64,000 nt of DNA, taken from the NCBI GenBank assembly GCA_016190005.1, contig JACPRK010000146.1, positions 1 to 64,000 of the forward strand, read 5' to 3'. The DNA comes from Candidatus Wallbacteria bacterium (lineage in GTDB: Bacteria; Muiribacteriota; UBA6191; JACPRK01). Of the stretch, positions 1 through 64,000 are shown one piece after another. The notes beneath the pieces were generated by a model, which was not told the DNA's origin, did no database searches, and saw nothing but the letters and a program-made list of their open reading frames with translations. Within the stretch, counting starts at the first letter, position 1; every line of letters starts with the position of its first letter. The position numbers and the translations under genes were made by a program.

Positions 1-236
1 GAGTAGTGAGTAGCGAGTAGCGAGTAGTGAGTAGGGGGGGGGAGATGGAAGGTGGAAGGTGGAAGGTGGAAGGGAGTACACAGTAGGAGAGGAGTAGACA
101 CGAACTCCCGGCGCTTGGCCCTGGCCCCCTGATCCCTGACCCCTGAAGCCTGACCCCTGAAGCCTGAGGTCTGAAGCCTGAGGTCTGAAGCCTGAGGCCT
201 GAAGCCTGAGGTCTGACCCCTGAAGCCTGAAGCCTG
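1..236. repeat. composite heptad-repeat element, copy 1
   Basis: This is non-coding, low-complexity DNA built from 7-bp units. Five GAGTAGY units lie at 1-34, four TGGAAGG units at 46-73, and about fifteen CTGANNN units (CTGAAGC, CTGAGGT, CTGACCC) at 129-233. Between them, about 77-128, is a non-repetitive core. That core is strongly similar, in reverse complement, to 56755-56815, so the whole block is one copy of a dispersed element. It lies directly downstream of sixA. The constant 7-bp period and lack of spacers argue against CRISPR. Function unknown. Confidence 0.8.
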
Positions 237-728
237 CTACGGTCGCTCCCACTCGAGCGACTTGGGCTGGAGCAGGCCCAGGAGCCGGCCGGCCTCGCCT
301 GGGCCGCGGGGGAGATCGATGGCGCAGAGGGCGCCCTTCTTGAACTCGGGGAAATCGGCACGGGCCAGGAAGTGGCCGGCGAACTCGTGCATGTTCGGTT
401 CGTGGCCCACCAGCCCGATGCCCTTGCAGTCGCCGATGCTGCGCAGGAACTGCTCCAGGTCCTGAGGCGAGGCGCTCGGCACCAGGGCGCGCGTGACCTC
501 GACCTCCCCGCGAAAACCGGCGGCCCAGGCGAAGAGCTCGGCGGTCTGCACGGCCCTCACCAGGGGGCTCGCGAACAGTCTGGCCAGCGGCAGCCCCTCG
601 GCCTTGAACGCTTTGCCGATATCGACCATCCGGTCGCGCCCCTTCTGAATCAGGGGCCTGTCCTCGTCCATCATTCCGGGGGTGCCTCTCTCGACGGCCG
701 CCGCATGGCGAATCAGGTAGATCTTCAT
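237..728 (-). CDS. sixA: phosphohistidine phosphatase SixA
   Basis: A 163-residue histidine-phosphatase-superfamily protein of the usual SixA length. The N-terminal LIRHAAA supplies the nucleophilic histidine (H8), and VGHEPNM near residue 108 supplies the second catalytic histidine. Family members remove phosphate from phosphohistidine on HPt or PTS-like proteins in the cytoplasm. The ATG at 728 puts the RHA motif at the expected position. It is divergent from queD, and a good queD promoter lies in the gap. The substrate cannot be told from the window. Confidence 0.88.
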   Translation of the reverse strand: MKIYLIRHAAAVERGTPGMMDEDRPLIQKGRDRMVDIGKAFKAEGLPLARLFASPLVRAVQTAELFAWAAGFRGEVEVTRALVPSASPQDLEQFLRSIGDCKGIGLVGHEPNMHEFAGHFLARADFPEFKKGALCAIDLPRGPGEAGRLLGLLQPKSLEWERP

Positions 729-770
729 GCCATCATCATAAGCCGGGCAAGAGGGGGATTCCGACTTCGA

Positions 771-799
771 TTGACCTGGGGCTGGCGGCGGGCTACAAT
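771..799 (+). promoter_or_regulatory. sigma70-type promoter for queD
   Basis: A -35 box TTGACC (771-776) and a -10 box TACAAT (794-799) are separated by exactly 17 bp. Transcription would start near 806, giving a leader of about 30 nt before the queD ATG. It lies in the short divergent gap between sixA and queD. Seen by eye, not scored. Confidence 0.6.
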
Positions 800-835
800 G
801 GCGGGCTCCCCGAAGGACGGCGGAGTGGCTTTCTC

Positions 836-1216
836 ATGTACGAGATTCAGATCGAGGACACGTTCGCGGGCGCGCACCGGCTGGTCGGCTACGTCGGCAA
901 GTGCCAGAACTTGCACGGGCACAACTGGCGCGTGCAGGTCGGGCTCGAGGCCGAATCGCTGGACTCGACCGGTCTGCTGATGGACTTCACAGAGCTCAAG
1001 CGCATCACGCGCTCGGTGCTCGAGGAGCTGGACCACACGTACCTGAACGAGCTGCCGGCCTTCCGGGAAGTGAATCCCTCGGCGGAGAACCTTTCGAAGT
1101 ACATCTTCGACCGGGTTTCCGAGCGTCTCCCCGGGCAGGGGGCGACGCTGACGCACGTTCGCGTCCACGAGACCGATCGCTACAGCGCGACCTATCGGCC
1201 GTCGCGGGCCCGATAA
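836..1216 (+). CDS. queD: 6-carboxytetrahydropterin synthase / 6-pyruvoyl-tetrahydropterin synthase family (QueD-like)
   Basis: This 126-residue T-fold enzyme has the expected zinc site: H14 in GAHRL, then H27 and H29 in NLHGHNW. Catalytic Cys23 sits just before the HxH pair. DHTYLNEL and PSAENL are further family blocks. QueD converts 7,8-dihydroneopterin triphosphate to 6-carboxytetrahydropterin for queuosine or other deazapurines. PTPS homologues use the same fold for biopterin or folate. No other queuosine gene is in view, so the exact product is inferred. The gene has its own promoter and precedes iscS by 74 bp. Confidence 0.85.
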
Positions 1217-1290
1217 CCGGCCCGGCCGTATACTCCATCGGGGTGGCGGCGCGTTCGCCGGCCGCTCCTACCGGGCCAGGACCGTCATCG

Positions 1291-2508
1291 ATGAAGCTAC
1301 CCGTGTACATGGACAACCACGCGACGACTCTGGTCGACCCGGCGGTGCTGGAGGCGATGCTGCCCTACTTCCGGGAGCATTTCGGCAACGCCGCCAGTCG
1401 CACGCACGCTTTCGGGTGGACGGCGGACGAAGCCGTCGAGAAGGCCCGGGCCCAGGTTGCACGGCTGGTGGGGGCCTCGGCGCGGGAGATCGTGTTCACC
1501 AGCGGCGCCACGGAGTCGAACAATCTGGCGCTGAAGGGCGTGGCCGAAGCTTACCGGACCGTGGGGGACCACATCGTGACGGTGTCGACGGAGCATCGTT
1601 CGGTGCTGGACGTCTGCCGGCGGCTGGCCGAACAGGGTGCGCGCGTGACGGTGCTGGACGTGGACGGCGCAGGCCTGATCGATCCGGATGAGGTCCGTCG
1701 GGCGCTGACGGAGCGCACGATCCTCGTCTCGGTGATGGCCGCCAACAACGAGGTGGGTGTGCTTGGGGCGATCGGCCAGATCGGCGCACTGTGCCGCGAG
1801 CGCGGGGTGCTGTTTCACACGGACGCCACGCAGGCTGCGGGGAAGGTGGCGCTGGACGTCGAGGCCGACTGCATCGACTTGATGTCGCTGTCCGGCCACA
1901 AGATGTACGGGCCGAAAGGGGTCGGCGCGCTCTTCGTGCGGCGCTCGCGACCCAGGGTGAAGCTGGCCCCGCTGCTGGACGGCGGCGGTCATGAGCGCGG
2001 GATGCGGTCGGGGACCTTGAACGTGCCGGGCATCGTCGGGATGGGGAAGGCCGCCGAGCTGGCCGGAGAGCTGCGCGAGCTCGAATCGGCGCGCCTGACG
2101 GTGCTGCGTGATCGGCTGTTCCGCGGGATTTGCGAGAAGCTGGACGGCGTCACGCTCAACGGAGACGCGGTCCGGCGGCTTCCCGGAAATCTCAACATCT
2201 CGTTTGCATCCATCGACTCCGAGGCACTCATTTCCGCCCTGCACGACGTCGCCGTCAGCTCCGGCAGCGCCTGCACCTCGGCAACGCTGGAGCCCTCGCA
2301 TGTCCTGCGCGCTATGGGGATGGAGGATCGCCGCATCCACTCCTCCATCCGGTTCGGACTGGGGCGGTTCAACACGGAAGAGGAAGTCGAACATGTGATC
2401 CGGCGGGTCGTCGACTCGGTGCGGTCGCTGCGGGCGATGGCTCCGGGTCATGTTCCCGCAGCGACCGTTGCCGGGCCCAGTCACGCCGGCGATACAGGAG
2501 AAGATTGA
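1291..2508 (+). CDS. iscS: cysteine desulfurase, IscS/NifS type
   Basis: A PLP-dependent class V aminotransferase of 405 residues, the length of IscS. The PLP-lysine motif is [12 protein letters not shown], and NNEVGVLG and [11 protein letters not shown] also match. The C-terminal SSGSACTSA loop carries the persulfide cysteine and is of the long group I type. It takes sulfur from cysteine for Fe-S clusters and tRNA thiolation. The ATG at 1291 gives the standard MDNHATT start; the frame is open further upstream but without homology. Its stop overlaps the start of the A-type carrier (TGATG), so the two are probably translationally coupled. No IscU or IscR is adjacent. Confidence 0.95.
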
Positions 2509-2843
2509 TGGCCATCCAGCTCACCGACAACGCCGTCCGGGAGATCCAGCGGATCTTCCAGGAGAACAAGATGCCCCCGGGCACCGTCGTGCGCTTGCAG
2601 GTGAAGGGCGGCGGTTGCGCCGGCTTCAACTACAACATGGATTTCCACGACGAATCGAAGCTCGACAAGTTCGACAAGATCTCCGAGTACGGCGGCGTCA
2701 AAGTCGTCTGCGACATGAAGAGCTACCTCTACCTGAACGGCATGACGGTCGATTTCGTTCGGACGCTGATGGCGCAGCAGTTCGTCTTCAACAATCCCAA
2801 CGCGAAGTCGACCTGCGGCTGCGGCACTTCCTTCAGCGCCTGA
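2508..2843 (+). CDS. A-type iron-sulfur carrier protein (IscA/ErpA family)
   Basis: A 111-residue HesB/IscA-family protein. The three conserved cysteines are present: one in GGGCAGF near residue 37 and two in the C-terminal CGCG. Such proteins accept and pass on Fe-S clusters to apoenzymes. The start overlaps the iscS stop by one base, an iscS-iscA pair without a scaffold gene between. IscA, ErpA and SufA cannot be told apart safely from sequence alone. Confidence 0.9.
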   Translation: MAIQLTDNAVREIQRIFQENKMPPGTVVRLQVKGGGCAGFNYNMDFHDESKLDKFDKISEYGGVKVVCDMKSYLYLNGMTVDFVRTLMAQQFVFNNPNAKSTCGCGTSFSA

Positions 2844-2977
2844 CGACGGCGCACGGGGGGAGGCCGGCCGCCGCGGTCGCGCGGCGTTGACGCACAGCGG
2901 CAAACGGCTTGCTAGCCCGCGGCTCCCGATATGGAGTGCGAGGAGCGTTTCGGGTATGATGCAGCCGGAGGTCGCGC

Positions 2978-3466
2978 GTGAGATCCGAATCGGATTCTGC
3001 GGAGGGCGCTGACCCAGTCCGCATTCTTGCGGAAGCGGCCCGGGCGCTGCGGGAGCATTACCTGCAAGCGCGAGCCGCGGTTGCCGAGGTGGAGCTGGAG
3101 CTGGCGGCCGCGCGCCCAGGAGCGCAGGGAACAGGCGGCGTTTCGCTTGAGCGCGAGGGCGATCTGGCCGAGCTGAGAACGGCCATGCGGGGGCTTCGCG
3201 ACCGCTACGAGGAAATGGAGCGCGAGCAGCAGGAAGCCGCGTCCGCGCTCTCCGCGGCCCGTTTGCGCCTCAAGGTGCAGGAGCTGTTGCGGCGGGCTTC
3301 GCCCGGCCACGAGGCGGAGGCGCTCGACGAGGCCCGGAGGACAATCGCCGAGACTGCTGCGCGCGCCGAGCTCGAGACCGGCGGGCTCGATCCCGAGACG
3401 CGCCTGGAGCTCGAGAAAATCGATCGGCTGGCGCGGGCCCTGAGACTGGCCGGGGTGAAGCCGTGA
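2978..3466 (+). CDS. conserved hypothetical coiled-coil protein, first gene of the giant-membrane-protein operon
   Basis: A 162-residue protein without recognised family. It is rich in Ala, Glu, Arg and Leu and reads as long amphipathic helices or coiled coil between residues about 15 and 155. There is no signal peptide or membrane span. The GTG start at 2978 has a good ribosome site (GGAGG at 2967-2971), and a TATGAT box lies at 2955-2960. The stop overlaps the next GTG by four bases. In composition it resembles the PspA-like protein at 56049, but I see no shared motif. Inferred cytosolic partner of the membrane proteins that follow. Confidence 0.7.
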   Translation: MRSESDSAEGADPVRILAEAARALREHYLQARAAVAEVELELAAARPGAQGTGGVSLEREGDLAELRTAMRGLRDRYEEMEREQQEAASALSAARLRLKVQELLRRASPGHEAEALDEARRTIAETAARAELETGGLDPETRLELEKIDRLARALRLAGVKP

Positions 3467-4281
3467 AGCGGCCAGAAGGCGGTCTGCCCGGACTCCTGGG
3501 AGCGCTCGGTTTCGCGGCGCTGGTCGTGATGGCCGGCGCCGCGCGAGGTGAGGAGGTCGCGGACGCGGTCGCCAGACAGGTGGCCGCGGGGCGAGACTCG
3601 GGCGTGGTCGACGCCGGGTCGCTCCTGTCTGCGGAGGATGTGGCCGCCTTGCAGGCGGTGCGTCGCGAGCTGGCTTCGCGCGGGCTGCGGGCGATGTTCG
3701 TCACCGTGCCGGACGCGGTTGCTCAGGAGCGGCTGCAAGGCCGACTGGGCGAGATGCTCGGCTTGGGGCCGGACGATCTTCTGATCATCGCGAGCCGGAC
3801 CAGTGCCCATTGCAAGGCGCCCGCACTGAGGGGCGACACGGAGCCGCTGGCGAAGGCGTTTCGCGAGTCGAAGGCCGACTTCGCGCTTGGCACGCGCGCC
3901 GGTCTGGTCGCGCTGGCGTCCCGGTCAGCCGAGCTCGTGGCCGGCCGCCGCGCGCGGGAGACGACGCTGGCGCGTGCGGGCGCGGCCGGTCTGGCCGTGC
4001 TGATCCTGGCCGGTGGCGCCCTGCTGGGGCTCAGGGTCGGGTCCGATGCGGCCCGGCGGGCGGCCGCCGAGTCGGCCGGTCGCGAGCCGCTGCTCGACTC
4101 GCTGTCGCACTCGCTCTACGAGCTGGCGGTTCTGACGGAGGAGCAGCCGTGGGGCCACGCTGTCTACCTGGAGGCCTGGCGGCGTTACAGCGAGGTTCGT
4201 CGCTCGGGCGGGGCGGCAGAGCTCGAGGAGCTGGGCCGTTACCTCGGGGACACGCTCACGCGCTCGAGGAGCCGCTTGTGA
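3463..4281 (+). CDS. secreted/membrane-anchored protein with TPM-like N-terminal domain
   Basis: A 272-residue protein. Residues 1-30 are a signal peptide or N-terminal anchor. Residues about 45-160 resemble a TPM (Psb32/MOLO-1) domain: VVDAGSLL, then a long helix, then AMFVTVPDA and DDLLIIAS. A clear transmembrane segment covers about 168-192, followed by a mainly helical cytoplasmic tail of 80 residues. TPM proteins are membrane-anchored and often act in envelope or protein maintenance. The GTG start overlaps the previous stop (GTGA) and the stop overlaps the next GTG in the same way. The TPM call rests on pattern only. Confidence 0.6.
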   Translation: MKRPEGGLPGLLGALGFAALVVMAGAARGEEVADAVARQVAAGRDSGVVDAGSLLSAEDVAALQAVRRELASRGLRAMFVTVPDAVAQERLQGRLGEMLGLGPDDLLIIASRTSAHCKAPALRGDTEPLAKAFRESKADFALGTRAGLVALASRSAELVAGRRARETTLARAGAAGLAVLILAGGALLGLRVGSDAARRAAAESAGREPLLDSLSHSLYELAVLTEEQPWGHAVYLEAWRRYSEVRRSGGAAELEELGRYLGDTLTRSRSRL

Positions 4282-4976
4282 TCGCCGGGAGCCGGCTCGA
4301 GCTCTGGCTTCTGGGAGGCACGCTGACGACGAGAAAGCTCTCGAAGTGGCGCGCGCTGGCGACGCTGGTCGTCACCGGAAGCCCGTCGCAGCCAGCGATC
4401 GAGGAAGCGGGCGGCCTCGAGGGACTTGTCCGGGACGTGACGAAGGTCCTGGCGGGCGCACTGCGAGGGGAGATCTCGAGAACCGACACGGCGGCGGGGG
4501 CGAGTCTCCGTGCGCGTGCCGAGGACGATAGCGATACGGCCGCTGTGACGGCCCAGGCCCACGCGCTCCACGCGCCGCTGGAACCCGCGGTGACGATCGA
4601 TGTGCGGGTCTTCTCGCCTCGAGGGCGACCCTGCGCGGCGGCTCGCGCCAAGGCGCTGGCGATCGCCCTGGAGACCGAGCTGCGTCAGCGGTTGACCGTC
4701 GCCCGGATGGAGTACCGGGAGCTGGAGTTCACGCGCTCGCAGGTCCGCGGCGCCGTCTCGGCGAACGAAGTTGCCGAGGACTCAAGCCCGCTCTTCGGCC
4801 TGGCCGCGCACGCGGTGGCTTCGCTGCGCGCCATGGAGGGGATGAGCGCCGTTCCGGTCGCCGACGATGCGGCCGGCGGGACTTTCGAAGGCGCCGGCCC
4901 CGCGGGCCCGGGCGACGATTCCGGCGGCGGCTCGCTGGACGGCGGCGCCGACGACGGAGCCGGCGGACAGCTCTAG
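4278..4976 (+). CDS. hypothetical protein with Gly/Asp-rich tail
   Basis: A 232-residue protein, start GTG at 4278 overlapping the preceding stop by four bases. The frame is open upstream, but only from here does the protein look folded. No signal peptide. It has a beta-type block near 10-40 (LELWLLGGTL, ALATLVVTG), a central region of charged helices, and a second alpha/beta block (TIDVRVFSP) near 115. The last 35 residues are Gly, Asp and Ala, probably disordered. No family recognised. Position suggests a partner of the giant membrane protein 18 bp downstream. Confidence 0.65.
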   Translation: MIAGSRLELWLLGGTLTTRKLSKWRALATLVVTGSPSQPAIEEAGGLEGLVRDVTKVLAGALRGEISRTDTAAGASLRARAEDDSDTAAVTAQAHALHAPLEPAVTIDVRVFSPRGRPCAAARAKALAIALETELRQRLTVARMEYRELEFTRSQVRGAVSANEVAEDSSPLFGLAAHAVASLRAMEGMSAVPVADDAAGGTFEGAGPAGPGDDSGGGSLDGGADDGAGGQL

Positions 4977-4994
4977 GCCCGAGCGCAGACCCCC

Positions 4995-7900
4995 ATGCCA
5001 TCTCCCACCGAACGCGCCCCCGAGAGCACCGGGAAGAGCGAGCTGGGATGGATGCGGCTCGTCGCCGCATTTCTCGAAGAGGGCAACATCAAGTGGCTGC
5101 TGGCGGTCGGCATCGCGCTGATCCTGGCGGCGTCGGCCTACTTCGTTCACATCAACTGGAAGTTCTTCGAGTCCTACACGTTCCTGCAGTACGCGCTGGT
5201 GGCCGGTTTCACTGCCGTCTGCTCGGGCTTGGCGTCGGTCCTCACGGAGCGGGCCGGCCTGCCCAGCACCGGTCGGGCGTTCCACCTGACGGCGTTCTTT
5301 CTGGTACCGCTCAACTTCCTGGCGATGGCGCTTCCGGAGATCGCCCTGTTCTCGACCAAGAGCGCATCTCCCGAGGTCGGCTGGGCGCTGGGGTTGGCCG
5401 CCTATCCGTTCTTGTTCTGGGTGCTGGACCGCAGCCTGGTCGCGCTGACGGGGGGCGGTTGTGCGCGGCTGGCCGGCGCCCTCATCGGGGCGGCGGGGCT
5501 CTTGCCGTTCGGCGGCCCTGCGAGTCCGCTTGCCTTTCCGCTGGCGTTGGGGGCGTGGCTGATCTCGGCCTTCGGTCTGGCCGAGGTACGCCACGAGCTG
5601 GTCCTTAGGCGGCGACTGGATGATCCTCAGCCGATCGTGCTCTCGGCTGTCGGCCTGATCGGGGCCTTCGTGGCGCACTGCTGGCTGGCGGCGCCCGAAG
5701 CGCGCTGGGCCGGGCCAGCGGTGTTCGCGGTCGCGCTGCTGGTGTTGCACCTGTCGCACGCGCTGCGAGAGGCGATGGCCTGGCGGATGGGCGATCGCGG
5801 CCGAGATATCGCCAACACGACGGTCGTCGCCGCGCACCTGCTGATGTTCGTGGCGACAGCCGTGGCCTACGGCGGGCGGCTGGTGGCCAATCCGGCGTTT
5901 GCGCTGACGGTGACGCTGCACGCGCTGGTCCTGGCATCGACGGCCGCGGTCCTGGGGAGCGCGCTGGCGCGCCGGCTGGCGCTCGGGGCAGCAGCGATAG
6001 CGGCTGCGGCAGCGGCGGCCGTGACGCCGGAGCTGGCCACGGTGCTCGAGCGCGGCGCGGCGGCCGTCATCGGCAATGGGTGCCGGCCGGCACTGCTTGC
6101 GCTGATGCTGGCGGCGTACGCGTATGCGCTGCTGGCCGGACTGGCGCATGGTCGCGGGGATGAGGAGTGCGAGGAGTGGTCCCGGGACGCGCTCGGCTTC
6201 TCTGCGGCAGCGGGTACGTTTGCGGCGTTCGGGGCGCTCGGCACGGCCAGGGGTGGTGCGCCGATGCTGGCGCTCTGGTCGGCGCTGCTTTGCACGACGT
6301 GGGCGCGGTTCCGGGTCGCCGACTTGTTGCTCGGCTCACTGCTCGCGGCACTGGGCGCGGGCGTGGCGGCGGCGAAGCTGGCCGGAGTGGAGGGGGCCGG
6401 CCTGGTCTTCGGGATGGGCGGCGCGGCGGCGGCGTTTCTGATGCTGGTCCCGAGCCGCGAGGCGGGGATTGCGTGGCCGGTGATGCGAGCGCTGGCGTCG
6501 ACTACGAAGGACCCGTGCGAGGCCGCGGCGATGCTGGCGCTGATCGCGGCGATGCTGGTCGGCCTGGGCGTGGACGCTGCGTCGCCGGCCGCTGCGGTCT
6601 CTCTGGCCTTTCTGGCCGCGGTCGCGGGATGGGGGGCCTCGGCGCGCGGCGCGCGACTGCGGGAGATGACCTTCGTCCTTGCCGGGGTGACGCTCCTGCA
6701 GTGCCGGGGGCTGGCTTCGGGCCGGCTGCTGGTCTGGGGCGAGTGGGCGCCGGGCGTCCTCGTGCCGGCCCTGATCGGCGCAGCGTTCTGGGGGCTGGGC
6801 CGCACGCTCGGCCGCCGTCGCGCGGGCCCGGAGGCGCAGGCGGAGGGTGTTGCAGAGTCGGTGCATCCGTTGGAGTTTTCGGGTGTTGCGATGTCCGCGG
6901 CGGCGGTGCTCTTCGCTCCGTTCCATCTGCCGGCCGGTGTGGCAGCGCTCGCGGTGGCTGCGGTTCATTTCGGCGTTTGCCTGGCGGCCTACAAGCTGAG
7001 GCCGCTGTTGACGCTGTCGGCGGGCAGCGCGGGTGCGGCGATCGTGCTGGCGGCCCACGGCGCCGCCGGCCCGGAGGGTGCGCGTGCAGCGCTGGCAGCC
7101 CTTGCGCTGGCCCTGGCTGCCGCGGCCTTCCATTTGCGCGGGCGTCTTCAGGCAGCGCTGGCTCCGGTCAGCTCGTGGGGCCGGCGGCTCCAGATCAGTC
7201 CTCTGATGGACTTGGCGCTGGCGGCGGCAGCGGTTCTCTGCTGGCTGGACGCTGGCCGCCTGGTGGCGCTGGAAGGTGCCGGGCTGCCGGCTTCGGCGCT
7301 GGCGGCGGCCATTTTCATCGCCGGGGCGATCTTCTATTCCACGGATCTCCTGACCGTCCCGGCGCTGCTGGCATTGGCGCTTGCGGCGGTGGAGTGTCAC
7401 CTTCGAGGGTGGCCGCTGGCGCTCCTGGCCGCGGCCATCGTGCTAGGGCGGTTCGCCGATCTGGCGGGGCAGCGCGAGGCTGCGCCGAGGGCGACGCCGT
7501 ACGTCGTGGCTTCTCATCTCTTCGCAGGCCTGGCGACGCTCTCGGCCCTGGTCGCGCCGGCGCCGCTGGCGTCGGCTGCCACGCTAGCGGCAGTGGCCGC
7601 ATGGCAGTTCTGGCGCTCGCGCGGCGCGCCGTCACATGCGACGGCGGCGCTCGAGCTGGTGCTGCTTGCCCTGGCGCGGGCGCTCGAGGCAACGGGCTGG
7701 GGGCCAGCGTGGCGGCTCCTGGCGCTGGCCGGGGCCAACGCGGCCGCGCACTTCGCGTGGCCGGTCGCGGGCGCTATTCCCCGGCCGGTCCTGGCGGGCG
7801 TGGAGGTCACGCTGGCCAACGTCTTCCTGCTGGTGCCGATCGGGTTGGCATGCGATGCCGGCGGACGGCTGGCGGGGGCGGTCATGCTGCTGGGCGCCCT

Positions 7901-10900
7901 GGTGGGCGGCTCGTGCGCAGCGCGGTTGCCGCGGTCGCAGGTCGCCTGGGTGGCGCTGGCGCTGGCGGTGGTGGGCGCGCCGCTGGTTGCGGGCGATGCG
8001 GCTGTGCGGGCGGGCTCGTCCGTCCTGGCCGTCGAGGCGTTCTTGGCGCTCTGGCTGGCGCGCGCGCTGCGGGCGCGGCAAGGGCATGAAAGTCTCACCG
8101 GACCGGTCGACTGGACTGCGCGGGGGCTGGCTGCGGCCGGCGGATTGCTGGCCCTTGCCGAGGCCTTCCGGCCCGGAATCGCGGACCCGCTGACGGGTGC
8201 GGGTGTGGCTGAGACGCTCAGGCCGGCGTTGACGGCTGCCGCGTGCAGCGCTCTCGCTCGCGTTGCAGGCGGCCCGTTGCAGGGACTGTCCGCGCTCTTC
8301 GGCTGGGGTGCCCTCATGCTGGGGTTGGCGCCCAGGTGCCCGTCTGCGCTGAGCGAGTCGATTGCACTTTCCACTCTTGGTGTGGCGCTGCTCTCGGTAC
8401 CGGCGGAGCGCGGTCAGGCGTGGAGGGTTCTTGGGTGGGCGACGTCGACGGGTCTTACTCTTTACCTGGTCGCGCAGTTCGGCGGCTCGCAGCTCCACGG
8501 ACTGGCGAGCCGCCTGCAACCCTCCGAAGCGGTACTGGCGCTGGCGATCCAGGCTCTTGCGTTCGGCGTGGAGACATGGCTTCGTCCGGGGGCCGCCGCA
8601 TGGCAGGGATTCACGCTCGCCGCTACGGCCGCGACGCTGGCTGCGATACGGGCGACGGGCTTGCCCTGGGCCTGGTGCGCTGCGGGGGCGGCCTGGCTGG
8701 CGCTGGCGATCGCCAGTGCCGGTCGCTGGATGGGGGAGCTGGTCCGGGGCGGCCGGTCGCTGGACCTGTCGCGTTCGGTGGGGCCCGGTTCCGAGGCGTT
8801 GGCGGTCACGCGCGCCGTGTCGCTGGCGATGGGTGTGCTGGCGCTGGCTGGGGTGCCCCAGCTCTCGGGCTTCGAGGCGGCCGGACTGCTGGCGCTGGCA
8901 GCGGCGCACTGGCACTTCCTGGCGCCCGGAGGTCGCGCCGACGTCGCCTTCTTCGGGGCGGCGCTACTCGGAAGCCTCTCCGTGGTCTGGGGAGCGTACG
9001 CCGCGGCGGTCCGGACGGGCGCCACGCTGGAGCAGTTCTTCCTGGAACCTTACTTCGCGCTGACGGCGCTGACGATGGCGCTGGGATGGATGGCCGCAGA
9101 GCGAGTACTGGCGGCGCGGGAGCCCGTGTTCCGAGGCGAGGCAGCCGCGACGCTGGCATCGGCCTTCGGTGGGGCGGCCTTTGCCGGTTCTTTCGTCGCG
9201 CTGCTTTCGGCTGTGGGAACGACGCCGCATCACCTGGCGCGGCTGGCGACGCTGCTGGCCGTGCAGGGCATCGTCTCGCCCAGGGTGCACGCTGGTGCTC
9301 CCGCACTGGCTCGGCTGCTGGGGCTCTTCACGCTCGCGCTCTGGGGCGCGCTCGGGCTGGAGGCGTTCGCGGTCTGGCGGACCGCGCTGGCGCCGGCCGA
9401 GGACGTGCGTGTAGCGACGGCGCTGCAGATGTTGCTGCTCGTGGCCGCGGGCTACCGCGTGGCGTCCGCCTGGCCGGGCCGCAGCGGCTCGGATGTCCAG
9501 AGCGCGGCAGCCCGTGACGCCAGGGCCTTCGGGCATGCGACCGTCCTGGTCCTTACGGTCGGGTGTGCCAGCGCGGCTCATCTGTGGGCCCTGCGGCCGG
9601 AGGTGCCGTGGCAAGCTGTGGGCCTTGCGTTGGGCGAGTGTCTGGCTGGCCTCGTGCTCTTCTCGAGCGACGCGGGCCAGCTGGTCTTCTGGGCGGCGTC
9701 GAGCGCGCTCTTCCTGGAGCCGGCGGCGCGCGCCATCGGTCGGGCACATCTGGCGGTCGATCCGGTCGCCGGGGTTCCGCTGGCGGCGACGGTGCTGGCT
9801 GTCCAGGCAGGACTTTTCTGGGTTGCGGAGCGGGCGCTCGGAGCCGCTGGTTGGGCGTCTTCTGTGCTGGGGACGCGAGCGGCCGGTTGGGCCCGGGCGC
9901 TGGCCGGGTGGGCGGCCGGTCTGGTGTCGCTCGTGGCGTTCCGCGGGGTCTTCGAGCAGCTTGCGGCGGAAGCATCCCGGTTGTCGCCGGCGCTGGTACA
10001 GGGAGGGGCGGGCCCGGGAGCGGTTGCCGGGACTCTATCGCTCGTTTCACTCCTGGGGTGGTTGGCGGCGCTGCACGCCATCGTGACGCTGCTGACCGAA
10101 AGTGCGATCTGGCATCGCTCTGCCGTGGTTCTGGGGTGCTCGGCGGCCTTCGCGGGGGCGTACCAGGGACTGCTCGAGGCGGGTTGGCTCACGCTTTCCT
10201 CGGGGTTACTGGCGGCCGCGGCCGTCTCGCTCGTGCTCTGCGCTGCCGGAACGGGCCTCCGGAGTTTCGGGTTGCCGGAGGACGACTGGAACGGTCTGTC
10301 GAGTGCGTTGAGTGGTTTCGGTCTTGGCTCGGTAGTCCTGGGGGTGACGGTGGCCTTCGGCCGGGACGTGGCGTGGCCGGGGCCGGTGGAGCGGGCGTTG
10401 CGCCTGCACGCCGCGGCGCTCGTGCTGGCGCTGCTCTCGTATCCTGCGCGGTGGGCTCCGGCCGCCTGGCCAGCGGGTCTGATGCACGCAGCCGGGGCGC
10501 TGGCGCTGGCCGGGGTGGTGCCGGGCTGGCAGCTCGGGGGCCCGACGCTGGCGGCGAGTTGCGGGCTTTCCGGCTTCCTTCTGCTCTGGTGTGCGGCGGC
10601 AGTGGACGGGGCGGCGTGGGGCTTCGCCGGGGTCGGCGCCGGTCTGGGTGCTATCGTCGTCGCGGCGTGGACGGCCGCGGCGCCGCAGTCCTGGTTCTGG
10701 CTGGTCTCGTGGCCCCTGCTCTCGGCCCTGCTGCTGGCGCTGGCGGCCGGTCTGCGAGCCGCGAGGCTGCCGGCCCATCTTCAGATGGCGCGGCGGGCGT
10801 ATGGGGAGGGGTTGCAACTGGCTGCTCTCTTCCTGGCAGCGCCCGCCCTTGGGTCAGCCCTCCAGGTCGGTCCGGGGGTCTCCGGCCGGCTCGTGACACT

Positions 10901-13900
10901 TGCGCTCCTGGCCCTCTGGGCGCGGGGGATGAGGCCGAGTGAAGTCCGCGCGGAGGCCGAGCTGTCGGAGGCCTCGTGGGAACCTCGCCGCTCGGGGCAC
11001 CTTCGCGCCTGGTTCGGCCTGGCATCGGCCGCACTCGTGGTCGCCGCGGTCGTCGGGGGGGCTGCCTACTGGAGCGCTGGGAGCGGACCGTGGTCCGCGG
11101 TGCACCTGCCGGCGGCGGGCGCGTCCCTGACTGCCATGGGGCTAGGCTGGGAACTGGCCCGGCGACGGTACCTGGCTGCCCTTGGGGGCGCCAAGTGCGG
11201 CGGCGGCGTCTGGCCCGGTGCGGTTCCAGAGGAGTGGCTCCTGCAGGAGGCTCCGGCGCTCTGCTCGCACGCCGGCCTCGCGCTGGCGCTGGCTTGCTTC
11301 GCCTGGCCGCAGCCCTCTGCGATGTCCGCGCTGATCTTCGCGACGCTCGCGCTCTCGGCGGCGGGCTCTCTGGGGCGCGCCGTCGCGAACGCCGATACGG
11401 GCGCGGCAATGATCGGGTGCGGCACGGCGTACGCGGCAGCTCTCAGGGTGGCCTCTGTAGCTGGCTGGCAATCGCCGGCGGCGGTCTGCCTCCTGCTGGC
11501 CGGCACCTCCATGGGGCTTCTCGGGGCCGGGGCCCGGTGCGGCGGCTTCGGATTGAGGCAAAAGGATTGGAAAACACTTTCGAGTCAGCTGGATGTGCTG
11601 GGGCTGCTTTCGACCGTCGCCGGTGTTCTCGGGCTCTTCTTGCGGGACGTGGCATGGCCGTCGCCCGAGTCCGAAGGCTTTGCGCTCTTGGCGGCGGCGG
11701 TGACGCTGGCTGGGATGGCCGAGGCCGTTCGGCGGTGGGCGACGCCAGGAGGCGAGCGGCCGGATGCCGACGGCGGCCCGCGGGCGGCACTTCTCTGGCC
11801 GGCGCGCCTGTTCCACATCGCTGCGGCCGTCGCACTGGCGGGGGTCTGGCCGGCTGCCAGGTCGGGCGGCTGGTATGCAACGGGGGCGCTGGCTCTTGCC
11901 GCGGTGCTCGGGCTGCTGGCCGGCCTTCGCCAGCAGGCGACGGTCTGGGGACTCTCTGGGTCGGTCTTCGCGCTGGCCGCCCTGCCGCACGCGGCCTGGA
12001 CCGCGGCGCAGCCTCGCTCCGCGGAGCTGCTGCTGGCCTGGCCGGTGCTGGCAGGCGCGGCGTTCGCGCTGGCGTGGTTCCTGGAGCGCAGGCGAGCTCC
12101 GGCTTGGCTGGAGGGCGCACGCGCTTTCCACGTGGCGACGCTGCTACCGGCGGCGGCGTTACTGGGTCTGCCGTCAGTGCTGTCGGCTCTGGTCGTGGGC
12201 TTCGACTCCGCGTTCAAGCTGGCGCTGCTCGGGGCGCTCTTCGCGCTGGCTCGCACGCGGCGCGCCAACGCCACTCTGGGTCTTTCGGCGGCTGCCCTCG
12301 CCGTGGCAGGTGCAACCACACTGGCGGCGCGGCTGGCCGCTGGCGCGGGCGGCTGGTCTCCCGCCCACCTGCCTGCGGCGGCACTGGCGCTCGTTGCTGC
12401 CGGGGTGATTTTCGACCGGTTGTCCGGCCATGCACGAGCCTGCGAGGCGGCACCTGAGCTTCTCGAGCGCGCGGTTCCGCAGGCGGCTGTTTCCGCGGCG
12501 ATGCTCGCGGGGCTGGCGTCGGTCTTGCGGCCGCTAGGGGTGGTCCATGGGCTTGCAGTCATCCTGGCGCTCGGAGCTTGCTCCAGGTTCTGGCTCTTCG
12601 CGGCGTCCGGCCGCGCCGTCCATGGGGCGGCCTACCTGGGGTGCGGCGCCGCGTTCGCGGCCGTGTTCCGGCTGGCCGCCAGCCTGGGATGGCTCTCGCC
12701 CGCACCGTTGCTGCTCCTTGCTGCGGCGACCTCGGCCGCACTCCTGCGCGCCGGCCGCCGCTCGGGCGACTTCGGGCTGTCACAAACCGAGTGGAAAGCT
12801 CTCTCGGATGTTTTGGATCTCATCGGACTCGCGGGACTGACGGCGGGCGTGGCCGCGTCGTCGGCGCGGCACGTGCCCTGGCCTTCGGACCAGAGCCACT
12901 CCTTCGCGTTGCTGGCAGCGGCCCTGGTCCTGCAGGGGGGCGCTCCCTTTCTCGAATCCGTGGCGTCCGGGTGGTCCTCGAAGGTAGCGCACCTGGCGGC
13001 TGGGCTCGGGGTGCTGGGTGTCTTCCCGGCCGCTTCGGAGGGCGGCTGGTCCGCTTCGCTGGCTCTGGCAGCAGGGACTGCCGTGGTCCTCGGCGGTGCG
13101 GCGCGGACCAGCGGCACCGTGTGGGGCTTCGCGGGACTGGGTCTGACGCTTGCCTGCCTCTTCGACCTCACGTGGCAGTTCGCTGCGCCCCGTGCCTGGG
13201 AGCTGCTCTTCTCGTGGCCGCTGGCTGCGGCCGTGAGCCTGACGCTCTCCTGGGCCCTGGCCAGAGCTCGCGTGCCGGAGTACATGCAGCCCGCCTGCCG
13301 ATTCTACGAAGGCGCGCTCCGAGCCCTGGCCTGTCTGGCGGCGCTGCCGGCGCTCACGGCGCTGGGACGGGTCGAGCTCGGCAGCTCTGCCCGGCTTCTG
13401 TCGCTGACGGCGGTGGCGGCGGCGTACCGTGCTCTCACGGCCAGCTCCGACGCCGGCCGCGCAGCGGCGCTGTGTGGGGTGACGGCCGTGGCCGTCGCCG
13501 CCGCCGGGGCAGGCGCGGGCTTTGGCGACTGGTCACTTGCCCACCTGCCTTGCGTGGCGGCCGTCCTCGTGACCGTCGGATTCATCTGGGACCTGCTGCT
13601 CCGCCGCCCGGCAGCAGCCTCGAGGCTCCCCGAAGAGCTGCGCGAGCCCGGCATGTCGACGACCTTCGTCACGGCAGCGCTGATCCTGGCGCTGGTTGCC
13701 TTCGTGCTGCCTGCGACGCCCGTGACGGTCTGCTGCGTCACCGCCGTTCTGGCGGGCACGGGCCTCTTCGCCCTCCGGAGTGCGTACGACTCGGGCAACG
13801 AGCTGGCCGTCTATGTCGGCGAGGCCTGCCTGGCGGGCGTCTACGTTTACCTGCGCACTTCCGGCATCCTCCACGGCTCGCCCTGGGCCGGACTGCTCGG

Positions 13901-14627
13901 CGTCATGCTCGACTTCGGGTTGCTGGCGGTCAGCCAGGCGGCCGCCGGCTGGCGCAGGCCCGTCTTCGCCCGGCCGCTGGCGCGCACCGCGCTGACGCTG
14001 CCGTTCCTGCTGATGGCCGCTTTCCTGCACCGCGGGCCGACGACCGAAAACATCTTGATGGTCCTTGTCTCGGGAGCCTTTTACTCCTCGGCCAGCCTCG
14101 ACCCGCGGCACTACGGGCTGAGGTTCCTGGCCGCCGCGCTCTACAACGTCGGCCTGGGAATGGTCTGGATGAGGCTCGAGTTCGTCTCGTGGCAGGCCTA
14201 TGTCTCGCCTGTCGGAATGACGCTCCTCTGGGCGACGGAGCTGGAGCGCGACGCCTTCAGTCCTCGGATGCGGAATCGACTCCGATTGCTGGCCAGCCTC
14301 CTCGTCCTGGGCGCCCCGGCGCTCGAGTTCGCCAGCCGGCAGAGCGTGGCAAACATGCTGAACCTCGCCGCCATCTGCGTCGCCGCGATCTTCGGCGGCA
14401 TCTGGATGCGGGTCCGCGTCTTCCTCTACTTCGGGGCCGTGCTGCTGGCAGGCGACCTTCTCGGCTTCGCGGTCTCTCGGTCCATCGAGGCCGAGCTCTC
14501 CGCCGTCTGGATGCTGCTCTCGGCGGGCGGCCTGGTGATCACCATTGCCGCCTTCTTCGAGAAGAAGCGCGCCGAGCTGGCCGAGAAGCTCGGCCGCTGG
14601 AAGGTGGCCCTGGAGAGCTGGGACTGA
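4995..14627 (+). CDS. giant polytopic membrane protein (3,210 aa) with tandem repeats
   Basis: An uninterrupted 9.6-kb frame, almost wholly hydrophobic, with dozens of predicted membrane helices. The N-terminus (GNIKWLLAVGIALILAAS) resembles bacterial membrane families such as DUF2157/DUF2339, though these are far shorter. The C-terminal half has internal repeats. A marker FGLxxxxWxxLSxxL, followed about 20 residues on by RDVAWP or RHVPWP, occurs at residues about 1758, 2185 and 2593, with a degenerate fourth at 2974. Each unit also carries a WGF/WGL, then AAPxxWxLL, SWPL block. Spacing is 427, 408 and 381 residues. No catalytic motif was seen. It ends in EKKRAELAEKLGRWK, a charged cytosolic tail. 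Function unknown; an envelope scaffold or transporter-like role is only a guess. No stop or frameshift was found. Confidence 0.85.
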   Translation: MPSPTERAPESTGKSELGWMRLVAAFLEEGNIKWLLAVGIALILAASAYFVHINWKFFESYTFLQYALVAGFTAVCSGLASVLTERAGLPSTGRAFHLTAFFLVPLNFLAMALPEIALFSTKSASPEVGWALGLAAYPFLFWVLDRSLVALTGGGCARLAGALIGAAGLLPFGGPASPLAFPLALGAWLISAFGLAEVRHELVLRRRLDDPQPIVLSAVGLIGAFVAHCWLAAPEARWAGPAVFAVALLVLHLSHALREAMAWRMGDRGRDIANTTVVAAHLLMFVATAVAYGGRLVANPAFALTVTLHALVLASTAAVLGSALARRLALGAAAIAAAAAAAVTPELATVLERGAAAVIGNGCRPALLALMLAAYAYALLAGLAHGRGDEECEEWSRDALGFSAAAGTFAAFGALGTARGGAPMLALWSALLCTTWARFRVADLLLGSLLAALGAGVAAAKLAGVEGAGLVFGMGGAAAAFLMLVPSREAGIAWPVMRALASTTKDPCEAAAMLALIAAMLVGLGVDAASPAAAVSLAFLAAVAGWGASARGARLREMTFVLAGVTLLQCRGLASGRLLVWGEWAPGVLVPALIGAAFWGLGRTLGRRRAGPEAQAEGVAESVHPLEFSGVAMSAAAVLFAPFHLPAGVAALAVAAVHFGVCLAAYKLRPLLTLSAGSAGAAIVLAAHGAAGPEGARAALAALALALAAAAFHLRGRLQAALAPVSSWGRRLQISPLMDLALAAAAVLCWLDAGRLVALEGAGLPASALAAAIFIAGAIFYSTDLLTVPALLALALAAVECHLRGWPLALLAAAIVLGRFADLAGQREAAPRATPYVVASHLFAGLATLSALVAPAPLASAATLAAVAAWQFWRSRGAPSHATAALELVLLALARALEATGWGPAWRLLALAGANAAAHFAWPVAGAIPRPVLAGVEVTLANVFLLVPIGLACDAGGRLAGAVMLLGALVGGSCAARLPRSQVAWVALALAVVGAPLVAGDAAVRAGSSVLAVEAFLALWLARALRARQGHESLTGPVDWTARGLAAAGGLLALAEAFRPGIADPLTGAGVAETLRPALTAAACSALARVAGGPLQGLSALFGWGALMLGLAPRCPSALSESIALSTLGVALLSVPAERGQAWRVLGWATSTGLTLYLVAQFGGSQLHGLASRLQPSEAVLALAIQALAFGVETWLRPGAAAWQGFTLAATAATLAAIRATGLPWAWCAAGAAWLALAIASAGRWMGELVRGGRSLDLSRSVGPGSEALAVTRAVSLAMGVLALAGVPQLSGFEAAGLLALAAAHWHFLAPGGRADVAFFGAALLGSLSVVWGAYAAAVRTGATLEQFFLEPYFALTALTMALGWMAAERVLAAREPVFRGEAAATLASAFGGAAFAGSFVALLSAVGTTPHHLARLATLLAVQGIVSPRVHAGAPALARLLGLFTLALWGALGLEAFAVWRTALAPAEDVRVATALQMLLLVAAGYRVASAWPGRSGSDVQSAAARDARAFGHATVLVLTVGCASAAHLWALRPEVPWQAVGLALGECLAGLVLFSSDAGQLVFWAASSALFLEPAARAIGRAHLAVDPVAGVPLAATVLAVQAGLFWVAERALGAAGWASSVLGTRAAGWARALAGWAAGLVSLVAFRGVFEQLAAEASRLSPALVQGGAGPGAVAGTLSLVSLLGWLAALHAIVTLLTESAIWHRSAVVLGCSAAFAGAYQGLLEAGWLTLSSGLLAAAAVSLVLCAAGTGLRSFGLPEDDWNGLSSALSGFGLGSVVLGVTVAFGRDVAWPGPVERALRLHAAALVLALLSYPARWAPAAWPAGLMHAAGALALAGVVPGWQLGGPTLAASCGLSGFLLLWCAAAVDGAAWGFAGVGAGLGAIVVAAWTAAAPQSWFWLVSWPLLSALLLALAAGLRAARLPAHLQMARRAYGEGLQLAALFLAAPALGSALQVGPGVSGRLVTLALLALWARGMRPSEVRAEAELSEASWEPRRSGHLRAWFGLASAALVVAAVVGGAAYWSAGSGPWSAVHLPAAGASLTAMGLGWELARRRYLAALGGAKCGGGVWPGAVPEEWLLQEAPALCSHAGLALALACFAWPQPSAMSALIFATLALSAAGSLGRAVANADTGAAMIGCGTAYAAALRVASVAGWQSPAAVCLLLAGTSMGLLGAGARCGGFGLRQKDWKTLSSQLDVLGLLSTVAGVLGLFLRDVAWPSPESEGFALLAAAVTLAGMAEAVRRWATPGGERPDADGGPRAALLWPARLFHIAAAVALAGVWPAARSGGWYATGALALAAVLGLLAGLRQQATVWGLSGSVFALAALPHAAWTAAQPRSAELLLAWPVLAGAAFALAWFLERRRAPAWLEGARAFHVATLLPAAALLGLPSVLSALVVGFDSAFKLALLGALFALARTRRANATLGLSAAALAVAGATTLAARLAAGAGGWSPAHLPAAALALVAAGVIFDRLSGHARACEAAPELLERAVPQAAVSAAMLAGLASVLRPLGVVHGLAVILALGACSRFWLFAASGRAVHGAAYLGCGAAFAAVFRLAASLGWLSPAPLLLLAAATSAALLRAGRRSGDFGLSQTEWKALSDVLDLIGLAGLTAGVAASSARHVPWPSDQSHSFALLAAALVLQGGAPFLESVASGWSSKVAHLAAGLGVLGVFPAASEGGWSASLALAAGTAVVLGGAARTSGTVWGFAGLGLTLACLFDLTWQFAAPRAWELLFSWPLAAAVSLTLSWALARARVPEYMQPACRFYEGALRALACLAALPALTALGRVELGSSARLLSLTAVAAAYRALTASSDAGRAAALCGVTAVAVAAAGAGAGFGDWSLAHLPCVAAVLVTVGFIWDLLLRRPAAASRLPEELREPGMSTTFVTAALILALVAFVLPATPVTVCCVTAVLAGTGLFALRSAYDSGNELAVYVGEACLAGVYVYLRTSGILHGSPWAGLLGVMLDFGLLAVSQAAAGWRRPVFARPLARTALTLPFLLMAAFLHRGPTTENILMVLVSGAFYSSASLDPRHYGLRFLAAALYNVGLGMVWMRLEFVSWQAYVSPVGMTLLWATELERDAFSPRMRNRLRLLASLLVLGAPALEFASRQSVANMLNLAAICVAAIFGGIWMRVRVFLYFGAVLLAGDLLGFAVSRSIEAELSAVWMLLSAGGLVITIAAFFEKKRAELAEKLGRWKVALESWD

Positions 14628-14675
14628 AATCCCGCGGTGAAAGCCCGGCGCACGAAAACCCCGTGGCGCCGTGGC

Positions 14676-14746
14676 GGAAACCCGTGGCGTCTACCAGTAC
14701 CGGGTTTTCGGAGAAACCCCGGAACAGGTTGACGCCACGGGTTTCC
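14676..14746. terminator. nested inverted repeat between convergent genes
   Basis: A perfect 16-bp inverted repeat has arms at 14676-14691 and 14731-14746. Inside it is a second hairpin with arms 14700-14707 and 14714-14722 and a TCGGAG loop. The block lies between two convergent stop codons and could end transcription from both sides, though there is no clear T-tract. A related CCCGTGGCG motif recurs just outside the arms (14660-14675, 14750-14757). It may instead be a small dispersed repeat. Confidence 0.5.
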
Positions 14747-14770
14747 CCACGCCACGGGCTTCCGCTGGCC

Positions 14771-16729
14771 CTAGCGCGCCACGCGGAAGCCGACGAACTC
14801 GGCGGTCTCGTTGGCCAGGTAGCCGTAGCGGTAGGTGGAGCGCAGGAACCACGGCTTGCTGTAGTAGGCGCCGCCGCGAAGGGGCCGGCGCGCCGAGGGC
14901 AGCGATCGGACGGGGTTGCCGGCGGGCGACTGCTCGTAGTAGCGGAGGTCGTAGGTGTCCTGGCACCACTGCCAGACGTTGCCGGCCATGTCGAGCAGCC
15001 CGAACGGGGAGCTGCCGTCCGCCATGGGAAGCCGCGCCCGCGGGCCGAAGCTCCCGACCGGCGACGTGTACTTGAAGCCGTCGAGAAGCCCCGGCTCCTG
15101 GGAGTAGTTCGCGCGCGCGGCTCCGCCGGCGTCCGGAGGCTCGTCGCCCCAGGGGTACTTGCGCCCGTCCGACCCGCGGGCGGCGTACTCCCATTCGGCC
15201 TCGCTTGGCAGTCTCAAGCCGGCCCACTCGCAGAACTGCTGGGCCTCGTGCCAGGTCACGTTCGACACGGGGTGATCGCCGCCTGGGTTCCAGGCAGGCA
15301 CGGGGGGCGCCTTGCGACCCCGCTCCTTGCAGTAACGCGCGTACTGGTCCCGGGTCACCGGCACCTTTCCCAGGAAGTAGCCGTCGACTCGGATGCGCCG
15401 GACTGGCTTCTCGTCATCCTCGCCGGTGTCGGAGCCGCGCCAGAACTCGCCCTCGGGGACCTGCACCAGCTCGATGCCGCTCTTGAGGTGCACATACTCC
15501 GCGCAGCCCTTCGTGTTGGAGCCGATCGGCGCCAGCCCGGCCAGCGTCTCGTGAATGCCCGCGGGCCGCCTCGTGTCCGGCTCTCGCAGAGTCCAGGCCA
15601 GCATCACGATCGTCCCCAGCCCCGCAAGTGCCAGCGCCGAGCCGACCAGGAAGCCTCTCGACAACGGCAGTCCGGCGCCCCGCTTCAGCACCGGCTTGGG
15701 ACCGGTGGCATCGTCATCCAGAAGGCGCGCCGTCAGCCGCGCCGTGGGCGACGCCTGGGCCGCCGCGGGCGATCTACCCGAGCGGGGTCGAACCCCCGAA
15801 GCCGGACGGATGCGAACCTGCGACCGAACCGACTCTCGGCGCTCGCAAGTGTCGAGAGAGGCCAGCACCGTCTGGGCGTCCGCAGGCCGCTCTTCCGGTC
15901 GCTTGGCCAGGCATCGCCCGACCAGATCGTCGAGCTCGGCCGAGACGCCCGGCATGCGGTCCGACACCACCGGCGGCGCCTGAGACATATGGGCTGCGAC
16001 CACGTCCGAGATCGACCGCCGCGTTCCGTCCTTCTGTTCCGCGGGGAATGGCGGCTGCCCGGTCAGCATCTCCATCAGCACGCACCCCAGCGCGTACAGG
16101 TCGCTGCGAATCGATGGCGCGCTGCCCTCCACGAGCTCGGGCGCAAGGTACTCGGGCGTGCCCAGGAAGGCTCCCTCCGTCGTGACACGATCGGCGCCCG
16201 ACACCGTGCGGGCCAGGCCGAAGTCGCAGATCTTGATCGCACCCTCGTCGGTGATCAGGATGTTGGCGCTCTTCAGGTCCCGGTGGAGGATGTCTTGCGC
16301 ATGCGCCGAGGCCAGTCCGGAGGCGATCTGCACGGCGAAGCCGAGCGCCTCGAGCGGCTCTAGCGCGCCCACGGCCGCGATGCGCTCCGCCAGCGTCTGG
16401 CCCTCGGCGACCTCGATGACCAGGAACGGGTGGCCGCCCTCGTCGCCGATGTCGTAGACCTGGATCAGGTTGGGGTGCCTCAGTTGCGCCAGGACCCGAC
16501 CCTCGCGCGCGAACCGGGCCAGGCTCTCCGGGTCCTGGGCGTGCGAGAACTTGATCGCCACCTGCCGGTCCAGGCTCTTGTCGGTCGCGAGATAGACTAC
16601 CCCCATCCCGCCGGAACCCAGTGTAGACTGGATCTCGAAGCGCTCCTGGAACGCACGGGAGAACCGCCGGGGCGGCCCGGCCACGACCGGCCCCCCGGCC
16701 CGCGTCACTCGTGATTCGCCCTCGCCCAA
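14771..16729 (-). CDS. Ser/Thr protein kinase fused to an extracellular FGE/sulfatase-modifying-factor-like domain
   Basis: A 652-residue membrane kinase. The Hanks kinase domain spans about 32-290: glycine loop GSGGMG, lysine in VAIKF, catalytic HRDLKSAN, DFGLA, and GTPEYLAPE. After a proline/arginine-rich linker, one membrane helix lies near 350-372 (LVGSALALAGLGTIVMLAW). Residues about 405-652 form an FGE-sulfatase domain (LVQVPEGEFWRG, VTWHEAQQFCEWAGLRLP, AEWEYAARG, GNVWQWC, GFRVAR). The copper-binding cysteine pair of true formylglycine-generating enzymes is absent near the C-terminus (YRYGYLANE there), so it is likely a binding or sensor domain. Convergent with the giant membrane protein gene. 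Confidence 0.9.
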   Translation of the reverse strand: MGEGESRVTRAGGPVVAGPPRRFSRAFQERFEIQSTLGSGGMGVVYLATDKSLDRQVAIKFSHAQDPESLARFAREGRVLAQLRHPNLIQVYDIGDEGGHPFLVIEVAEGQTLAERIAAVGALEPLEALGFAVQIASGLASAHAQDILHRDLKSANILITDEGAIKICDFGLARTVSGADRVTTEGAFLGTPEYLAPELVEGSAPSIRSDLYALGCVLMEMLTGQPPFPAEQKDGTRRSISDVVAAHMSQAPPVVSDRMPGVSAELDDLVGRCLAKRPEERPADAQTVLASLDTCERRESVRSQVRIRPASGVRPRSGRSPAAAQASPTARLTARLLDDDATGPKPVLKRGAGLPLSRGFLVGSALALAGLGTIVMLAWTLREPDTRRPAGIHETLAGLAPIGSNTKGCAEYVHLKSGIELVQVPEGEFWRGSDTGEDDEKPVRRIRVDGYFLGKVPVTRDQYARYCKERGRKAPPVPAWNPGGDHPVSNVTWHEAQQFCEWAGLRLPSEAEWEYAARGSDGRKYPWGDEPPDAGGAARANYSQEPGLLDGFKYTSPVGSFGPRARLPMADGSSPFGLLDMAGNVWQWCQDTYDLRYYEQSPAGNPVRSLPSARRPLRGGAYYSKPWFLRSTYRYGYLANETAEFVGFRVAR

Positions 16730-16887
16730 CCGGGTTGTCCTCCTCTGGCCGGCTCAGCATGAGCCCTGACCGGCGCCGGTGTCAAACCGCTGCCAGGAGC
16801 GATTGTTACGGCAGTGTGTCATAATTTGAAGAAACATAGGGCACCATGAATCGATATCCGGCCAGAGGGCCGGGCAGGGAGACGTGT

Positions 16888-17748
16888 ATGCGAAGTGCCA
16901 GCCGAGGCAAAGCGGGTTTCACGATCATCGAGTTGCTCATCGTGGTCATCGTCATCGGGATTCTCGCAGCAGCCGGCCTGGCCAAGTACCAGAACTTCGC
17001 CGAGGTGTCTCGACGGAAGACCTGCCTCGGCCAGCTCAAGCAAATCGAGCAAGCCGTCGCTGTCTGGGAGACAGCGACCCTGGGGTTTGCGGCCAACTCC
17101 AAGTGCGCCTTCGGCTTCACGACCCGCACCGGCAAGCTGACGAACAATACCACTATCCCCACCATCAACCCGGTGCCGCCTGCTGTTGGCTCCACGATTC
17201 CGTCGATCGCCGATACGCAGCTCACCGTGGGCGGTCCCGACGGTTTCGTCAATACCGGCCCCGGCGCAACGGGCAACTCCGGCCCTCTCAACCAGGTCAT
17301 CCGCGACGACAACATCTGGGTCTGCCCGTCCGCGCTCTCCCGCTACTACAACGGCGAGAAGCAGAATGTCCCCGATGACTATCTCGACACGACGGGCGGC
17401 GGCGTCGCGCCGATCGCGCACGGCGGCACTCCTGTCGGACTGACAGGGCGCTACGTCTTCGTGATCGCAGGCCGAGGCAACGACTCCAGCGGTGCCACAC
17501 CTATCCGCAACGGCGGTTTCCCCGCTGGCTGGATCGTCGACGGCAGCCCGGGCAACCCGGCCGCAACGGCGAACACGCTGGCCCCCTGTCCGCAGGTCCC
17601 GTTCAAGATCGCCATCTGCGGGTGCTACGGCACCTTCGGTGACGGCGCAGGTCCGGGTGATAACTCCCCCGGCACCGTGGCGGGTAACCAGGGCGGGCCG
17701 GTCGGACCCGATGGTTCCACCTTGAATCGCCACTCCGCCCGCTGGTGA
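16888..17748 (+). CDS. type IV pilin / type II pseudopilin-like prepilin
   Basis: A 286-residue prepilin. A short basic leader (MRSASRGKAG) precedes the cleavage site G/FTIIELLIVV, with Glu5 of the mature N-helix present; the hydrophobic helix continues to LAKYQ. The remaining 250 residues are an unusually long, Gly/Pro/Asn-rich head with several cysteines (VCPSAL, ICGCYG). Typical major pilins are about 150 residues. I prefer ATG 16888 over 16846 because AGGGA lies 7 bp upstream and the leader becomes normal. No assembly genes are nearby, so secretion-system and pilus roles cannot be separated. A CATAAT box lies at 16820-16825. Confidence 0.82.
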   Translation: MRSASRGKAGFTIIELLIVVIVIGILAAAGLAKYQNFAEVSRRKTCLGQLKQIEQAVAVWETATLGFAANSKCAFGFTTRTGKLTNNTTIPTINPVPPAVGSTIPSIADTQLTVGGPDGFVNTGPGATGNSGPLNQVIRDDNIWVCPSALSRYYNGEKQNVPDDYLDTTGGGVAPIAHGGTPVGLTGRYVFVIAGRGNDSSGATPIRNGGFPAGWIVDGSPGNPAATANTLAPCPQVPFKIAICGCYGTFGDGAGPGDNSPGTVAGNQGGPVGPDGSTLNRHSARW

Positions 17749-17758
17749 AGCGGAAGCC

Positions 17759-18952
17759 TCAGGCCCGGTAAACTTCGAGCCCCCGCCGAAGGCAGGCCAT
17801 CGAGCCTCGCAGGTCGGCTTCCTTGAGCACGTAAGCGATCCGGATTTCGTCGAGGCCCAGGCCCGGGGTTGCGTAGAATCCGGCCGCGGGCGCGAACATC
17901 ACGGTGTGCCCGTCGAGCGTGAAGTCGGTCAGCAGCCACCGGGCGAACGCCTCGGCGTCCGGGACCGGCAGGCGCGCCATCGTGTAGAACGCCCCTGCCG
18001 GCAGGTGCGTCAGGACGCCCGGGATGGAGGACAGCTCGTGGTGAACGATGTCGCGGCGCTTGCGGTACTCCTCCACGGTCGCCTCGAAGTAGCCCATCCC
18101 GATATCGCGCATGGCCGCCGCGCCCAACTGGCCCAGGGTCGGCGCGCTCAGGCGGGCCTGCGCCAGCCTCAGCGCGCAGTCCATTATCTCGGCGTTGCGG
18201 CTCACCATGCAGCCGATGCGAGCGCCGCAGGCGCTGTAGCGCTTCGAGATGCTGTCGACCACAATGACCCGGTCCTCCAGCCCCGCCAGAGACAGAGCAG
18301 ATACAGCCTTTTCCTCGCCGTAGACGAACTCCCGGTAGACCTCGTCGCTCACCAGGAAGAGGTTTCGCTCACGGGCCAGACCGGCCAGCGTCTGCAGCTC
18401 TCCCTGCGTCAGAACTGTGCCCGTCGGATTGCACGGGTTGCAGACGAGGATGGCCCGGGTTCGCTTCGTCACGAGCTTCTCGATCTCGGAGGCCGGCGGC
18501 AGCCGGTAGTTGTCCTCGGGGCGGGTGGTGATGGGGACGACCTGCAGGCCGGCCGCCATCGCGAGCGTCAGGTAGTTGGTGTAGAAGGGCTCCGGGATCA
18601 GCACCTCGTCCCCGGGGGAGGCGACGGCCAGGAAGGTGAAGAGTATCGCCTCGCTGCCGCCGATGGTGACCTGGAACTGCGCGGGCGGGAGGGAGTAGCC
18701 GATGCCGGCGTAGTAGTCGACGAGTGCGTCGATGTAGACCTTTTCGCCCTGTGAGGGGCTGTAGGCGACGTTGGGGCGATCGAACTTGTGGAGCACCTCG
18801 ATGTAAGCGGCGGGTGTTTCCAGGTCGGGCTGACCGATGTTGAGGTGGTAGACCTGGGCGCCCCGGGCGCGGGCCACTTCGGCGAGCGGGTAGAGCTTGC
18901 GGATGGGCGAAGCCGGGAACTGGTGGGCGCGTTCTGAGAGCTGGATCGGCAT
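17759..18952 (-). CDS. PLP-dependent class I/II aminotransferase
   Basis: A 397-residue fold-type I aminotransferase. The PLP lysine is in SISKRYSACGARIG. The VCNPCNPTGT block, SDEVYREF and the N-terminal HLNIGQPDLETP match aspartate/aromatic-type aminotransferases. It transfers amino groups between amino and 2-oxo acids in the cytoplasm. The substrate is not fixed by sequence. It is convergent with the prepilin gene (10-bp gap) and divergent from the TPR gene. Confidence 0.9.
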   Translation of the reverse strand: MPIQLSERAHQFPASPIRKLYPLAEVARARGAQVYHLNIGQPDLETPAAYIEVLHKFDRPNVAYSPSQGEKVYIDALVDYYAGIGYSLPPAQFQVTIGGSEAILFTFLAVASPGDEVLIPEPFYTNYLTLAMAAGLQVVPITTRPEDNYRLPPASEIEKLVTKRTRAILVCNPCNPTGTVLTQGELQTLAGLARERNLFLVSDEVYREFVYGEEKAVSALSLAGLEDRVIVVDSISKRYSACGARIGCMVSRNAEIMDCALRLAQARLSAPTLGQLGAAAMRDIGMGYFEATVEEYRKRRDIVHHELSSIPGVLTHLPAGAFYTMARLPVPDAEAFARWLLTDFTLDGHTVMFAPAAGFYATPGLGLDEIRIAYVLKEADLRGSMACLRRGLEVYRA

Positions 18953-19006
18953 GGCCTCAGCATATCAAGAAGCGCCGTGGCCGCGCGTGCTAGAATCGAT
19001 GGCCTG

Positions 19007-20686
19007 ATGGCCTCCGCTGCGGCAGATCGCAAGAAGCAGGAGCTGGAACGGATGGAGGCGACGCGCCTCGCTTCCGTGGGCCACACGTATCTGTCGGACG
19101 GCCAGCCGGACAAGGCCGTGGAGGTCTATCGGCGGGCGCTGGAGCTGGTGCCCGAGTTCGGCCAGGTCTGGGTGAACCTGGCGGCCGCGCTCAACACGCT
19201 CGGCAAGCACACCGAGGCCGCCGACGCCGCGCGGCAAGCCACGACGTGCGAGACCGACAGCGCCGAGGCCTTTCTCAACCTGGGAGCGGCCTACGGGGGG
19301 CAGGGCCGCCACGACAAAGAGATCGAGTTTTACAAGAAGGCGTTGGCCGTGAAGCCCGACTTCGCGCGCGCCCACTTCAACCTGGCGCTGGCCTTCGCCG
19401 ACAAGGGGCTCGTCGCCGACGCCATTCAGGCCGCCAAGAAGGCGCTCGACTCCGACGGCGCCTGGGCGCAAGCGCACTACTTGCTTGGCTACTGCTTCGG
19501 CGTCAAGCAGATGGTCGACAGTGAAATGAAAGAGTACCGGGCGGCGCTGGAGCTGGACCCGTCCTACCTCGATGCACACCGGGCGCTGGGCGCAGCGCTC
19601 TTCTCGCAGGGCAAGTACGACGAATCGGCGGCGGCCTACCGGCGGGCTCTGGAGCTCTCGGGAGGCCAGGCCGTCGACCTGGCGAACCTGGCGGCCTCGC
19701 TGGGTGCCCGGGGTGAGCTTCGCGAGGCCGTGCAGCACCTCGAAAAGGCGTTCGAGACCGACCCCGACTGCTACGAGGCGCTGCTCAACCTGGCTGCGCT
19801 CTGCATCGCCCGGGGGGACCTGAAACGCGCCCGTGAGTACGCCGGCCGAGCTGTCGCCGCGCAGCCCGAGCGGGCCTCAGGGTACCTGGCGCAGGCCGAG
19901 GCGCTGATGCGCGAGAAGGACTACGACGGCGCCACCGCCGGCTTCAAGAGGGCGGTCGAGCTGGCACCAAAGGACTTGAAGGGGCATTTCGGTCTCGCGG
20001 CGACGCTCAACGAGGCGGGCCGGCCGCGCGAGGCGATCGACGCCGCCCAGGCGGGGCTGCAGATCGACCCGCAGAATGCCGAGATGCACTATCAGCTTGG
20101 CTTGGCTCTCAACAGCCTCAAGCGCTACAAGGAGGCCCTCGAGGTCCTCGCCAAAACCGTCGAGCTCGACCGGGACCACGCCGAGGCGCACTACCACCGC
20201 GGCATGGCCTTCGAGGCTCGCGACGAGCCCGAGCGCGCCATCGAGTGCTACACGCGCGTCATCGAGCTCAGGCCCGAGCACTTCGGCGCCCACTACGCGC
20301 TCGGCTTCCTCTACGGCAAGATCGGCAACAACGATCGCGCTCTGGTCGAGACGCGGCGGTCCGTTGAGCTCAAACCCGACTACCACAAGGCCCACTTCAA
20401 CCTCGGCCTGGCCTACGAAAACCTGGGCAAGATCGAGGAGGCCGTCGCCAGCTATCGCGAGACCGTCAAGCTGAAGACCGACTACCTGAAGGCCTACGTG
20501 AAGCTCGGCGCGCTCTACGCCAAGCTCGGCGAGAACCGGAAGTCGTCGGTCGCCTACAAAAAGGCGATCGAGTTGAAGCCGGACCAGGCCCAGCTCTACG
20601 GCAAGCTCGCCCAGGTCCTCAAGGCGCTCGGCAAGGCCGACGAGGCGAAGGCCGCCTACGAGACGTACCAGAAGCTCAAGGGTTAG
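19007..20686 (+). CDS. TPR-repeat protein
   Basis: About 559 residues, made almost entirely of some fifteen 34-residue tetratricopeptide repeats (A-x-Y-x-x-A-L-E-L-x-P pattern, e.g. YRRALELVPEFGQVW, YKKALAVKPDFARAH). No signal peptide or membrane span, so it is a probable cytosolic scaffold. ATG 19007 is chosen; a GTG at 18977 in the same frame is possible. A TAGAAT -10-like box at 18991-18996 would put the transcript start almost at the ATG. The stop codon abuts the ABC-F start with no gap. Confidence 0.88.
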   Translation: MASAAADRKKQELERMEATRLASVGHTYLSDGQPDKAVEVYRRALELVPEFGQVWVNLAAALNTLGKHTEAADAARQATTCETDSAEAFLNLGAAYGGQGRHDKEIEFYKKALAVKPDFARAHFNLALAFADKGLVADAIQAAKKALDSDGAWAQAHYLLGYCFGVKQMVDSEMKEYRAALELDPSYLDAHRALGAALFSQGKYDESAAAYRRALELSGGQAVDLANLAASLGARGELREAVQHLEKAFETDPDCYEALLNLAALCIARGDLKRAREYAGRAVAAQPERASGYLAQAEALMREKDYDGATAGFKRAVELAPKDLKGHFGLAATLNEAGRPREAIDAAQAGLQIDPQNAEMHYQLGLALNSLKRYKEALEVLAKTVELDRDHAEAHYHRGMAFEARDEPERAIECYTRVIELRPEHFGAHYALGFLYGKIGNNDRALVETRRSVELKPDYHKAHFNLGLAYENLGKIEEAVASYRETVKLKTDYLKAYVKLGALYAKLGENRKSSVAYKKAIELKPDQAQLYGKLAQVLKALGKADEAKAAYETYQKLKG

Positions 20687-22633
20687 ATGCTCCAGATCCG
20701 TGCGCTGCGAAAGTACCTCGGCGGCCGGCAGCTCTTCGACGGGGCCGAGCTGCGAATCCTCTCGGGTGACCGGCTCGGACTGGTCGGCCCCAACGGCATC
20801 GGCAAGACGACGCTCCTGAGGATGATCGCCGGGGAGGACTTCCCCGACGCCGGCCAGGTCCAGCTCGAGGGCAAGCGCACGGTGGGCTATCTGCCGCAGG
20901 AGGCCGTGAGGCCGTCCAGTCGGCCGCTGCTCGAGGAGGTCACCGCGCACGCCGGAGGGCTCAAGGCGCTGGAAGCGAAGATGCGCGCGATGGAGGAGGA
21001 CATCCATGGCGCCGCGGGTGACGAGGCGCTGACAGCGCGGTTGACCGAGGAGTACGGACGGCTCCAGCATCACTTCGAGGCGCTGCGCGGCTACGACCTC
21101 GAATTCGAAGCCGGCCGCGTTCTGACGGGCCTGGGGTTCAAGGCCGGCGACTTCGGAAAGTCCGTCGACACCTTCAGCGGTGGCTGGCGGATGCGGGCCG
21201 AGCTGGCGCGGCTGCTGCTGGCGGCGCCCGACCTCTTGCTACTCGACGAGCCAACGAACCACCTGGACCTGGCCTCGCTGGAGTGGCTGGAGGAGTTCCT
21301 CTTCTCCTACGACGGCGGCATCTTGCTGATCAGCCACGACCGCCCGTTCCTGAACCGCGTCACCAACGAGACGGTGGAGATCGACGGCGGCAAGCTGGTC
21401 GCCTATGCCGGCGGATACGATCGCTACCTGGCCGCCCGCGAGCAGCGCAAGACCATCGCCGAGGCCGCTGCGCGCAACCAGGCCGCGAAGGTAGCGCAGA
21501 TCGAGCGGTTCGTCGAACGGTTCCGCGCCAAGAACACGAAGGCCACGCAGGTCCAGAGCCGCATCAAGATGCTCGAGAAGATGGAGCGCGTGGAGGTCGT
21601 GTCGGACGCGGCCCCGATCAGCTTCAGTTTCCCCCAGCCCGAACGCAGCGGCGAGGAGGTGATGCGGCTGCGGGGCGTCGACAAGAGCTACGGGCCCACG
21701 GTCGTCTACACCGGCGTCGACTTCGTAGTGCACCGGGCCGAGAAGGTGGCGTTCGTCGGACCCAATGGAGCCGGGAAGTCCACATTGCTCAAGATTCTCG
21801 CCGGTGTGCTCCCGATCGACGATGGCTCGCGGGAGCCGGGTTACAAGGTCGAGGTCGGCTACTACGCCCAGCACCAGCTCGAGCTGCTCCAGCCCGCCAA
21901 CACGGCGCTGCAGGAGCTCTTCATCGTCGCGCCGACCGAGAGCGAGACCCGGCTGCGCACTCTGCTGGGTTGCTTCCTCTTCCGGGGCGATGACGTCCAC
22001 AAAAAGGTGCAGGTCCTCTCGGGCGGCGAAAAGGCCCGGCTGGCGCTGGCGAAGATGCTGCTGAAGCCAGCCAACTTCCTGTTGCTCGACGAGCCGACCA
22101 ACCACCTCGACATCCCCTCGCGGGACGTTCTCGAGGACGCGCTGGCCCAGTACACGGGCACGCTCTGCTTCATCACCCACGACCGCCACCTGATCGACGC
22201 CGTCGCAACGAAAGTCCTCGAGGTCGACGCCGGTCAGCTCACCTACCGCCTGGGTGGCTACTCCGAATTCGAGCGCATCCGGGCGCAACGAAGGGCGCCG
22301 GCAGACCCGTCTGCGCAACCCGCCGAGGCCGAGGGCGGCGGTTACCGCACGCGGGACCAGCGGCGCAAGGACGCCGAGGAGCGGGCCGAGCGCCGCCGAC
22401 GAACCGCACCTCTCAGGTCCGCCATCGAGAAGATCGAGGCCGACATGGAGGAGCTGACCCTGCGTGAGAAGGAGTTGTCCGACCGGATCGCCGATCCCGC
22501 GCTCTACTCGGACGCCTCCGCGATCGCCGAAGTCACGCGGGAGTACCAGCGTACGCGGAAGCGGATCGAGGAGCTGACCTATGAATGGGAGCTGAAGTCG
22601 CTGGAGATGGAAGCGATGGAGGGGGAGGCTTGA
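20687..22633 (+). CDS. ABC-F family ATP-binding protein
   Basis: A 648-residue protein with two ABC ATPase domains and no membrane span. Walker A motifs are GPNGIGKTT and GPNGAGKST. Signatures are FSGGWRMR and LSGGEKARLALA. Walker B motifs are LLLLDEPTNHLD and FLLLDEPTNHLD. The arm and P-site-tRNA-interaction linker lies between them (about 240-310), and a charged C-terminal coiled coil covers about 560-640 (Uup/YdiF-like tail). ABC-F proteins act on stalled or antibiotic-bound ribosomes. Subtype not resolved. It directly abuts the TPR gene. Confidence 0.92.
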   Translation: MLQIRALRKYLGGRQLFDGAELRILSGDRLGLVGPNGIGKTTLLRMIAGEDFPDAGQVQLEGKRTVGYLPQEAVRPSSRPLLEEVTAHAGGLKALEAKMRAMEEDIHGAAGDEALTARLTEEYGRLQHHFEALRGYDLEFEAGRVLTGLGFKAGDFGKSVDTFSGGWRMRAELARLLLAAPDLLLLDEPTNHLDLASLEWLEEFLFSYDGGILLISHDRPFLNRVTNETVEIDGGKLVAYAGGYDRYLAAREQRKTIAEAAARNQAAKVAQIERFVERFRAKNTKATQVQSRIKMLEKMERVEVVSDAAPISFSFPQPERSGEEVMRLRGVDKSYGPTVVYTGVDFVVHRAEKVAFVGPNGAGKSTLLKILAGVLPIDDGSREPGYKVEVGYYAQHQLELLQPANTALQELFIVAPTESETRLRTLLGCFLFRGDDVHKKVQVLSGGEKARLALAKMLLKPANFLLLDEPTNHLDIPSRDVLEDALAQYTGTLCFITHDRHLIDAVATKVLEVDAGQLTYRLGGYSEFERIRAQRRAPADPSAQPAEAEGGGYRTRDQRRKDAEERAERRRRTAPLRSAIEKIEADMEELTLREKELSDRIADPALYSDASAIAEVTREYQRTRKRIEELTYEWELKSLEMEAMEGEA

Positions 22634-22660
22634 GGCTTGAGGCTTCAGGGATCAGGGGGG
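22624..22660. repeat. heptad repeat (TGAGGCT/TCAGGGN)
   Basis: Five 7-bp units (GAGGCT, TGAGGCT twice, TCAGGGA, TCAGGGG) start on the last codons of the ABC-F gene; its TGA stop is the first three bases of a repeat unit. Same family as the CTGANNN array at 129-233, opposite strand. Confidence 0.65.
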
Positions 22661-22751
22661 GGCGGGAACGCGGGCAAGGGGACAGTCCGTTGTCGTATTG
22701 TGGGTTCCGGCGCCTGGCGCCTTGCACGTCGACGATCAGGAGCGTGATTCG

Positions 22752-23405
22752 ATGGGCTCTCGGCAACTGCGCACTTTCGGACTGGGCCTGATGATGGCGT
22801 CTGCCCTGGTCGAGCAAGCCTTCGCGGAGAGGCTGCTGCTGGTCAACGGGCTCGAGGTGAAGGGGTACATCACCGGCAACGAGAACGGGCATTACCTCGT
22901 TCAGATCGGCAAGTACACGAAGCGAGTGCCCGAATCGCAAGTGAAGAGCATCGTGGACGATGCGGCGACCGCGCCGGCGCCGTCCGGAGTAGCGGCGCCC
23001 GCGCCGTCGGCGGCAGCGGGGGGGGCCATCGACATCGCCAAGCTGCTTGGTGGGGCGGGTGGCGGCGGGCAGATGGGCGGCGGCATCGATCTCTCCGCGT
23101 TGCTGGGCAGCGCGGGGGGCGGTGGCGGGGGGCTGGACGTGTCCAAGATCCTTGGTGGCGGTGGCGGCGGGGCGATGGACCTGTCGGGATTGCTCGGCGG
23201 CGGTGGCGGCGGAAACATCATGGCGATGGCCGAGAAGATGAAGGACCCGGCGTTCCAGCAGCAGTTCCTGGCGCAGATCGAGGAGCGCAACAGGAGCGGC
23301 GGCAACCCGGGCGCCGCGACCCCGTACATCAACATGCTGAAGGGCCTGTTCGCTCAGCTGAACTCGGCACCGAAGACCGCGCCGGCGAAGCCTCCCGGCC
23401 ACTGA
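22752..23405 (+). CDS. secreted glycine-rich repeat protein
   Basis: A 217-residue exported protein of no known family. A signal peptide ends near LVEQAFA. Then comes a small globular N-region of about 50 residues (LLLVNGLEVKGYITG ... RVPESQVKSI), then a Pro/Ala linker, then four glycine-rich repeats. Each of these consists of a short amphipathic block (IDIAKLL, IDLSALL, LDVSKIL, MDLSGLL) followed by GGGGGG runs. A helical C-terminus contains MKDPAFQQQFLAQIEE. ATG 22752 is preferred, with AGGAG 10 bp upstream. The leader contains the palindrome GGCGCCTGGCGCC (22709-22721). Confidence 0.72.
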   Translation: MGSRQLRTFGLGLMMASALVEQAFAERLLLVNGLEVKGYITGNENGHYLVQIGKYTKRVPESQVKSIVDDAATAPAPSGVAAPAPSAAAGGAIDIAKLLGGAGGGGQMGGGIDLSALLGSAGGGGGGLDVSKILGGGGGGAMDLSGLLGGGGGGNIMAMAEKMKDPAFQQQFLAQIEERNRSGGNPGAATPYINMLKGLFAQLNSAPKTAPAKPPGH

Positions 23406-23451
23406 GCCGAATGCGCGCCGCCTGGCCTGACCCGATGCGCCGAAGGCTCCC

Positions 23452-24795
23452 GTGACGGAGCCCGGGCGCATCGGGCCGGCGGGTCGCTGGCCCTGGGTGG
23501 CTGTGCTGGCGCCTATCCTAGCGCTGGTATGGCTCGTCGACGCCTATTCGGTGAACGCGCCGTGGCAGGACGACTGGGAGCTGGTGCCGCTTTTGGAGAA
23601 GCAGGCTCTGGGGACTCTCGGGTGGTCGGACCTCTACGCGCAGCACAATGAGCACCGCATCCTCTTTCCGAGAATTGCGATGCTCACGCTGGCCTTCTGG
23701 ACTCGATGGAACCTGCGCTCCCAGGTCTGGCTCGGATTGACGATCGCCGTCGCCGGGTTTGCTGTCATCCTGTGGTTGCTCGCCAGGACACGAGAGCTGA
23801 CGTTGCCCGAGCTCCGGCCTTGGCTGCCGGTCGCCGTTGCCTGGACGTGGTTCTCGGCAGCACAGTACGAGAACTGGCTCTGGGGCTGGCAGCTACAGTG
23901 GTTCCTCTGCCGGCTTGCGTTGCTGGTAACGATCGGCGCTCTGGTGTCGCCTGGTCCCGAGGCTGGCGCGCATTCCCGAGTGCGGTTCGGGATCGCGGCT
24001 CTGGCTGCGGCGATCGGGAGCTTCTCCTTCGGAAGCGGGCTGCTCATCTGGATTGCGGGGGCCATCTCCCTGCTTGCGTCCTCGCAACAGAGAGGATGGC
24101 TCGGCTACTGGGTCGCGGCCGGTGGAGCCACCTGGGCTGTCTACTTCGCCGGCTACGTCGCCGCCCCTGGACGCGCTCCCTGGACAACGGCGCTGGAGCG
24201 GCCCGGGGAGCTGTTCCTCTACGAGCTGGCCTGCCTGGGAAGCAACTTTTCGATGAAGGTTGGTCTTGCGGCGGTGGCCGGCGGAGCGGTCGTAGCGATC
24301 GCGGCGCTCGCCTTGGTGCGGCTCTGGCGGTGCGACCGCAGGAGGCTTGCGCTGGCCGCTCCGTGGGTGGCGCTCCTCGTCTTTGCGCTGCTCGAGGGTG
24401 GCGTCGTCGCAGCGTCGCGGCTCGGGTTCGGGCTGGCCAGCGCCACGTCCAGTCGCTACGCCTCGATCTCGGCGCTCTTCACGGTGGCAGCCGTCGTGCT
24501 GGCGACGGTCGCGCTCTCCGCGGAGTCAACGGAGCAACCGGGTCCTGAGCGCCGCCGGGGGATGGCGTTCGGCGCCCTTCTGGCTCTGCTCGCGGCAGGG
24601 CTGGCCAGCGGGTATGCCTCGGGCATCGGCGAGATGACCCAGCACAAGCGGCGGCTCATGGAGGCCGTCATCTGCCTCTCGAACTTCGAGGCCGCTTCCG
24701 ACGCGCAGCTCGGGAGGTTCTACCCCGACGTCCCGAAGGTCCGGCGGCTTGCTCATTTTCTCCGGCGCGCCGGATTGGGAGGGCTGGGGCGCTAG
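23452..24795 (+). CDS. polytopic membrane protein, possible GT-C-type glycosyltransferase
   Basis: A 447-residue protein with about ten membrane helices and a GTG start. After the first helix an outward loop contains PWQDDWELVP and YAQHNEHRILFP. Paired acidic residues in that loop are typical of GT-C lipid-linked sugar transferases, but I do not see a full family signature. The stop shares the CTAG palindrome (24792-24795) with the stop of the convergent acyltransferase gene. No glycan genes lie near it. The call is tentative. Confidence 0.65.
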   Translation: MTEPGRIGPAGRWPWVAVLAPILALVWLVDAYSVNAPWQDDWELVPLLEKQALGTLGWSDLYAQHNEHRILFPRIAMLTLAFWTRWNLRSQVWLGLTIAVAGFAVILWLLARTRELTLPELRPWLPVAVAWTWFSAAQYENWLWGWQLQWFLCRLALLVTIGALVSPGPEAGAHSRVRFGIAALAAAIGSFSFGSGLLIWIAGAISLLASSQQRGWLGYWVAAGGATWAVYFAGYVAAPGRAPWTTALERPGELFLYELACLGSNFSMKVGLAAVAGGAVVAIAALALVRLWRCDRRRLALAAPWVALLVFALLEGGVVAASRLGFGLASATSSRYASISALFTVAAVVLATVALSAESTEQPGPERRRGMAFGALLALLAAGLASGYASGIGEMTQHKRRLMEAVICLSNFEAASDAQLGRFYPDVPKVRRLAHFLRRAGLGGLGR

Positions 24796-25655
24796 GACCA
24801 GAAGACGCCCGTGCGCGCGGCGACCAGCTTCTGCACCTCGCGCTGGATTCGAGTGCGGACCAGCTCGCCCAGCGCTTGCACGGTCGTGTAGTCGTGGGAG
24901 CGGGAGCGCGCGGCTTCCTTCAAGTGCAGCGGCTTGCCGAAATGGATGCGGAACTTGGTCGGCAGCGGCAGCGCGCCCAGCAGCCCGAGCCAGGGGAAGA
25001 GCGGCGTCAGAGGAAAGTACGGCAGCCCCAGCAGCCGGGCGATCGGTTGCGCGTGCGCCAGGACCGGATAGGTCTCCTCGCCGCCGACGACCGCCGTGGG
25101 GACGATCGGCGCTTGCGTCTCCAGCGCGACCTCGGCGAAGCCGCCGCGCCCGAATCGCACCAGCTTGTAGCGGTCCCGGTAGAGCTTGGCCGTGCCCTTG
25201 GCTCCTTCGGGAAAGACCCCCACCAGCTGGTCGGCTTCCAGGAGCTTGCGCGCGTTCTCACGGCACGCGAGCACGAACCCGAGCTTCGGGATCAGCTCGG
25301 CGGCGAACGGCGTGGCGCAGAGCCACTTCAGCACCAGGTACCGGACGTGGCGGTGCGCCGGGTGGTGCTTGCGGATGGCCTGCAGGATCATCGGCGCGTC
25401 GAACGGGATCGCTCCGGAGTGGTTGGCCACGATCAGAGCCCGGCCGCTCGACGGCACGTTCTCCAGCCCGCTCACTTCGACACGGAACCAGCGCGAGTAG
25501 AGGAACTCCAGCAGCGGTTCCAGGGTGCTCTCGAAGAACTCGCGGTCGAGGCCGAAGTCGTCCACGGGTGCCGGGTGGCCAAGCGCGCGGAGCCGTCCGC
25601 GCGCGCCCCCCCGAGGGTGGGTGGCTCGGGCCTTGGATGCGGTCATCCCCGGCAT
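24792..25655 (-). CDS. PlsC-type 1-acylglycerol-3-phosphate acyltransferase family protein
   Basis: About 287 residues. The acyltransferase motif is ANHSGAIPFDAPM, the variant with histidine and aspartate seven apart found in the NHSG-type LPLAT subgroup. FPEGAKG is the substrate-binding motif, and VVGGEETYP follows. It is a probable membrane-associated enzyme that acylates a glycerophospholipid or similar acceptor. Two in-frame ATGs (25655, 25646) are possible; longer upstream frame has no homology. Gap to the receiver gene upstream is about 40 bp. Confidence 0.82.
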   Translation of the reverse strand: MPGMTASKARATHPRGGARGRLRALGHPAPVDDFGLDREFFESTLEPLLEFLYSRWFRVEVSGLENVPSSGRALIVANHSGAIPFDAPMILQAIRKHHPAHRHVRYLVLKWLCATPFAAELIPKLGFVLACRENARKLLEADQLVGVFPEGAKGTAKLYRDRYKLVRFGRGGFAEVALETQAPIVPTAVVGGEETYPVLAHAQPIARLLGLPYFPLTPLFPWLGLLGALPLPTKFRIHFGKPLHLKEAARSRSHDYTTVQALGELVRTRIQREVQKLVAARTGVFWS

Positions 25656-25696
25656 TCTACCCGACCGGGCTGGGGAGGAGTCGCCCGACGGGGGGC

Positions 25697-26074
25697 TCAC
25701 ACGCTGACGGCGTTGCGCAGCTCTCGCCGCAGCCGCGCCGGATCGAAAGGCTTCAGCAAGTAGTGCGAGGCGCCCGACTTGAAGGCCTGCACGACCAACG
25801 AGATGTCGTCGCGGGCGGTCAGGACCACGATCGGAATGTCCTTGGTCTCCGAATTGCCCTTGAGCAGCCGGCAGAACTCGAGCCCGTCCATCCCGGGCAT
25901 CATCAGATCGAGGAGGATGACGTCCGGAAACTGGGACTCGGCGATTCGCAGCCCCTCTTCGCCGCAAGCCGCAGTGATGACCTCGAAATCCCGGTCGTAC
26001 TGGATCACGTCCTGGAGGGTGTCGAGCAGACGACGCTCGTCGTCGACCACCAGGACCCGGTAGGTGCCAAGCAC
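25697..26074 (-). CDS. single-domain response regulator (CheY-like receiver)
   Basis: A stand-alone receiver domain: acidic pair in VVDDERRLL, phospho-acceptor aspartate in VILLDLMMPGMDG, VLTAR, and the signalling lysine in LLKPFD. There is no output domain. I choose GTG 26074, giving 125 residues, because GAGGAA sits just upstream. A GTG at 26227 would add 51 residues of unconserved sequence. No partner kinase is adjacent. It could pair with the orphan kinase at 41215, but that is speculation. Confidence 0.85.
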   Translation of the reverse strand: MLGTYRVLVVDDERRLLDTLQDVIQYDRDFEVITAACGEEGLRIAESQFPDVILLDLMMPGMDGLEFCRLLKGNSETKDIPIVVLTARDDISLVVQAFKSGASHYLLKPFDPARLRRELRNAVSV

Positions 26075-26344
26075 GCGTTCCTCAGAGGAATTTTCGTGCC
26101 AGATCGAAGACTTTCGACCGCGGACGGCCGAGTTCTCTCCGGTGGCTGCGACCAGGTCCCCGGCAGGCGCTCCCCTGGGTGCGGCTGGCGAAAACGTTTC
26201 AGCATCCTGGAACACTTGCCTCGTCACTCTCCCCTGTACACCTTGATTGGTTTTCAGATCGCTCTCCTATGAGTCTATCCTACGGATGTCACTCGAGCCA
26301 AGAAGATCCGCCTGGACCCGATGGGATCGATTAGAATCGGGTTC

Positions 26345-27220
26345 ATGAAGATCGCGAGGCTAGTCCTGGCCGCCACACTGCTGTCGGCCGGCGCAGCGCC
26401 CGGTGCGGCCCCGCCGGCGCTGGGCCGTTTCGTCGATGCGGGGGGTGCCTGGAGTTTGCTCGCCCAGCAGGCCGCGGTGCTGGATGCCCGCACGGCGGCG
26501 GCGTACCGTAAGGGGCACCTCGCCGGGGCTCGCCTGGTCGCCTGGGACGCTTTTTCGGACACCTCTGCCCCGCTTGCCAAGGGGCTACTCTCCTCCGACC
26601 ACGAGCTTCTCGGCCGCCTGCTGGGAGCGTTGGGGGTGCGCGGCGACCGGCCGGTCCTGGTGTACGGCGATCCGCTGGCCGGCTGGGGGGAGGAAGGCCG
26701 CATCGCCTGGATGCTGGAGCACCTGGGGCACCGCGATGTCCACGTCCTGGACGGAGGAGTGAACGCATGGACCGCCGCCGGCGGCACGCTCACACGGGAC
26801 GTCCCGCCGCCCGTGACGGGGAAGTTCGAAATCCTGCCGGTCCCGGCGGTCAACGCGGCCGTGGCCGAGGTGCAGAGGGTGTCCGCCAGCGGAGGGGCGA
26901 TCCTGCTCGACACGCGAACTCCGGACGAGTACCGAGGCGCCACGTGGTACGGCGCCCCGCGCGGCGGCCACATCCCGCGCGCCCAGCTCTTCCCGTGGCA
27001 ACAGCTGCTCGACCCGGCCGGGAGACTCCTGCCGGTGGAGCGGATTCGCGCGCTGGTCGCCCCGTCTGGCTCGCCCGTGATCGCCTACTGCACGGGCGGC
27101 GTGCGTTCCGGCTTCGTCTACTGGGCGCTGGCCCACGCCGGCGTCGCCTCCGTGAAGAACTACCCCGGCTCCTGGTGGGAGTGGAGCGGCCGCAGGGACC
27201 TTCCAGTAGAGAAGGACTGA
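26345..27220 (+). CDS. exported tandem-rhodanese sulfurtransferase
   Basis: A 291-residue protein with a signal peptide (MKIARLVLAATLLSAGAAPG). The first rhodanese domain (about 30-150) has no cysteine in its active loop and is probably structural. The second (about 165-290) has the loop YCTGGVRSG with the catalytic cysteine. It would act as thiosulfate or related sulfurtransferase in the periplasm. ATG 26345 gives the cleanest signal peptide; ATG 26321 is in the same frame. A TAGAAT box at 26332-26337 suggests a near-leaderless transcript. Confidence 0.87.
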   Translation: MKIARLVLAATLLSAGAAPGAAPPALGRFVDAGGAWSLLAQQAAVLDARTAAAYRKGHLAGARLVAWDAFSDTSAPLAKGLLSSDHELLGRLLGALGVRGDRPVLVYGDPLAGWGEEGRIAWMLEHLGHRDVHVLDGGVNAWTAAGGTLTRDVPPPVTGKFEILPVPAVNAAVAEVQRVSASGGAILLDTRTPDEYRGATWYGAPRGGHIPRAQLFPWQQLLDPAGRLLPVERIRALVAPSGSPVIAYCTGGVRSGFVYWALAHAGVASVKNYPGSWWEWSGRRDLPVEKD

Positions 27221-27279
27221 AGCACCGTCGCGGAGCTCCCCCGGCAGTCGTCACCGGCTTTCCGCGGGGACTCGAGGCG

Positions 27280-28860
27280 CTACTTCATCGCGGCGGCGGC
27301 GGATGCGGGGCCTTTGTACTCCCCGACGACGACGCGGCCGCCGCGCTGGGCGCGCTCGTTGTCGAGCAGCTCGGCGGTGTACTTGATGAAGTGGTGGCCG
27401 ACGATCGAGTTCATGATGCCGGCGACGTATTTGCTCGGGTGCTGCGTCGCCAGCCAGAAGATGAAGCGCCACCAGACGGCCCGGTAGCTGGAGAGAACAC
27501 CCTGGACCACGATCGCGATCAGGGTGACCAGCGCCAGCTGAAGCGGGTTGACCTGCTTGAGGTGCAGGTTCGGGTGGCCGGCCCGATCGAGCCGTTCGAT
27601 GACGGCTCGGACGCGGTCGAAGTAGGCCTGGGGCGCGTAGACGCGCTCGAGGATCCGCTGGAAGCCGTGCATCAGCTTGTCCGGGTCCATCTTCGTGACG
27701 AAGTTGGTCCGGCCGAACTGGTCGCCCGAGTGGTAGCCGAGCAGCCGGCCCTCCTTTTCGAGACGGGTCCAGAGCTGGGTGTTCGGGATGGCAGCGAGCA
27801 CGCCCGTCATGGCCCACGGGATCTCGGCCTTGGTGATGAACTCGATCTGGCGCTCGAAGATGTCCTCGAGGTCATTGTCGAAGCCGACGATGAAGCCGGC
27901 CATCACCTCGATGTTGTGATCGAGGATGTCATGGACGCTGTCGACCATGTCGCGCCGCATGTTCTGGAGCTTCTGCGTCTCCTTGAGACTCTCCTTCGAG
28001 GGGGTCTCGATCCCCAGGAACACGCGCTTGAAACCGGCCAATCGCATCGATTCCAGCAGGTCGCCGTCGTCGGCCAGGTTGAGCGAGGCCTCGGTGGTGA
28101 CGTAGAACGGATACTCCCGCTCCTTCATCCACGGGATCATCTTCTCGAGCAGCAGCCGGACGGCCTTCTTATTCCCGATAAAGTTGTCGTCGACCAGGAA
28201 GAGCGGTCCTCGGTATCCCAGGTCGTAGAGCGCCTGGAGCTCGGCCAGCGTCTGGTCGGCGGACTTGGTGCGCGGCACCCGACCGTAGAGCGTGATGATG
28301 TCGCAGAACTCGCAGTTGAACGGACAGCCGCGGGAGAACTGGATGTCCATGATGCCGTACTTGCCCAGCTTCAGCAGGTCGAAGCGCGGCAGCGGCGTCG
28401 TCGTCACGTCGGGCTTGGTCTCCGAGCGGTAGATCGGCTTCGGCGTGCCCTGCTCCAGATCCGCCAGGAACCTGGGCAGCGTGATCTCGGCCTCGTCCAG
28501 CACCAGATGGGTCGGCTTGTCGCCGAGCCGGGCCGGATGGCCGCTCCCGAAGGGGCCGCCCACCACCGTCGGCCGCTCCAGCCGCTTGCACCGGTCCAGC
28601 AGGTCCAGCAACGACACCGCCTGGCTCGTCATGCCTCCAGTGAAGACCATATCCGACCAGAGGATATCGGCGTCCGAGAGAGCCTCGATGTTCATGTCGA
28701 CCAGCCGGATATCCCAGTTCCTGGGCAGCATCGCGGCTACCGTCACCAGCCCCAGCGGCGGGTGCATCGCCTTCTTGCCGAAGAGCGGCAGCGAGTACTG
28801 GAAGCCCCAGTAGGACGTGTGGTGCTCCGGGTGGACGAAGAGAATCTTCTTTGGACTCAC
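27280..28860 (-). CDS. B12-binding radical SAM protein, DUF4070 / hopanoid-methylase-like
   Basis: A 526-residue protein. Residues about 1-150 are a cobalamin-binding Rossmann domain (FVHPEHH, HPPLGLVTVAAMLP, VVGGP). The radical SAM core begins about 180 with the cluster motif GCPFNCEFCDI. The C-terminal region (about 350-500) resembles DUF4070. This order and length match HpnP/HpnR-type hopanoid methylases and relatives, which methylate unactivated carbons. No squalene-hopene cyclase or other hpn gene is in the window, so the substrate is inferred only. GTG start. It is divergent from the next gene, with a short AT-rich gap. Confidence 0.82.
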   Translation of the reverse strand: MSPKKILFVHPEHHTSYWGFQYSLPLFGKKAMHPPLGLVTVAAMLPRNWDIRLVDMNIEALSDADILWSDMVFTGGMTSQAVSLLDLLDRCKRLERPTVVGGPFGSGHPARLGDKPTHLVLDEAEITLPRFLADLEQGTPKPIYRSETKPDVTTTPLPRFDLLKLGKYGIMDIQFSRGCPFNCEFCDIITLYGRVPRTKSADQTLAELQALYDLGYRGPLFLVDDNFIGNKKAVRLLLEKMIPWMKEREYPFYVTTEASLNLADDGDLLESMRLAGFKRVFLGIETPSKESLKETQKLQNMRRDMVDSVHDILDHNIEVMAGFIVGFDNDLEDIFERQIEFITKAEIPWAMTGVLAAIPNTQLWTRLEKEGRLLGYHSGDQFGRTNFVTKMDPDKLMHGFQRILERVYAPQAYFDRVRAVIERLDRAGHPNLHLKQVNPLQLALVTLIAIVVQGVLSSYRAVWWRFIFWLATQHPSKYVAGIMNSIVGHHFIKYTAELLDNERAQRGGRVVVGEYKGPASAAAAMK

Positions 28861-28965
28861 GGCCTGGAATTATGCCTCGTCGAGCGACGAAAGTCACCCA
28901 AATTTGTATAGATTGCGGTAAAAGAACCACGGTGGTTGCTCGGTTTCGGTGCTAGAGTATCGAGT

Positions 28966-30393
28966 GTGGCAAGCAGAGGTTCGTGGGCGGGGTGGCGGGC
29001 GCGGGTTCATGGGGGTGGCGCCGGCGCGTTCCCGCAGCATCCGCTCAGGCTGAGCTTGTCGAAGCCTGCACTCTCCAGTGGTCTTTGGCTCGCGCTCGTC
29101 CTGTTAGCCTTCCCTGCTGCTACCACCGGGCAGCCCTCCCGGCTGGAGAGCTTCGCTACGCGCGCCAGCCTGACCGCGATGCGCGCCACGACCGGGGGGC
29201 TCTACTTCGTGCTCCTGGGGGGAGGCTCAGGGCCGGCTGCGGCCGCGGCGCCCGGCGTCCGGCTGTCGATGACGGCAGCGCTCTTGCGCTGGAAGCCTGG
29301 CCTGGAAGCGCCTGTCCTGGTGGAGCGTCAGCTGGGCGGCACCCGGTTCCGGGTGCGGGACTCGCAGCTGCTCTACGCGCTCGGCCCAGGGGCGCTCGTG
29401 TCGCGGGACCCGGGCGCCGAAACAACGCGCGAGCTGCCGTTGGCTGGGGTGAGCGCGCGCAGTCTGCGCTTCGCGTTCCCGGACGGCGACACGTACTTAC
29501 TGACCGGCCGGCTTGCCGCGGACAGTCAGCCGGACGCGCCGGCGATCCCCATCCTCTATACGTCCAGTATGCGCGAGGCCTCTCCGATGCCGTTGCCGAC
29601 GGGAAGCGCTTCGCCGGTCGTGCACGAGGTCCTGGGCCCCACCGAGGCGTTGGCCGGGTGCGAGGAGCGGCTGCTGATCAGCACGTTCGCCGGCCCGCTG
29701 CGACACGCCTTGCCGCTGGCGAAGCATCCGGCCGGATACTGGCCGCTGGAGCCGCCCGTGCCGTTCGAAGTCGGCGAGGATTCGTATCTCTCCGGCATCC
29801 TGGCTCTGGCCCGCGGCGGTACCGGGCCAGGCTTCGAGCTGGTCCGGTTGGGACCGCCGAGCTGGAAGCTGCCCCCCGGCGACCGTATCACTGCCGTGTT
29901 CCAGCGCTCCGAAGACGATGTCCTGATGGTGCAGCACCGCACGGGCGACGGGTTGTGGACCGACTGGGTCGCGCGTCCTCGCGAGGGGCGACAGACGTCG
30001 TCGCCCGCTGCCGGCCAGGCGACGGGGGCGGCGATCTACTGGGCCGCGCGGGAGCTCCTGCTCTGGCGAGAGGGGCCGTGGGTGGTCGCGCTCGACTGCC
30101 GCCACTTGAGACCGCTCGGGCGCGCGGAGATTGCGGGCGGCATCTCGATAGTCCCCGGAGCGGCTGCAGGCGAGCGGTTGCTCGTGGCCGCCGGGGCAGG
30201 CGATGCCTGCGACATCTACTGGCTGGGCGTCGACTCGGCCGGTGCCCTGTCGCTGGCGCCGGCGGCGAAGGGGCTGCCTGGCCGGCCCATCGCGTTTTTC
30301 TCCGAGCCGGGCAACGGCGCGTGCTACGTGGTCCTGGAGCGGGCCGACGGGCCCGGGCTGGACCTCATCGGATTCAAGGGAGCCACCAGATGA
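28966..30393 (+). CDS. hypothetical exported protein with an embedded REP-like sequence near its start
   Basis: About 475 residues, no recognised family. A hydrophobic signal segment (GLWLALVLLAFPAATTG) is followed by beta-rich sequence that could be a propeller or YVTN-like fold (repeated blocks such as GPGALVSRDPG and ILYTSSMREASP). The start is uncertain. GTG 28966 and TTG 28936 put 35-45 odd residues ahead of the signal, encoded partly by the palindromic repeat at 29041-29067. TTG 29056 would give a normal signal peptide. TAGAGT at 28953-28958 is a possible -10 box. The stop overlaps the oxidoreductase ATG (ATGA). Confidence 0.65.
   Translation: MASRGSWAGWRARVHGGGAGAFPQHPLRLSLSKPALSSGLWLALVLLAFPAATTGQPSRLESFATRASLTAMRATTGGLYFVLLGGGSGPAAAAAPGVRLSMTAALLRWKPGLEAPVLVERQLGGTRFRVRDSQLLYALGPGALVSRDPGAETTRELPLAGVSARSLRFAFPDGDTYLLTGRLAADSQPDAPAIPILYTSSMREASPMPLPTGSASPVVHEVLGPTEALAGCEERLLISTFAGPLRHALPLAKHPAGYWPLEPPVPFEVGEDSYLSGILALARGGTGPGFELVRLGPPSWKLPPGDRITAVFQRSEDDVLMVQHRTGDGLWTDWVARPREGRQTSSPAAGQATGAAIYWAARELLLWREGPWVVALDCRHLRPLGRAEIAGGISIVPGAAAGERLLVAAGAGDACDIYWLGVDSAGALSLAPAAKGLPGRPIAFFSEPGNGACYVVLERADGPGLDLIGFKGATR
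29041..29067. repeat. REP-like palindromic repeat inside the 5' end of a gene
   Basis: The sequence CGCTCAGGCTGAGCTTGTCG, continuing AAGCC, matches a motif I know as recurrent in many high-GC genomes, where it often reads as LSLSKP in one frame. It includes the short hairpin GCTCAGGCTGAGC. Here it encodes RLSLSKP just before the signal peptide of the protein at 28966. Confidence 0.6.
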
Positions 30394-31364
30394 AAGCAAT
30401 CCAGGTGTGCGTCTTCGGGGCGCCGGACGTCATGCGGCTGGCGGAGCTCGCCGACCCCGAACCGGCTGCTGGCCAGGTGCTGGTGCGCGTGGAAGCGGCC
30501 GGCGTGAACCCGGTCGATACGTACATTCGTTCGGGCGCCTACGCGCGCAAGCCGCCGTTGCCCTACACGCCGGGGATGGACGGCGCCGGCGTCGTCGAGC
30601 GCGTCGGCCCAGGCGTGACGCGCCGTCGCGCCGGTGAGCGGGTCTACATCGCGGGCAGCCTCTCCGGAACCTACGCTCAGCGCGCGCTCTGCCTGGAGTC
30701 CCAGGTCCACCCGCTGCCCGACCTCGTCAGCTTCGCCCAGGGCGCCGCCGTCTTCGTCCCGTACGCCACGGCCTACCGGGCCCTCCATCACTGCGCGCGG
30801 GCGGTCCCCGGCGAGGCCGTGCTGGTACACGGCGCCAGCGGCGGCGTCGGCCTGGCTGCCGTCCAGATCGCCCGCGCCGCCGGTCTGACCGTGCTCGGCA
30901 CCGCGGGCACCGATGAGGGTCTGGCCCTGGTCACCCGCGAGGGCGCTCACCACGCGCTGGATCATCGGTCACCCGACTTCCCCGAGCGCCTGCTGGAGCG
31001 GACTGCAGGCCGCGGCCCCGACGTCATTCTGGAGATGCTGGCCAACGTCAACCTCGCGCGCGACCTGGAGCTCATCGCGCCGCGAGGCCGCATCGTGGTC
31101 ATCGGCAGCCGCGGCCCGATCCAGATCGATCCCCGCGCCGCCATGTCGAAGGATGCCGCCCTCATCGGAATGTCGCTCCTCAACGCGACTGCCGAGGAGC
31201 TGGCTAGTGTCCACTCCGCACTGGTCGCGGGCCTGGAGAACGGCACACTGCGTCCCATCGTGCGCGCCGAGCTAGCACTGGCCGCCGCCCCCGCTGCCCA
31301 CGAGCTGGTGCTCCAGCCGGGCGCTCGCGGGAAGATCGTGCTGACCCCGTGGGGGGAGAGTTGA
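30390..31364 (+). CDS. NADPH:quinone oxidoreductase, zeta-crystallin-like MDR family
   Basis: A 324-residue medium-chain reductase without structural zinc. The N-terminal GroES-like domain (AGVNPVDTYIRSG, PYTPGMDGAGVV) is followed by a Rossmann domain with the NADPH loop VHGASGGVGLAAVQ, and family block GRIVVIGSRG. It reduces quinones or related electrophiles with NADPH in the cytoplasm. Its ATG overlaps the stop of the upstream secreted-protein gene, although the two have no obvious shared function. Confidence 0.9.
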   Translation: MKAIQVCVFGAPDVMRLAELADPEPAAGQVLVRVEAAGVNPVDTYIRSGAYARKPPLPYTPGMDGAGVVERVGPGVTRRRAGERVYIAGSLSGTYAQRALCLESQVHPLPDLVSFAQGAAVFVPYATAYRALHHCARAVPGEAVLVHGASGGVGLAAVQIARAAGLTVLGTAGTDEGLALVTREGAHHALDHRSPDFPERLLERTAGRGPDVILEMLANVNLARDLELIAPRGRIVVIGSRGPIQIDPRAAMSKDAALIGMSLLNATAEELASVHSALVAGLENGTLRPIVRAELALAAAPAAHELVLQPGARGKIVLTPWGES

Positions 31365-31376
31365 GAATCGATTCTC
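31363..31376. terminator. 14-bp palindrome between convergent genes
   Basis: GAGAATCGATTCTC is a perfect palindrome located between the stops of the oxidoreductase and carB. A second partial copy (CGATTCTCC) follows. Without a T-tract it is only a weak terminator or protein-binding-site candidate. Confidence 0.3.
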
Positions 31377-31383
31377 GATTCTC

Positions 31384-34300
31384 CTACTTGTACTCGTCCC
31401 ACGCCCGCACCTTGAGCGCGGCGAGCGGGTATCGCGCGAGCGCCTGGGCGAAGAGCGCGGCGGTCTCGGCGTTGACTAGCAGCCCGACTCCTCGGTCCAC
31501 GGCCTGGCGGCGGATCAAGTAGTCGTTGGTCAGCTCGTCGGGCTCGATCGACTTGGGGATGTTCAGCACGAGGTCGACGGCGCCGGAGGCGATCAGGTCG
31601 AGGGCGGTCGAGGGCGCGGCGTCGAGCGGCCAGGCGACGGGCTCGGCGTGGATGCCGGCTGCGGCCAGAAACGTGGCGGTGCCGCCGGTGGCGTAGAGCT
31701 TCAGCCCCAGCTCCGCGAAGCGCCGGACGGCGGGCAGGAGCTTCGTTTTCTCCTCGAGCGTTCCGGTCGAGAGCAGCACCCCCTTCTCGGGGATGCGATA
31801 CCCGACCGACAGCAGCGACTTGAGGAACGCCTCCAGAAGGTCGTCGCCGAAGCAGGCGACCTCGCCCGTGGAGGCCATCTCCATTCCGAGCACGGGGTCG
31901 GCCCCGGCGATGCGCGCAAACGAGAACTGAGGGGCCTTCACGCCGACGTAATCGAGCTCGAACATCGAACGGCTGAGGTCCTCGACCGGCGCTCCCATCA
32001 TCGCCCGGGTCGTCAGGTCGGCGAAGTCCAGCCGCAGCACCTGGGAAGCGAACGGGAAGCTGCGAGAAGCCCGCAGGTTGCACTCGATCACGCGAATCCG
32101 GTTCTCGCGAGCCAGGAACTGCAGGTTGAAGGGGCCGGTGATCCTCAAGCCCGCCGCGATCTGGCGCGTGATCCGCTTGATGCGCCGCACGGTTTCGACG
32201 AAGACCTGCTGCGCAGGGATGGCGATGACGGAGTCGCCCGAGTGCACGCCGGCGAACTCGACGTGCTCGGCCAGCGAGTAGGCGATGACCTCTCCTCCCC
32301 GCGCGACGGCGTCGACCTCGATCTCCTTGGCCCCTCCGACGAACTCGCTGACCACCACGGGGTGCTCAGGGCTCACCTTGGCCGCTCGCGCCAGGAAGGT
32401 CGTCAGGTCCTCGTCCCGGTACGCCGCGTTCATCGCCGCGCCAGAGAGCACGTAGCTGGGCCGCACCAGCACCGGGTAGCCGACCTCGCGCGCGAAGGCC
32501 AGCGCCTCATCGGGGCTGGCGGCCTCCCTCCATCTGGGCTGGTCCACGCCCAGCCGATCCAGCAGCGCCGAAAACTTGTGGCGATCCTCGGCTCGGTCGA
32601 TCGCTTCCGGCGGCGTCCCCAGGATCGGCACGCCGGCGCGGGCCAGCGGCAGGGCGAGGTTGTTCGGCGTCTGACCGCCCATCGAGACGACCACGCCCAG
32701 GGGCGATTCCAGCTCGCAGATGTCGAGAAGCCGCTCTACCGAGAGCTCCTCGAAGTAGAGCCGGTCGGCGACGTCGTAGTCGGTGCTGACGGTCTCCGGG
32801 TTGTGGTTGACGATGGCTGTGCGATGGCCCAGGCGCGCCAGCGACTGGATGCAGCCGACGCAGCACCAGTCGAACTCGACGGACGAGCCGATGCGGTAGG
32901 CGCCGCTGCCCAGGACGATGACCGTGCTTGCCGCGTCCTTGGCGCGCCGATCGAGCGCGTCGGAGCGGTCGCCGTGGTAGGTGAGGTAGAGGTAGTTGGT
33001 GCGCGCAGGGAACTCGCCGGCCGTCGTATCGATCTGCTTGACGACGGGCGTGATCGCGTCGGCCTTGCGCCGGGCCCGCACCTCTTCGGCGGGGCGCGGT
33101 GGTCGGACTGTGCGGCCGATGCCCGCGTCCGAGAAGCCTGCCCGCTTGGCCTCCCGAAGGAGTCCGGCGGGCAAGCCGTCGAGCGCGTGCTCACCGAGGA
33201 GTCGTTCGATGCGAACGATGTTCTGAATCCTGTGGAGGAACCACGGGTCTATGCCGGTCAGCTCGCCGACCCGCTCGACGCTCCACCCGGCCTCGAGCGC
33301 TGCGGCCAGCATCAGGAGCCTGCGATCGGTCGGCTCCCGGAGCTCCACCTCCAGGTCGGAATCGCCCGCGTCGAAGCCCGTCAGCCCTTCGAGCCCGGGC
33401 GAGACCATCCGCACGGCCTTCTGGAGTGCCTCCTCGAAGCTGCGGCCGATGCCCATCACCTCGCCGACCGACTTCATCGCGGTGCCGAGGCGTCGCTCGG
33501 CGTGCCGGAACTTGCCCAGGTCCCACCGCGGGACCTTCACCACGACGTAGTCGAGCGCCGGCTCGAAACAGGCCGAGGTCGCGCCTGTGACCGGGTTCTT
33601 CACCTCGGAGAGCAGCTTGCCGATGGCCAGCTTGGCGGCGACGAAGGCCAGCGGGTAGCCGGTCGCCTTCGAGGCCAGGGCCGAGCTTCGCGAGAGTCGC
33701 GCGTTGACCTCGATGGCGACGTACTCGCCCGACTGGGGATCGACGGCGAACTGGATGTTGCATTCGCCCACGACGCCCAGGCTGCGAATGGTGCGCACGG
33801 CGGTGCGTCTGAGCTCGTGGTACTCGTCGTTGGAGAGCGTCTGGCTGGGCGCGACGACGATCGACTCGCCGGTGTGGATGCCGAGCGGGTCGAGGTTCTC
33901 CATGTTGCAGACGCTGATGCAGTTGTCGGCGCGGTCGCGGAGGACCTCGTACTCGATCTCCTTCCAGCCGGCCAGCGCGCGCTCGATCAGCAGCTGCCCG
34001 CTCACCGCCAGGGCAGCCGCGGCCAGCTCGTCCAGGGCGCGTGCGTCCTTTGCCACGCCGCTGCCCAGGCCGCCCAGCGTGTAGGCCGCGCGCACCAGCA
34101 CCGGGTAGCCGATGCGCTCGGCGGCCTCGCGCGCCTCGGCCCGCGTGCGGACCGCCTCGCTCTTCGGCATCGGGACTCCCAGCTCGGCCAGCCGCCTGGC
34201 GAAGAGCTCCCGGTCCTCGGTGGCTACCACCGTTTCGACCGGGGTGCCGAGGACCCGGCAGCCGTGGCGCTCGAGCAGCCCCTGTCGGTGGAGCTCCACG

Positions 34301-34575
34301 CCGCAGTTGAGCGCGGTCTGGCCGCCGAAGCCGAGCAGGATGCCGTCCGGCTTCTCGCGCGCGATCACCTCGCCCACGAAGTGCGGGGTCAGGGGCAGGA
34401 AGTAGACGCGGTCCGCGAGCCCCTCGGAGGTCTGGATGGTGGCGATGTTCGGATTGACGAGGACGACCCCGACGCCCTCTTCCTTGAGCGCCTTGATCGC
34501 CTGCGAGCCGGAGTAGTCGAACTCCCCGGCCTGGCCGATGGTGAGGCCGCCGGAGCCGAGCAAGAGGACTCGCAT
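31384..34575 (-). CDS. carB: carbamoyl-phosphate synthase large subunit
   Basis: 1,063 residues, the normal length. Two ATP-grasp halves are visible, each with its biotin-carboxylase-like start (GSGGLTIGQAGEFDYSGSQA; then GSGAYRIGSSVEFDWCCVG), an oligomerisation domain about 400-545, and a C-terminal MGS-like regulatory domain (YATGGTATFLAAAG). It makes carbamoyl phosphate from bicarbonate, ATP and ammonia passed from CarA, for pyrimidines and arginine. The N-terminus is of the GSGGLxIGQAGEFDYSGSQ type also seen in eukaryotic CPSases, rather than the GAGPIVIGQACEFDYSGAQ of E. coli. It lies 16 bp after carA. Confidence 0.96.
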   Translation of the reverse strand: MRVLLLGSGGLTIGQAGEFDYSGSQAIKALKEEGVGVVLVNPNIATIQTSEGLADRVYFLPLTPHFVGEVIAREKPDGILLGFGGQTALNCGVELHRQGLLERHGCRVLGTPVETVVATEDRELFARRLAELGVPMPKSEAVRTRAEAREAAERIGYPVLVRAAYTLGGLGSGVAKDARALDELAAAALAVSGQLLIERALAGWKEIEYEVLRDRADNCISVCNMENLDPLGIHTGESIVVAPSQTLSNDEYHELRRTAVRTIRSLGVVGECNIQFAVDPQSGEYVAIEVNARLSRSSALASKATGYPLAFVAAKLAIGKLLSEVKNPVTGATSACFEPALDYVVVKVPRWDLGKFRHAERRLGTAMKSVGEVMGIGRSFEEALQKAVRMVSPGLEGLTGFDAGDSDLEVELREPTDRRLLMLAAALEAGWSVERVGELTGIDPWFLHRIQNIVRIERLLGEHALDGLPAGLLREAKRAGFSDAGIGRTVRPPRPAEEVRARRKADAITPVVKQIDTTAGEFPARTNYLYLTYHGDRSDALDRRAKDAASTVIVLGSGAYRIGSSVEFDWCCVGCIQSLARLGHRTAIVNHNPETVSTDYDVADRLYFEELSVERLLDICELESPLGVVVSMGGQTPNNLALPLARAGVPILGTPPEAIDRAEDRHKFSALLDRLGVDQPRWREAASPDEALAFAREVGYPVLVRPSYVLSGAAMNAAYRDEDLTTFLARAAKVSPEHPVVVSEFVGGAKEIEVDAVARGGEVIAYSLAEHVEFAGVHSGDSVIAIPAQQVFVETVRRIKRITRQIAAGLRITGPFNLQFLARENRIRVIECNLRASRSFPFASQVLRLDFADLTTRAMMGAPVEDLSRSMFELDYVGVKAPQFSFARIAGADPVLGMEMASTGEVACFGDDLLEAFLKSLLSVGYRIPEKGVLLSTGTLEEKTKLLPAVRRFAELGLKLYATGGTATFLAAAGIHAEPVAWPLDAAPSTALDLIASGAVDLVLNIPKSIEPDELTNDYLIRRQAVDRGVGLLVNAETAALFAQALARYPLAALKVRAWDEYK

Positions 34576-34591
34576 GGTCTGACGGCTCCTT

Positions 34592-35716
34592 TCAGTCGCG
34601 CCGGCCGCGCAGGTCGGCGAGGAGCTCGTCGAACAGGTACCCCGTGTCGACCGGGCCGCAGACGGCCTCCGGATGAAACTGGACGGCCCGGTGGGGCGTG
34701 CCGGCCAGGCGGATGCCTTCCACGGTGCCGTCGTTCCCGTTGGTGAACCAGACCTCCCAGCCTTCGGGGAGGCTGGCGGGATCGAGGGCGTAGCCGTGGT
34801 TCTGGCTCGTGATGGCCCAGCGGCCGGTGGCCGCTTCCAGCACCGGCTGGTTCTGGCCGCGGTGGCCGAACGGCAGCTTGAAGGTCCGCCCGCCGGCTGC
34901 GAGCCCCAGGAGCTGACAGCCCAGGCAGATGCCGAAGATTGGCCGCGGGCCGCCCAGCAGGGCGCGGACGCCGCGCGCGGCCTCGGCGCACATCTCGGGG
35001 TCCCCCGGGCCGTTGGAGAGAACCAGCGCGTCGAAGTCGGCGCTCGATAGGTCCGAGTCCCACGGCAGCACCTGCACGGAGGCGCCGCGCCGCAGCAGGC
35101 AGCGGATGATGTTGTTCTTGACGCCGCAGTCGAGCAGCGCGATGCGGGGCCCGCCTGCGCCGTAGGTTCGGGGCTCCCGGGCGCTGACGAGGCGCACGAC
35201 GTTTTCGCCGGCCGGGTCGTACCAGGCGGGCTCGGGCTCGCCGTCGACGACGATCTTGCCCGGGACGGTGCCGCGCTCGCGCAGGTGCAAGGCGAGAGCC
35301 CGCGTGTCGACGCCGAAGAGGCCGGGGATGCCCTCGCGCGAAAGCCACTCGCCGAGTGAGCGCTCGGCGTTCCAGTGGTGGTACTCGCCCTGGTAGCTGG
35401 AGACGACCAGCCCGCGGACCTGGATGCGTTCGGATTCGAACCAACGCGGGATGCCGAACTCGTCTCGCTCGAAAGAGGGCACGCCGTAGTTGCCGACCAG
35501 CGGATAGGTCAACGCCAGGATCTGCCCGAAGTACGAAGGGTCCGTGATCGCCTCCGGATAGCCGACCATGCCGGTGTTGAAGACAACTTCGCCCGCAGCC
35601 GCGCGACTGGCGCCGAAAAGGGCGCCCTCGAAGACGGCTCCGTCGCGGAGCACCAGCCGGGCCTTGCGGGGCGGGACGTACATGCTGCCGACACCATACG
35701 GGCTTTTCGCCGCCAT
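34592..35716 (-). CDS. carA: carbamoyl-phosphate synthase small (glutaminase) subunit
   Basis: 374 residues. The N-terminal CPSase_sm domain (ARLVLRDGAVFEG, FNTGMVGYPEAITDPSY) is followed by a class I glutamine amidotransferase domain with nucleophile Cys in GICLGCQLLG and the His-Glu pair in FHPEA. It hydrolyses glutamine and channels ammonia to CarB. ATG 35716 is used; ATG 35683 (YVPPRKARLVL) is equally in frame and may be the true start. carA-carB form an operon. It is divergent from the secreted protein at 35794, with promoters in the 77-bp gap. Confidence 0.94.
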   Translation of the reverse strand: MAAKSPYGVGSMYVPPRKARLVLRDGAVFEGALFGASRAAAGEVVFNTGMVGYPEAITDPSYFGQILALTYPLVGNYGVPSFERDEFGIPRWFESERIQVRGLVVSSYQGEYHHWNAERSLGEWLSREGIPGLFGVDTRALALHLRERGTVPGKIVVDGEPEPAWYDPAGENVVRLVSAREPRTYGAGGPRIALLDCGVKNNIIRCLLRRGASVQVLPWDSDLSSADFDALVLSNGPGDPEMCAEAARGVRALLGGPRPIFGICLGCQLLGLAAGGRTFKLPFGHRGQNQPVLEAATGRWAITSQNHGYALDPASLPEGWEVWFTNGNDGTVEGIRLAGTPHRAVQFHPEAVCGPVDTGYLFDELLADLRGRRD

Positions 35717-35744
35717 TGACAGAAGCCGGCGGCCGGCCGACACT
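35716..35744 (+). promoter_or_regulatory. possible promoter for the DUF1579-like gene
   Basis: A perfect TTGACA at 35716-35721 is followed after 17 bp by the weaker GACACT (35739-35744). It lies about 50 bp upstream of the GTG at 35794. The -10 match is only 3 of 6. Confidence 0.3.
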
Positions 35745-35793
35745 CGTGGGGTCCGGCGTGCGCCGGCGCTCTTCGTGACGGAGGTGTCTGCCC

Positions 35794-36396
35794 GTGAAGA
35801 AAGTCGCTTTGTTTGCCGTGATGACCTTGCTCCTCGGGACCGTGGGCGCTGTTCGGGCTCAGGACGAAGACGCCGTCGATGCCGACGAGGCGCCGCCCGT
35901 GCAGGAGACGCAGGCCGCGCCTGCCGCGCCTGCCGCGCCCGCACCCGAGCTGGCGCAGCTCGACCGCTGGACGGGCGAGTGGAGCTACACCTACGAGATG
36001 CCAAAGTCCAAGGCGATGCCCGAAGGCGGCAAAGGCGTGGGGACCGTCAGCGTGAAGCGCGCGGCGGGCGGCCACTTCTTCGTTAGCGACTCCAGGAGCA
36101 ACGGCTCGGGCGGCACCTCCGAGGACCACGCCGTGACCACGTACGACCGCGCCAGCCGCCAGTGGAAGAGCTGGTCCTTCGGCGGCGCAGATCCCGCCAA
36201 CCCGATCGTCGCCGCCGGCGCCTTCCAGGGCGATTCGCTGGTGATGGAGACCACGCGCGGCGACGCCGCCGGCCCCGTGCGGCTGCGCGAGACCCAGAAG
36301 TTCGTCTCGCCCGACCGCATCGAGGGCAAGGTCGAGATTGAAGCCGTAGGCAAGTGGCACCTCCTCATGGGCGCGACGTATACGCGGGCGAAGTGA
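35794..36396 (+). CDS. exported DUF1579-like protein
   Basis: 200 residues. A signal peptide (MKKVALFAVMTLLLGTVGAVRA) and an acidic then Pro/Ala-rich linker precede a lipocalin-like beta domain (about 55-200). Its first block, LDRWTGEWSYTYEM, is typical of DUF1579-type proteins that open with a W-x-G-x-W signature. GTG start 35794 has GGAGG nine bases upstream. Ligand unknown. Confidence 0.7.
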   Translation: MKKVALFAVMTLLLGTVGAVRAQDEDAVDADEAPPVQETQAAPAAPAAPAPELAQLDRWTGEWSYTYEMPKSKAMPEGGKGVGTVSVKRAAGGHFFVSDSRSNGSGGTSEDHAVTTYDRASRQWKSWSFGGADPANPIVAAGAFQGDSLVMETTRGDAAGPVRLRETQKFVSPDRIEGKVEIEAVGKWHLLMGATYTRAK

Positions 36397-36432
36397 GGCT
36401 CGAGGCTTGAGAAGTGAGGCTTGAGGGGTGAC
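36394..36432. repeat. heptad repeat (TGAGGCT type)
   Basis: Short array of TGAGGCT-like units beginning at the TGA stop of the preceding gene, as at 22624 and 56685. Confidence 0.55.
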
Positions 36433-36531
36433 GGGGGCGGCGTGGCGAACCGCTCAACGACGGGCTTCTATCCTCGCGGAGTACACTTTCGTCTAAGTGA
36501 GTCGGGCCGCTCCAGGCGGCGGGAGGTCGGC

Positions 36532-39500
36532 ATGCCCGGAAAAACGGTGACGGCGATCGTGGCGGTTAGCGTTCTCCTGGCGTGTGGACCGGCGTCGGCG
36601 GGGGCGCGGCGGGACAACACGGGGCAGGCGGGGACGCCCATCAGGGGGCCTGAGAGTTACTCGGAGTTTCCTCAGCCGGCACGCCAGGTCGACTGGCGAT
36701 TCATGGCCTCGTTCGTCGATCGCGGCGTCGGCGACGATCGACACTCCCGCTATCTCGCCCAGCAGTTCCGGGCGCTCTTCCCGGGGACCGACCTGACCGA
36801 GATGTCGGGCAACGCGACTCACTCGCTGTCGCGCCAGTGCGGCGGGCCGGCCATCCCCTGCGCCCAGATTGGCGCGCAGGAAGTGAATAACGAGTTCTAC
36901 GTCGGCTACCTCCGGGCGCCGAACGGCACCAACGTCGACCTCACCGTCAGCAGCTCCGGCAACCCCGAGCCGCTGGCGACCTCCGGCGGCAGCTGCCGCA
37001 GCTGCAGCATGCGCACCGTCGGCGCGGTCCTCGCGCGCGTCACCAACGACAAGGACCCCGCCGCCCCGGTCGGGTTCCTCTACTTCCAGACCACCGGCGG
37101 GCGAGTTGTCTACCAGTCATTCTCCAGCAGCGTCACTCTCGCCGGGGGCGGCGCGGCTCCCTTTACCGGGCCGACCGAGTTCGACGAGGATGCCCCCCAG
37201 AGCTGGGAGGCCGATACCGGCCTTCTGGAGCTGCCTTCCGGCGCCTACAACGTGCGCTACACCTACCGCTGGCGCGCCTCCGATGGCGCCACGGGCGATG
37301 CGAAGAGCTTCTCGCACGCCTTCAAGACGCCCGGCGAAGCCACGCTCTCTCTGGAGATCGAGGCGACCTACACCGTCGACGTCGCCAAGACCGTCTGCGC
37401 CGTCAGCGGCAATCCCCCCACCGTCAACTGCGATACCCGCCAGGTCCCCGAAGTCCAGGGCCCCACCGGCGTCTCGGGCGGCCGAAGGCTGCGCGTGCGG
37501 GACGTCACGCCGCCCGACCTCACGGTCACGCTGCCGCAAGGCCGCATCGAAGTGCGCGAGGACCCGAAGGACGCGCCGCCCAGGAAGAGCGCCCACCTCG
37601 GCACCACGGGCCGGTTCACTCCGCAGTCGGATGCGCACGTCCCCTACGACCCCTTCGAGACGGGCCGATACCAGATCGAGAAGAACCGCCCTTTCGCCGT
37701 CGTCCTGGCCGCGCGCGATAACTCCGGCACTTCCCAGGCCAGCTGGAAGCTCGAGCTGAGCGGCGGGGCCGAAGGTACCATCACCGAGTCCGGCGGGCGC
37801 ATCGAGGAGCTCGAGGCCAACTACCCGGTCGGCGCGGTCGACTATCGCTTCACCGCCACGGCCACCGACGTCGCGAAGAATCAGACGATCGTCAACATGG
37901 ACGTCGAGGTGCGCGACGTCGACGCGCCGGAAATCCCGCTCGAGCTGGTGACGCCGCCTCGCTATGACGAGGACACTCTCTACGAGTTCCTGGTCGAGTC
38001 GGAGCTCTTCAAGGGGGAGCCGGGCGAGCCTCTTCCGGCCTCGATCGCCAGCATCGCCAAGGAGTTCACGAACCCGACCTGGGCGGGGCCGGCCGAGTTC
38101 GAGAAGGCGTTGGTGGCGGGCGAGGATCTGGGGCCCGCGCTTCAATCTGGCCGCCCGTTCACGGGCCGGCGGGCCGAGGTTCGCTCCGTGATTCGAAAGG
38201 CCGGCGAGGCACGCGTGAAGCTCTCGATGCGTCTGCTGGAACCGGGCAAGCAGCGGCTCGATCTCTGGGTGCGGCGCAAGTTCAACTACGAGCAGCGCAT
38301 CGGCGCCAGCGGAAGCATCAAGAAGACCCAGCTCTACGTGAAGGCGCGGGCCGCCTTCGAGCTCACGCCCCAGGACATCACTCCCCCGGCGCTGGTGCTC
38401 TCCCTGGTCCCCACCGACACAGCGCTGCCGCGCGAGGGCGGCGCCCGGATTACGGCTGATGAAGCCCCATTGCACTGCGAGCCGCTTCCCGACAAGAAGC
38501 TCACGATCGTCATCTCCCAGGCGCCGGGCTTCTCCAGCGACCTCAAAACCTCCGCCGACTCCACCGACGGGCCTTTCCCCATGACGCGTGTCGCGGCCGG
38601 CAAGGGGTTCCGGTGGCTGGCCTGGATCGGGGGGCTGTCGCGCCCGCCGGCGCCGCTTGGGCCGGGCGGAGCGATCGTCGGCAGGGATTTCCACCTCCCG
38701 GAGCACGTGCCGCTGGCGCTGGGAGCCGGAGCGGCGGTGCTGGCGACCGATAACCTCACCAAGAACGTCGATCTCTCGGTGGAGCTCCAGGCCGGCGGCT
38801 CGGCAGCGACGCTGGGCTCCGTGGCTTCGGCCGGGTTCCCCGTGCCCAACTACCTTCCCCCGCGCACCGAGCGGGACGGTCGCTCCTTTGCCGCAGCGCT
38901 CGCCCCCGAGGCGCCCGGCTACGTGCTGGCCGTCACGGCCACCGACGAGGCGGGCAACCAGGCGCGACTGGATCTGCCAATTGCCGTGCTGGACGTGACG
39001 CCGCCCGACCTGGACGTCCATCTTCTCGGGCAGGACGCCAACGGCGAAGCTACCTTCAGCACCACGCAGGACCCGGCCGCCGCCATCGATCTCCGCAAGA
39101 TTGCCTTTGTCGCAGGCGGCCACTACCTCGACCCGTCCGCGGCGACGCCGCCGTCATTCGCGTTCGAGACCTCCGTGCGGTATCCGGCCGAGGATCGGTT
39201 CTATCCCGCCGCGGGACCGCGGGTGCCATGGACCTTCGGGCTCTACCGCGGCAGCAAGGACAACGACCCGGCGAACACGGACCCCGACTTCGGCGCCAGT
39301 GTGCCCGAGGGGCTCCGGGGCGCCTTCGTGCGGCAGAACGTGCGCATCGCCGTGAAGCTCTCGGCCAGCGACAACCTGCCCGGAGCCGCCAGCTCCAACC
39401 ACCTGGGCTCTGGCGGAGTCGCCTGGTCGGTGGAGCAGAGCGATGGAACGACACCCTCGCAGGACGGCTCCGAGACCTTCCTGCTCCGCGCCGCCAACTT

Positions 39501-39660
39501 CCCGAAGGATCAGTTCCCCGGAGCGCCCGAGTACCGTTTCGTCGCGCGCGCGACCGACCTCGCCGGCAACAGCCTGGTCTTGAAGCTGCCCATCTGGGTC
39601 CTCGAGATGAACGCCGAGTACCAGCGCATCGACTGGGAGCAGAAGCGCGGCACGAACTGA
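36532..39660 (+). CDS. large exported protein with repeated Ig-like units
   Basis: 1,042 residues. The signal peptide is MPGKTVTAIVAVSVLLACGPASA. The LLAC could be a weak lipobox, but cleavage after ASA is equally likely. The protein then consists of beta-rich domains joined by a recurring linker: RDVTPPDL (about 323), RDVDAPEI (460), QDITPPAL (613) and LDVTPPDL (820). Each is preceded by YRFTATATD or VTATDEAGN strands, typical of bacterial Ig-like modules. A cysteine-rich patch (CGGPAIPC, CRSCSM) lies near 100-160. ATG 36532 has GGGAGG five bases upstream. Likely surface or periplasmic; role unknown. Confidence 0.8.
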   Translation: MPGKTVTAIVAVSVLLACGPASAGARRDNTGQAGTPIRGPESYSEFPQPARQVDWRFMASFVDRGVGDDRHSRYLAQQFRALFPGTDLTEMSGNATHSLSRQCGGPAIPCAQIGAQEVNNEFYVGYLRAPNGTNVDLTVSSSGNPEPLATSGGSCRSCSMRTVGAVLARVTNDKDPAAPVGFLYFQTTGGRVVYQSFSSSVTLAGGGAAPFTGPTEFDEDAPQSWEADTGLLELPSGAYNVRYTYRWRASDGATGDAKSFSHAFKTPGEATLSLEIEATYTVDVAKTVCAVSGNPPTVNCDTRQVPEVQGPTGVSGGRRLRVRDVTPPDLTVTLPQGRIEVREDPKDAPPRKSAHLGTTGRFTPQSDAHVPYDPFETGRYQIEKNRPFAVVLAARDNSGTSQASWKLELSGGAEGTITESGGRIEELEANYPVGAVDYRFTATATDVAKNQTIVNMDVEVRDVDAPEIPLELVTPPRYDEDTLYEFLVESELFKGEPGEPLPASIASIAKEFTNPTWAGPAEFEKALVAGEDLGPALQSGRPFTGRRAEVRSVIRKAGEARVKLSMRLLEPGKQRLDLWVRRKFNYEQRIGASGSIKKTQLYVKARAAFELTPQDITPPALVLSLVPTDTALPREGGARITADEAPLHCEPLPDKKLTIVISQAPGFSSDLKTSADSTDGPFPMTRVAAGKGFRWLAWIGGLSRPPAPLGPGGAIVGRDFHLPEHVPLALGAGAAVLATDNLTKNVDLSVELQAGGSAATLGSVASAGFPVPNYLPPRTERDGRSFAAALAPEAPGYVLAVTATDEAGNQARLDLPIAVLDVTPPDLDVHLLGQDANGEATFSTTQDPAAAIDLRKIAFVAGGHYLDPSAATPPSFAFETSVRYPAEDRFYPAAGPRVPWTFGLYRGSKDNDPANTDPDFGASVPEGLRGAFVRQNVRIAVKLSASDNLPGAASSNHLGSGGVAWSVEQSDGTTPSQDGSETFLLRAANFPKDQFPGAPEYRFVARATDLAGNSLVLKLPIWVLEMNAEYQRIDWEQKRGTN

Positions 39661-39719
39661 GGGAACGGTCGTGCGGCGGCGCTCACGCATGGATGGCTCT
39701 CCGGAGAGCCGCATGAGCA

Positions 39720-40096
39720 TTAGCAGTACTGAGATCGTCGTGGGGGCTTCGCCCCCACACCCCCAGCAGGGGAGCTCGCTCCCCTGCACCCCTGTTTTCT
39801 TGCGGTCTCTCGGCGCATCGAAGCTCGCCGGACTCGGCGATGCCTGAGTTGCCGTTCGAGAGATCCATCCATACCTCGGGCGAAGCCCTCAAACTCCGAT
39901 GGGAGCTTCGTGCACAGCTCGTCGACCGTCATCGCCTGCTCCAGAAGCTCCCAGATGCGGCGGGCGCTTGTGCCGACGCCGAGACAGTTCCCCGGTTCAA
40001 CGCTCGCGATCAGCCACTCCCCGTCGAGCTCCGCCTCGAGCGCCGCGGGCTCGCGCTGGATCGGCGAGTCGAGTCTCGAGAAATCTCGGCTGACAT
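39720..40096 (-). pseudogene. PqqD-family protein, frameshifted
   Basis: Reading the minus strand from 40096, ATG has a fine ribosome site (GGAG six bases upstream) but leaves frame within about 20 bases. A neighbouring frame then gives a convincing PqqD-like sequence: LDSPIQREPAALEAELDGEW, LIASVEPGNCLGVGTSARRI, WELLEQAMTVDELCTKLPSE. PqqD-type proteins bind peptide substrates for radical SAM enzymes. In that frame no start codon exists until 39932, and the frame runs on into the terminator hairpins. A one-base change near 40075 explains the break. No partner radical SAM gene is beside it. Confidence 0.5.
39740..39802 (+). terminator. tandem hairpin terminators
   Basis: Two perfect hairpins lie in series. 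The first has 8-bp arms at 39740-39747 and 39751-39758 around TTC. The second has 9-bp arms at 39766-39774 and 39779-39787 around CTCG. A TGTTTTCTT run follows at 39793-39801. This is a good plus-strand rho-independent terminator for the long secreted-protein gene. Confidence 0.65.
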
Positions 40097-40169
40097 CACT
40101 TGCTCCAGTGAGTCAGACGCCAAAGTCTCTCTCCAGGACATCGGCGAGGGCGTTCAGTTCCCAGCGCCC

Positions 40170-40931
40170 GCGGCACCGGGTCAACTGGTAGCCGAGCTGG
40201 CCTTGCGGGCCGGTCTTTCGACGAAGTCGGTGAACCGGATCGTCAAGGGAATCGAGCCGCTCTCGCAGCACACGGCCCTGCGTCTGGAGCGAGTCACGGG
40301 GGTGCCGGCACACTTCTGGAATGCGATGGAAGCCCGCTACCGCGAGCACTTGACGAGAAAGCAGCATCGCGAGGAGTTGAGGCCCGCCATCGGCTGGCTG
40401 AAGGAACTTCCAATCCGGGAGCTAGTCGGCAGGCAAGTCATTCCGGATTCTAAGGATAAACTGACTCTATTGGAGTCAGTCCTTCGGTTCTTCGGAGTGA
40501 ATAGTCCTGACGAATGGCATAGGCTCTGGATGGAGCCGCAGGTGCCGTACCTCAGGTCCACCGTTTTCCAGTCCAAGCCGGGCTCGGTTGCGGCCTGGTT
40601 GCGCCTGGGTGAGCTCGAAGCCCGGCGAATCGCGACCGAGCCGTTCGATAGGGCTCGATTTCAAGAGGCTCTCGTCGAGATTCGCGGGTTGGCGTCCAGC
40701 CCCCCTCATCTGGCATTTTCCAAAATGAAGGAGATCTGCCGAACCAGCGGCGTCGCCTCCGTGGTCGTTCCGGAGGTCCGCGGCGCTCGCGTAGCCGGCG
40801 CCACCCGGTGGCTGGCTTCCGAAGAGGCGCTCATTCAAATCAGCCTACGCTTCGGTACCGACGACCTCTTCTGGTTCACCTTCATAAACGAATCCACGCG
40901 GGCCCAGCCTGAGCCCACGATGCAGGGGTAG
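40170..40931 (+). pseudogene. HigA-type HTH / IrrE-like antitoxin-peptidase, truncated
   Basis: The frame encodes the end of an XRE/HigA-type helix-turn-helix (ALRAGLSTKSVNRIVKGIEP, TALRLERVTGVPAHFWNAME) and then the long middle domain found in HigA-IrrE fusions (LLESVLRFFGVNSPDEW, SVAAWLRLGELEA, ATRWLASEEALIQISLR). It stops at DDLFWFTFINES, exactly where relatives carry the HExxH zinc motif. No start codon lies close upstream of the HTH (the nearest in-frame ATG, 39840, is in unrelated sequence). Both ends are therefore lost. After about 40890 the sequence belongs to an otsB fragment on the other strand. Confidence 0.7.
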
Positions 40932-41161
40932 AGGCCGGCGACGAGCTTCAGGAGGCCGCGCGTAATCCTGCGCATCCGGCCTTCGTCCCGGTCCGGCACG
41001 ATGGGGGCGAGCGTGCCATCGAAATCGAAGGCGAGCAGAACGATAGACCAGGCAAACTGACTTGGAAGTTTTCGATTGGTCGGCGCGAGATTCGGTTTCA
41101 TCCCGTCAAAGGACAGCGCCTGAATACTTTGGGCAGCAACCTCCATGTGATAGCCTCGCAC
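40880..41161 (-). pseudogene. trehalose-6-phosphate phosphatase (OtsB) N-terminal fragment
   Basis: Minus-strand frame with the HAD motif LLAFDFDGTLAPIVPDRDEG, followed by LLKLVAGLYPCIVGSGWARVDS, which aligns with the OtsB start up to its SGRxxxD motif. Homology then ends at about 40885, and the rest of the frame is antisense to the HigA-like gene. Motifs II and III of the phosphatase are missing, so it is a dead fragment of about 60-90 residues. Confidence 0.7.
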
Positions 41162-41214
41162 TCTGCTGGCGTCAGCACTCCAGTGAAGACCGGCAGAAGC
41201 GAGGAGATGTCTAC

Positions 41215-42672
41215 GTGAACATGCGATACAAGGTGGTCGCGTACACGCTGCTCAATGCGGTGGCCCTGCTGGGCGTCATTGTACTCGGAGTGCAGCTGAT
41301 GGGGCAAAGGGAGGAGGAGGTTTCCGAGAGGCTGCGGTTGGGCAGCGAGTTTCGTAGCGTCCGGAAAATCCACCGACTGGTACTCGAGTCCGTTCACATC
41401 GCCGACGAAGTGCTAGTCGAATCCTCCGGACAGGACGTTCCTCGCTATCAGGCCGTCATTCAGGCCGCGGAGAAAGAGGCCGATCTTCTCGCGGACTTGC
41501 CTCCCACTCCTACAACAACGAAGGCGCTTCTGAAGTGGAAGCAGGAGAACAGCGAGTTCGAGAGTCTTCTCCGGAACGTACTCTCGGGTCCAAGGATGGG
41601 AGGCGCGACCGAGACGACTCGCCTGTTCGAAACGGTCAAGAAGCAGGCTGCTGAGCAGACGAGCGTGTTGCAGGAGGTGGGTGACGGCCTGAGCGAGCGA
41701 ATAGTCGAGAGCGATTCGCGACTCCGTGGGGGGATTGGCCGGACCTGGACCCAGGTCGTCTTGCTCTCTCTCCTTCCGTTTGGCGCTCTTCTTGTGTTGA
41801 TCGTCTCGTTCACTCGGCGGCTGAGCGAACAGGTGCAGAAACTCACTTACGGATTCGAGCAACTCGCTGCAGGTAACTTCCAGGTGCGTCTGGCCGTCGA
41901 GGCCGGGACGAGCGCCGGCGCCTCGGAGCTATCGGCGTTGCTGCATTCCTTCGATCGCTCGGCCGGGGAGCTGGAGAAGTACAGCCGGATGCGATCTCAG
42001 TTCCTATCGATGGCCGCACACGACCTGCGATCCCCTCTCTCGACGTTGCTCATGGCCGCGCGTTCGCTGGAAGAGCCTGGCTGCCCGGAGGCACGCAGGG
42101 CGAGGAGCCTGTCGGTCATCCGCCGCAAGTCCGAGCAGCTCTTGAAGCTGGCCGACACGATGCTGGATGGGGCTTTCCTGGAGCTGGGTCGAATCGAGCT
42201 CCTGCTGGCGCGCGTCGACCTCGGCGAGCTGATGAAGCGGTGTGCCGAGGATATCGAGGAACGGGCCGCCCAGAGACAGCAAAAGCTGCGGGTCGAGCCG
42301 TTTCCGGGGGACCCCTTCCTTTGGTGCGATCCTGTCAAGCTCTACCAGATCCTGGAGAACCTCTTGAGTAACGCAGTCAAGTACTCGGTGGAGAGCGACA
42401 CCATCATTCTGGGGGCCTCCGAATTGGACGGCGGCACGGTGTTGTTCCGTGTGGAGGACCACGGTCCCGGAGTTCCGGAGGCCGACCGAAAAGAGATGTT
42501 CGAGCCATGGCGGCGCCTCACCGGAGTGCAGGGGCCGGTCGAAGGGACGGGGCTCGGCCTGGCGATTTGCAGGGCATTCGTGCGCGCCCACGGCGGATCG
42601 ATCTGGGTCGAGAGCGAGGTAGGAGTCGGCTGCCGCGTATGCTTCACGATCTCCCGGCAGCACGACGCGTAA
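41215..42672 (+). CDS. membrane sensor histidine kinase (orphan)
   Basis: 485 residues. TM1 (about 5-25), a periplasmic helical sensor of about 145 residues, TM2 (about 175-195), HAMP, HisKA with H-box AAHDLRSPLS, and a complete HATPase: N-box NLLSNAVKYS, G1 DHGPGVP, G2 GTGLGLAI. It autophosphorylates and would signal to an unlinked response regulator. GTG 41215 is chosen, as GAGGAG lies upstream; ATG 41221 is possible. It is intact among decayed genes, and its GC content appears lower than the core. Confidence 0.9.
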   Translation: MNMRYKVVAYTLLNAVALLGVIVLGVQLMGQREEEVSERLRLGSEFRSVRKIHRLVLESVHIADEVLVESSGQDVPRYQAVIQAAEKEADLLADLPPTPTTTKALLKWKQENSEFESLLRNVLSGPRMGGATETTRLFETVKKQAAEQTSVLQEVGDGLSERIVESDSRLRGGIGRTWTQVVLLSLLPFGALLVLIVSFTRRLSEQVQKLTYGFEQLAAGNFQVRLAVEAGTSAGASELSALLHSFDRSAGELEKYSRMRSQFLSMAAHDLRSPLSTLLMAARSLEEPGCPEARRARSLSVIRRKSEQLLKLADTMLDGAFLELGRIELLLARVDLGELMKRCAEDIEERAAQRQQKLRVEPFPGDPFLWCDPVKLYQILENLLSNAVKYSVESDTIILGASELDGGTVLFRVEDHGPGVPEADRKEMFEPWRRLTGVQGPVEGTGLGLAICRAFVRAHGGSIWVESEVGVGCRVCFTISRQHDA

Positions 42673-42810
42673 TCGCACGACTCTCGGATGGGTGGCAGGC
42701 GGGCTCATTGATAGCGGTACGATGGAGATGCCGCGCCGCATCCTTCTGAATGAGCTCGAGATCCCGACGGGCCTGGCATCCTGACGACGAGCCGGCTTCG
42801 GCGCCCGGCG

Positions 42811-43640
42811 CTACCCCGGAATCCGGCCCTTCCCGCGCTCGAAGCTCCACTTGAGGGCTGGTGGCGTCATCATCGTCGTTAGGATGACCATGATGACGAC
42901 CGCGGATAAGGGTCGTGGCGTCGATGACCGGCTTGCCGTCGAGTGACAGCGACATGCCGATGCTTGTGAAGCCGAGGCCGACTTCGCCGCCTGAGATCAT
43001 ACAGATGCCGATAGAGAACCCGCTCAGGTTCGTTCCGAGCACGCCTAGCGCGTACGCCTGCTTTCCCGCGATGGCGGCGGCCGTGAACAGCAAGGCCAGC
43101 CAAAGGACCTGTAGACTTGCGAACGCGGTGAGATCCACCCGCATCCCCATCATCACGAAGAAGATCGGCACCTGAAGCGCCGCGATCGGCTCCATCGGAA
43201 AGGCGCCGGAAATGGACCTCTTCCAGGATGAGGCCAGCCGCATAGGCTCCGACGAGCGGCGCCATGCCGACCTGGGCCACGGCCCAAGAGAGCGAGAGGC
43301 AGACGGCCAGCGATGCGGCGAGAAGTACGCCGTGGCCGTGCAGGTAGGAGGCCAGCAAGAAGAACCTGGCGGAGAGGAGCATGCCGATGCCGAGACCGCC
43401 GACCAGGAAGATCGCGGCCTTCGCGACCATCCATCCGACCTGGTCGAGTACTAGATCTTCGCCTGTGGAGGCGGCCTGGATGGCGCCGGTCCCGACGGCC
43501 AGGATGACCAGCCCGAGCACATCGTCGATGACCGCTGCGCCCAGGATTACCCGGGGCCTCGGCGGTCTGCGAACGCCCTAGGTCACGCAGCACCCGCGCC
43601 GTGATGCCTACGCTCGTGGCGGCGAGGTGGATAGGTGGTT
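42811..43640 (-). pseudogene. Kef-type cation/proton antiporter, 5' truncated and multiply frameshifted
   Basis: Homology to the CPA2-type monovalent cation/proton antiporter is clear but spread over several frames. The pieces in order are PIHLAATSVGITARVLRDLG (about 43640-43580), ARVILGAAVIDDVLGLVILAVG, YAAGLILEEVHFR (to about 43205), ALQVPIFFVMMGMRVDL with GKQAYALGVLG and MISGGEVGLGF (to about 42920), then AVVIMVILTTMMTPPALKWS up to the TAG at 42811. At least three shifts are needed, and the first helices are absent. It is a decayed gene, not a sequencing slip. Confidence 0.8.
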
Positions 43641-43909
43641 CAAACTGCGGTCTCTGCAGAATGGGTGGGCGGCCCTGGTAGCGGTGGGGGTAGGCCTCGG
43701 AGAGCTGCGAAGTCGTTGGAAGGCATGAGCCAGGGAGAGGATGCCGGGAGGGGGCCGTCTTGTAGCCGGGCGGCCGTCCGAGGTAGGCCGAAGCAGCCGC
43801 GGAGCAGGTGTCAGGCGGCGCGGGTTGGCGTGAAGAGCTCCTCGGCAGAGGCGGTTGGTCTCGGGACTTGGCACCTGCGGTCCGCACGAGCAGGGTTGTC
43901 TGCCCCGCT
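43641..43909. other. no gene seen
   Basis: Together with the following repeat and spacer, this makes about 370 bp between the antiporter remnant and the TPR gene without a supportable gene. It is GC-rich. The minus-strand frame of the antiporter stays open through it, but the translation is proline/arginine-rich with no homology that I recognise. Confidence 0.5.
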
Positions 43910-43947
43910 GGTTGGGCTCGACCACGATCCGCGAGCGCAGCCGGGCG
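43910..43947. repeat. 38-bp direct repeat, copy 1
   Basis: GGTTGGGCTCGACCACGA followed by TCCGCGAGCGCAGCCGGGCG. A copy with two mismatches, same orientation, lies at 45879-45916. The pair brackets the TPR gene. Read on the minus strand both give a (R/V)VVEPN string. Confidence 0.75.
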
Positions 43948-44007
43948 GAGAGAATCGTTTGAACATGTGCCATGCAATCCCGATTTACGGCGTTCCAGCC
44001 TCTCGAG

Positions 44008-45492
44008 TCATCGAACCGGGGCCGCCGGCTGCTTGCGGGCGGCCCTCAGGCCCTTCACCTCGACCTGCAGTTTCTTCGAGGCTTCCGCCTGCCCATGCCG
44101 CAGGAGGAAGGCTGCGTACTCGATCAGGATGCTCCCCAGGAGGGCGTCCTTCTTCTCTCTCCCCATGCTCGACGCTTTCTCGAAGGCCGCAGACGCCTTG
44201 TCCGTCTGGCCGTTGATATCGAGGAGAGTGGCGCGGACGGCGATGTTCCAGGGCAGCCCTTCTCCTCCCGCTTTCTGGCGGATCGCGAGCGCCCTCTTGA
44301 ACAGCGGCACCGCTTCCTTGATTTGCTTCATCTCTGCCAGGACCAGGCTTTGCAACTCGAGGGGCCAGGCCAGGGCCAGGGAGTCGGCGCCGGAGGACCG
44401 GGTGCCCAGAGCCACCGACTCCTCGAGGTGCTTCCGGGCCTGAGCCAGCTGGCCGGCTCGTCGCTCGGCCGATGCCAGCTTCCAGAGAATCGCGGATCTC
44501 GCCGCCAACTCTCCGGGGTTGTCCTTCATCCTTATCTCGTTGGCGCGGTTCAGGTGAGCGACAGACTTCGAGTATGCGGTCTCTTCGAACTCCTCGACGC
44601 CCAGCTGAACGAGGGCCCGCGCCAGCTCGTCCCGAGCCTCCCGTGTCATTTCGGAGCTCTCTCCGTGAATCTGGGCCATCATCCGCACCGACTTTTCGAA
44701 GGACTCGACCGCCTCCGCGTGGCGACCGAGTCCGGCCAGCGCGCGCCCCACGTTGAAGTGACCGAGCGCCTCGAGCTCTGGGTTTTTCGCGGTGATCGCC
44801 AGGTCACGAGCTTGCATCTGGTGTTCCAGCGCGAGCTCGAACTTCCCCAACTCTTGCGCGGAGATTCCGATTCCGTAGTGGCTGGCACCACTCTCTGGAT
44901 CGCTCACGTTGCCGGCCGCCGATCGAATGGTGAGCGCTCGCTGGAAGACCGGAATCGCCCGCTCGTGCTGCTTCATCGCACGCAGACAACTCCCGAGGTC
45001 GTCGAGAACCGGCGGGAGCCTCGGATCGTTCGGTCCGCCCTGTGCCGACCTGCTGGCCACCACCTGCTCCAGCACGGGGATGGCATCCGCCTCCCGGTGA
45101 ACCGCGATCAGGCACCGCGAAAGGTTGTGCCGAGGTCCCTGGACCTCAGGAGCGAGCTCTCCCTTGAGTTTCGTGCGGATGCGCACACATTCGGTCAGCG
45201 ATTCGATGGCCTCCTGATGGTTGCCCGTGTTCATGAGAGCGACCCCGAGTTGACCGAGGGCCAGGGAGGCTTCATCGCTCCCGGGACCGAAGTGACTCTT
45301 CCAGAAGGCCGCGACCTCCCGCAGTGACGGAATCGCCCCCGCCGCGTCCCCTCCCATCAGCTGCTTGGTGGCCGCTTCGTAGATCCCATCCGATTCTTCG
45401 AGGGTCATGGCATGCAGCGGATGGCCAATCGTCGCCCAGACGATCAGCGACCAAGCCGCCCCCAGGAGTGTCCTCGTGAGATGGCTCCTCAT
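44008..45492 (-). CDS. exported TPR-repeat protein
   Basis: 494 residues with a signal peptide (LLGAAWSLIVWATIGHPLHA). About ten TPR-like helical pairs of the 42-residue kinesin-light-chain spacing follow (e.g. SLALGQLGVALMNTGNHQEA, VLDDLGSCLRAMKQHERAI, ALGHFNVGRALAGLGRHAEA). It has a basic C-terminus. Probably a periplasmic or surface protein-binding scaffold. It is bounded by the 38-bp direct repeats at 43910 and 45879. Confidence 0.82.
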   Translation of the reverse strand: MRSHLTRTLLGAAWSLIVWATIGHPLHAMTLEESDGIYEAATKQLMGGDAAGAIPSLREVAAFWKSHFGPGSDEASLALGQLGVALMNTGNHQEAIESLTECVRIRTKLKGELAPEVQGPRHNLSRCLIAVHREADAIPVLEQVVASRSAQGGPNDPRLPPVLDDLGSCLRAMKQHERAIPVFQRALTIRSAAGNVSDPESGASHYGIGISAQELGKFELALEHQMQARDLAITAKNPELEALGHFNVGRALAGLGRHAEAVESFEKSVRMMAQIHGESSEMTREARDELARALVQLGVEEFEETAYSKSVAHLNRANEIRMKDNPGELAARSAILWKLASAERRAGQLAQARKHLEESVALGTRSSGADSLALAWPLELQSLVLAEMKQIKEAVPLFKRALAIRQKAGGEGLPWNIAVRATLLDINGQTDKASAAFEKASSMGREKKDALLGSILIEYAAFLLRHGQAEASKKLQVEVKGLRAARKQPAAPVR

Positions 45493-45633
45493 CCGTCGTC
45501 ACCTGCCCCTTCAGTACGCAGTCGCGGCTTCACTCTCAGTAATGGGTCAAGGGTACCATCGACCGAGGAGGCAATGAGGACAGGTGGTCGTGGTGACCGG
45601 ACCGGCGACGCCACGACGTCTACGGGCTTCTGA

Positions 45634-45878
45634 CTATGGCTTCCCTCGGTACGCCGTCAGGGTGCCCCAGCAGATCCCGGTGTTGGGCAGGGCCGGCTCG
45701 GGACGATAGGGGCACGGCTGCTTCCTTCCCACGACAGACAGCTTCTGACCGAAAACGATCCGCGTCGTGAAGGGCATCGGCAGCCCCCTGCGAAGTACAT
45801 AGTGCTGGTAGGCCATCTCCCAGATGGGGCCGAACTGGCCACGACCCGATGCGCTGATCTTCATCCAACTGGAGCGCG
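45634..45878 (-). pseudogene. C-terminal fragment of an alginate-lyase-family protein
   Basis: About 80 residues ending at the TAG at 45634: SSWMKISASGRGQFGPIWEM, AYQHYVLRRGLPMPFT, ICWGTLTAYRG. The WEMAYxHY and MPxT blocks recall the C-terminal part of alginate-lyase-fold proteins (PF05426-like). The homology begins right at the edge of the 38-bp repeat; upstream sequence is antisense to the next gene. Catalytic N-terminal parts are missing, so this is a remnant. Confidence 0.45.
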
Positions 45879-45916
45879 GGTTGGGCTCGACCACGACCCG
45901 CGAGCACAGCCGGGCG
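45879..45916. repeat. 38-bp direct repeat, copy 2
   Basis: Same orientation as 43910-43947 with two substitutions (T to C, G to A). It includes part of the 7-bp inverted repeat CGCGGGT/ACCCGCG. Confidence 0.75.
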
Positions 45917-45927
45917 TTGGGCGCGTT

Positions 45928-45948
45928 GACCCCGGTGTCACCGGGGTC
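45928..45948. repeat. perfect 21-bp hairpin
   Basis: GACCCCGGTG, a single T, then CACCGGGGTC. It lies 11 bp from repeat copy 2 and is followed on the plus strand by AGCTTTTCG. It could be a terminator or part of a mobile-element end. Confidence 0.45.
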
Positions 45949-46123
45949 GTGGCGAGCTTTTCGTAGGACTCGCGGTGGCGGCCTTCCTTGCCAGCATCCC
46001 CGTCGGGCGAATGCTCGATCAGAGGCGCAGAAAGAGCCGCTCGCCCGTATCGACCGCGGGTTGGGCAACTGCCCGCAAACCGATACCTTCCGGACCACCG
46101 ACCTCCGGCAGCGAGGACTCCGT

Positions 46124-46714
46124 CTAGTAGTCCTCGTTGATCTGGGCCGCGTCCCAGAGCTCGCGGTACTTCCCCTGCACGTAGGGGTCGAGCCGCTGGG
46201 CGTAGTCGAGCCCCAGCGCATTCGCGCGGATGAGCTGGATCACGTCGTCCAAGTCGCGGGGGCGATGCGGCGCCGTCATGCCGCTGGCGAGCTTCAGCTC
46301 CAGCAGTACCGTTAGCGGGAGCACGGGCATCCCGTCTGCGCTGGCTTCGGACGCCCGCGCCGGGTCGGGAAAGGCCACGGGCTTCGGCTTGCCGTCGCCG
46401 GGATAGCCGCCCGTCAGCAGGATGTCGATCTTGACGTTGTCCTGCGTATCTCGTATTGCCTTGGAGCCAGGAAAGACCTCGACCCAGCCGCGGCCCAGCC
46501 ATCGTTCCTTGAAACGCCGCAGACCCTCCGCTGTGAGGAGGACGTCCACATCGGCCGTCGTGCGGTGGTAGCCGTGGATGTTGGCCGCGAGCGCTCCAGC
46601 GATGGCAAAGGGGATATCGAGGTCCTTGAGCGCCTGCGCCAGCCGGGTGGCAGTCCGGTGGATTGGAGATTTTCCCATGAAGAATTCATCGGCCCTTCGT
46701 AGAACTTCCGACAT
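46124..46714 (-). CDS. nucleotidyltransferase-fold protein (AbiEii/DUF6036-like)
   Basis: About 196 residues. The nucleotidyltransferase core is visible: FAIAGALAANIHGYHRTTAD, with the metal-binding DVDVLL, then VKIDILLTGGYPG. Such proteins are minimal nucleotidyltransferases, some of them toxins of type IV toxin-antitoxin systems. No cognate antitoxin gene is adjacent. ATG 46714 is used; GTG 46726 is four codons upstream. It appears intact, within the decayed accessory zone. Confidence 0.7.
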   Translation of the reverse strand: MSEVLRRADEFFMGKSPIHRTATRLAQALKDLDIPFAIAGALAANIHGYHRTTADVDVLLTAEGLRRFKERWLGRGWVEVFPGSKAIRDTQDNVKIDILLTGGYPGDGKPKPVAFPDPARASEASADGMPVLPLTVLLELKLASGMTAPHRPRDLDDVIQLIRANALGLDYAQRLDPYVQGKYRELWDAAQINEDY

Positions 46715-46884
46715 CGTGAAGTGCACGATCGAAATGTACCACGCCGTCCTCGGACCTCAGGGGCCACCGGTCGGACTCGGAGTGCGACCTCCAATTCACG
46801 GGCCCCTGGCCTCGCGTGACCTCCAGGTCACTTGCCGCGGCAGCCGATGGCCCGAAAAGCCGCTTGGAAGTCCCGTTCGGCGGT

Positions 46885-47180
46885 GTCCGGTACGGAAACG
46901 TCGTGAAGGTCTTGGCCCTGGAGGAGGGCGCCGGGGCGATCGTCTACGAGCTGCTGGATGGTGAAACGCTGGCCCAGCAGGTGGAGCGAGAGGGTCGACT
47001 GAATCTCGAAGATGCGTTGAGTCTTTGCCTTCAAGCGGCGCAAGCGCTGGCGGAAGTCCACCGACGCGGCATCTTGCACCGGGACGTGAAGTCGCAGAAC
47101 CTTCTCGTGACACCTGAAGGCGTCTTCAAGCTGCTCGACTTCGGTCTCGCGTTCTCGGATGATCCGTCGGCAGGCGACGG
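46885..47180 (+). pseudogene. Ser/Thr protein kinase fragment
   Basis: Only the middle of a Hanks kinase remains: NVVKVLALEEGAGAIVYELL, ETLAQQVEREG, ILHRDVKSQNLLV and FKLLDFGLAFSDD. The glycine loop and catalytic lysine upstream and the activation and C-lobe parts downstream are missing. The frame continues as arginine-rich nonsense antisense to the methyltransferase. Homology ends about 20 bp before the methyltransferase stop. Confidence 0.7.
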
Positions 47181-47197
47181 GCGGCGCGGCTTCCGGG

Positions 47198-47935
47198 CTA
47201 ACGCTTCCGCAGCACCACCAGGCGGCGGGTGTCGGAGTGGAGGCGCTCCAGGGCGAAGAAGCGGGCGAGCCAGTCGAAGGTGCGGTCGCTGTAGAAGGCG
47301 ACGTGGGTCTCGTCGCGCAGGTACCACCAGGAGGCGAGCTCGAGGCCCGGGCGGACCAGCTCCGTCATCACCACCAGCAGCCCGCGCGGGGCCAGCAACT
47401 CCACGACGGCGGCCACGTCTCGCCCGGGCGACTGGAAGTGCTCGAAGACCTCGGTCGCCGTAATGGCGTCGAAAGGTCCTTCGGGTCGTGGCGCCGGGAA
47501 GAAGAGCGGATCGTAGCGGCTGACCGCGAAGCCGCGCTCTTGCAGCATCCCGGCCAGCACCGGCTCGGGCCCGCAGCCGAAATCGAGAACGCGTGCAGGA
47601 ACCGCCAGGCGCGCCTGGAGCGCCTCCATCGCCGGCGTCAGGAACGCGACGTAGCCCTCATCGTCCGGCCGGTTCCGGTGCTTGGCGTAACGCGCCCTGC
47701 ACCGCTCCTCGGAGGGATGCCCCCTCGGCGGCACGAATAGCAGATCGCACACGCCGCAGCGAAGCAACTGCCTCCCGAACGCGGTGAGCGCCGGCCCCGC
47801 CGCCTCCCCGCAGAGCGGGCAGCCGAGGGTTTCCTGAGTCGCGTTCCTGGTGGGCGTCGGGGCCGGAGTCACGGGAGCCGGGGGCTCCCTGCGATTCCGT
47901 CGCGCCGCACTGCCCCGCGCCGGGGAGCTCTTCAT
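47198..47935 (-). CDS. class I SAM-dependent methyltransferase with N-terminal zinc ribbon
   Basis: 245 residues. After a basic, disordered 35-residue N-terminus come two CxxC-type pairs (CPLCG and CGVC) for a zinc ribbon, then a class I methyltransferase domain: motif I VLDFGCGPEP, then DAITATEVFEHF and LLVVMTELV. The ordering matches zinc-ribbon plus Methyltransf_23-type enzymes, whose acceptors are often sugars or small molecules. The acceptor is unknown. Its ATG overlaps the stop of the channel homologue (ATGA), so they are probably co-translated. Confidence 0.8.
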   Translation of the reverse strand: MKSSPARGSAARRNRREPPAPVTPAPTPTRNATQETLGCPLCGEAAGPALTAFGRQLLRCGVCDLLFVPPRGHPSEERCRARYAKHRNRPDDEGYVAFLTPAMEALQARLAVPARVLDFGCGPEPVLAGMLQERGFAVSRYDPLFFPAPRPEGPFDAITATEVFEHFQSPGRDVAAVVELLAPRGLLVVMTELVRPGLELASWWYLRDETHVAFYSDRTFDWLARFFALERLHSDTRRLVVLRKR

Positions 47936-48906
47936 CGCAGCCAGAGCAGCACCAGCAGGCCGCCGATGTAGCAGGCCGTCAGGCCGGCCGCAGCAATCCG
48001 GTCCGCCAGCCGGGCGCGCTCGAGCTGGCCGCGGTCCTTCGCCCGAATGACGAAGATTGTCTCCACGAGCGCTGCCAGGATGATGAGGTAAGCGAGGTTG
48101 TACACCTTGTCCATGAGCACGAGGTAGCCCACGTTCGGCAGATCGGAGCCCTCCGCCAGGTGAAGCGCGATGATCGACAAGAGGCTCGTGATCACGATTC
48201 CGATCCGCGCATCGACGTACTCAGGCATCAGCAAGAACGCGAGGAACGTGGAGAGGATGATCACGCTGATCGGCAGCAGGATGCGGATCAGATAGGCCCG
48301 CCGGGACCGCTCGACCGCGAGGCCGTACACCAGGCGCGCGTAGCTCTCCGTCCCCGAGGAGCGGCGCACATCGCCGAAGTGGCTGTCGTACCGGGCGACC
48401 GAGACCTCGCGGATCTGACCGGAGATCTCCCAACCCGGGAGTTTCAACTCGGGGTTGAAACCGGTGTCGCGCTCGTCCAGCACGTACACCAGGTCGGACG
48501 TCTCGTTGCGCGTCTCCTCGAGCCGCACCACGATCTGCTGGCGGTCCAGCGGGTAGTCCCAGAGCTCGAACTTGCGATTGAACTTACCCTGGATGCGGAA
48601 GACCTGGTAGTGCTCTCCGGACGGCAGCAGGACCGGCTCGTCGTAGATCGCGTCCTTCGTCATGCCCCACTTCTCCACGACGTTGGTCATCTCGAAGCTG
48701 CGCGTCGGATCGATTGCCCCCTGCCAGCGGAACCAGAGATAGAAGTCCGCCGTGTAGATCGACGTCTTCATGTCGATGTCGTTGACGTTGACCAGGTAGA
48801 CGCCGGTGTGGACCCGCTGGGGAGCGGCGGCGGCCGGGGCGGGGATGGCCAGCGCGGCAAGCAACATCCCCAGGAACAGGCCGCGGAACTCGGAGGGTAA
48901 GCGCAT
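47932..48906 (-). CDS. prokaryotic pentameric ligand-gated ion channel homologue
   Basis: 324 residues with the Cys-loop-receptor plan without the Cys pair. Signal peptide (to about 27), a beta-sandwich extracellular domain with TSIYTADFYLWFRW and the loop YPLDRQQIVVRLEE, then four membrane helices: RILLPISVIILSTFLAFLLM, ITSLLSIIALHLAEG, VYNLAYLIILAALVETIFVI and LTACYIGGLLVLLWL. This is the GLIC/ELIC architecture. A loop of about 18 residues joins M3 and M4. It is probably a ligand- or proton-gated channel of the inner membrane; the ligand is unknown. First gene of an operon with the methyltransferase. Confidence 0.85.
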   Translation of the reverse strand: MRLPSEFRGLFLGMLLAALAIPAPAAAAPQRVHTGVYLVNVNDIDMKTSIYTADFYLWFRWQGAIDPTRSFEMTNVVEKWGMTKDAIYDEPVLLPSGEHYQVFRIQGKFNRKFELWDYPLDRQQIVVRLEETRNETSDLVYVLDERDTGFNPELKLPGWEISGQIREVSVARYDSHFGDVRRSSGTESYARLVYGLAVERSRRAYLIRILLPISVIILSTFLAFLLMPEYVDARIGIVITSLLSIIALHLAEGSDLPNVGYLVLMDKVYNLAYLIILAALVETIFVIRAKDRGQLERARLADRIAAAGLTACYIGGLLVLLWLR

Positions 48907-49164
48907 CAGCGGATCGGCACGTGGTCGGCCTCACCCGGTCGGTCCGGATGCGGCAAGTGGCAAGCAGTGGCGACGATGACTTTCATGGCAGGGTTCCCGG
49001 CAACAGTCTACCGGAGTGGCGGCCACGGCAACGGTAAGCTCGTCGCTCGGATGGAGCCGAGCAGCGTCCGGGATTCGCTAGCTGCCGGGTCAATGCCTCT
49101 CCGGCTGAGCCCGCACCCCTGGCCTCCCCTCGTCCTCGCGCCGCGGATGCTACATTCCGAGGCG

Positions 49165-51447
49165 ATGGAAGAGGAAAGACTCCCGCGCTACTTCGGCCGC
49201 TATGAGCTGGTGGGGGAGATCGGCGCGGGGGGGATGGGCGTCGTGATGAGGGGGTTCGATCCGCAGCTGAAGCGGGAGGTTGCGGTCAAGATTCTGCCCG
49301 TGCACCTGCGGAAAATCCCGACGGTGGCAGACCGATTCCGCCGGGAGGCGCTGGCGCTGGCGCGGCTGAGCCATCCGAACATCGTGCGGGTCTTCGACGT
49401 GGGAGAGGAGGGAAACTTCCTCTACTACGTGATGGAGCTGCTGCCCGGCGCCGGTCTGGACAAGCGGCGGGCGAAGGTCGAGGAAGGGCAGGCCGCGCCG
49501 GCCTTTCTGGCGCGCGAGTTCGTGGGCGTGTTCGCGCCGCTGGCCGACGCGCTGGCGATGGTGCACGAGGCAGGGCTGGTCCATCGCGATATCAAGCCTG
49601 CCAACATTCTGGCAGGAGTTCCCGAACGGGGGGCGGTCCTGACCGATTTCGGACTGGCCTGGCTGGACGATCAGAGCCAGCTGACTCAGAGCGGGCTGAT
49701 CGTCGGGACGGGGCGCTACATGGCGCCCGAGCAGCTCCAGGGCGAGCCGCCCGGGCCGCTCTGCGACCTCTACTCGCTGGGTGTGACGATGTGGGAGTAC
49801 GCCACGGGGCGCGTGCCGTTCGAGGGCTTGCGGGGGGAGCAGCTGCTAGTCGGCAGGCTCTCGGCCACGCTGGCGCCGGTCGGCAAGATCGCGCCCAGGG
49901 TGCCGGCCGGATTGGCCGGGACGATCGACCGCTGCGTGGCGATGGATCCGGAGGACCGGTTCGAGAACGCGCGGGAGCTGGCCCGGGCCCTTCGGGGCGA
50001 GACCGGTTTACTCGAAAGCTCCGTCGACTCCACTCGACCACCGGCGCCGAGCGGTGCGCGGGCGGCGGCCCGAGGAACAGGGGGGCGGCTGTCGTTTGCG
50101 GCGAAAGGCGTGCCGGCGGCCAGACCGGAGGAGCCCGGGCCAGCGCCCGGGGATGGACGGCGCGTGGCCACCGGACTCGCGCTCCTCTTGGCAGCGGCGA
50201 TCGCAGGCGCGGCCGGGGCGGTGGCGGTTCTGAGGCCGTCCGCGCCGGTGGTCGAGGAGCAGCTGGAGCCAGCACCGCCAGAGCCCAGGCCCGCGCCGGT
50301 AACCGAGGCGCCCAGGCCCAGGAACCCCGCGCCCTCGCCCGCGGCGCAGCGCCCGCCCGAGCCGACCGCGCGGGCACTCAAGACCGGACCTGCCCTCACG
50401 CTGGCGCCGGTCGAGGAGCGTGCCTGGCGCGCGGCCATGGCGCGGGACGGGGAGAAATTGATCGTGGCCTGGACGGCCGAGGCCGGGCGTGTGCGGCTGG
50501 CGGTGAGCGACGACGGCGGCGTTCGCTGGCGGCGGCTGCCCGCTGACGAGCGGCTGCGGTGCTTTCCGGTGGGGGAGCTGCGAATGGCCGCGAGCCCGGG
50601 CCGAGTCCATCTGGTCTACGTGGGTCCCGGCCAGCAGGCGAGCCCATGGGTCTACGCGGCCTCGGCTCCGTCGGCGACGCTCGCCTTCGAGCCGCCTGTC
50701 CCGCTTGGCAGCGCGTACAGGACGGAGCTGGTGCCCGCGCTTGCCTGGGGCGCCCAGCCGGAAGGGCCGAGCTGGCTGCTGGCAGCCTGGCAGTCGTACT
50801 CCTCCCGAGGAATCGAGGCCGCCTGGAGCACCGATGGTGGCAAGAGCTGGGGGCCGGCCGCCAAGATCCCCGGAACCGACGCCAACACGCACTGGCCCGC
50901 CGTCGCCGTGTTGCCGGACGCCGCCGTGCTCGTCTGGCAGCGGGAGAACGACGACATCCGTTCGTCAACGCTCCACGTCGTGCGGTCTCGCGGGCCTGCG
51001 GCCCCGTGGTCGGCCCCGCAGACGCTCGTCGTCACCTCCCCCGGCATCGACCGAGGATTTGCCTCGATGGCCGCCGACGGGCGGCTCCTGCACTTGCAGT
51101 GGTCAGAGAAATCATTCACGGGCCGGCGGATGGTCTACACGCAGAGCCACGACGGCGGCCGTACATTCGGATCCGGACGCCTCGTCGGCAGCTGGCCTTG
51201 CAACGATCGCCGCAACGCGCTCGTCGCGCTCGGATCTCGCCTCTGGTCGACCTGGGAGGACAAGACCGCCCGGGAGAACAAGTGGGCCACCAGCTCCGAC
51301 GGGGGCCGAACGTGGACCCGCGAATCGACCCTCTACCCCTTTGTCTCACTGTCGAAACCTGCCTCTCTCGCGCTCGACTCGGCCGGCCGCTGCTGGGCCG
51401 TCTGGGCTGGGGAGGGCGGCGACGTGCAGGCCTCTGGACTCCCGTGA
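49165..51447 (+). CDS. Ser/Thr protein kinase with BNR/sialidase-like extracellular domain
   Basis: About 760 residues. The kinase domain spans about 10-275: GAGGMG, VAVKIL, LVHRDIKPAN, DFGLAW and GTGRYMAPEQ. A Pro/Ala-rich linker flanks one membrane helix (VATGLALLLAAAIAGAAGAVAVL, about 333-355). The C-terminal ~300 residues form a beta-propeller-like region with Asp-box/BNR repeats (VSDDGGVRW, STDGGKSWG, SHDGGRTFG, SSDGGRTWT). It is a transmembrane signalling kinase with a probable glycan or protein-binding sensor. ATG 49165 has GAGG very close; ATG 49147 is possible, and TACATT (49150-49155) could be a -10 box. Confidence 0.9.
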   Translation: MEEERLPRYFGRYELVGEIGAGGMGVVMRGFDPQLKREVAVKILPVHLRKIPTVADRFRREALALARLSHPNIVRVFDVGEEGNFLYYVMELLPGAGLDKRRAKVEEGQAAPAFLAREFVGVFAPLADALAMVHEAGLVHRDIKPANILAGVPERGAVLTDFGLAWLDDQSQLTQSGLIVGTGRYMAPEQLQGEPPGPLCDLYSLGVTMWEYATGRVPFEGLRGEQLLVGRLSATLAPVGKIAPRVPAGLAGTIDRCVAMDPEDRFENARELARALRGETGLLESSVDSTRPPAPSGARAAARGTGGRLSFAAKGVPAARPEEPGPAPGDGRRVATGLALLLAAAIAGAAGAVAVLRPSAPVVEEQLEPAPPEPRPAPVTEAPRPRNPAPSPAAQRPPEPTARALKTGPALTLAPVEERAWRAAMARDGEKLIVAWTAEAGRVRLAVSDDGGVRWRRLPADERLRCFPVGELRMAASPGRVHLVYVGPGQQASPWVYAASAPSATLAFEPPVPLGSAYRTELVPALAWGAQPEGPSWLLAAWQSYSSRGIEAAWSTDGGKSWGPAAKIPGTDANTHWPAVAVLPDAAVLVWQRENDDIRSSTLHVVRSRGPAAPWSAPQTLVVTSPGIDRGFASMAADGRLLHLQWSEKSFTGRRMVYTQSHDGGRTFGSGRLVGSWPCNDRRNALVALGSRLWSTWEDKTARENKWATSSDGGRTWTRESTLYPFVSLSKPASLALDSAGRCWAVWAGEGGDVQASGLP

Positions 51448-51509
51448 CAGGCGCATGAAAAGCAAGACACAAACCATCATGAAGTCGGAGATTTTGTCGC
51501 CCCGAGTGC

Positions 51510-51537
51510 TTGATTAACGTCGGGCTCGGAGTAAACT
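51510..51537 (+). promoter_or_regulatory. possible sigma70-type promoter for prkA
   Basis: TTGATT (51510-51515), a 16-bp spacer and TAAACT (51532-51537), about 75 bp upstream of the prkA ATG, in an otherwise GC-rich gap. Confidence 0.4.
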
Positions 51538-51612
51538 GACCGTAGCGGCAAGCGCCCCTTGCCGCCTCATTTCTGGATTTTCAGCCCCCTCGAGGGGAAG
51601 AGAGCGCCCCCC

Positions 51613-53328
51613 ATGTCAGAGACCGCCAAATCCAAGTCGAACGGCCTCGAGTCGATCGCGACCGTCGGGGACTACATCGCCGCCAGTGGCCGCAACCCTC
51701 GCCTGCGGCGCAACACCCACCATTACATCTCCGACATGCTGGACCACTTCGGGCCGGACGTGGTCTTCGAGGGGATCTTCGGCCTCGAGGACCAGATCAA
51801 GAACGTGGTCCTCTTCTTCCACGCGCATGGGACCAGCCTGGAGCGCCGTCTGCTCCTGTTCGTCGGGCCGCAGGGGGCCGGCAAGTCCTACATGGTCGAC
51901 AAGATCAAGAAGCACCTCGACCTCTACAGCCATACGGAGGTCGGCGCGCTCTGGGGGGTCATCGGCTGCCCGTTCCACCAGCACCCCTTCGACTTGATCC
52001 CCCACACTCAGCGCGATCAGATCAAGGAGAAGATGGGCATCCGTTGGTTCCCGGAGGCCATACCCTGCCCCGTCTGCGAGCAAAAGATCCGCAAGCACGG
52101 CTCCTGGGATGCGGTGCCGGTGGAGCGCATTCACATTTCGACCACCGGCAAGTGCGGCCTGGCCAAGCACACGCCGACCGACCTGCGTCGCGAGGACATC
52201 ACCAACTTCCTGGGGAACATCAACTTCTCCAAGCTCAAGAAGATCGGCTCCACTTACGACCCCGAATCGTTCGACTTCGAGGGGAAGATCATCTGGGCCA
52301 ATCGCGGTCTGCTCGACTGGACGGAGATCTTCAAGAGCCGCCGCCAGCTCCTGGGGCTGCTGCTGGAGCTGATCCAGAGCAAGCGGATCGACATGGCCAA
52401 CTTCCCCACCGTGCATGTCGACGAGATCGTGCTCGGGCACACGAATTTCCCCGAGTACCAGGTGTTCGTCAACGAGGAGATCATGGAGCCGCTCCGGGGC
52501 CGAATCTTCAAGATCGAGTTCCCCTACGGCTTGGACGTCGATAACGAGAAGCACATCTACCGCAAGTTCATCGAGCGCACGGATCACCTCACCGGCCAGA
52601 CCAAGCACGTCTCCGAGGACACGCTCTCCTTCGTCTCGACCTACGCCGTGAAGACGCGGCGCGAGACGAAGGGGATGAACGGCCTGTCTCCCAGGTTCTT
52701 TCAGGATGTGATGTCGGTCGCCTACACGCAGGCCGAGGAGTGCATCGACATCGAGACGGTCAGCACCGCCATCCTCAAGATGTTCGACCACAAGTCCCAC
52801 AAGGACCTGAACGTCGACAAGATGAAGGAGATCTTCGAGAAGACCAAGGAGGAGTTCTTCCACGAGCGCGTGGAGACCTTCATCAACCGCATCATCCCGA
52901 CCAACAAGCAGTTCACCGACTACGGGCAGAAGTTCTACCGGAACTACCTCGACGCCGTCGCGCGCAACGTCCGGGGTGACAAGCTGAGCCCGACCGAGGA
53001 AGGCCTGATCCAGGAGGTGGAGGACCTGCTGGTCGCCAAGGAGAAGATCAGCCCGAAGGGGAAGGCCGCCTTCGAATCGGTGCTCGTGGAGCGTTACGAA
53101 GAGCTGGAGAAGATGCCCTACGACAAGAACGAGCAGCTCGGCGTCGTCATCAACGAGGTGGTCTTCAACCACGTGAAGAACTTCCTGCGCCTCTCCAACA
53201 AGACCAAGCGCATCGACGAGCAGAGCCGCGAGGTCCAGAAGATCCTGCGCGACTGCCTCATCAAGGACTACGGCTACTGCAAGCACTGCTCCCAGGTGCT
53301 CTTCAAGGTGCTGGGGGAGCACATCTGA
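51613..53328 (+). CDS. prkA: PrkA serine protein kinase / AAA+ protein
   Basis: 571 residues. The PrkA AAA domain carries Walker A GPQGAGKS (residues 85-92), then an insert with CPVC (about 155). The kinase-related C-terminal domain follows (YRKFIERTDHL, NEQLGVVINEVVFNHVKNF), and a CKHC pair lies near the end. PrkA is an ATPase/Ser kinase active under nutrient stress or sporulation-like states. ATG 51613 follows a purine-rich stretch (GAGGGGAAGAG); the upstream extension in frame is not conserved. It heads the conserved prkA-yhbH-spoVR set. Confidence 0.94.
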   Translation: MSETAKSKSNGLESIATVGDYIAASGRNPRLRRNTHHYISDMLDHFGPDVVFEGIFGLEDQIKNVVLFFHAHGTSLERRLLLFVGPQGAGKSYMVDKIKKHLDLYSHTEVGALWGVIGCPFHQHPFDLIPHTQRDQIKEKMGIRWFPEAIPCPVCEQKIRKHGSWDAVPVERIHISTTGKCGLAKHTPTDLRREDITNFLGNINFSKLKKIGSTYDPESFDFEGKIIWANRGLLDWTEIFKSRRQLLGLLLELIQSKRIDMANFPTVHVDEIVLGHTNFPEYQVFVNEEIMEPLRGRIFKIEFPYGLDVDNEKHIYRKFIERTDHLTGQTKHVSEDTLSFVSTYAVKTRRETKGMNGLSPRFFQDVMSVAYTQAEECIDIETVSTAILKMFDHKSHKDLNVDKMKEIFEKTKEEFFHERVETFINRIIPTNKQFTDYGQKFYRNYLDAVARNVRGDKLSPTEEGLIQEVEDLLVAKEKISPKGKAAFESVLVERYEELEKMPYDKNEQLGVVINEVVFNHVKNFLRLSNKTKRIDEQSREVQKILRDCLIKDYGYCKHCSQVLFKVLGEHI

Positions 53329-53332
53329 AGAA

Positions 53333-53505
53333 GACAGTAGTCAGTAGACAGTAGTCAGTAGGAGGCCCGTCGAGAGTGTTGCGTAGTTTGGGACTGCCAC
53401 CGACAGCAGCGCGCCTACCCGAGGCCCCCATGAATCTCTCCGAGTGCCGCACTCACCTACTGACTACTGGCTACTGACTACTGGCTACTGACTACTGGCT
53501 ACTCA
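53333..53505. repeat. inverted pair of heptad arrays between prkA and yhbH
   Basis: CAGTAGT/CAGTAGA units at 53333-53362 and CTACTGA/CTACTGG units at 53457-53505 are reverse complements of each other. They could pair as arms of a long imperfect hairpin around a 95-bp loop, inside what should be an operon. The loop does not match the core of the element at 77-128. Confidence 0.7.
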
Positions 53506-53514
53506 CTCCTCCCC

Positions 53515-54648
53515 ATGTACCTAGACCGCGGAAAGCTCGCCCAGATCGAGCATGACCGGAAGCTGAGGGAGTACCTCAAGAAGAACCTCAACGTCCTCGT
53601 GCAACGCCAGAAGCTGGTCAAGGATGGGAAGGTCAAGACCAACATCAGCGTGCTCGACCTGCCGACGCTCAAGTACGGAAAGCCCGAGAAAGAGGTCCTC
53701 GGCAGCGGCAGCGGCCAGAGCGGCAAAGGCAAACAGGGCAAGGGGGGCAAGGACCAGGGCGACGGCGAGCCGCAGGAGATCCTCGACCTCTCGGGCACGC
53801 TCGGCAGCGACGATCACTCCGAATCGCAGCTCGTGGAGCTCGACTTCGACGAGTTCGTCCGGCTGGCCCAGGAGCAGCTGATCGAGGAGCTGAACCTGCC
53901 GCCCATCGGCCGCGCCCAGATCACGGGCGACGTCGAGCGGGAGGAGGAACAGGACCTGATGGACCTGGACCGTCCGGGCTCTCAGGCCGACCTGAACCTG
54001 GAGCTGACGATGCTCGAGAGCCTGGGCCGGTCGATCCGTGAGACCGGCCGCCCGGACTACGACGTCGATCTGCGGCACGACGGCTGGTACAACACCGAGC
54101 TCCCCGAGGAAGAGCGGACCACGCGCGCGCTGGAGGTCTACCTGCTCGATATCTCGGGCAGCGTCAGCGGCCACAACATCGCACTCATCCGCAAATTCAT
54201 CTTCATCCTCTGGTACTACCTGGAGCACAAGTACACGACGAACGTCCGCAAGTTCGTGGTCTTCCAGGACGAGGCCGAGGAGGTGCAGCGCGACGAGTTC
54301 TTCAGCATCGAGTCGAAGGGCGGCACGCACATCTCCGCGGGCCTGGGCCGGGCCAAGGCGATCCTCGAAGGCCACGCGCAGTACGACCGCTACCTCTTCT
54401 TCTTCTCCGACGGAGACAACAGCTCCAGCGACGATGACGCGGCGCGTAAGGAGCTCGACGAGGTGCTGGAGAAGTTCGACCTCGTCTGCTACGGCCGGAT
54501 CAACCCGTGCGACAGCCCGGTCAGCCCGTTCAACAAGCTGGTGCGCGAGAAGGTCGCGTCCGTCAAGAACCTGGCTTTCAGCGACATCAAGGACCTGGAG
54601 AACGTCAAGCAGACCATCCAGGGGTTCCTGAACCTGATCTCGAAGTAG
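53515..54648 (+). CDS. YhbH/YeaH-family (DUF444) von Willebrand factor A protein
   Basis: 377 residues. A basic N-terminal helical region and a Gly/Lys-rich linker (about 62-80) are followed by an acidic segment and a vWA domain with the MIDAS motif DISGS (about 213), KGGTHISAGL and FFSDGDNSS. DUF444 proteins occur with PrkA and SpoVR and are needed for stress or sporulation functions in several phyla; biochemistry is poorly known. It lies 186 bp after prkA and one base before or overlapping spoVR. Confidence 0.92.
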   Translation: MYLDRGKLAQIEHDRKLREYLKKNLNVLVQRQKLVKDGKVKTNISVLDLPTLKYGKPEKEVLGSGSGQSGKGKQGKGGKDQGDGEPQEILDLSGTLGSDDHSESQLVELDFDEFVRLAQEQLIEELNLPPIGRAQITGDVEREEEQDLMDLDRPGSQADLNLELTMLESLGRSIRETGRPDYDVDLRHDGWYNTELPEEERTTRALEVYLLDISGSVSGHNIALIRKFIFILWYYLEHKYTTNVRKFVVFQDEAEEVQRDEFFSIESKGGTHISAGLGRAKAILEGHAQYDRYLFFFSDGDNSSSDDDAARKELDEVLEKFDLVCYGRINPCDSPVSPFNKLVREKVASVKNLAFSDIKDLENVKQTIQGFLNLISK

Positions 54649-54680
54649 TGGAGCCCGCCGAGCTCCGGGATGCCACGAAC

Positions 54681-55982
54681 ATGACAGCAGCCGACAACGC
54701 CGGACCCACGCTCGAGGACGAGCTCGACGCGACGCTGCCTCCCGGGCCGAGCATGGCCCCCACCGAGGAGACTCGTCTGAGCGAGTATTCGCGCGAGATC
54801 GAGCAGCTCACGCACGTGGCCGAAGGGTTCGGGCTCTCCTTCCATCCGATCTCGTTCCGCCGGGCCAGCCGCGACAACCTCTCTCTCGTGGCCAGCTTCG
54901 GGTTGCCGAACCGGTTCAGCCACTGGTACTTCGGCGGCATCTACAAGAACCTCAAGATCCAGCAGGACGAGCAGCTCTTCAGCATCCTGGAGCTCGTGCT
55001 CAACACCAACCCGGTTTACGCCTTCCTGCTCGACACCAACACGCACCTGGAGAACCTGGTCGTCATCGCGCACGTGCTGGGGCACGTCGACTTCTTCAAG
55101 AACAACTGCTGGTACACGCGCAGCGACCAGAACATGCTCAACAAGTGCGAGCTCCACTCGCGCACGTTGCGCCACCTGGGCGACAAGTTCGGCAAGGAGA
55201 AGGTCGACGCCGTCATCGCCGCCGCGCTCACCGTCTGTGGCAGCGTCAACAGCTTCGAGCAGAACCCGCACTTCAAGCGGGAGCGGCTGCTCTACTTCCT
55301 CAACGAGCAGCTCGACAAGCGCGCTCGCAAGGTCCGCCGCTCCGACCCGGCCTGGACCGACACTTACCTGGCTTCGCGCATCCTCGGAATGATCTGCGAG
55401 GAGACCGAGTACTTCGACCTGATCGGCCGCACCCAGATCATCAACGAGGGCTGGGCCAGCTTCATCGAGTTCAAGGTGCTCGAGAAGTTCCTCGACCCCT
55501 CGCAGTGGCTGGCCTTCAGCCTGCTCTTCTCGAAGCGCCCCCCGCCGTATCTGATCGGATTCACCCTCTTCGACAGCATCTTCAAGCAGCGCGGCTGGGA
55601 CGGAGTGCTGCAGGTGCGCAGGAGCTACGAGGACATCGCATTCGTTGATCAGTTCCTCACGCAGGAGCTGTCACGGCGGTTGGACCTGTTCATGTTGGAC
55701 AAGGAAAGCGGTGAAAAGGACTACGACGCGCGCAAGGTGAAGGAGCGTATCATCGAGGAGAAGCTCTTCAAGGGCGAGCCTCAGGTCCGCGTCACCGATT
55801 TCAACCCGGACACGCTCGCCGTCACGCTGAAGCACTCGGACGAGGAGCGCACGCTGGACAAGAAGCGATGCGAGCTCTTCCTGAAGGAAGTCCACCTTCT
55901 CTGGCCAAACGAGATCACGCTGCTCGATAACGAGAACATCTACCGGATCAACCAGCGCGGGTTCTCGCTCGAGAGGAAGTAG
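54681..55982 (+). CDS. spoVR: SpoVR family protein
   Basis: 433 residues. Characteristic SpoVR blocks are visible: FGLSFHPISFRRASRDNLSL, ASFGLPNRFSHWYFGGIYKN, VYAFLLDTNTHLENLVVIAHVLGHVDFF, and INEGWASF in the middle. Histidines in HVLGHVDFF and the NEGWA block suggest a metal site. Third member of the PrkA/YhbH/SpoVR stress module. A GTG at 54648 overlaps the yhbH stop (TAGTG) and would add 11 residues, so the genes may be translationally coupled. Confidence 0.93.
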   Translation: MTAADNAGPTLEDELDATLPPGPSMAPTEETRLSEYSREIEQLTHVAEGFGLSFHPISFRRASRDNLSLVASFGLPNRFSHWYFGGIYKNLKIQQDEQLFSILELVLNTNPVYAFLLDTNTHLENLVVIAHVLGHVDFFKNNCWYTRSDQNMLNKCELHSRTLRHLGDKFGKEKVDAVIAAALTVCGSVNSFEQNPHFKRERLLYFLNEQLDKRARKVRRSDPAWTDTYLASRILGMICEETEYFDLIGRTQIINEGWASFIEFKVLEKFLDPSQWLAFSLLFSKRPPPYLIGFTLFDSIFKQRGWDGVLQVRRSYEDIAFVDQFLTQELSRRLDLFMLDKESGEKDYDARKVKERIIEEKLFKGEPQVRVTDFNPDTLAVTLKHSDEERTLDKKRCELFLKEVHLLWPNEITLLDNENIYRINQRGFSLERK

Positions 55983-56048
55983 GCGGGAGGTGCGCGGCTG
56001 GCTCCGGCGGCGGGCGCGCGGTACTATGGCCGGGCGCGACTCGACACC

Positions 56049-56687
56049 ATGAAACCGCTGAAGCGACTGTGGGCCAAGCTTACCGGGAAGCCCGATCCGG
56101 ACGATCCGCGGCAGATCTTCGAGGCGACCCTGGCGGACTTCCGGGAGAAGTACCGCAAGAGCCGCGACCTGGTCGCCGGGGTGCTGAGACAGCGGGACCA
56201 GGTCCGGGCAGCGCTCGACCAGAAGCGGGCCGAGCTCGAGGGCGTGCAGACCCAGGCGCGTCAGGCCGTCCAGTCCGGAGACGATGCAACGGCGCTCAGG
56301 TTCCTGGAGCGCGAGCCGATGCTGGAGCGGACCGTTGCCGACCTGGGCCGGCGCTACGAGATGCTGGAGCGCGAGGCCGCCCGCGCCCGCGAGGTCCTCC
56401 TGGAGCTGGACGCCGAAGTCGACCGGCTGGAGCGCGATAGGGACCGGGCGGCCTACCTCGACCAGACGGCCGATGCCCACGCCAGCCTGCGCTCGATGGT
56501 CCGCGACCTGGAATCCGGCACTGCATCGCCGGCGGTCGACCGGGCCCGCTCGTCGCTAGAGCATTCCGCTCTCACGCAGTCCATCGCCCACGACTTGGAC
56601 GAGGCCGACCGGCGCGATTCTTCGTCGACCGCGCCCACGTCAGCGCAGGAGAGGCTCAAGGCGCTGAAGGGGAGGCTCGAGAAGTGA
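56049..56687 (+). CDS. PspA/IM30-like coiled-coil protein
   Basis: 212 residues, almost all alpha-helical with heptad pattern. An amphipathic basic N-terminus (MKPLKRLWAKLTG) is followed by long coiled coils to about 165 and a flexible tail. The plan resembles PspA/Vipp1 membrane-repair proteins, but sequence identity is not obvious. TACTAT at 56021-56026 is a possible -10 box. It lies just after spoVR and before the next heptad-repeat element. Confidence 0.6.
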   Translation: MKPLKRLWAKLTGKPDPDDPRQIFEATLADFREKYRKSRDLVAGVLRQRDQVRAALDQKRAELEGVQTQARQAVQSGDDATALRFLEREPMLERTVADLGRRYEMLEREAARAREVLLELDAEVDRLERDRDRAAYLDQTADAHASLRSMVRDLESGTASPAVDRARSSLEHSALTQSIAHDLDEADRRDSSSTAPTSAQERLKALKGRLEK

Positions 56688-56843
56688 GGCTTGGGGGAGC
56701 AGGCTTGAGGCTTGAGGCTTGAGGGATCAGGCTTCAGGAGTCAGGAGTCAGGGGTGAGGGGACAGGGCCAAGCGCTGGGGGAGTCGTGTCCAGTCCGCTC
56801 CTACTGTCTACTGGCTACTGACTGCTGGCTACTGACTACTCCC
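56685..56843. repeat. composite heptad-repeat element, copy 2 (inverted)
   Basis: TGAGGCT and TCAGGNN heptads (56685-56755), a core at about 56755-56810, and CTACTGN/CTACTGG heptads (56799-56843). The core, reverse-complemented, aligns closely with 77-135: shared blocks are CAGTAGGAG, GACACGA, CTCCC, GCGCTTGGCCCTG and the CCCC before the CTGA units. The array begins at the TGA stop of the PspA-like gene. Confidence 0.8.
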
Positions 56844-56850
56844 TCCCCCC

Positions 56851-57669
56851 CTACGCGGACGCGTCCGCAACGGGCATCGCCGCGGCCTGGGCTTCGGCTT
56901 CGAGCTTCTTGTCGAGGATCTCGTCGACTTCGAGCGCCAGCGTTACGTTGTCGAAGGGCTTCTTGATGACCTTGGCCACGTGGAACTTCTTGAGCTTGTC
57001 CAGCTCGCGCTTGTTGCTGAGGCCGGTCAGCACGATGACGGGGATCTGCTTCGTCCCGTCGTCGGCCCGCAGCTTCTCCAGGAGCTGAAAGCCGTCCACT
57101 TTCGGCATGACCAGATCCAGGATGATGAGCGACGGACCCAGCAGCATGGCTCGCTCGAAGGCACTCTCGCCGTCGAGCGCCGTGTTGACCTTATAGCCGC
57201 GTTGTTCCAGCGCGAACCGTATCAGGTTCACGGTCAGAACGCTGTCGTCGGCGACCAGGATCAGCTCCTCGCTCTTGCGCTCGTAGGTGTCGAACAGCGC
57301 CTTGACCTTGTCGGGCAAGTAGCGCAGCTCGGGGCCCTTCACGATGTAATCATTCACCCCACACTCGAAGGCGCGGTCGATGTCGACCTCGCTCTCTCGG
57401 GAGCTGATCATGATGATCGGGATATGGCCCGTCGAGGTGTTCTCCTTGATGAGACGGGCCAGCATGTAGCCGTTCGTGTCCGGAAGCTCCGTCGCCAGAA
57501 TGATGAGCGAGGGCAAGTCCGCAGGACTGCGCGCGCTCAGGTGGACCATCGCTTCCTTGGCCGTGCGGCACGGGATGACCTCCGCGCCCTCTCCGGAGAA
57601 CTTGAGGGCTTTGAGGATAATGTCCTGGAGCAAGTAGCTCTGCTCAACGGCGAGTATGCGCTTTTTCAT
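56851..57669 (-). CDS. two-receiver response regulator, first receiver degenerate
   Basis: 272 residues with two receiver domains in tandem and no output domain. Receiver 1 (about 3-130) has IILATELPDTNG where the acceptor aspartate should be, so it probably cannot be phosphorylated. Receiver 2 (about 137-255) is complete: VADDSVLTV, IILDLVMPKVDG, VLTGLS and the lysine in IKKPFD. A short Ala-rich tail follows. ATG 57669 has GGAGG just upstream. It is divergent from the lar operon. Confidence 0.88.
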   Translation of the reverse strand: MKKRILAVEQSYLLQDIILKALKFSGEGAEVIPCRTAKEAMVHLSARSPADLPSLIILATELPDTNGYMLARLIKENTSTGHIPIIMISSRESEVDIDRAFECGVNDYIVKGPELRYLPDKVKALFDTYERKSEELILVADDSVLTVNLIRFALEQRGYKVNTALDGESAFERAMLLGPSLIILDLVMPKVDGFQLLEKLRADDGTKQIPVIVLTGLSNKRELDKLKKFHVAKVIKKPFDNVTLALEVDEILDKKLEAEAQAAAMPVADASA

Positions 57670-57745
57670 CAGCCTCCCTGGTGACGAGATCCCGACCCGG
57701 ATACCCCCCGACCCCTTTTTACTATGATACACTCCGCACTTACAC

Positions 57746-58300
57746 ATGAGGAGCCCCCATCACCAGTTCCGGATCGCGCTCGCGGGCCTTTTTGCCGCAC
57801 TCGCGTTCGTTCTTGGCCGCATGCCTCGACCGCCAGGTGTCGAATGTGTGACATTTTCGGTGTTTGTGGCGGGCTACGTCGGCGGGGCGTTCGTCGGCGG
57901 CGTCTGCGGCGCCATCCTCACCATCCTCCAGATCACCTTCGGGGGGGGCGCCAACATTATCCTGGCGATGGCCCAGCTCGTCGGCTTCTCCACCGCCGGC
58001 GCCGCCGGCCACTGGGTCGCGGGCCGGCCGCCGTCATTCGGAGTGCTCGGGCTGACGGGGGTTGCCCTCACGGTCTGGTATGAGCTCTTGGTGAACCTGG
58101 CGCTCATTCCGGGCAGCGGTCTGTCTGCCTATCAGATCTTCGCGGCTGGCGCGCTTTTCAGCCTGGCCCACATCCTCAACAACGCCGTCGTCTTCGAGGT
58201 CGGCCGCTACCTGCTGTTCGCGCTGGAGCGACACCCCGCCTTCGCCGCGTTCCGCCGGTCCTGTGCTCTCGAAGCGGGCGCAGGCCTCAAACCGGTTTGA
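57746..58300 (+). CDS. ECF-transporter S-component-like membrane protein
   Basis: 184 residues with about five or six membrane helices (LAGLFAALAFVLG, FVAGYVGGAFVGGVCGAILTIL, IILAMAQLVGFSTAGAAGHW, LLVNLALIPG). Size and glycine pattern resemble ECF-type vitamin-uptake S components or the Gx-transporter/heptaprenyl-synthase-component-I family. No ATPase or T component is adjacent. It overlaps larC by four bases (TTGA), which suggests a role in supplying a precursor (nicotinate-type) or nickel for the LarA cofactor; this is inference only. TATGAT at 57723-57728 is a possible -10 box. Confidence 0.65.
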   Translation: MRSPHHQFRIALAGLFAALAFVLGRMPRPPGVECVTFSVFVAGYVGGAFVGGVCGAILTILQITFGGGANIILAMAQLVGFSTAGAAGHWVAGRPPSFGVLGLTGVALTVWYELLVNLALIPGSGLSAYQIFAAGALFSLAHILNNAVVFEVGRYLLFALERHPAFAAFRRSCALEAGAGLKPV

Positions 58301-59454
58301 AGTCGCTCCACTTCGATATCTTCGCCGGCATCAGCGGCGACATGATCCTCGGGGCGCTGGTCGACTGCGGGCTCGAGGCCGGCGAGCTCCAAGCCCAGCT
58401 TTCTCGCATGGCGCTCCCCGGCTTTCGACTCCAGGCGTGCAAGGTCGCCCGCGGCGAGCTGTCCGGCACGAAGGTCGACTTGCTCCTGCCGCAGGAGGAC
58501 GCGCACCGCGGCCTGAGGGACATCGAGAGAATCCTCGACGAGGCGCCGTACTCCGCCTGGGTCCAGGAGCGCGCGCGCACCATCTTTCGCCGCATCGCCG
58601 AGGCTGAGTCGCTCATCCACCAGATGCCGCTCGAGGAGATCCACTTCCACGAGATCGGCGCCATGGACAGCATTCTCGATGTCACCGGCGCCGTGCTGGG
58701 CCTGGAGCTGCTGGGAGTCGAGCGGGTGACTTCCAGCTCCGTGCCGCTCGGCCGGGGCTATGTCGACGTGGCGCACGGCACGATGCCCGTACCGGCCCCG
58801 GCGACCCTGGAGGTGCTGAAGGGCGTCCCGTGCCGGCCCGGCGTCGAGAGCGGTGAGGTCACGACCCCGACCGGCGCCGCATTCATCGCCGTGATGGCCG
58901 CCGAGTTCGGCGATATGCCGCCCGCCCGCCCGCGGGCCATCGGCTACGGCGCCGGCAGCCGACCCGGAGAGCGCGTGCCGAACCTGCTCCGCGTCATCCT
59001 CGCCGACACGGAAGCTTCGGCCGGAGGCGAGATCGTCGGGCTCGAGGCGAACCTGGACGACATGAATCCGCAGCTCTTTGGCTATCTGCTCGAGCGGCTC
59101 TTCGGGGCCGGCGCCCTCGACGTCTTCATGACCCCCATCTACATGAAGAAGAACCGGCCGGGCACCCAGCTCACGGTTCTCTGCAAGGCCCCCGAGGTGC
59201 CTGCCCTGCGCGACATCGTCTTCGCCGAGACGCCGACTCTTGGGATTCGCTTCGCGCGCATGGAGCGCTGGGAGCTGCCGCGAGCCTTCCTGGAAGTCGA
59301 GACTTGTTTCGGCACGATCCGCGTGAAGACCGCCGGTACCAAGATGGCTCCCGAATTCGAGGATTGCGCCGCGGCCGCTCGCAAGAGCAAGATACCGATC
59401 AGTGAAGTCTTCGAGGAGGCGCTGCGCCGCGCGCGCGAGCTGAGTCGAGGCTGA
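58297..59454 (+). CDS. larC: pyridinium-3,5-bisthiocarboxylic acid mononucleotide nickel insertion protein LarC
   Basis: 385 residues in one unbroken frame (in Lactobacillus larC is split and rejoined by frameshifting). The N-terminal block is HFDIFAGISGDMILGALVD; HFHEIGAMDSILD and the nickel-site region TTPTGAAFIA, GYGAGSR and ANLDDMNPQ match LarC. It inserts Ni with CTP into the pincer precursor. TTG start overlapping the previous stop. Confidence 0.93.
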   Translation: MKSLHFDIFAGISGDMILGALVDCGLEAGELQAQLSRMALPGFRLQACKVARGELSGTKVDLLLPQEDAHRGLRDIERILDEAPYSAWVQERARTIFRRIAEAESLIHQMPLEEIHFHEIGAMDSILDVTGAVLGLELLGVERVTSSSVPLGRGYVDVAHGTMPVPAPATLEVLKGVPCRPGVESGEVTTPTGAAFIAVMAAEFGDMPPARPRAIGYGAGSRPGERVPNLLRVILADTEASAGGEIVGLEANLDDMNPQLFGYLLERLFGAGALDVFMTPIYMKKNRPGTQLTVLCKAPEVPALRDIVFAETPTLGIRFARMERWELPRAFLEVETCFGTIRVKTAGTKMAPEFEDCAAAARKSKIPISEVFEEALRRARELSRG

Positions 59455-59466
59455 GCAGCGGTACCG

Positions 59467-60336
59467 ATGCACCAGGAAAAACTCGAAAAGTTGCGGGCGA
59501 TACTCCGGGAGATGGGCTCGGTGGTCATCGCTTACTCGGGGGGCGTCGACAGCGCCTTCCTGGCCAAAGTGGCGTTCGACACGCTCGGCCCGCGGGCGCT
59601 GGCGATCACGGCCCGGTCGGCCTCTTACCCGCAGCGCGAACTGGACGAGGCTGTCGAGCTGGCGCGCGAGATCGGCATCCGGCTCGAGCTCGTCGACACC
59701 GGCGAAGTCGCCCAGGAGGAGTACGCGCGCAACGGCCCCGATCGCTGCTACTTCTGCAAGAAGGAACTGTTCTCGTCGCTCGGACCGATCGCCCGCCGGG
59801 AGGGGTTCACCGAGATAGCGTTCGGCGCCATCACCGACGACATGAAGGACCACCGCCCGGGCCATCAGGCCGCGCGCGAGTACCGAGTGCGGGCGCCGCT
59901 GGTCGAAGCGGGGCTATCCAAGACCGACGTGCGGGAGCTCTCGCGGAGCATGGGGCTGCGCACCTGGGACAAGCCGCAGTCGGCCTGCCTCTCTTCGCGC
60001 GTGCAGTACGGGCTACGCATCGATCCAGAGCTCCTGGGCCGCATCGACCGGGGCGAGCAGCTCCTGCGAGAGCTCGGTTTCCGGGAGCTGCGCGTCCGCC
60101 ACGAGGGAAGGACTGCCCGAGTGGAGGTCCCGCTCGATCGACTTCCGCGGGTTCTCGAGCTGCGCGCGGAGATTGTCTCGCGACTGAAGACCTTGGGCTA
60201 CGCCTACGTCACGCTCGACCTCGAGGGGTTCCGTTCGGGCAGTATGAACCTGGCGCTTGCGAAGCTTCCCGTGGTAGAGGATGAGCATCGACAGGGGGTT
60301 GCCGAAACCGAAGACGCTCGGGGGAGCCGACGATGA
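59467..60336 (+). CDS. larE: ATP-dependent sacrificial sulfur transferase LarE
   Basis: 289 residues. The PP-loop is [20 protein letters not shown] and [11 protein letters not shown] follow; Cys174 in SACLSSR corresponds to the sacrificial cysteine of the well-studied Lactobacillus enzyme, so this is the cysteine-donor type, not the 4Fe-4S type. It converts the dicarboxylate intermediate made by LarB to thiocarboxylates. ATG 59467 is 12 bp after larC; the stop overlaps larB by four bases (ATGA). Confidence 0.93.
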
Positions 60337-61076
60337 ACGTCCGGGTGCTGCTGGAGGCGGTGCAGGAAGGCCGCATGACGATCGCCGAGGCCGAGAAGAG
60401 CCTCCGCGACCTGGCCTTCGAAGCGACGCCGTTCGCGCACATCGACCACCACCGATTGCTGCGGCGCGGCTTCCCCGAGGTGGTCTACTGCGAGGGCAAG
60501 ACGACCCAGCAGTCGGCCGAGATTTTCAGCCGTCTGGCGCTGAAGAATCCGAACGTGCTGGCCACCCGGGCCGATCCGGAGGTCTTCGAGGCGGTCAAGG
60601 CGCAGCTTCCTGAGGCGACCTACGACGAGCTGGCGCGCTGCATTCACCTGCACCGTGACCAGGCTGTCAGCGGGTACGGCACTATCCTGGTCGTCACCGC
60701 CGGAACCGCTGATCTTCCCGTGGCTCGCGAGGCCTACGTGACCGCCGAGATCATGGGGAACAAGACGGTGCTGATCTCCGACGTCGGCGTCTCGGGCATT
60801 CACCGTCTGCTGGCTTACAAGGAGACGCTGCAGAGCGCGGCGGTCATCATCGTGGTGGCGGGGATGGAGGGGGCACTGCCCAGCGTCGTGGGCGGGCTGG
60901 TCGACTGTCCAGTCATTGCCGTTCCGACCTCCGTCGGCTACGGTGCCAGCTTCGGAGGCGTCGCAGCGCTTCTGGCCATGCTGAACGGCTGCTCCTCGGG
61001 GATGACCGTCGTGAACATCGACAACGGTTTCGGCGCGGCCTACGCGGCCAGCCTCATGAACCGCAAGCGTCCTTAG
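60333..61076 (+). CDS. larB: nickel pincer cofactor biosynthesis protein LarB
   Basis: 247 residues with the AIR-carboxylase-like (PurE-fold) C-terminal domain: [42 protein letters not shown] and [13 protein letters not shown]. It carboxylates and hydrolyses nicotinic acid adenine dinucleotide, the first step of the LarA cofactor. All three cofactor genes are present in one operon (order C-E-B), but no larA or other client enzyme is in the window. The stop overlaps the stop of the convergent HD gene. Confidence 0.95.
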
Positions 61077-61879
61077 CGGCCCGGGAGCTCGGAGGCGACG
61101 CCGGCAGCGGCAACGGGGAGCAGCTCTCGGAGGTTCCAGTCGTCATAGGCGTTGCCGTTGATGCCCTTGACGTCTGCCTCGGTGAGCGCGGCCAGGAAGT
61201 CGAGGTTTGGGCGGGTCCGCAGCGCCCGGGCGAGAGCCGTCCGCCAGACTGCGACCTGGGCCGGCTTGGCGAAACTGGGTTCGCGGAGGGAGCGCTGCAG
61301 AACGCCGAGGTCGCGGTGATGGGCCAGCATCTTCGCGACCCAGGCGGCCTCGCCGGGCTCCAGCTCCAGGGCCACGGCGTGCTTGCGGATGTAGGCGGCG
61401 CACAGGGCCGGGTGGGACGGGTCCTGGAGCTGGCGGCCGGAGGCGCTGCGGGGCGAGTCGAGCTTGCCCATGTCGTGGAGCAGGGCCGTGAGGCAGCCGA
61501 CGAAAAATGTGCGCCGGTTGACGCGCGAGGAGCGACCGTGCTGGCCGCGGGCGTAGTGGTAGAGCGCGCGCAGGCCGTGCTCGGCGATGGTGTGCGGGTG
61601 CTTCGGGTCGTCTGCGTGGAGGCGCATCGCCTCGGCCCAGCGGGGAACGCGGCTGGCCAGGACTCGCAGCTCGGCTGCGACGCGGTTGCGGTCCAGCTCG
61701 CCGTCGGTTCGGGGCCGGTCCTCGCCCGTGACGAAGTCCTTCTCGGCCAGCGCCAGGACGGCCTTCTCCAGGATGCCGGCGAGGACCGGCGTGGGCGTCG
61801 CGAGGGCGAGGGCGGCGGCGAAGCCGACCCAAACTACCGGTTGGAGCCACTGGGTCTTCCGGATACGAGATGCGATCAT
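61073..61879 (-). CDS. exported or membrane-anchored HD-domain protein
   Basis: 268 residues. A signal/anchor segment (VVWVGFAAALALATPTPVLAG) precedes an HD-fold domain: EHGLRALYHYARG, then the HD pair in ALLHDMGKLD and the following HHRDLG. Metal-dependent phosphohydrolase fold; an extracytoplasmic HD domain is unusual. ATG 61879 overlaps the aroB stop (ATGA), so it is likely co-transcribed with aroB. Confidence 0.7.
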   Translation of the reverse strand: MIASRIRKTQWLQPVVWVGFAAALALATPTPVLAGILEKAVLALAEKDFVTGEDRPRTDGELDRNRVAAELRVLASRVPRWAEAMRLHADDPKHPHTIAEHGLRALYHYARGQHGRSSRVNRRTFFVGCLTALLHDMGKLDSPRSASGRQLQDPSHPALCAAYIRKHAVALELEPGEAAWVAKMLAHHRDLGVLQRSLREPSFAKPAQVAVWRTALARALRTRPNLDFLAALTEADVKGINGNAYDDWNLRELLPVAAAGVASELPGR

Positions 61880-62988
61880 CGCTTGCCTCCGCGCGCCGGG
61901 CGCACGCCGATGCGGTCGAGGCGCCGAGCGAGCTCTGCATAGGCCCGGGCCAAGAGCGGCTCCGGGAGGCCGACGGCTTCCTCGACTTCGCCCAGGCCCA
62001 GGGGGAGCACGAACAGCAGCCGCCCCTGGTGAGCCTTCTTGTCGTGGAGCATCAGCTCCATCAGCCGACGGAACGGCACCGAGGGCACGGCTAGCGGCAC
62101 TCCGAGAGATTCGTAGAGCTCGAGCACGGCTTCGAAGTGGGCCTCGGAGGCGCGCTCGCGCAGGATGGAGAGCTGGAACGCGTAGAGCGTGCCGACGGCG
62201 ACGGCCTCGCCGTGAAGGTAGCCGCGGTAGCGGGTCGCTGCTTCGAGCGCATGCCCCAGCGTGTGGCCCAGGTTGAGCCGCCGGCGCGGTCCGGCTTCGC
62301 GCTCGTCGAGCGCCACGACGGCCGCCTTGTTACGCACCGAGTCGGCGACGACTCGCGCCAGGTCCCACTTTCCGAAGGGGGTCGAGCGGCAGTGGGTCAA
62401 AAGCTCGCGATCGCCCAGCAGGCCGTACTTCACGGCCTCGACGGCGCCGGCGGCCAGCTGGGCAGCAGGCAGCGTGTCGAGCGTGGCCAGGTCCGCGACG
62501 ACTGCGACCGGCTGGTGGAAGGCCCCGATGACGTTCTTGCCGAGCGGGTGGTTGACGGCGACCTTGCCGCCGACAGAGCTGTCGACCATCGCCAGGAGAG
62601 TCGTCGGGACCTGGACCAAGGGCACGCCGCGCATGAACGTGGCTGCGACGAAGCCGGCAAGGTCGCCGATCACGCCGCCGCCGAAGGCGACGATGCCAGT
62701 TTTGCGATCGCAACCGGCCTTCAGGAGGCCGTCATACAGCCGGGAGGCCCAGGCGAGGCTCTTGGCCTGCTCGCCGGACGGCACCTGCAGGACGGCGGCG
62801 GGCTCCAGCTCCCCCAGTCCGGCCAGGAGTGCCCGCCCGTGCTGGCGCCAGACGACCGGCTCGGTGACGACGACCAGGTCGCGCCCGGTCATGGAGTCGT
62901 CGAGCAGCCTGCGCAGCTGTTCGAGCAACCCGCGCCCAATCGTGACAGCGTACCGGCACGCCGGCAGCCGGACCTCGACGGCTCGCAT
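61876..62988 (-). CDS. aroB: 3-dehydroquinate synthase
   Basis: 370 residues, full length. NAD-binding GGGVIGDLAGFVAA, PTTLLAMVDSSVGGKVAVNH, GLLGDRELL and the zinc ligands in NLGHTLGHALE and LHGEAVAVG are present. Second step of the shikimate pathway. It is just upstream of the HD gene and downstream of two tRNA-Ser genes on the same strand, with only 20 bp after the tRNA-Ser(GCU), so read-through from the tRNA promoter is possible. Confidence 0.95.
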   Translation of the reverse strand: MRAVEVRLPACRYAVTIGRGLLEQLRRLLDDSMTGRDLVVVTEPVVWRQHGRALLAGLGELEPAAVLQVPSGEQAKSLAWASRLYDGLLKAGCDRKTGIVAFGGGVIGDLAGFVAATFMRGVPLVQVPTTLLAMVDSSVGGKVAVNHPLGKNVIGAFHQPVAVVADLATLDTLPAAQLAAGAVEAVKYGLLGDRELLTHCRSTPFGKWDLARVVADSVRNKAAVVALDEREAGPRRRLNLGHTLGHALEAATRYRGYLHGEAVAVGTLYAFQLSILRERASEAHFEAVLELYESLGVPLAVPSVPFRRLMELMLHDKKAHQGRLLFVLPLGLGEVEEAVGLPEPLLARAYAELARRLDRIGVRPARGGKR

Positions 62989-63005
62989 CGTTAGCGCGGG
63001 AAGAC

Positions 63006-63097
<92 letters not shown>

Positions 63098-63177
63098 GGG
63101 TATGGTCTTCGCTCTGCTTCGGGGAACTCCTCGCGGCCCGAGCCGCGTCCCGTCGACGCTTCCCCGCTGGGCGCGAG

Positions 63178-63262
63178 CGGAGGAAGAGGGATTCGAACCC
63201 CCGAGGACTTGCGCCCTAGCGGTTTTCAAGACCGCCGCCTTCAACCACTCGGCCATTCCTCC
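63178..63262 (-). tRNA. tRNA-Ser (anticodon TGA)
   Basis: Starts GGAGGAATGGCCGAGTGG on the minus strand, anticodon loop CTTGAAA in stem GCGGT/ACCGC. Long variable arm, T-loop GGTTCGAATCC, and acceptor closing with TTCCTCC and G73. CCA is not encoded (GCT follows). First gene of a two-tRNA serine cluster. Confidence 0.93.
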
Positions 63263-63276
63263 GGGATTGGGGCCGT

Positions 63277-63305
63277 ACTCTACCATGGACGCGGCGACCG
63301 GTCAA
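63277..63305 (-). promoter_or_regulatory. sigma70-type promoter for the tRNA-Ser cluster
   Basis: On the minus strand TTGACC (63305-63300), a 17-bp spacer and TAGAGT (63282-63277) lie 15 bp before the first tRNA. It is nearly the same -35 box as that at 771-776. Confidence 0.65.
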
Positions 63306-63336
63306 CGTGTGCGGCAAGCCGGGGTGCGGCCTTTCG

Positions 63337-64000
63337 TTAGCCGACCAGCCGGGCCATGCGATCGGCGAGGGCGTCGGGGAGGAAGCCGTACTTCTTCTGC
63401 AGCTCCTCCATCGGGGCGGACTCGCCGAAGTCCTCGAGGCAGTGCTCGTGGCCGCTGTCGCCCGTGAGGGCCTTCCAGCCGAAGGCGCTTGCGGCCTCGA
63501 CCGCCAAGCGGAGCCCGACGTCGGGTAGCAGGATGGCGTTTCGGACCTCGGGGGGCTGGGCTCTGAAGAGCTCCATGCAGGGGACCGAGATCACGCGGGC
63601 CTTCTTGGCGCACCGGGCTTCGAAGAGCTTCGCGGCTTCCAGCGCGAGGCTGACCTCGGAGCCGGTGGCGAGGAGCTGGATGTCCGGCTTGGCCACACCG
63701 GCACCGTGAATCACGTAAGCGCCTTTGTCGAAGTCGGTCTGCCGGCCCTTGGTCTCGGCCAGCACGGGCAGATCCTGGCGGGAAAGCACCAGGACCACGG
63801 GGCCCGCGTCGGCCGGGCGGGAGAAGATGAGCCGCCAGGCGTGCAGGCACTCGTGGGCGTCGGCTGGCCGGATGACGAGGGTCCGCGGGATAGCGCGCAG
63901 CGAGGCCAGCTGCTCCACCGGCTGGTGCGTCTCGCCGTCTTCGCCCAGCAGGACGCTGTCGTGCGTGAAGATGAAGGTGACGGGGATCTTGGAGATGGCC
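63337..64000 (-). CDS. tkt: transketolase, C-terminal part (cut by window edge)
   Basis: The 221 codons in view cover the end of the pyrimidine-binding domain (FIFTHDSVLLGEDGETHQPV) and the whole C-terminal domain (LATGSEVSLALEA, RVISVPCMELF, GFLPDALADRM). The HDSVLLGEDGxTHQPxE motif is specific to transketolase. It moves two-carbon units between sugar phosphates with thiamine diphosphate. The start lies beyond 64000. About 30 bp downstream of the stop is the promoter of the tRNA genes. Confidence 0.95.
   Translation of the reverse strand, partial: AISKIPVTFIFTHDSVLLGEDGETHQPVEQLASLRAIPRTLVIRPADAHECLHAWRLIFSRPADAGPVVLVLSRQDLPVLAETKGRQTDFDKGAYVIHGAGVAKPDIQLLATGSEVSLALEAAKLFEARCAKKARVISVPCMELFRAQPPEVRNAILLPDVGLRLAVEAASAFGWKALTGDSGHEHCLEDFGESAPMEELQKKYGFLPDALADRMARLVG

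Follow-up and report, generated by a model that had tools for sequence, protein, structure and literature searches.

The open reading frame at positions 4995–14627 (+ strand) of the window, i.e., the entire 64,000-nucleotide stretch of Candidatus Wallbacteria DNA that was analyzed, encodes one real protein of 3,210 amino acids under purifying selection. Judging by sequence comparison, this giant polytopic membrane protein belongs, as an unusually large member, to a widespread uncharacterized family and is not a new kind of protein: its architecture is already known but unnamed, and its middle has been enlarged through in-frame duplication.

The frame runs from ATG to stop without a break, as the first-pass annotation had stated, and its product contains 55, 83, or 95 hydrophobic TM-like segments at hydropathy thresholds 1.6, 1.3, and 1.1, respectively, these counts being obtained with a hydropathy scale applied to a protein with 24% Ala; there are 66 KD segments of at least 1.5. 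The DNA is 73% GC and features many spurious long ORFs in other frames, and hence the length of an open frame alone is weak proof and coding tests are needed. The GC content of the codon positions (0.75/0.59/0.84) conforms to a coding pattern and is constant along the entire gene. An orthologue of 3147 amino acids is present in a MAG of the same genus of Candidatus Wallbacteria (L008:10001–19444, genome G001, JACQZN010000001.1); the two proteins are 93.7% identical across aligned residues, all indels are in frame, and dN/dS, calculated by the Nei–Gojobori method for this pair, is 0.25 overall and 0.16–0.35 per segment. Given the orthologue with its intact frame, the in-frame indels, and the dN/dS value, we see neither a frameshifted set of several genes, a possibility raised at first reading, nor a GC-rich chance ORF. 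Residues 706–765 (7110–7289), a stretch of about 60 Ala-rich hydrophobic residues (180 bp), are missing in frame from the orthologue. The dS between the two genes varies approximately tenfold along the gene, from 0.026 in the C-terminal block to 0.25 in the first repeat copy, which suggests recombination between lineages.

The tandem array of units of about 410 residues extends over residues 1652–2963 (9948–13883, + strand), as seen from self-alignments of 1652–1983 with 2472–2818 and of 2312–2571 with 2704–2963. In windowed self-BLAST, off-diagonals appear at 408, 427, 392, and 820–835 residues, the best of them having 134 bits and E 7e-38, well above the controls, which reach no more than 24 bits for the reversed protein and 26 bits for shuffles. 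The unit HMM identifies exactly three copies, all on the + strand: residues 1722–2142 (10158–11420, 540 bits), 2143–2550 (11421–12644, 568 bits), and 2551–2945 (12645–13829, 591 bits). The three tandem repeats described from the letters alone, and the self-alignment proposed as a check on them, are borne out by these data. The motif FGLxxxxWxxLS is found in three places only, at residues 1758, 2185, and 2593 (0.0007 expected), followed by DVAWP/HVPWP at residues 1791, 2218, and 2626, and by the WGF/L...WPL/V block at residues 1875, 2318, and 2710, all as the first-pass annotation had placed them; a further motif, WSxxHLP, is found at residues 2033, 2454, and 2846. Each unit of about 410 residues contains approximately 12 hydrophobic segments.

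The copies are 34–39% identical to each other in pairwise comparison, and 85–92% identical to the orthologous copies of G001; thus, according to the sequence identities, the duplications are old, having taken place before the two species separated, without ongoing homogenization. At the DNA level, identity between the copies is only about 49–51%, and such divergence argues against an assembly artefact. The dN/dS ratio against the orthologue is 0.22–0.35 per copy.

A weaker fourth copy had been proposed at the protein end. This candidate is rejected, as the unit HMM scores −4 bits over the final ~250 residues, and a junction model yields only 8 bits (i-E 0.005) at residues 2887–2963, that is, at the tail of copy 3 entering the C-terminal block. 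The array overruns the third copy by about 20 residues (from 2945 to approximately 2963) into this block, which is of other ancestry. Cryptic copies were found in residues 1–1721 neither by BLAST, nor by the unit HMM, nor by hhalign; hhalign self-comparison detected no sub-repeats inside the unit, the profile of six sequences being weak, and the AlphaFold model of the unit was uninformative (pLDDT 51). Upstream of the array, residues 126–1651 (5370–9947, + strand) form an unrepeated, Ala/Leu-rich, TM-rich, and poorly conserved middle, showing no self-similarity above the reversed control and no match to the unit HMM; dN/dS over residues 1–1650 is 0.16–0.26. Hence, construction by duplication of whole membrane modules, initially ascribed to the giant as a whole, applies to the array at residues ~1652–2963 (41% of the protein) and not to the remaining 59%, where no repeat is detectable.

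The two ends of the protein link it to its relatives. The N-terminal conserved block (residues 14–125; 5034–5369, + strand) is a DUF2157-like TM bundle with matches in relatives from several lineages; the first ~110 residues of the giant align with the equivalent N-terminal part of P0004, a protein of other Wallbacteria, and of others, and the family motif in this block is E-x-x-I-x-W-L-x-x-L-G-x-x-L-V ... W ... P-L-N-F. The block matches positions 35–111 of the DUF2157 profile (PF09925, a TM domain model of 146 positions) with 17.8 bits (up to 18.7) and E 0.0027, below the gathering score of 32.4 bits. DUF2157 is seen at E≤1 in seven out of 12 family N-terminal blocks (best 4.1e-6), with weak matches in 14 out of 14 control genomes as well. 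By these profile scores, the block is DUF2157-like and not a DUF2157 member by threshold; the early hint at DUF2157 was a good one at the level of likeness, the giant itself staying under the cut-off, with a single sub-threshold copy followed by about 3,000 more residues.

The C-terminal conserved block (residues 2885–3210; 13647–14624, + strand; alignments A1 and A4) ends with F-E-K-K-R...S-W-D. The last ~330 residues of the giant match proteins of other Wallbacteria (P0008, 2e-33; P0004, 1e-15; P0005, 3e-6; P0007, 8e-5), and residues 2950–3210 match residues 1216–1475 of a paralogue from the same genome (29% identity, E 5e-25). SCO7613_CTERM (NF047321) is found in seven out of 13 family C-terminal blocks, the best match having 2.6e-14, and in the paralogue, with 5e-7 in the genome search. 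There is no match for the giant (P0001) or for its C-terminal block, against a cut-off of 45 bits for the C-terminal ~190 residues, and two relatives score 27.4 and 30.7 bits, both below this cut-off; the hmmscan filters missed the match of the paralogue, and thus absence of a match in proteins of biased composition is weak evidence. Judging by the homologous proteins that do match, the block is SCO7613_CTERM-like and not a member by threshold. The similarity comprises a C-terminal TM block with an acidic/basic cluster and a terminal helix in large polytopic membrane proteins; the giant differs in being linked to SCO7613_CTERM only via the paralogue and relatives (22–32% identity), and in its 410-residue tandem array, missing from every relative examined. 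The AF2 model of the block is all-helical, with 13 helices (pLDDT 74.5, pTM 0.57), and Foldseek search with this model against PDB and BFVD gave no match at E≤0.001.

In its own genome, the A1 profile of the C-terminal block retrieves two genes, those of the giant and of the paralogue. With the broader A4 profile, matches appear in 15 out of 382 genomes, including six from outside the phylum, at loci with open frames of 1,243–2,513 residues. Relatives sharing both ends with the giant are 1,197–2,513 amino acids long. One relative, with CcmK-like genes at its locus (L066:786–1531), probably comes from a cyanobacterium, judging by these genes. In most relatives, the N- and C-terminal blocks align with the two ends of the giant in the same order, and this co-occurrence accounts for the whole protein and rules out random fusion. 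No 410-residue unit was found in the relatives, the paralogue among them, by the unit HMM above reversed controls. The third copy of the giant extends into the C-terminal block, as the alignment of the giant with P0004 begins at residue 2829, inside copy 3.

The paralogue (L027:7483–11910, contig G000:C103; 1,475 residues) has a tandem duplication of its own, with the period of 216: residues 858–977 and 1074–1194 are 35.5% identical (E 3e-13), and the second copy runs into the start of the C-terminal block. Its orthologue in G001 (1,472 amino acids) has the repeat; in G002, a frame of 1,403 amino acids, no repeat was detected. Among eight further relatives searched for repeats, only G361 showed a borderline case (period 167, E 2e-4; control 0.009), and tblastn of plasmids with the C-terminal block of the paralogue gave no match. 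As the two paralogues underwent independent in-frame duplications at equivalent positions, these sequences suggest a site just N-terminal to the C-terminal block that is tolerant to duplication.

Large proteins made of tandem whole-membrane modules are exemplified by PIEZO and the Nav/Cav channels, with modules of 4 or 6 TM segments. The giant resembles them in this respect, with no sequence relation implied; they are eukaryotic or unrelated, and its modules have about 12 TM segments. The statement of the first-pass annotation that it knew no characterized example was too strong regarding size, given Arc3A (PMC8926400), but the open-access literature yielded no characterized protein in which a ~12-helix module is repeated three times in a row.

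Arc3A, a DUF2339 (PF10101) protein, has about 35 predicted TM segments, no enzymatic residues, and a TM number that varies across phyla; in its absence, lysophospholipids accumulate under phospholipase attack (PMC8926400), an effect confirmed for lipase effectors (PMC12663445). The giant shares with it the giant polytopic build, variable TM number, broad bacterial spread, and absence of obvious catalytic residues (PMC8926400); it differs in having about 2–3 times as many TM segments and no recognizable Arc3 partner gene nearby. The comparison with DUF2339 suggested at first reading came out negative: the giant has no match at E≤10, and none was found in its genome at this threshold or in the scan of N-terminal blocks. 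Therefore, the link to Arc3A is one of build only.

Our preferred explanation, to which we assign an overall probability of about 0.4, is as follows. Proteins of the family begin with a DUF2157-like TM block and finish with a SCO7613_CTERM-like one; in between lies a TM-rich middle that evolves fast and varies in length, and the giant is predicted to sit in the inner membrane. In this genus, the middle grew when a segment of ~410 residues and ~12 helices, adjoining the C-terminal block, was twice duplicated in tandem and in frame; the number of TM segments per unit, if even, would mean that inserted copies preserve the topology. The three copies then diverged to their present identity, all being kept by selection. 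The sequences show these structural and evolutionary steps, and this outline and duplication history are very probably correct. For the mechanism, we infer that the conserved ends may anchor and organize the protein, the long helix array may provide an elongated surface inside the membrane for acting on the lipid bilayer itself, and more modules may make this surface longer, leaving the basic activity unchanged.

A role in envelope-lipid homeostasis or protection of envelope integrity, put ahead of its rivals, is offered tentatively and by analogy, since the closest characterized protein of the same build, Arc3A, prevents lysophospholipid accumulation. The neighbours are not conserved among the relatives, and thus there is no genomic support for a role in lipid metabolism; searches with the giant or the unit in Pfam, NCBIfam, and PDB sequences gave no match, and the giant showed no enzyme motif, no conserved neighbour, and no similarity of fold to PDB or viral structures. 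For SCO7613 itself, the only reported link is to a changed polyhydroxyalkanoate content of S. coelicolor (PMC8313934).

The rival that survives best, though we regard it as somewhat unlikely, is near-neutral expansion, in which the family works via its two ends, any middle is tolerated, and the copy number has no function. The unconserved middle, the great variation in length among relatives of 1,197–3,210 residues, the different duplication made by the paralogue at the corresponding place, and the 60 residues of the giant missing in G001 all conform to it. However, the dN/dS of each copy and the retained motifs point to individual constraint, which membrane compatibility alone could impose.

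It is less probable, and again argued by analogy, that the protein is a mechanosensory or structural scaffold, its TM array forming a rigid curved membrane rod, similar to a PIEZO blade, that senses or sets tension, and its DUF2157-like head relaying the signal to PspA or other envelope-stress proteins. Such a rod would fit tandem modules whose TM count seems to be even. LiaF, a protein of the Lia/PSP system of envelope stress, has DUF2157 as its TM part (PMC11237479), which also counts in favour of the envelope role put first. Three small genes on the same strand overlap or nearly abut the giant gene upstream and are kept in G001: 2978–3466 (162 amino acids, coiled-coil-like, the first of a putative operon), 3463–4281 (272 amino acids, with an N-terminal hydrophobic segment and a second TM-like segment, no family, and 4-bp overlaps with its neighbours), and 4278–4976 (232 amino acids, no family, separated from the giant gene by 18 bp, a possible operon partner). 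The first of them is weakly PspA-like, but with 23.7 bits against PF04012 (PspA/IM30) it is below the cut-off of 33.9 (21.3 bits in the genome search), and this match may reflect any coiled coil. No PspA/IM30 gene above the cut-off, nor any other neighbour above threshold as a PSP component, was found next to the giant; bona fide PspA genes lie elsewhere, one with 41 bits in the same window (56049–56687) and more on other contigs, and a search of the genome for the TPM domain (PF04536) came back empty at E≤10. An operon reading via PspA/TPM is thus rejected, and since none of the upstream genes could be named, they do not decide the function; comparison of the relatives' loci revealed no conserved neighbourhood of the giant outside the genus. 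Downstream, in convergent orientation, lies a gene (14771–16729) encoding a serine/threonine protein kinase domain fused to an FGE-sulfatase (formylglycine-generating-enzyme-like) domain.

Still less likely is a transporter or flippase that has several modules and moves envelope lipids or polysaccharides; each ~12-TM unit would then have a transporter-like fold of its own, present three times in the manner of a pseudo-oligomer. About 12 TM segments per unit are typical of secondary transporters, and FGLxxxxWxxLS, DVAWP, and WSxxHLP are kept in all three copies, but the helices contain very few charged or polar residues, there are no transporter neighbours, and the empty Pfam, NCBIfam, and PDB sequence searches count against this reading as well. 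An artefact (a GC-rich chance ORF, several genes fused, or an assembly duplication), for which the abundance of spurious ORFs and the incompleteness of both MAGs, the source genome and G001, might speak, is refuted by the coding pattern, dN/dS, in-frame indels, DNA divergence of the repeats, and presence of the paired family blocks at opposite ends of one frame, and its probability is negligible.

A bolder and improbable reading is that the family, found in several bacterial phyla, grows by repeated in-frame duplication of whole multi-helix modules at one place, directly N-terminal to the C-terminal block, from 1,200 to more than 3,200 residues, so that the number of modules would adjust a long device inside the membrane that handles lipids or senses tension. 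If this reading is true, a giant with three ~12-helix modules and perhaps 80–95 TM segments would be among the largest of such proteins.

An apparent orphan giant is now tied to a widespread uncharacterized family with a DUF2157-like head, a variable TM middle, and a SCO7613-type tail. Giants can enlarge by duplicating complete membrane modules at a preferred position, and this seems to have happened twice independently in this genome, yielding three copies of 410 residues in one case and two copies with the 216-residue period in the other. Thanks to its repeats, a protein with few other features becomes tractable: FGLxxxxWxxLS, DVAWP/HVPWP, and WSxxHLP, kept in all three copies, mark what each module needs, and the copy number can be changed in experiments. 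Should the family act as Arc3A does, a poorly understood class of proteins that protect the membrane would become wider.
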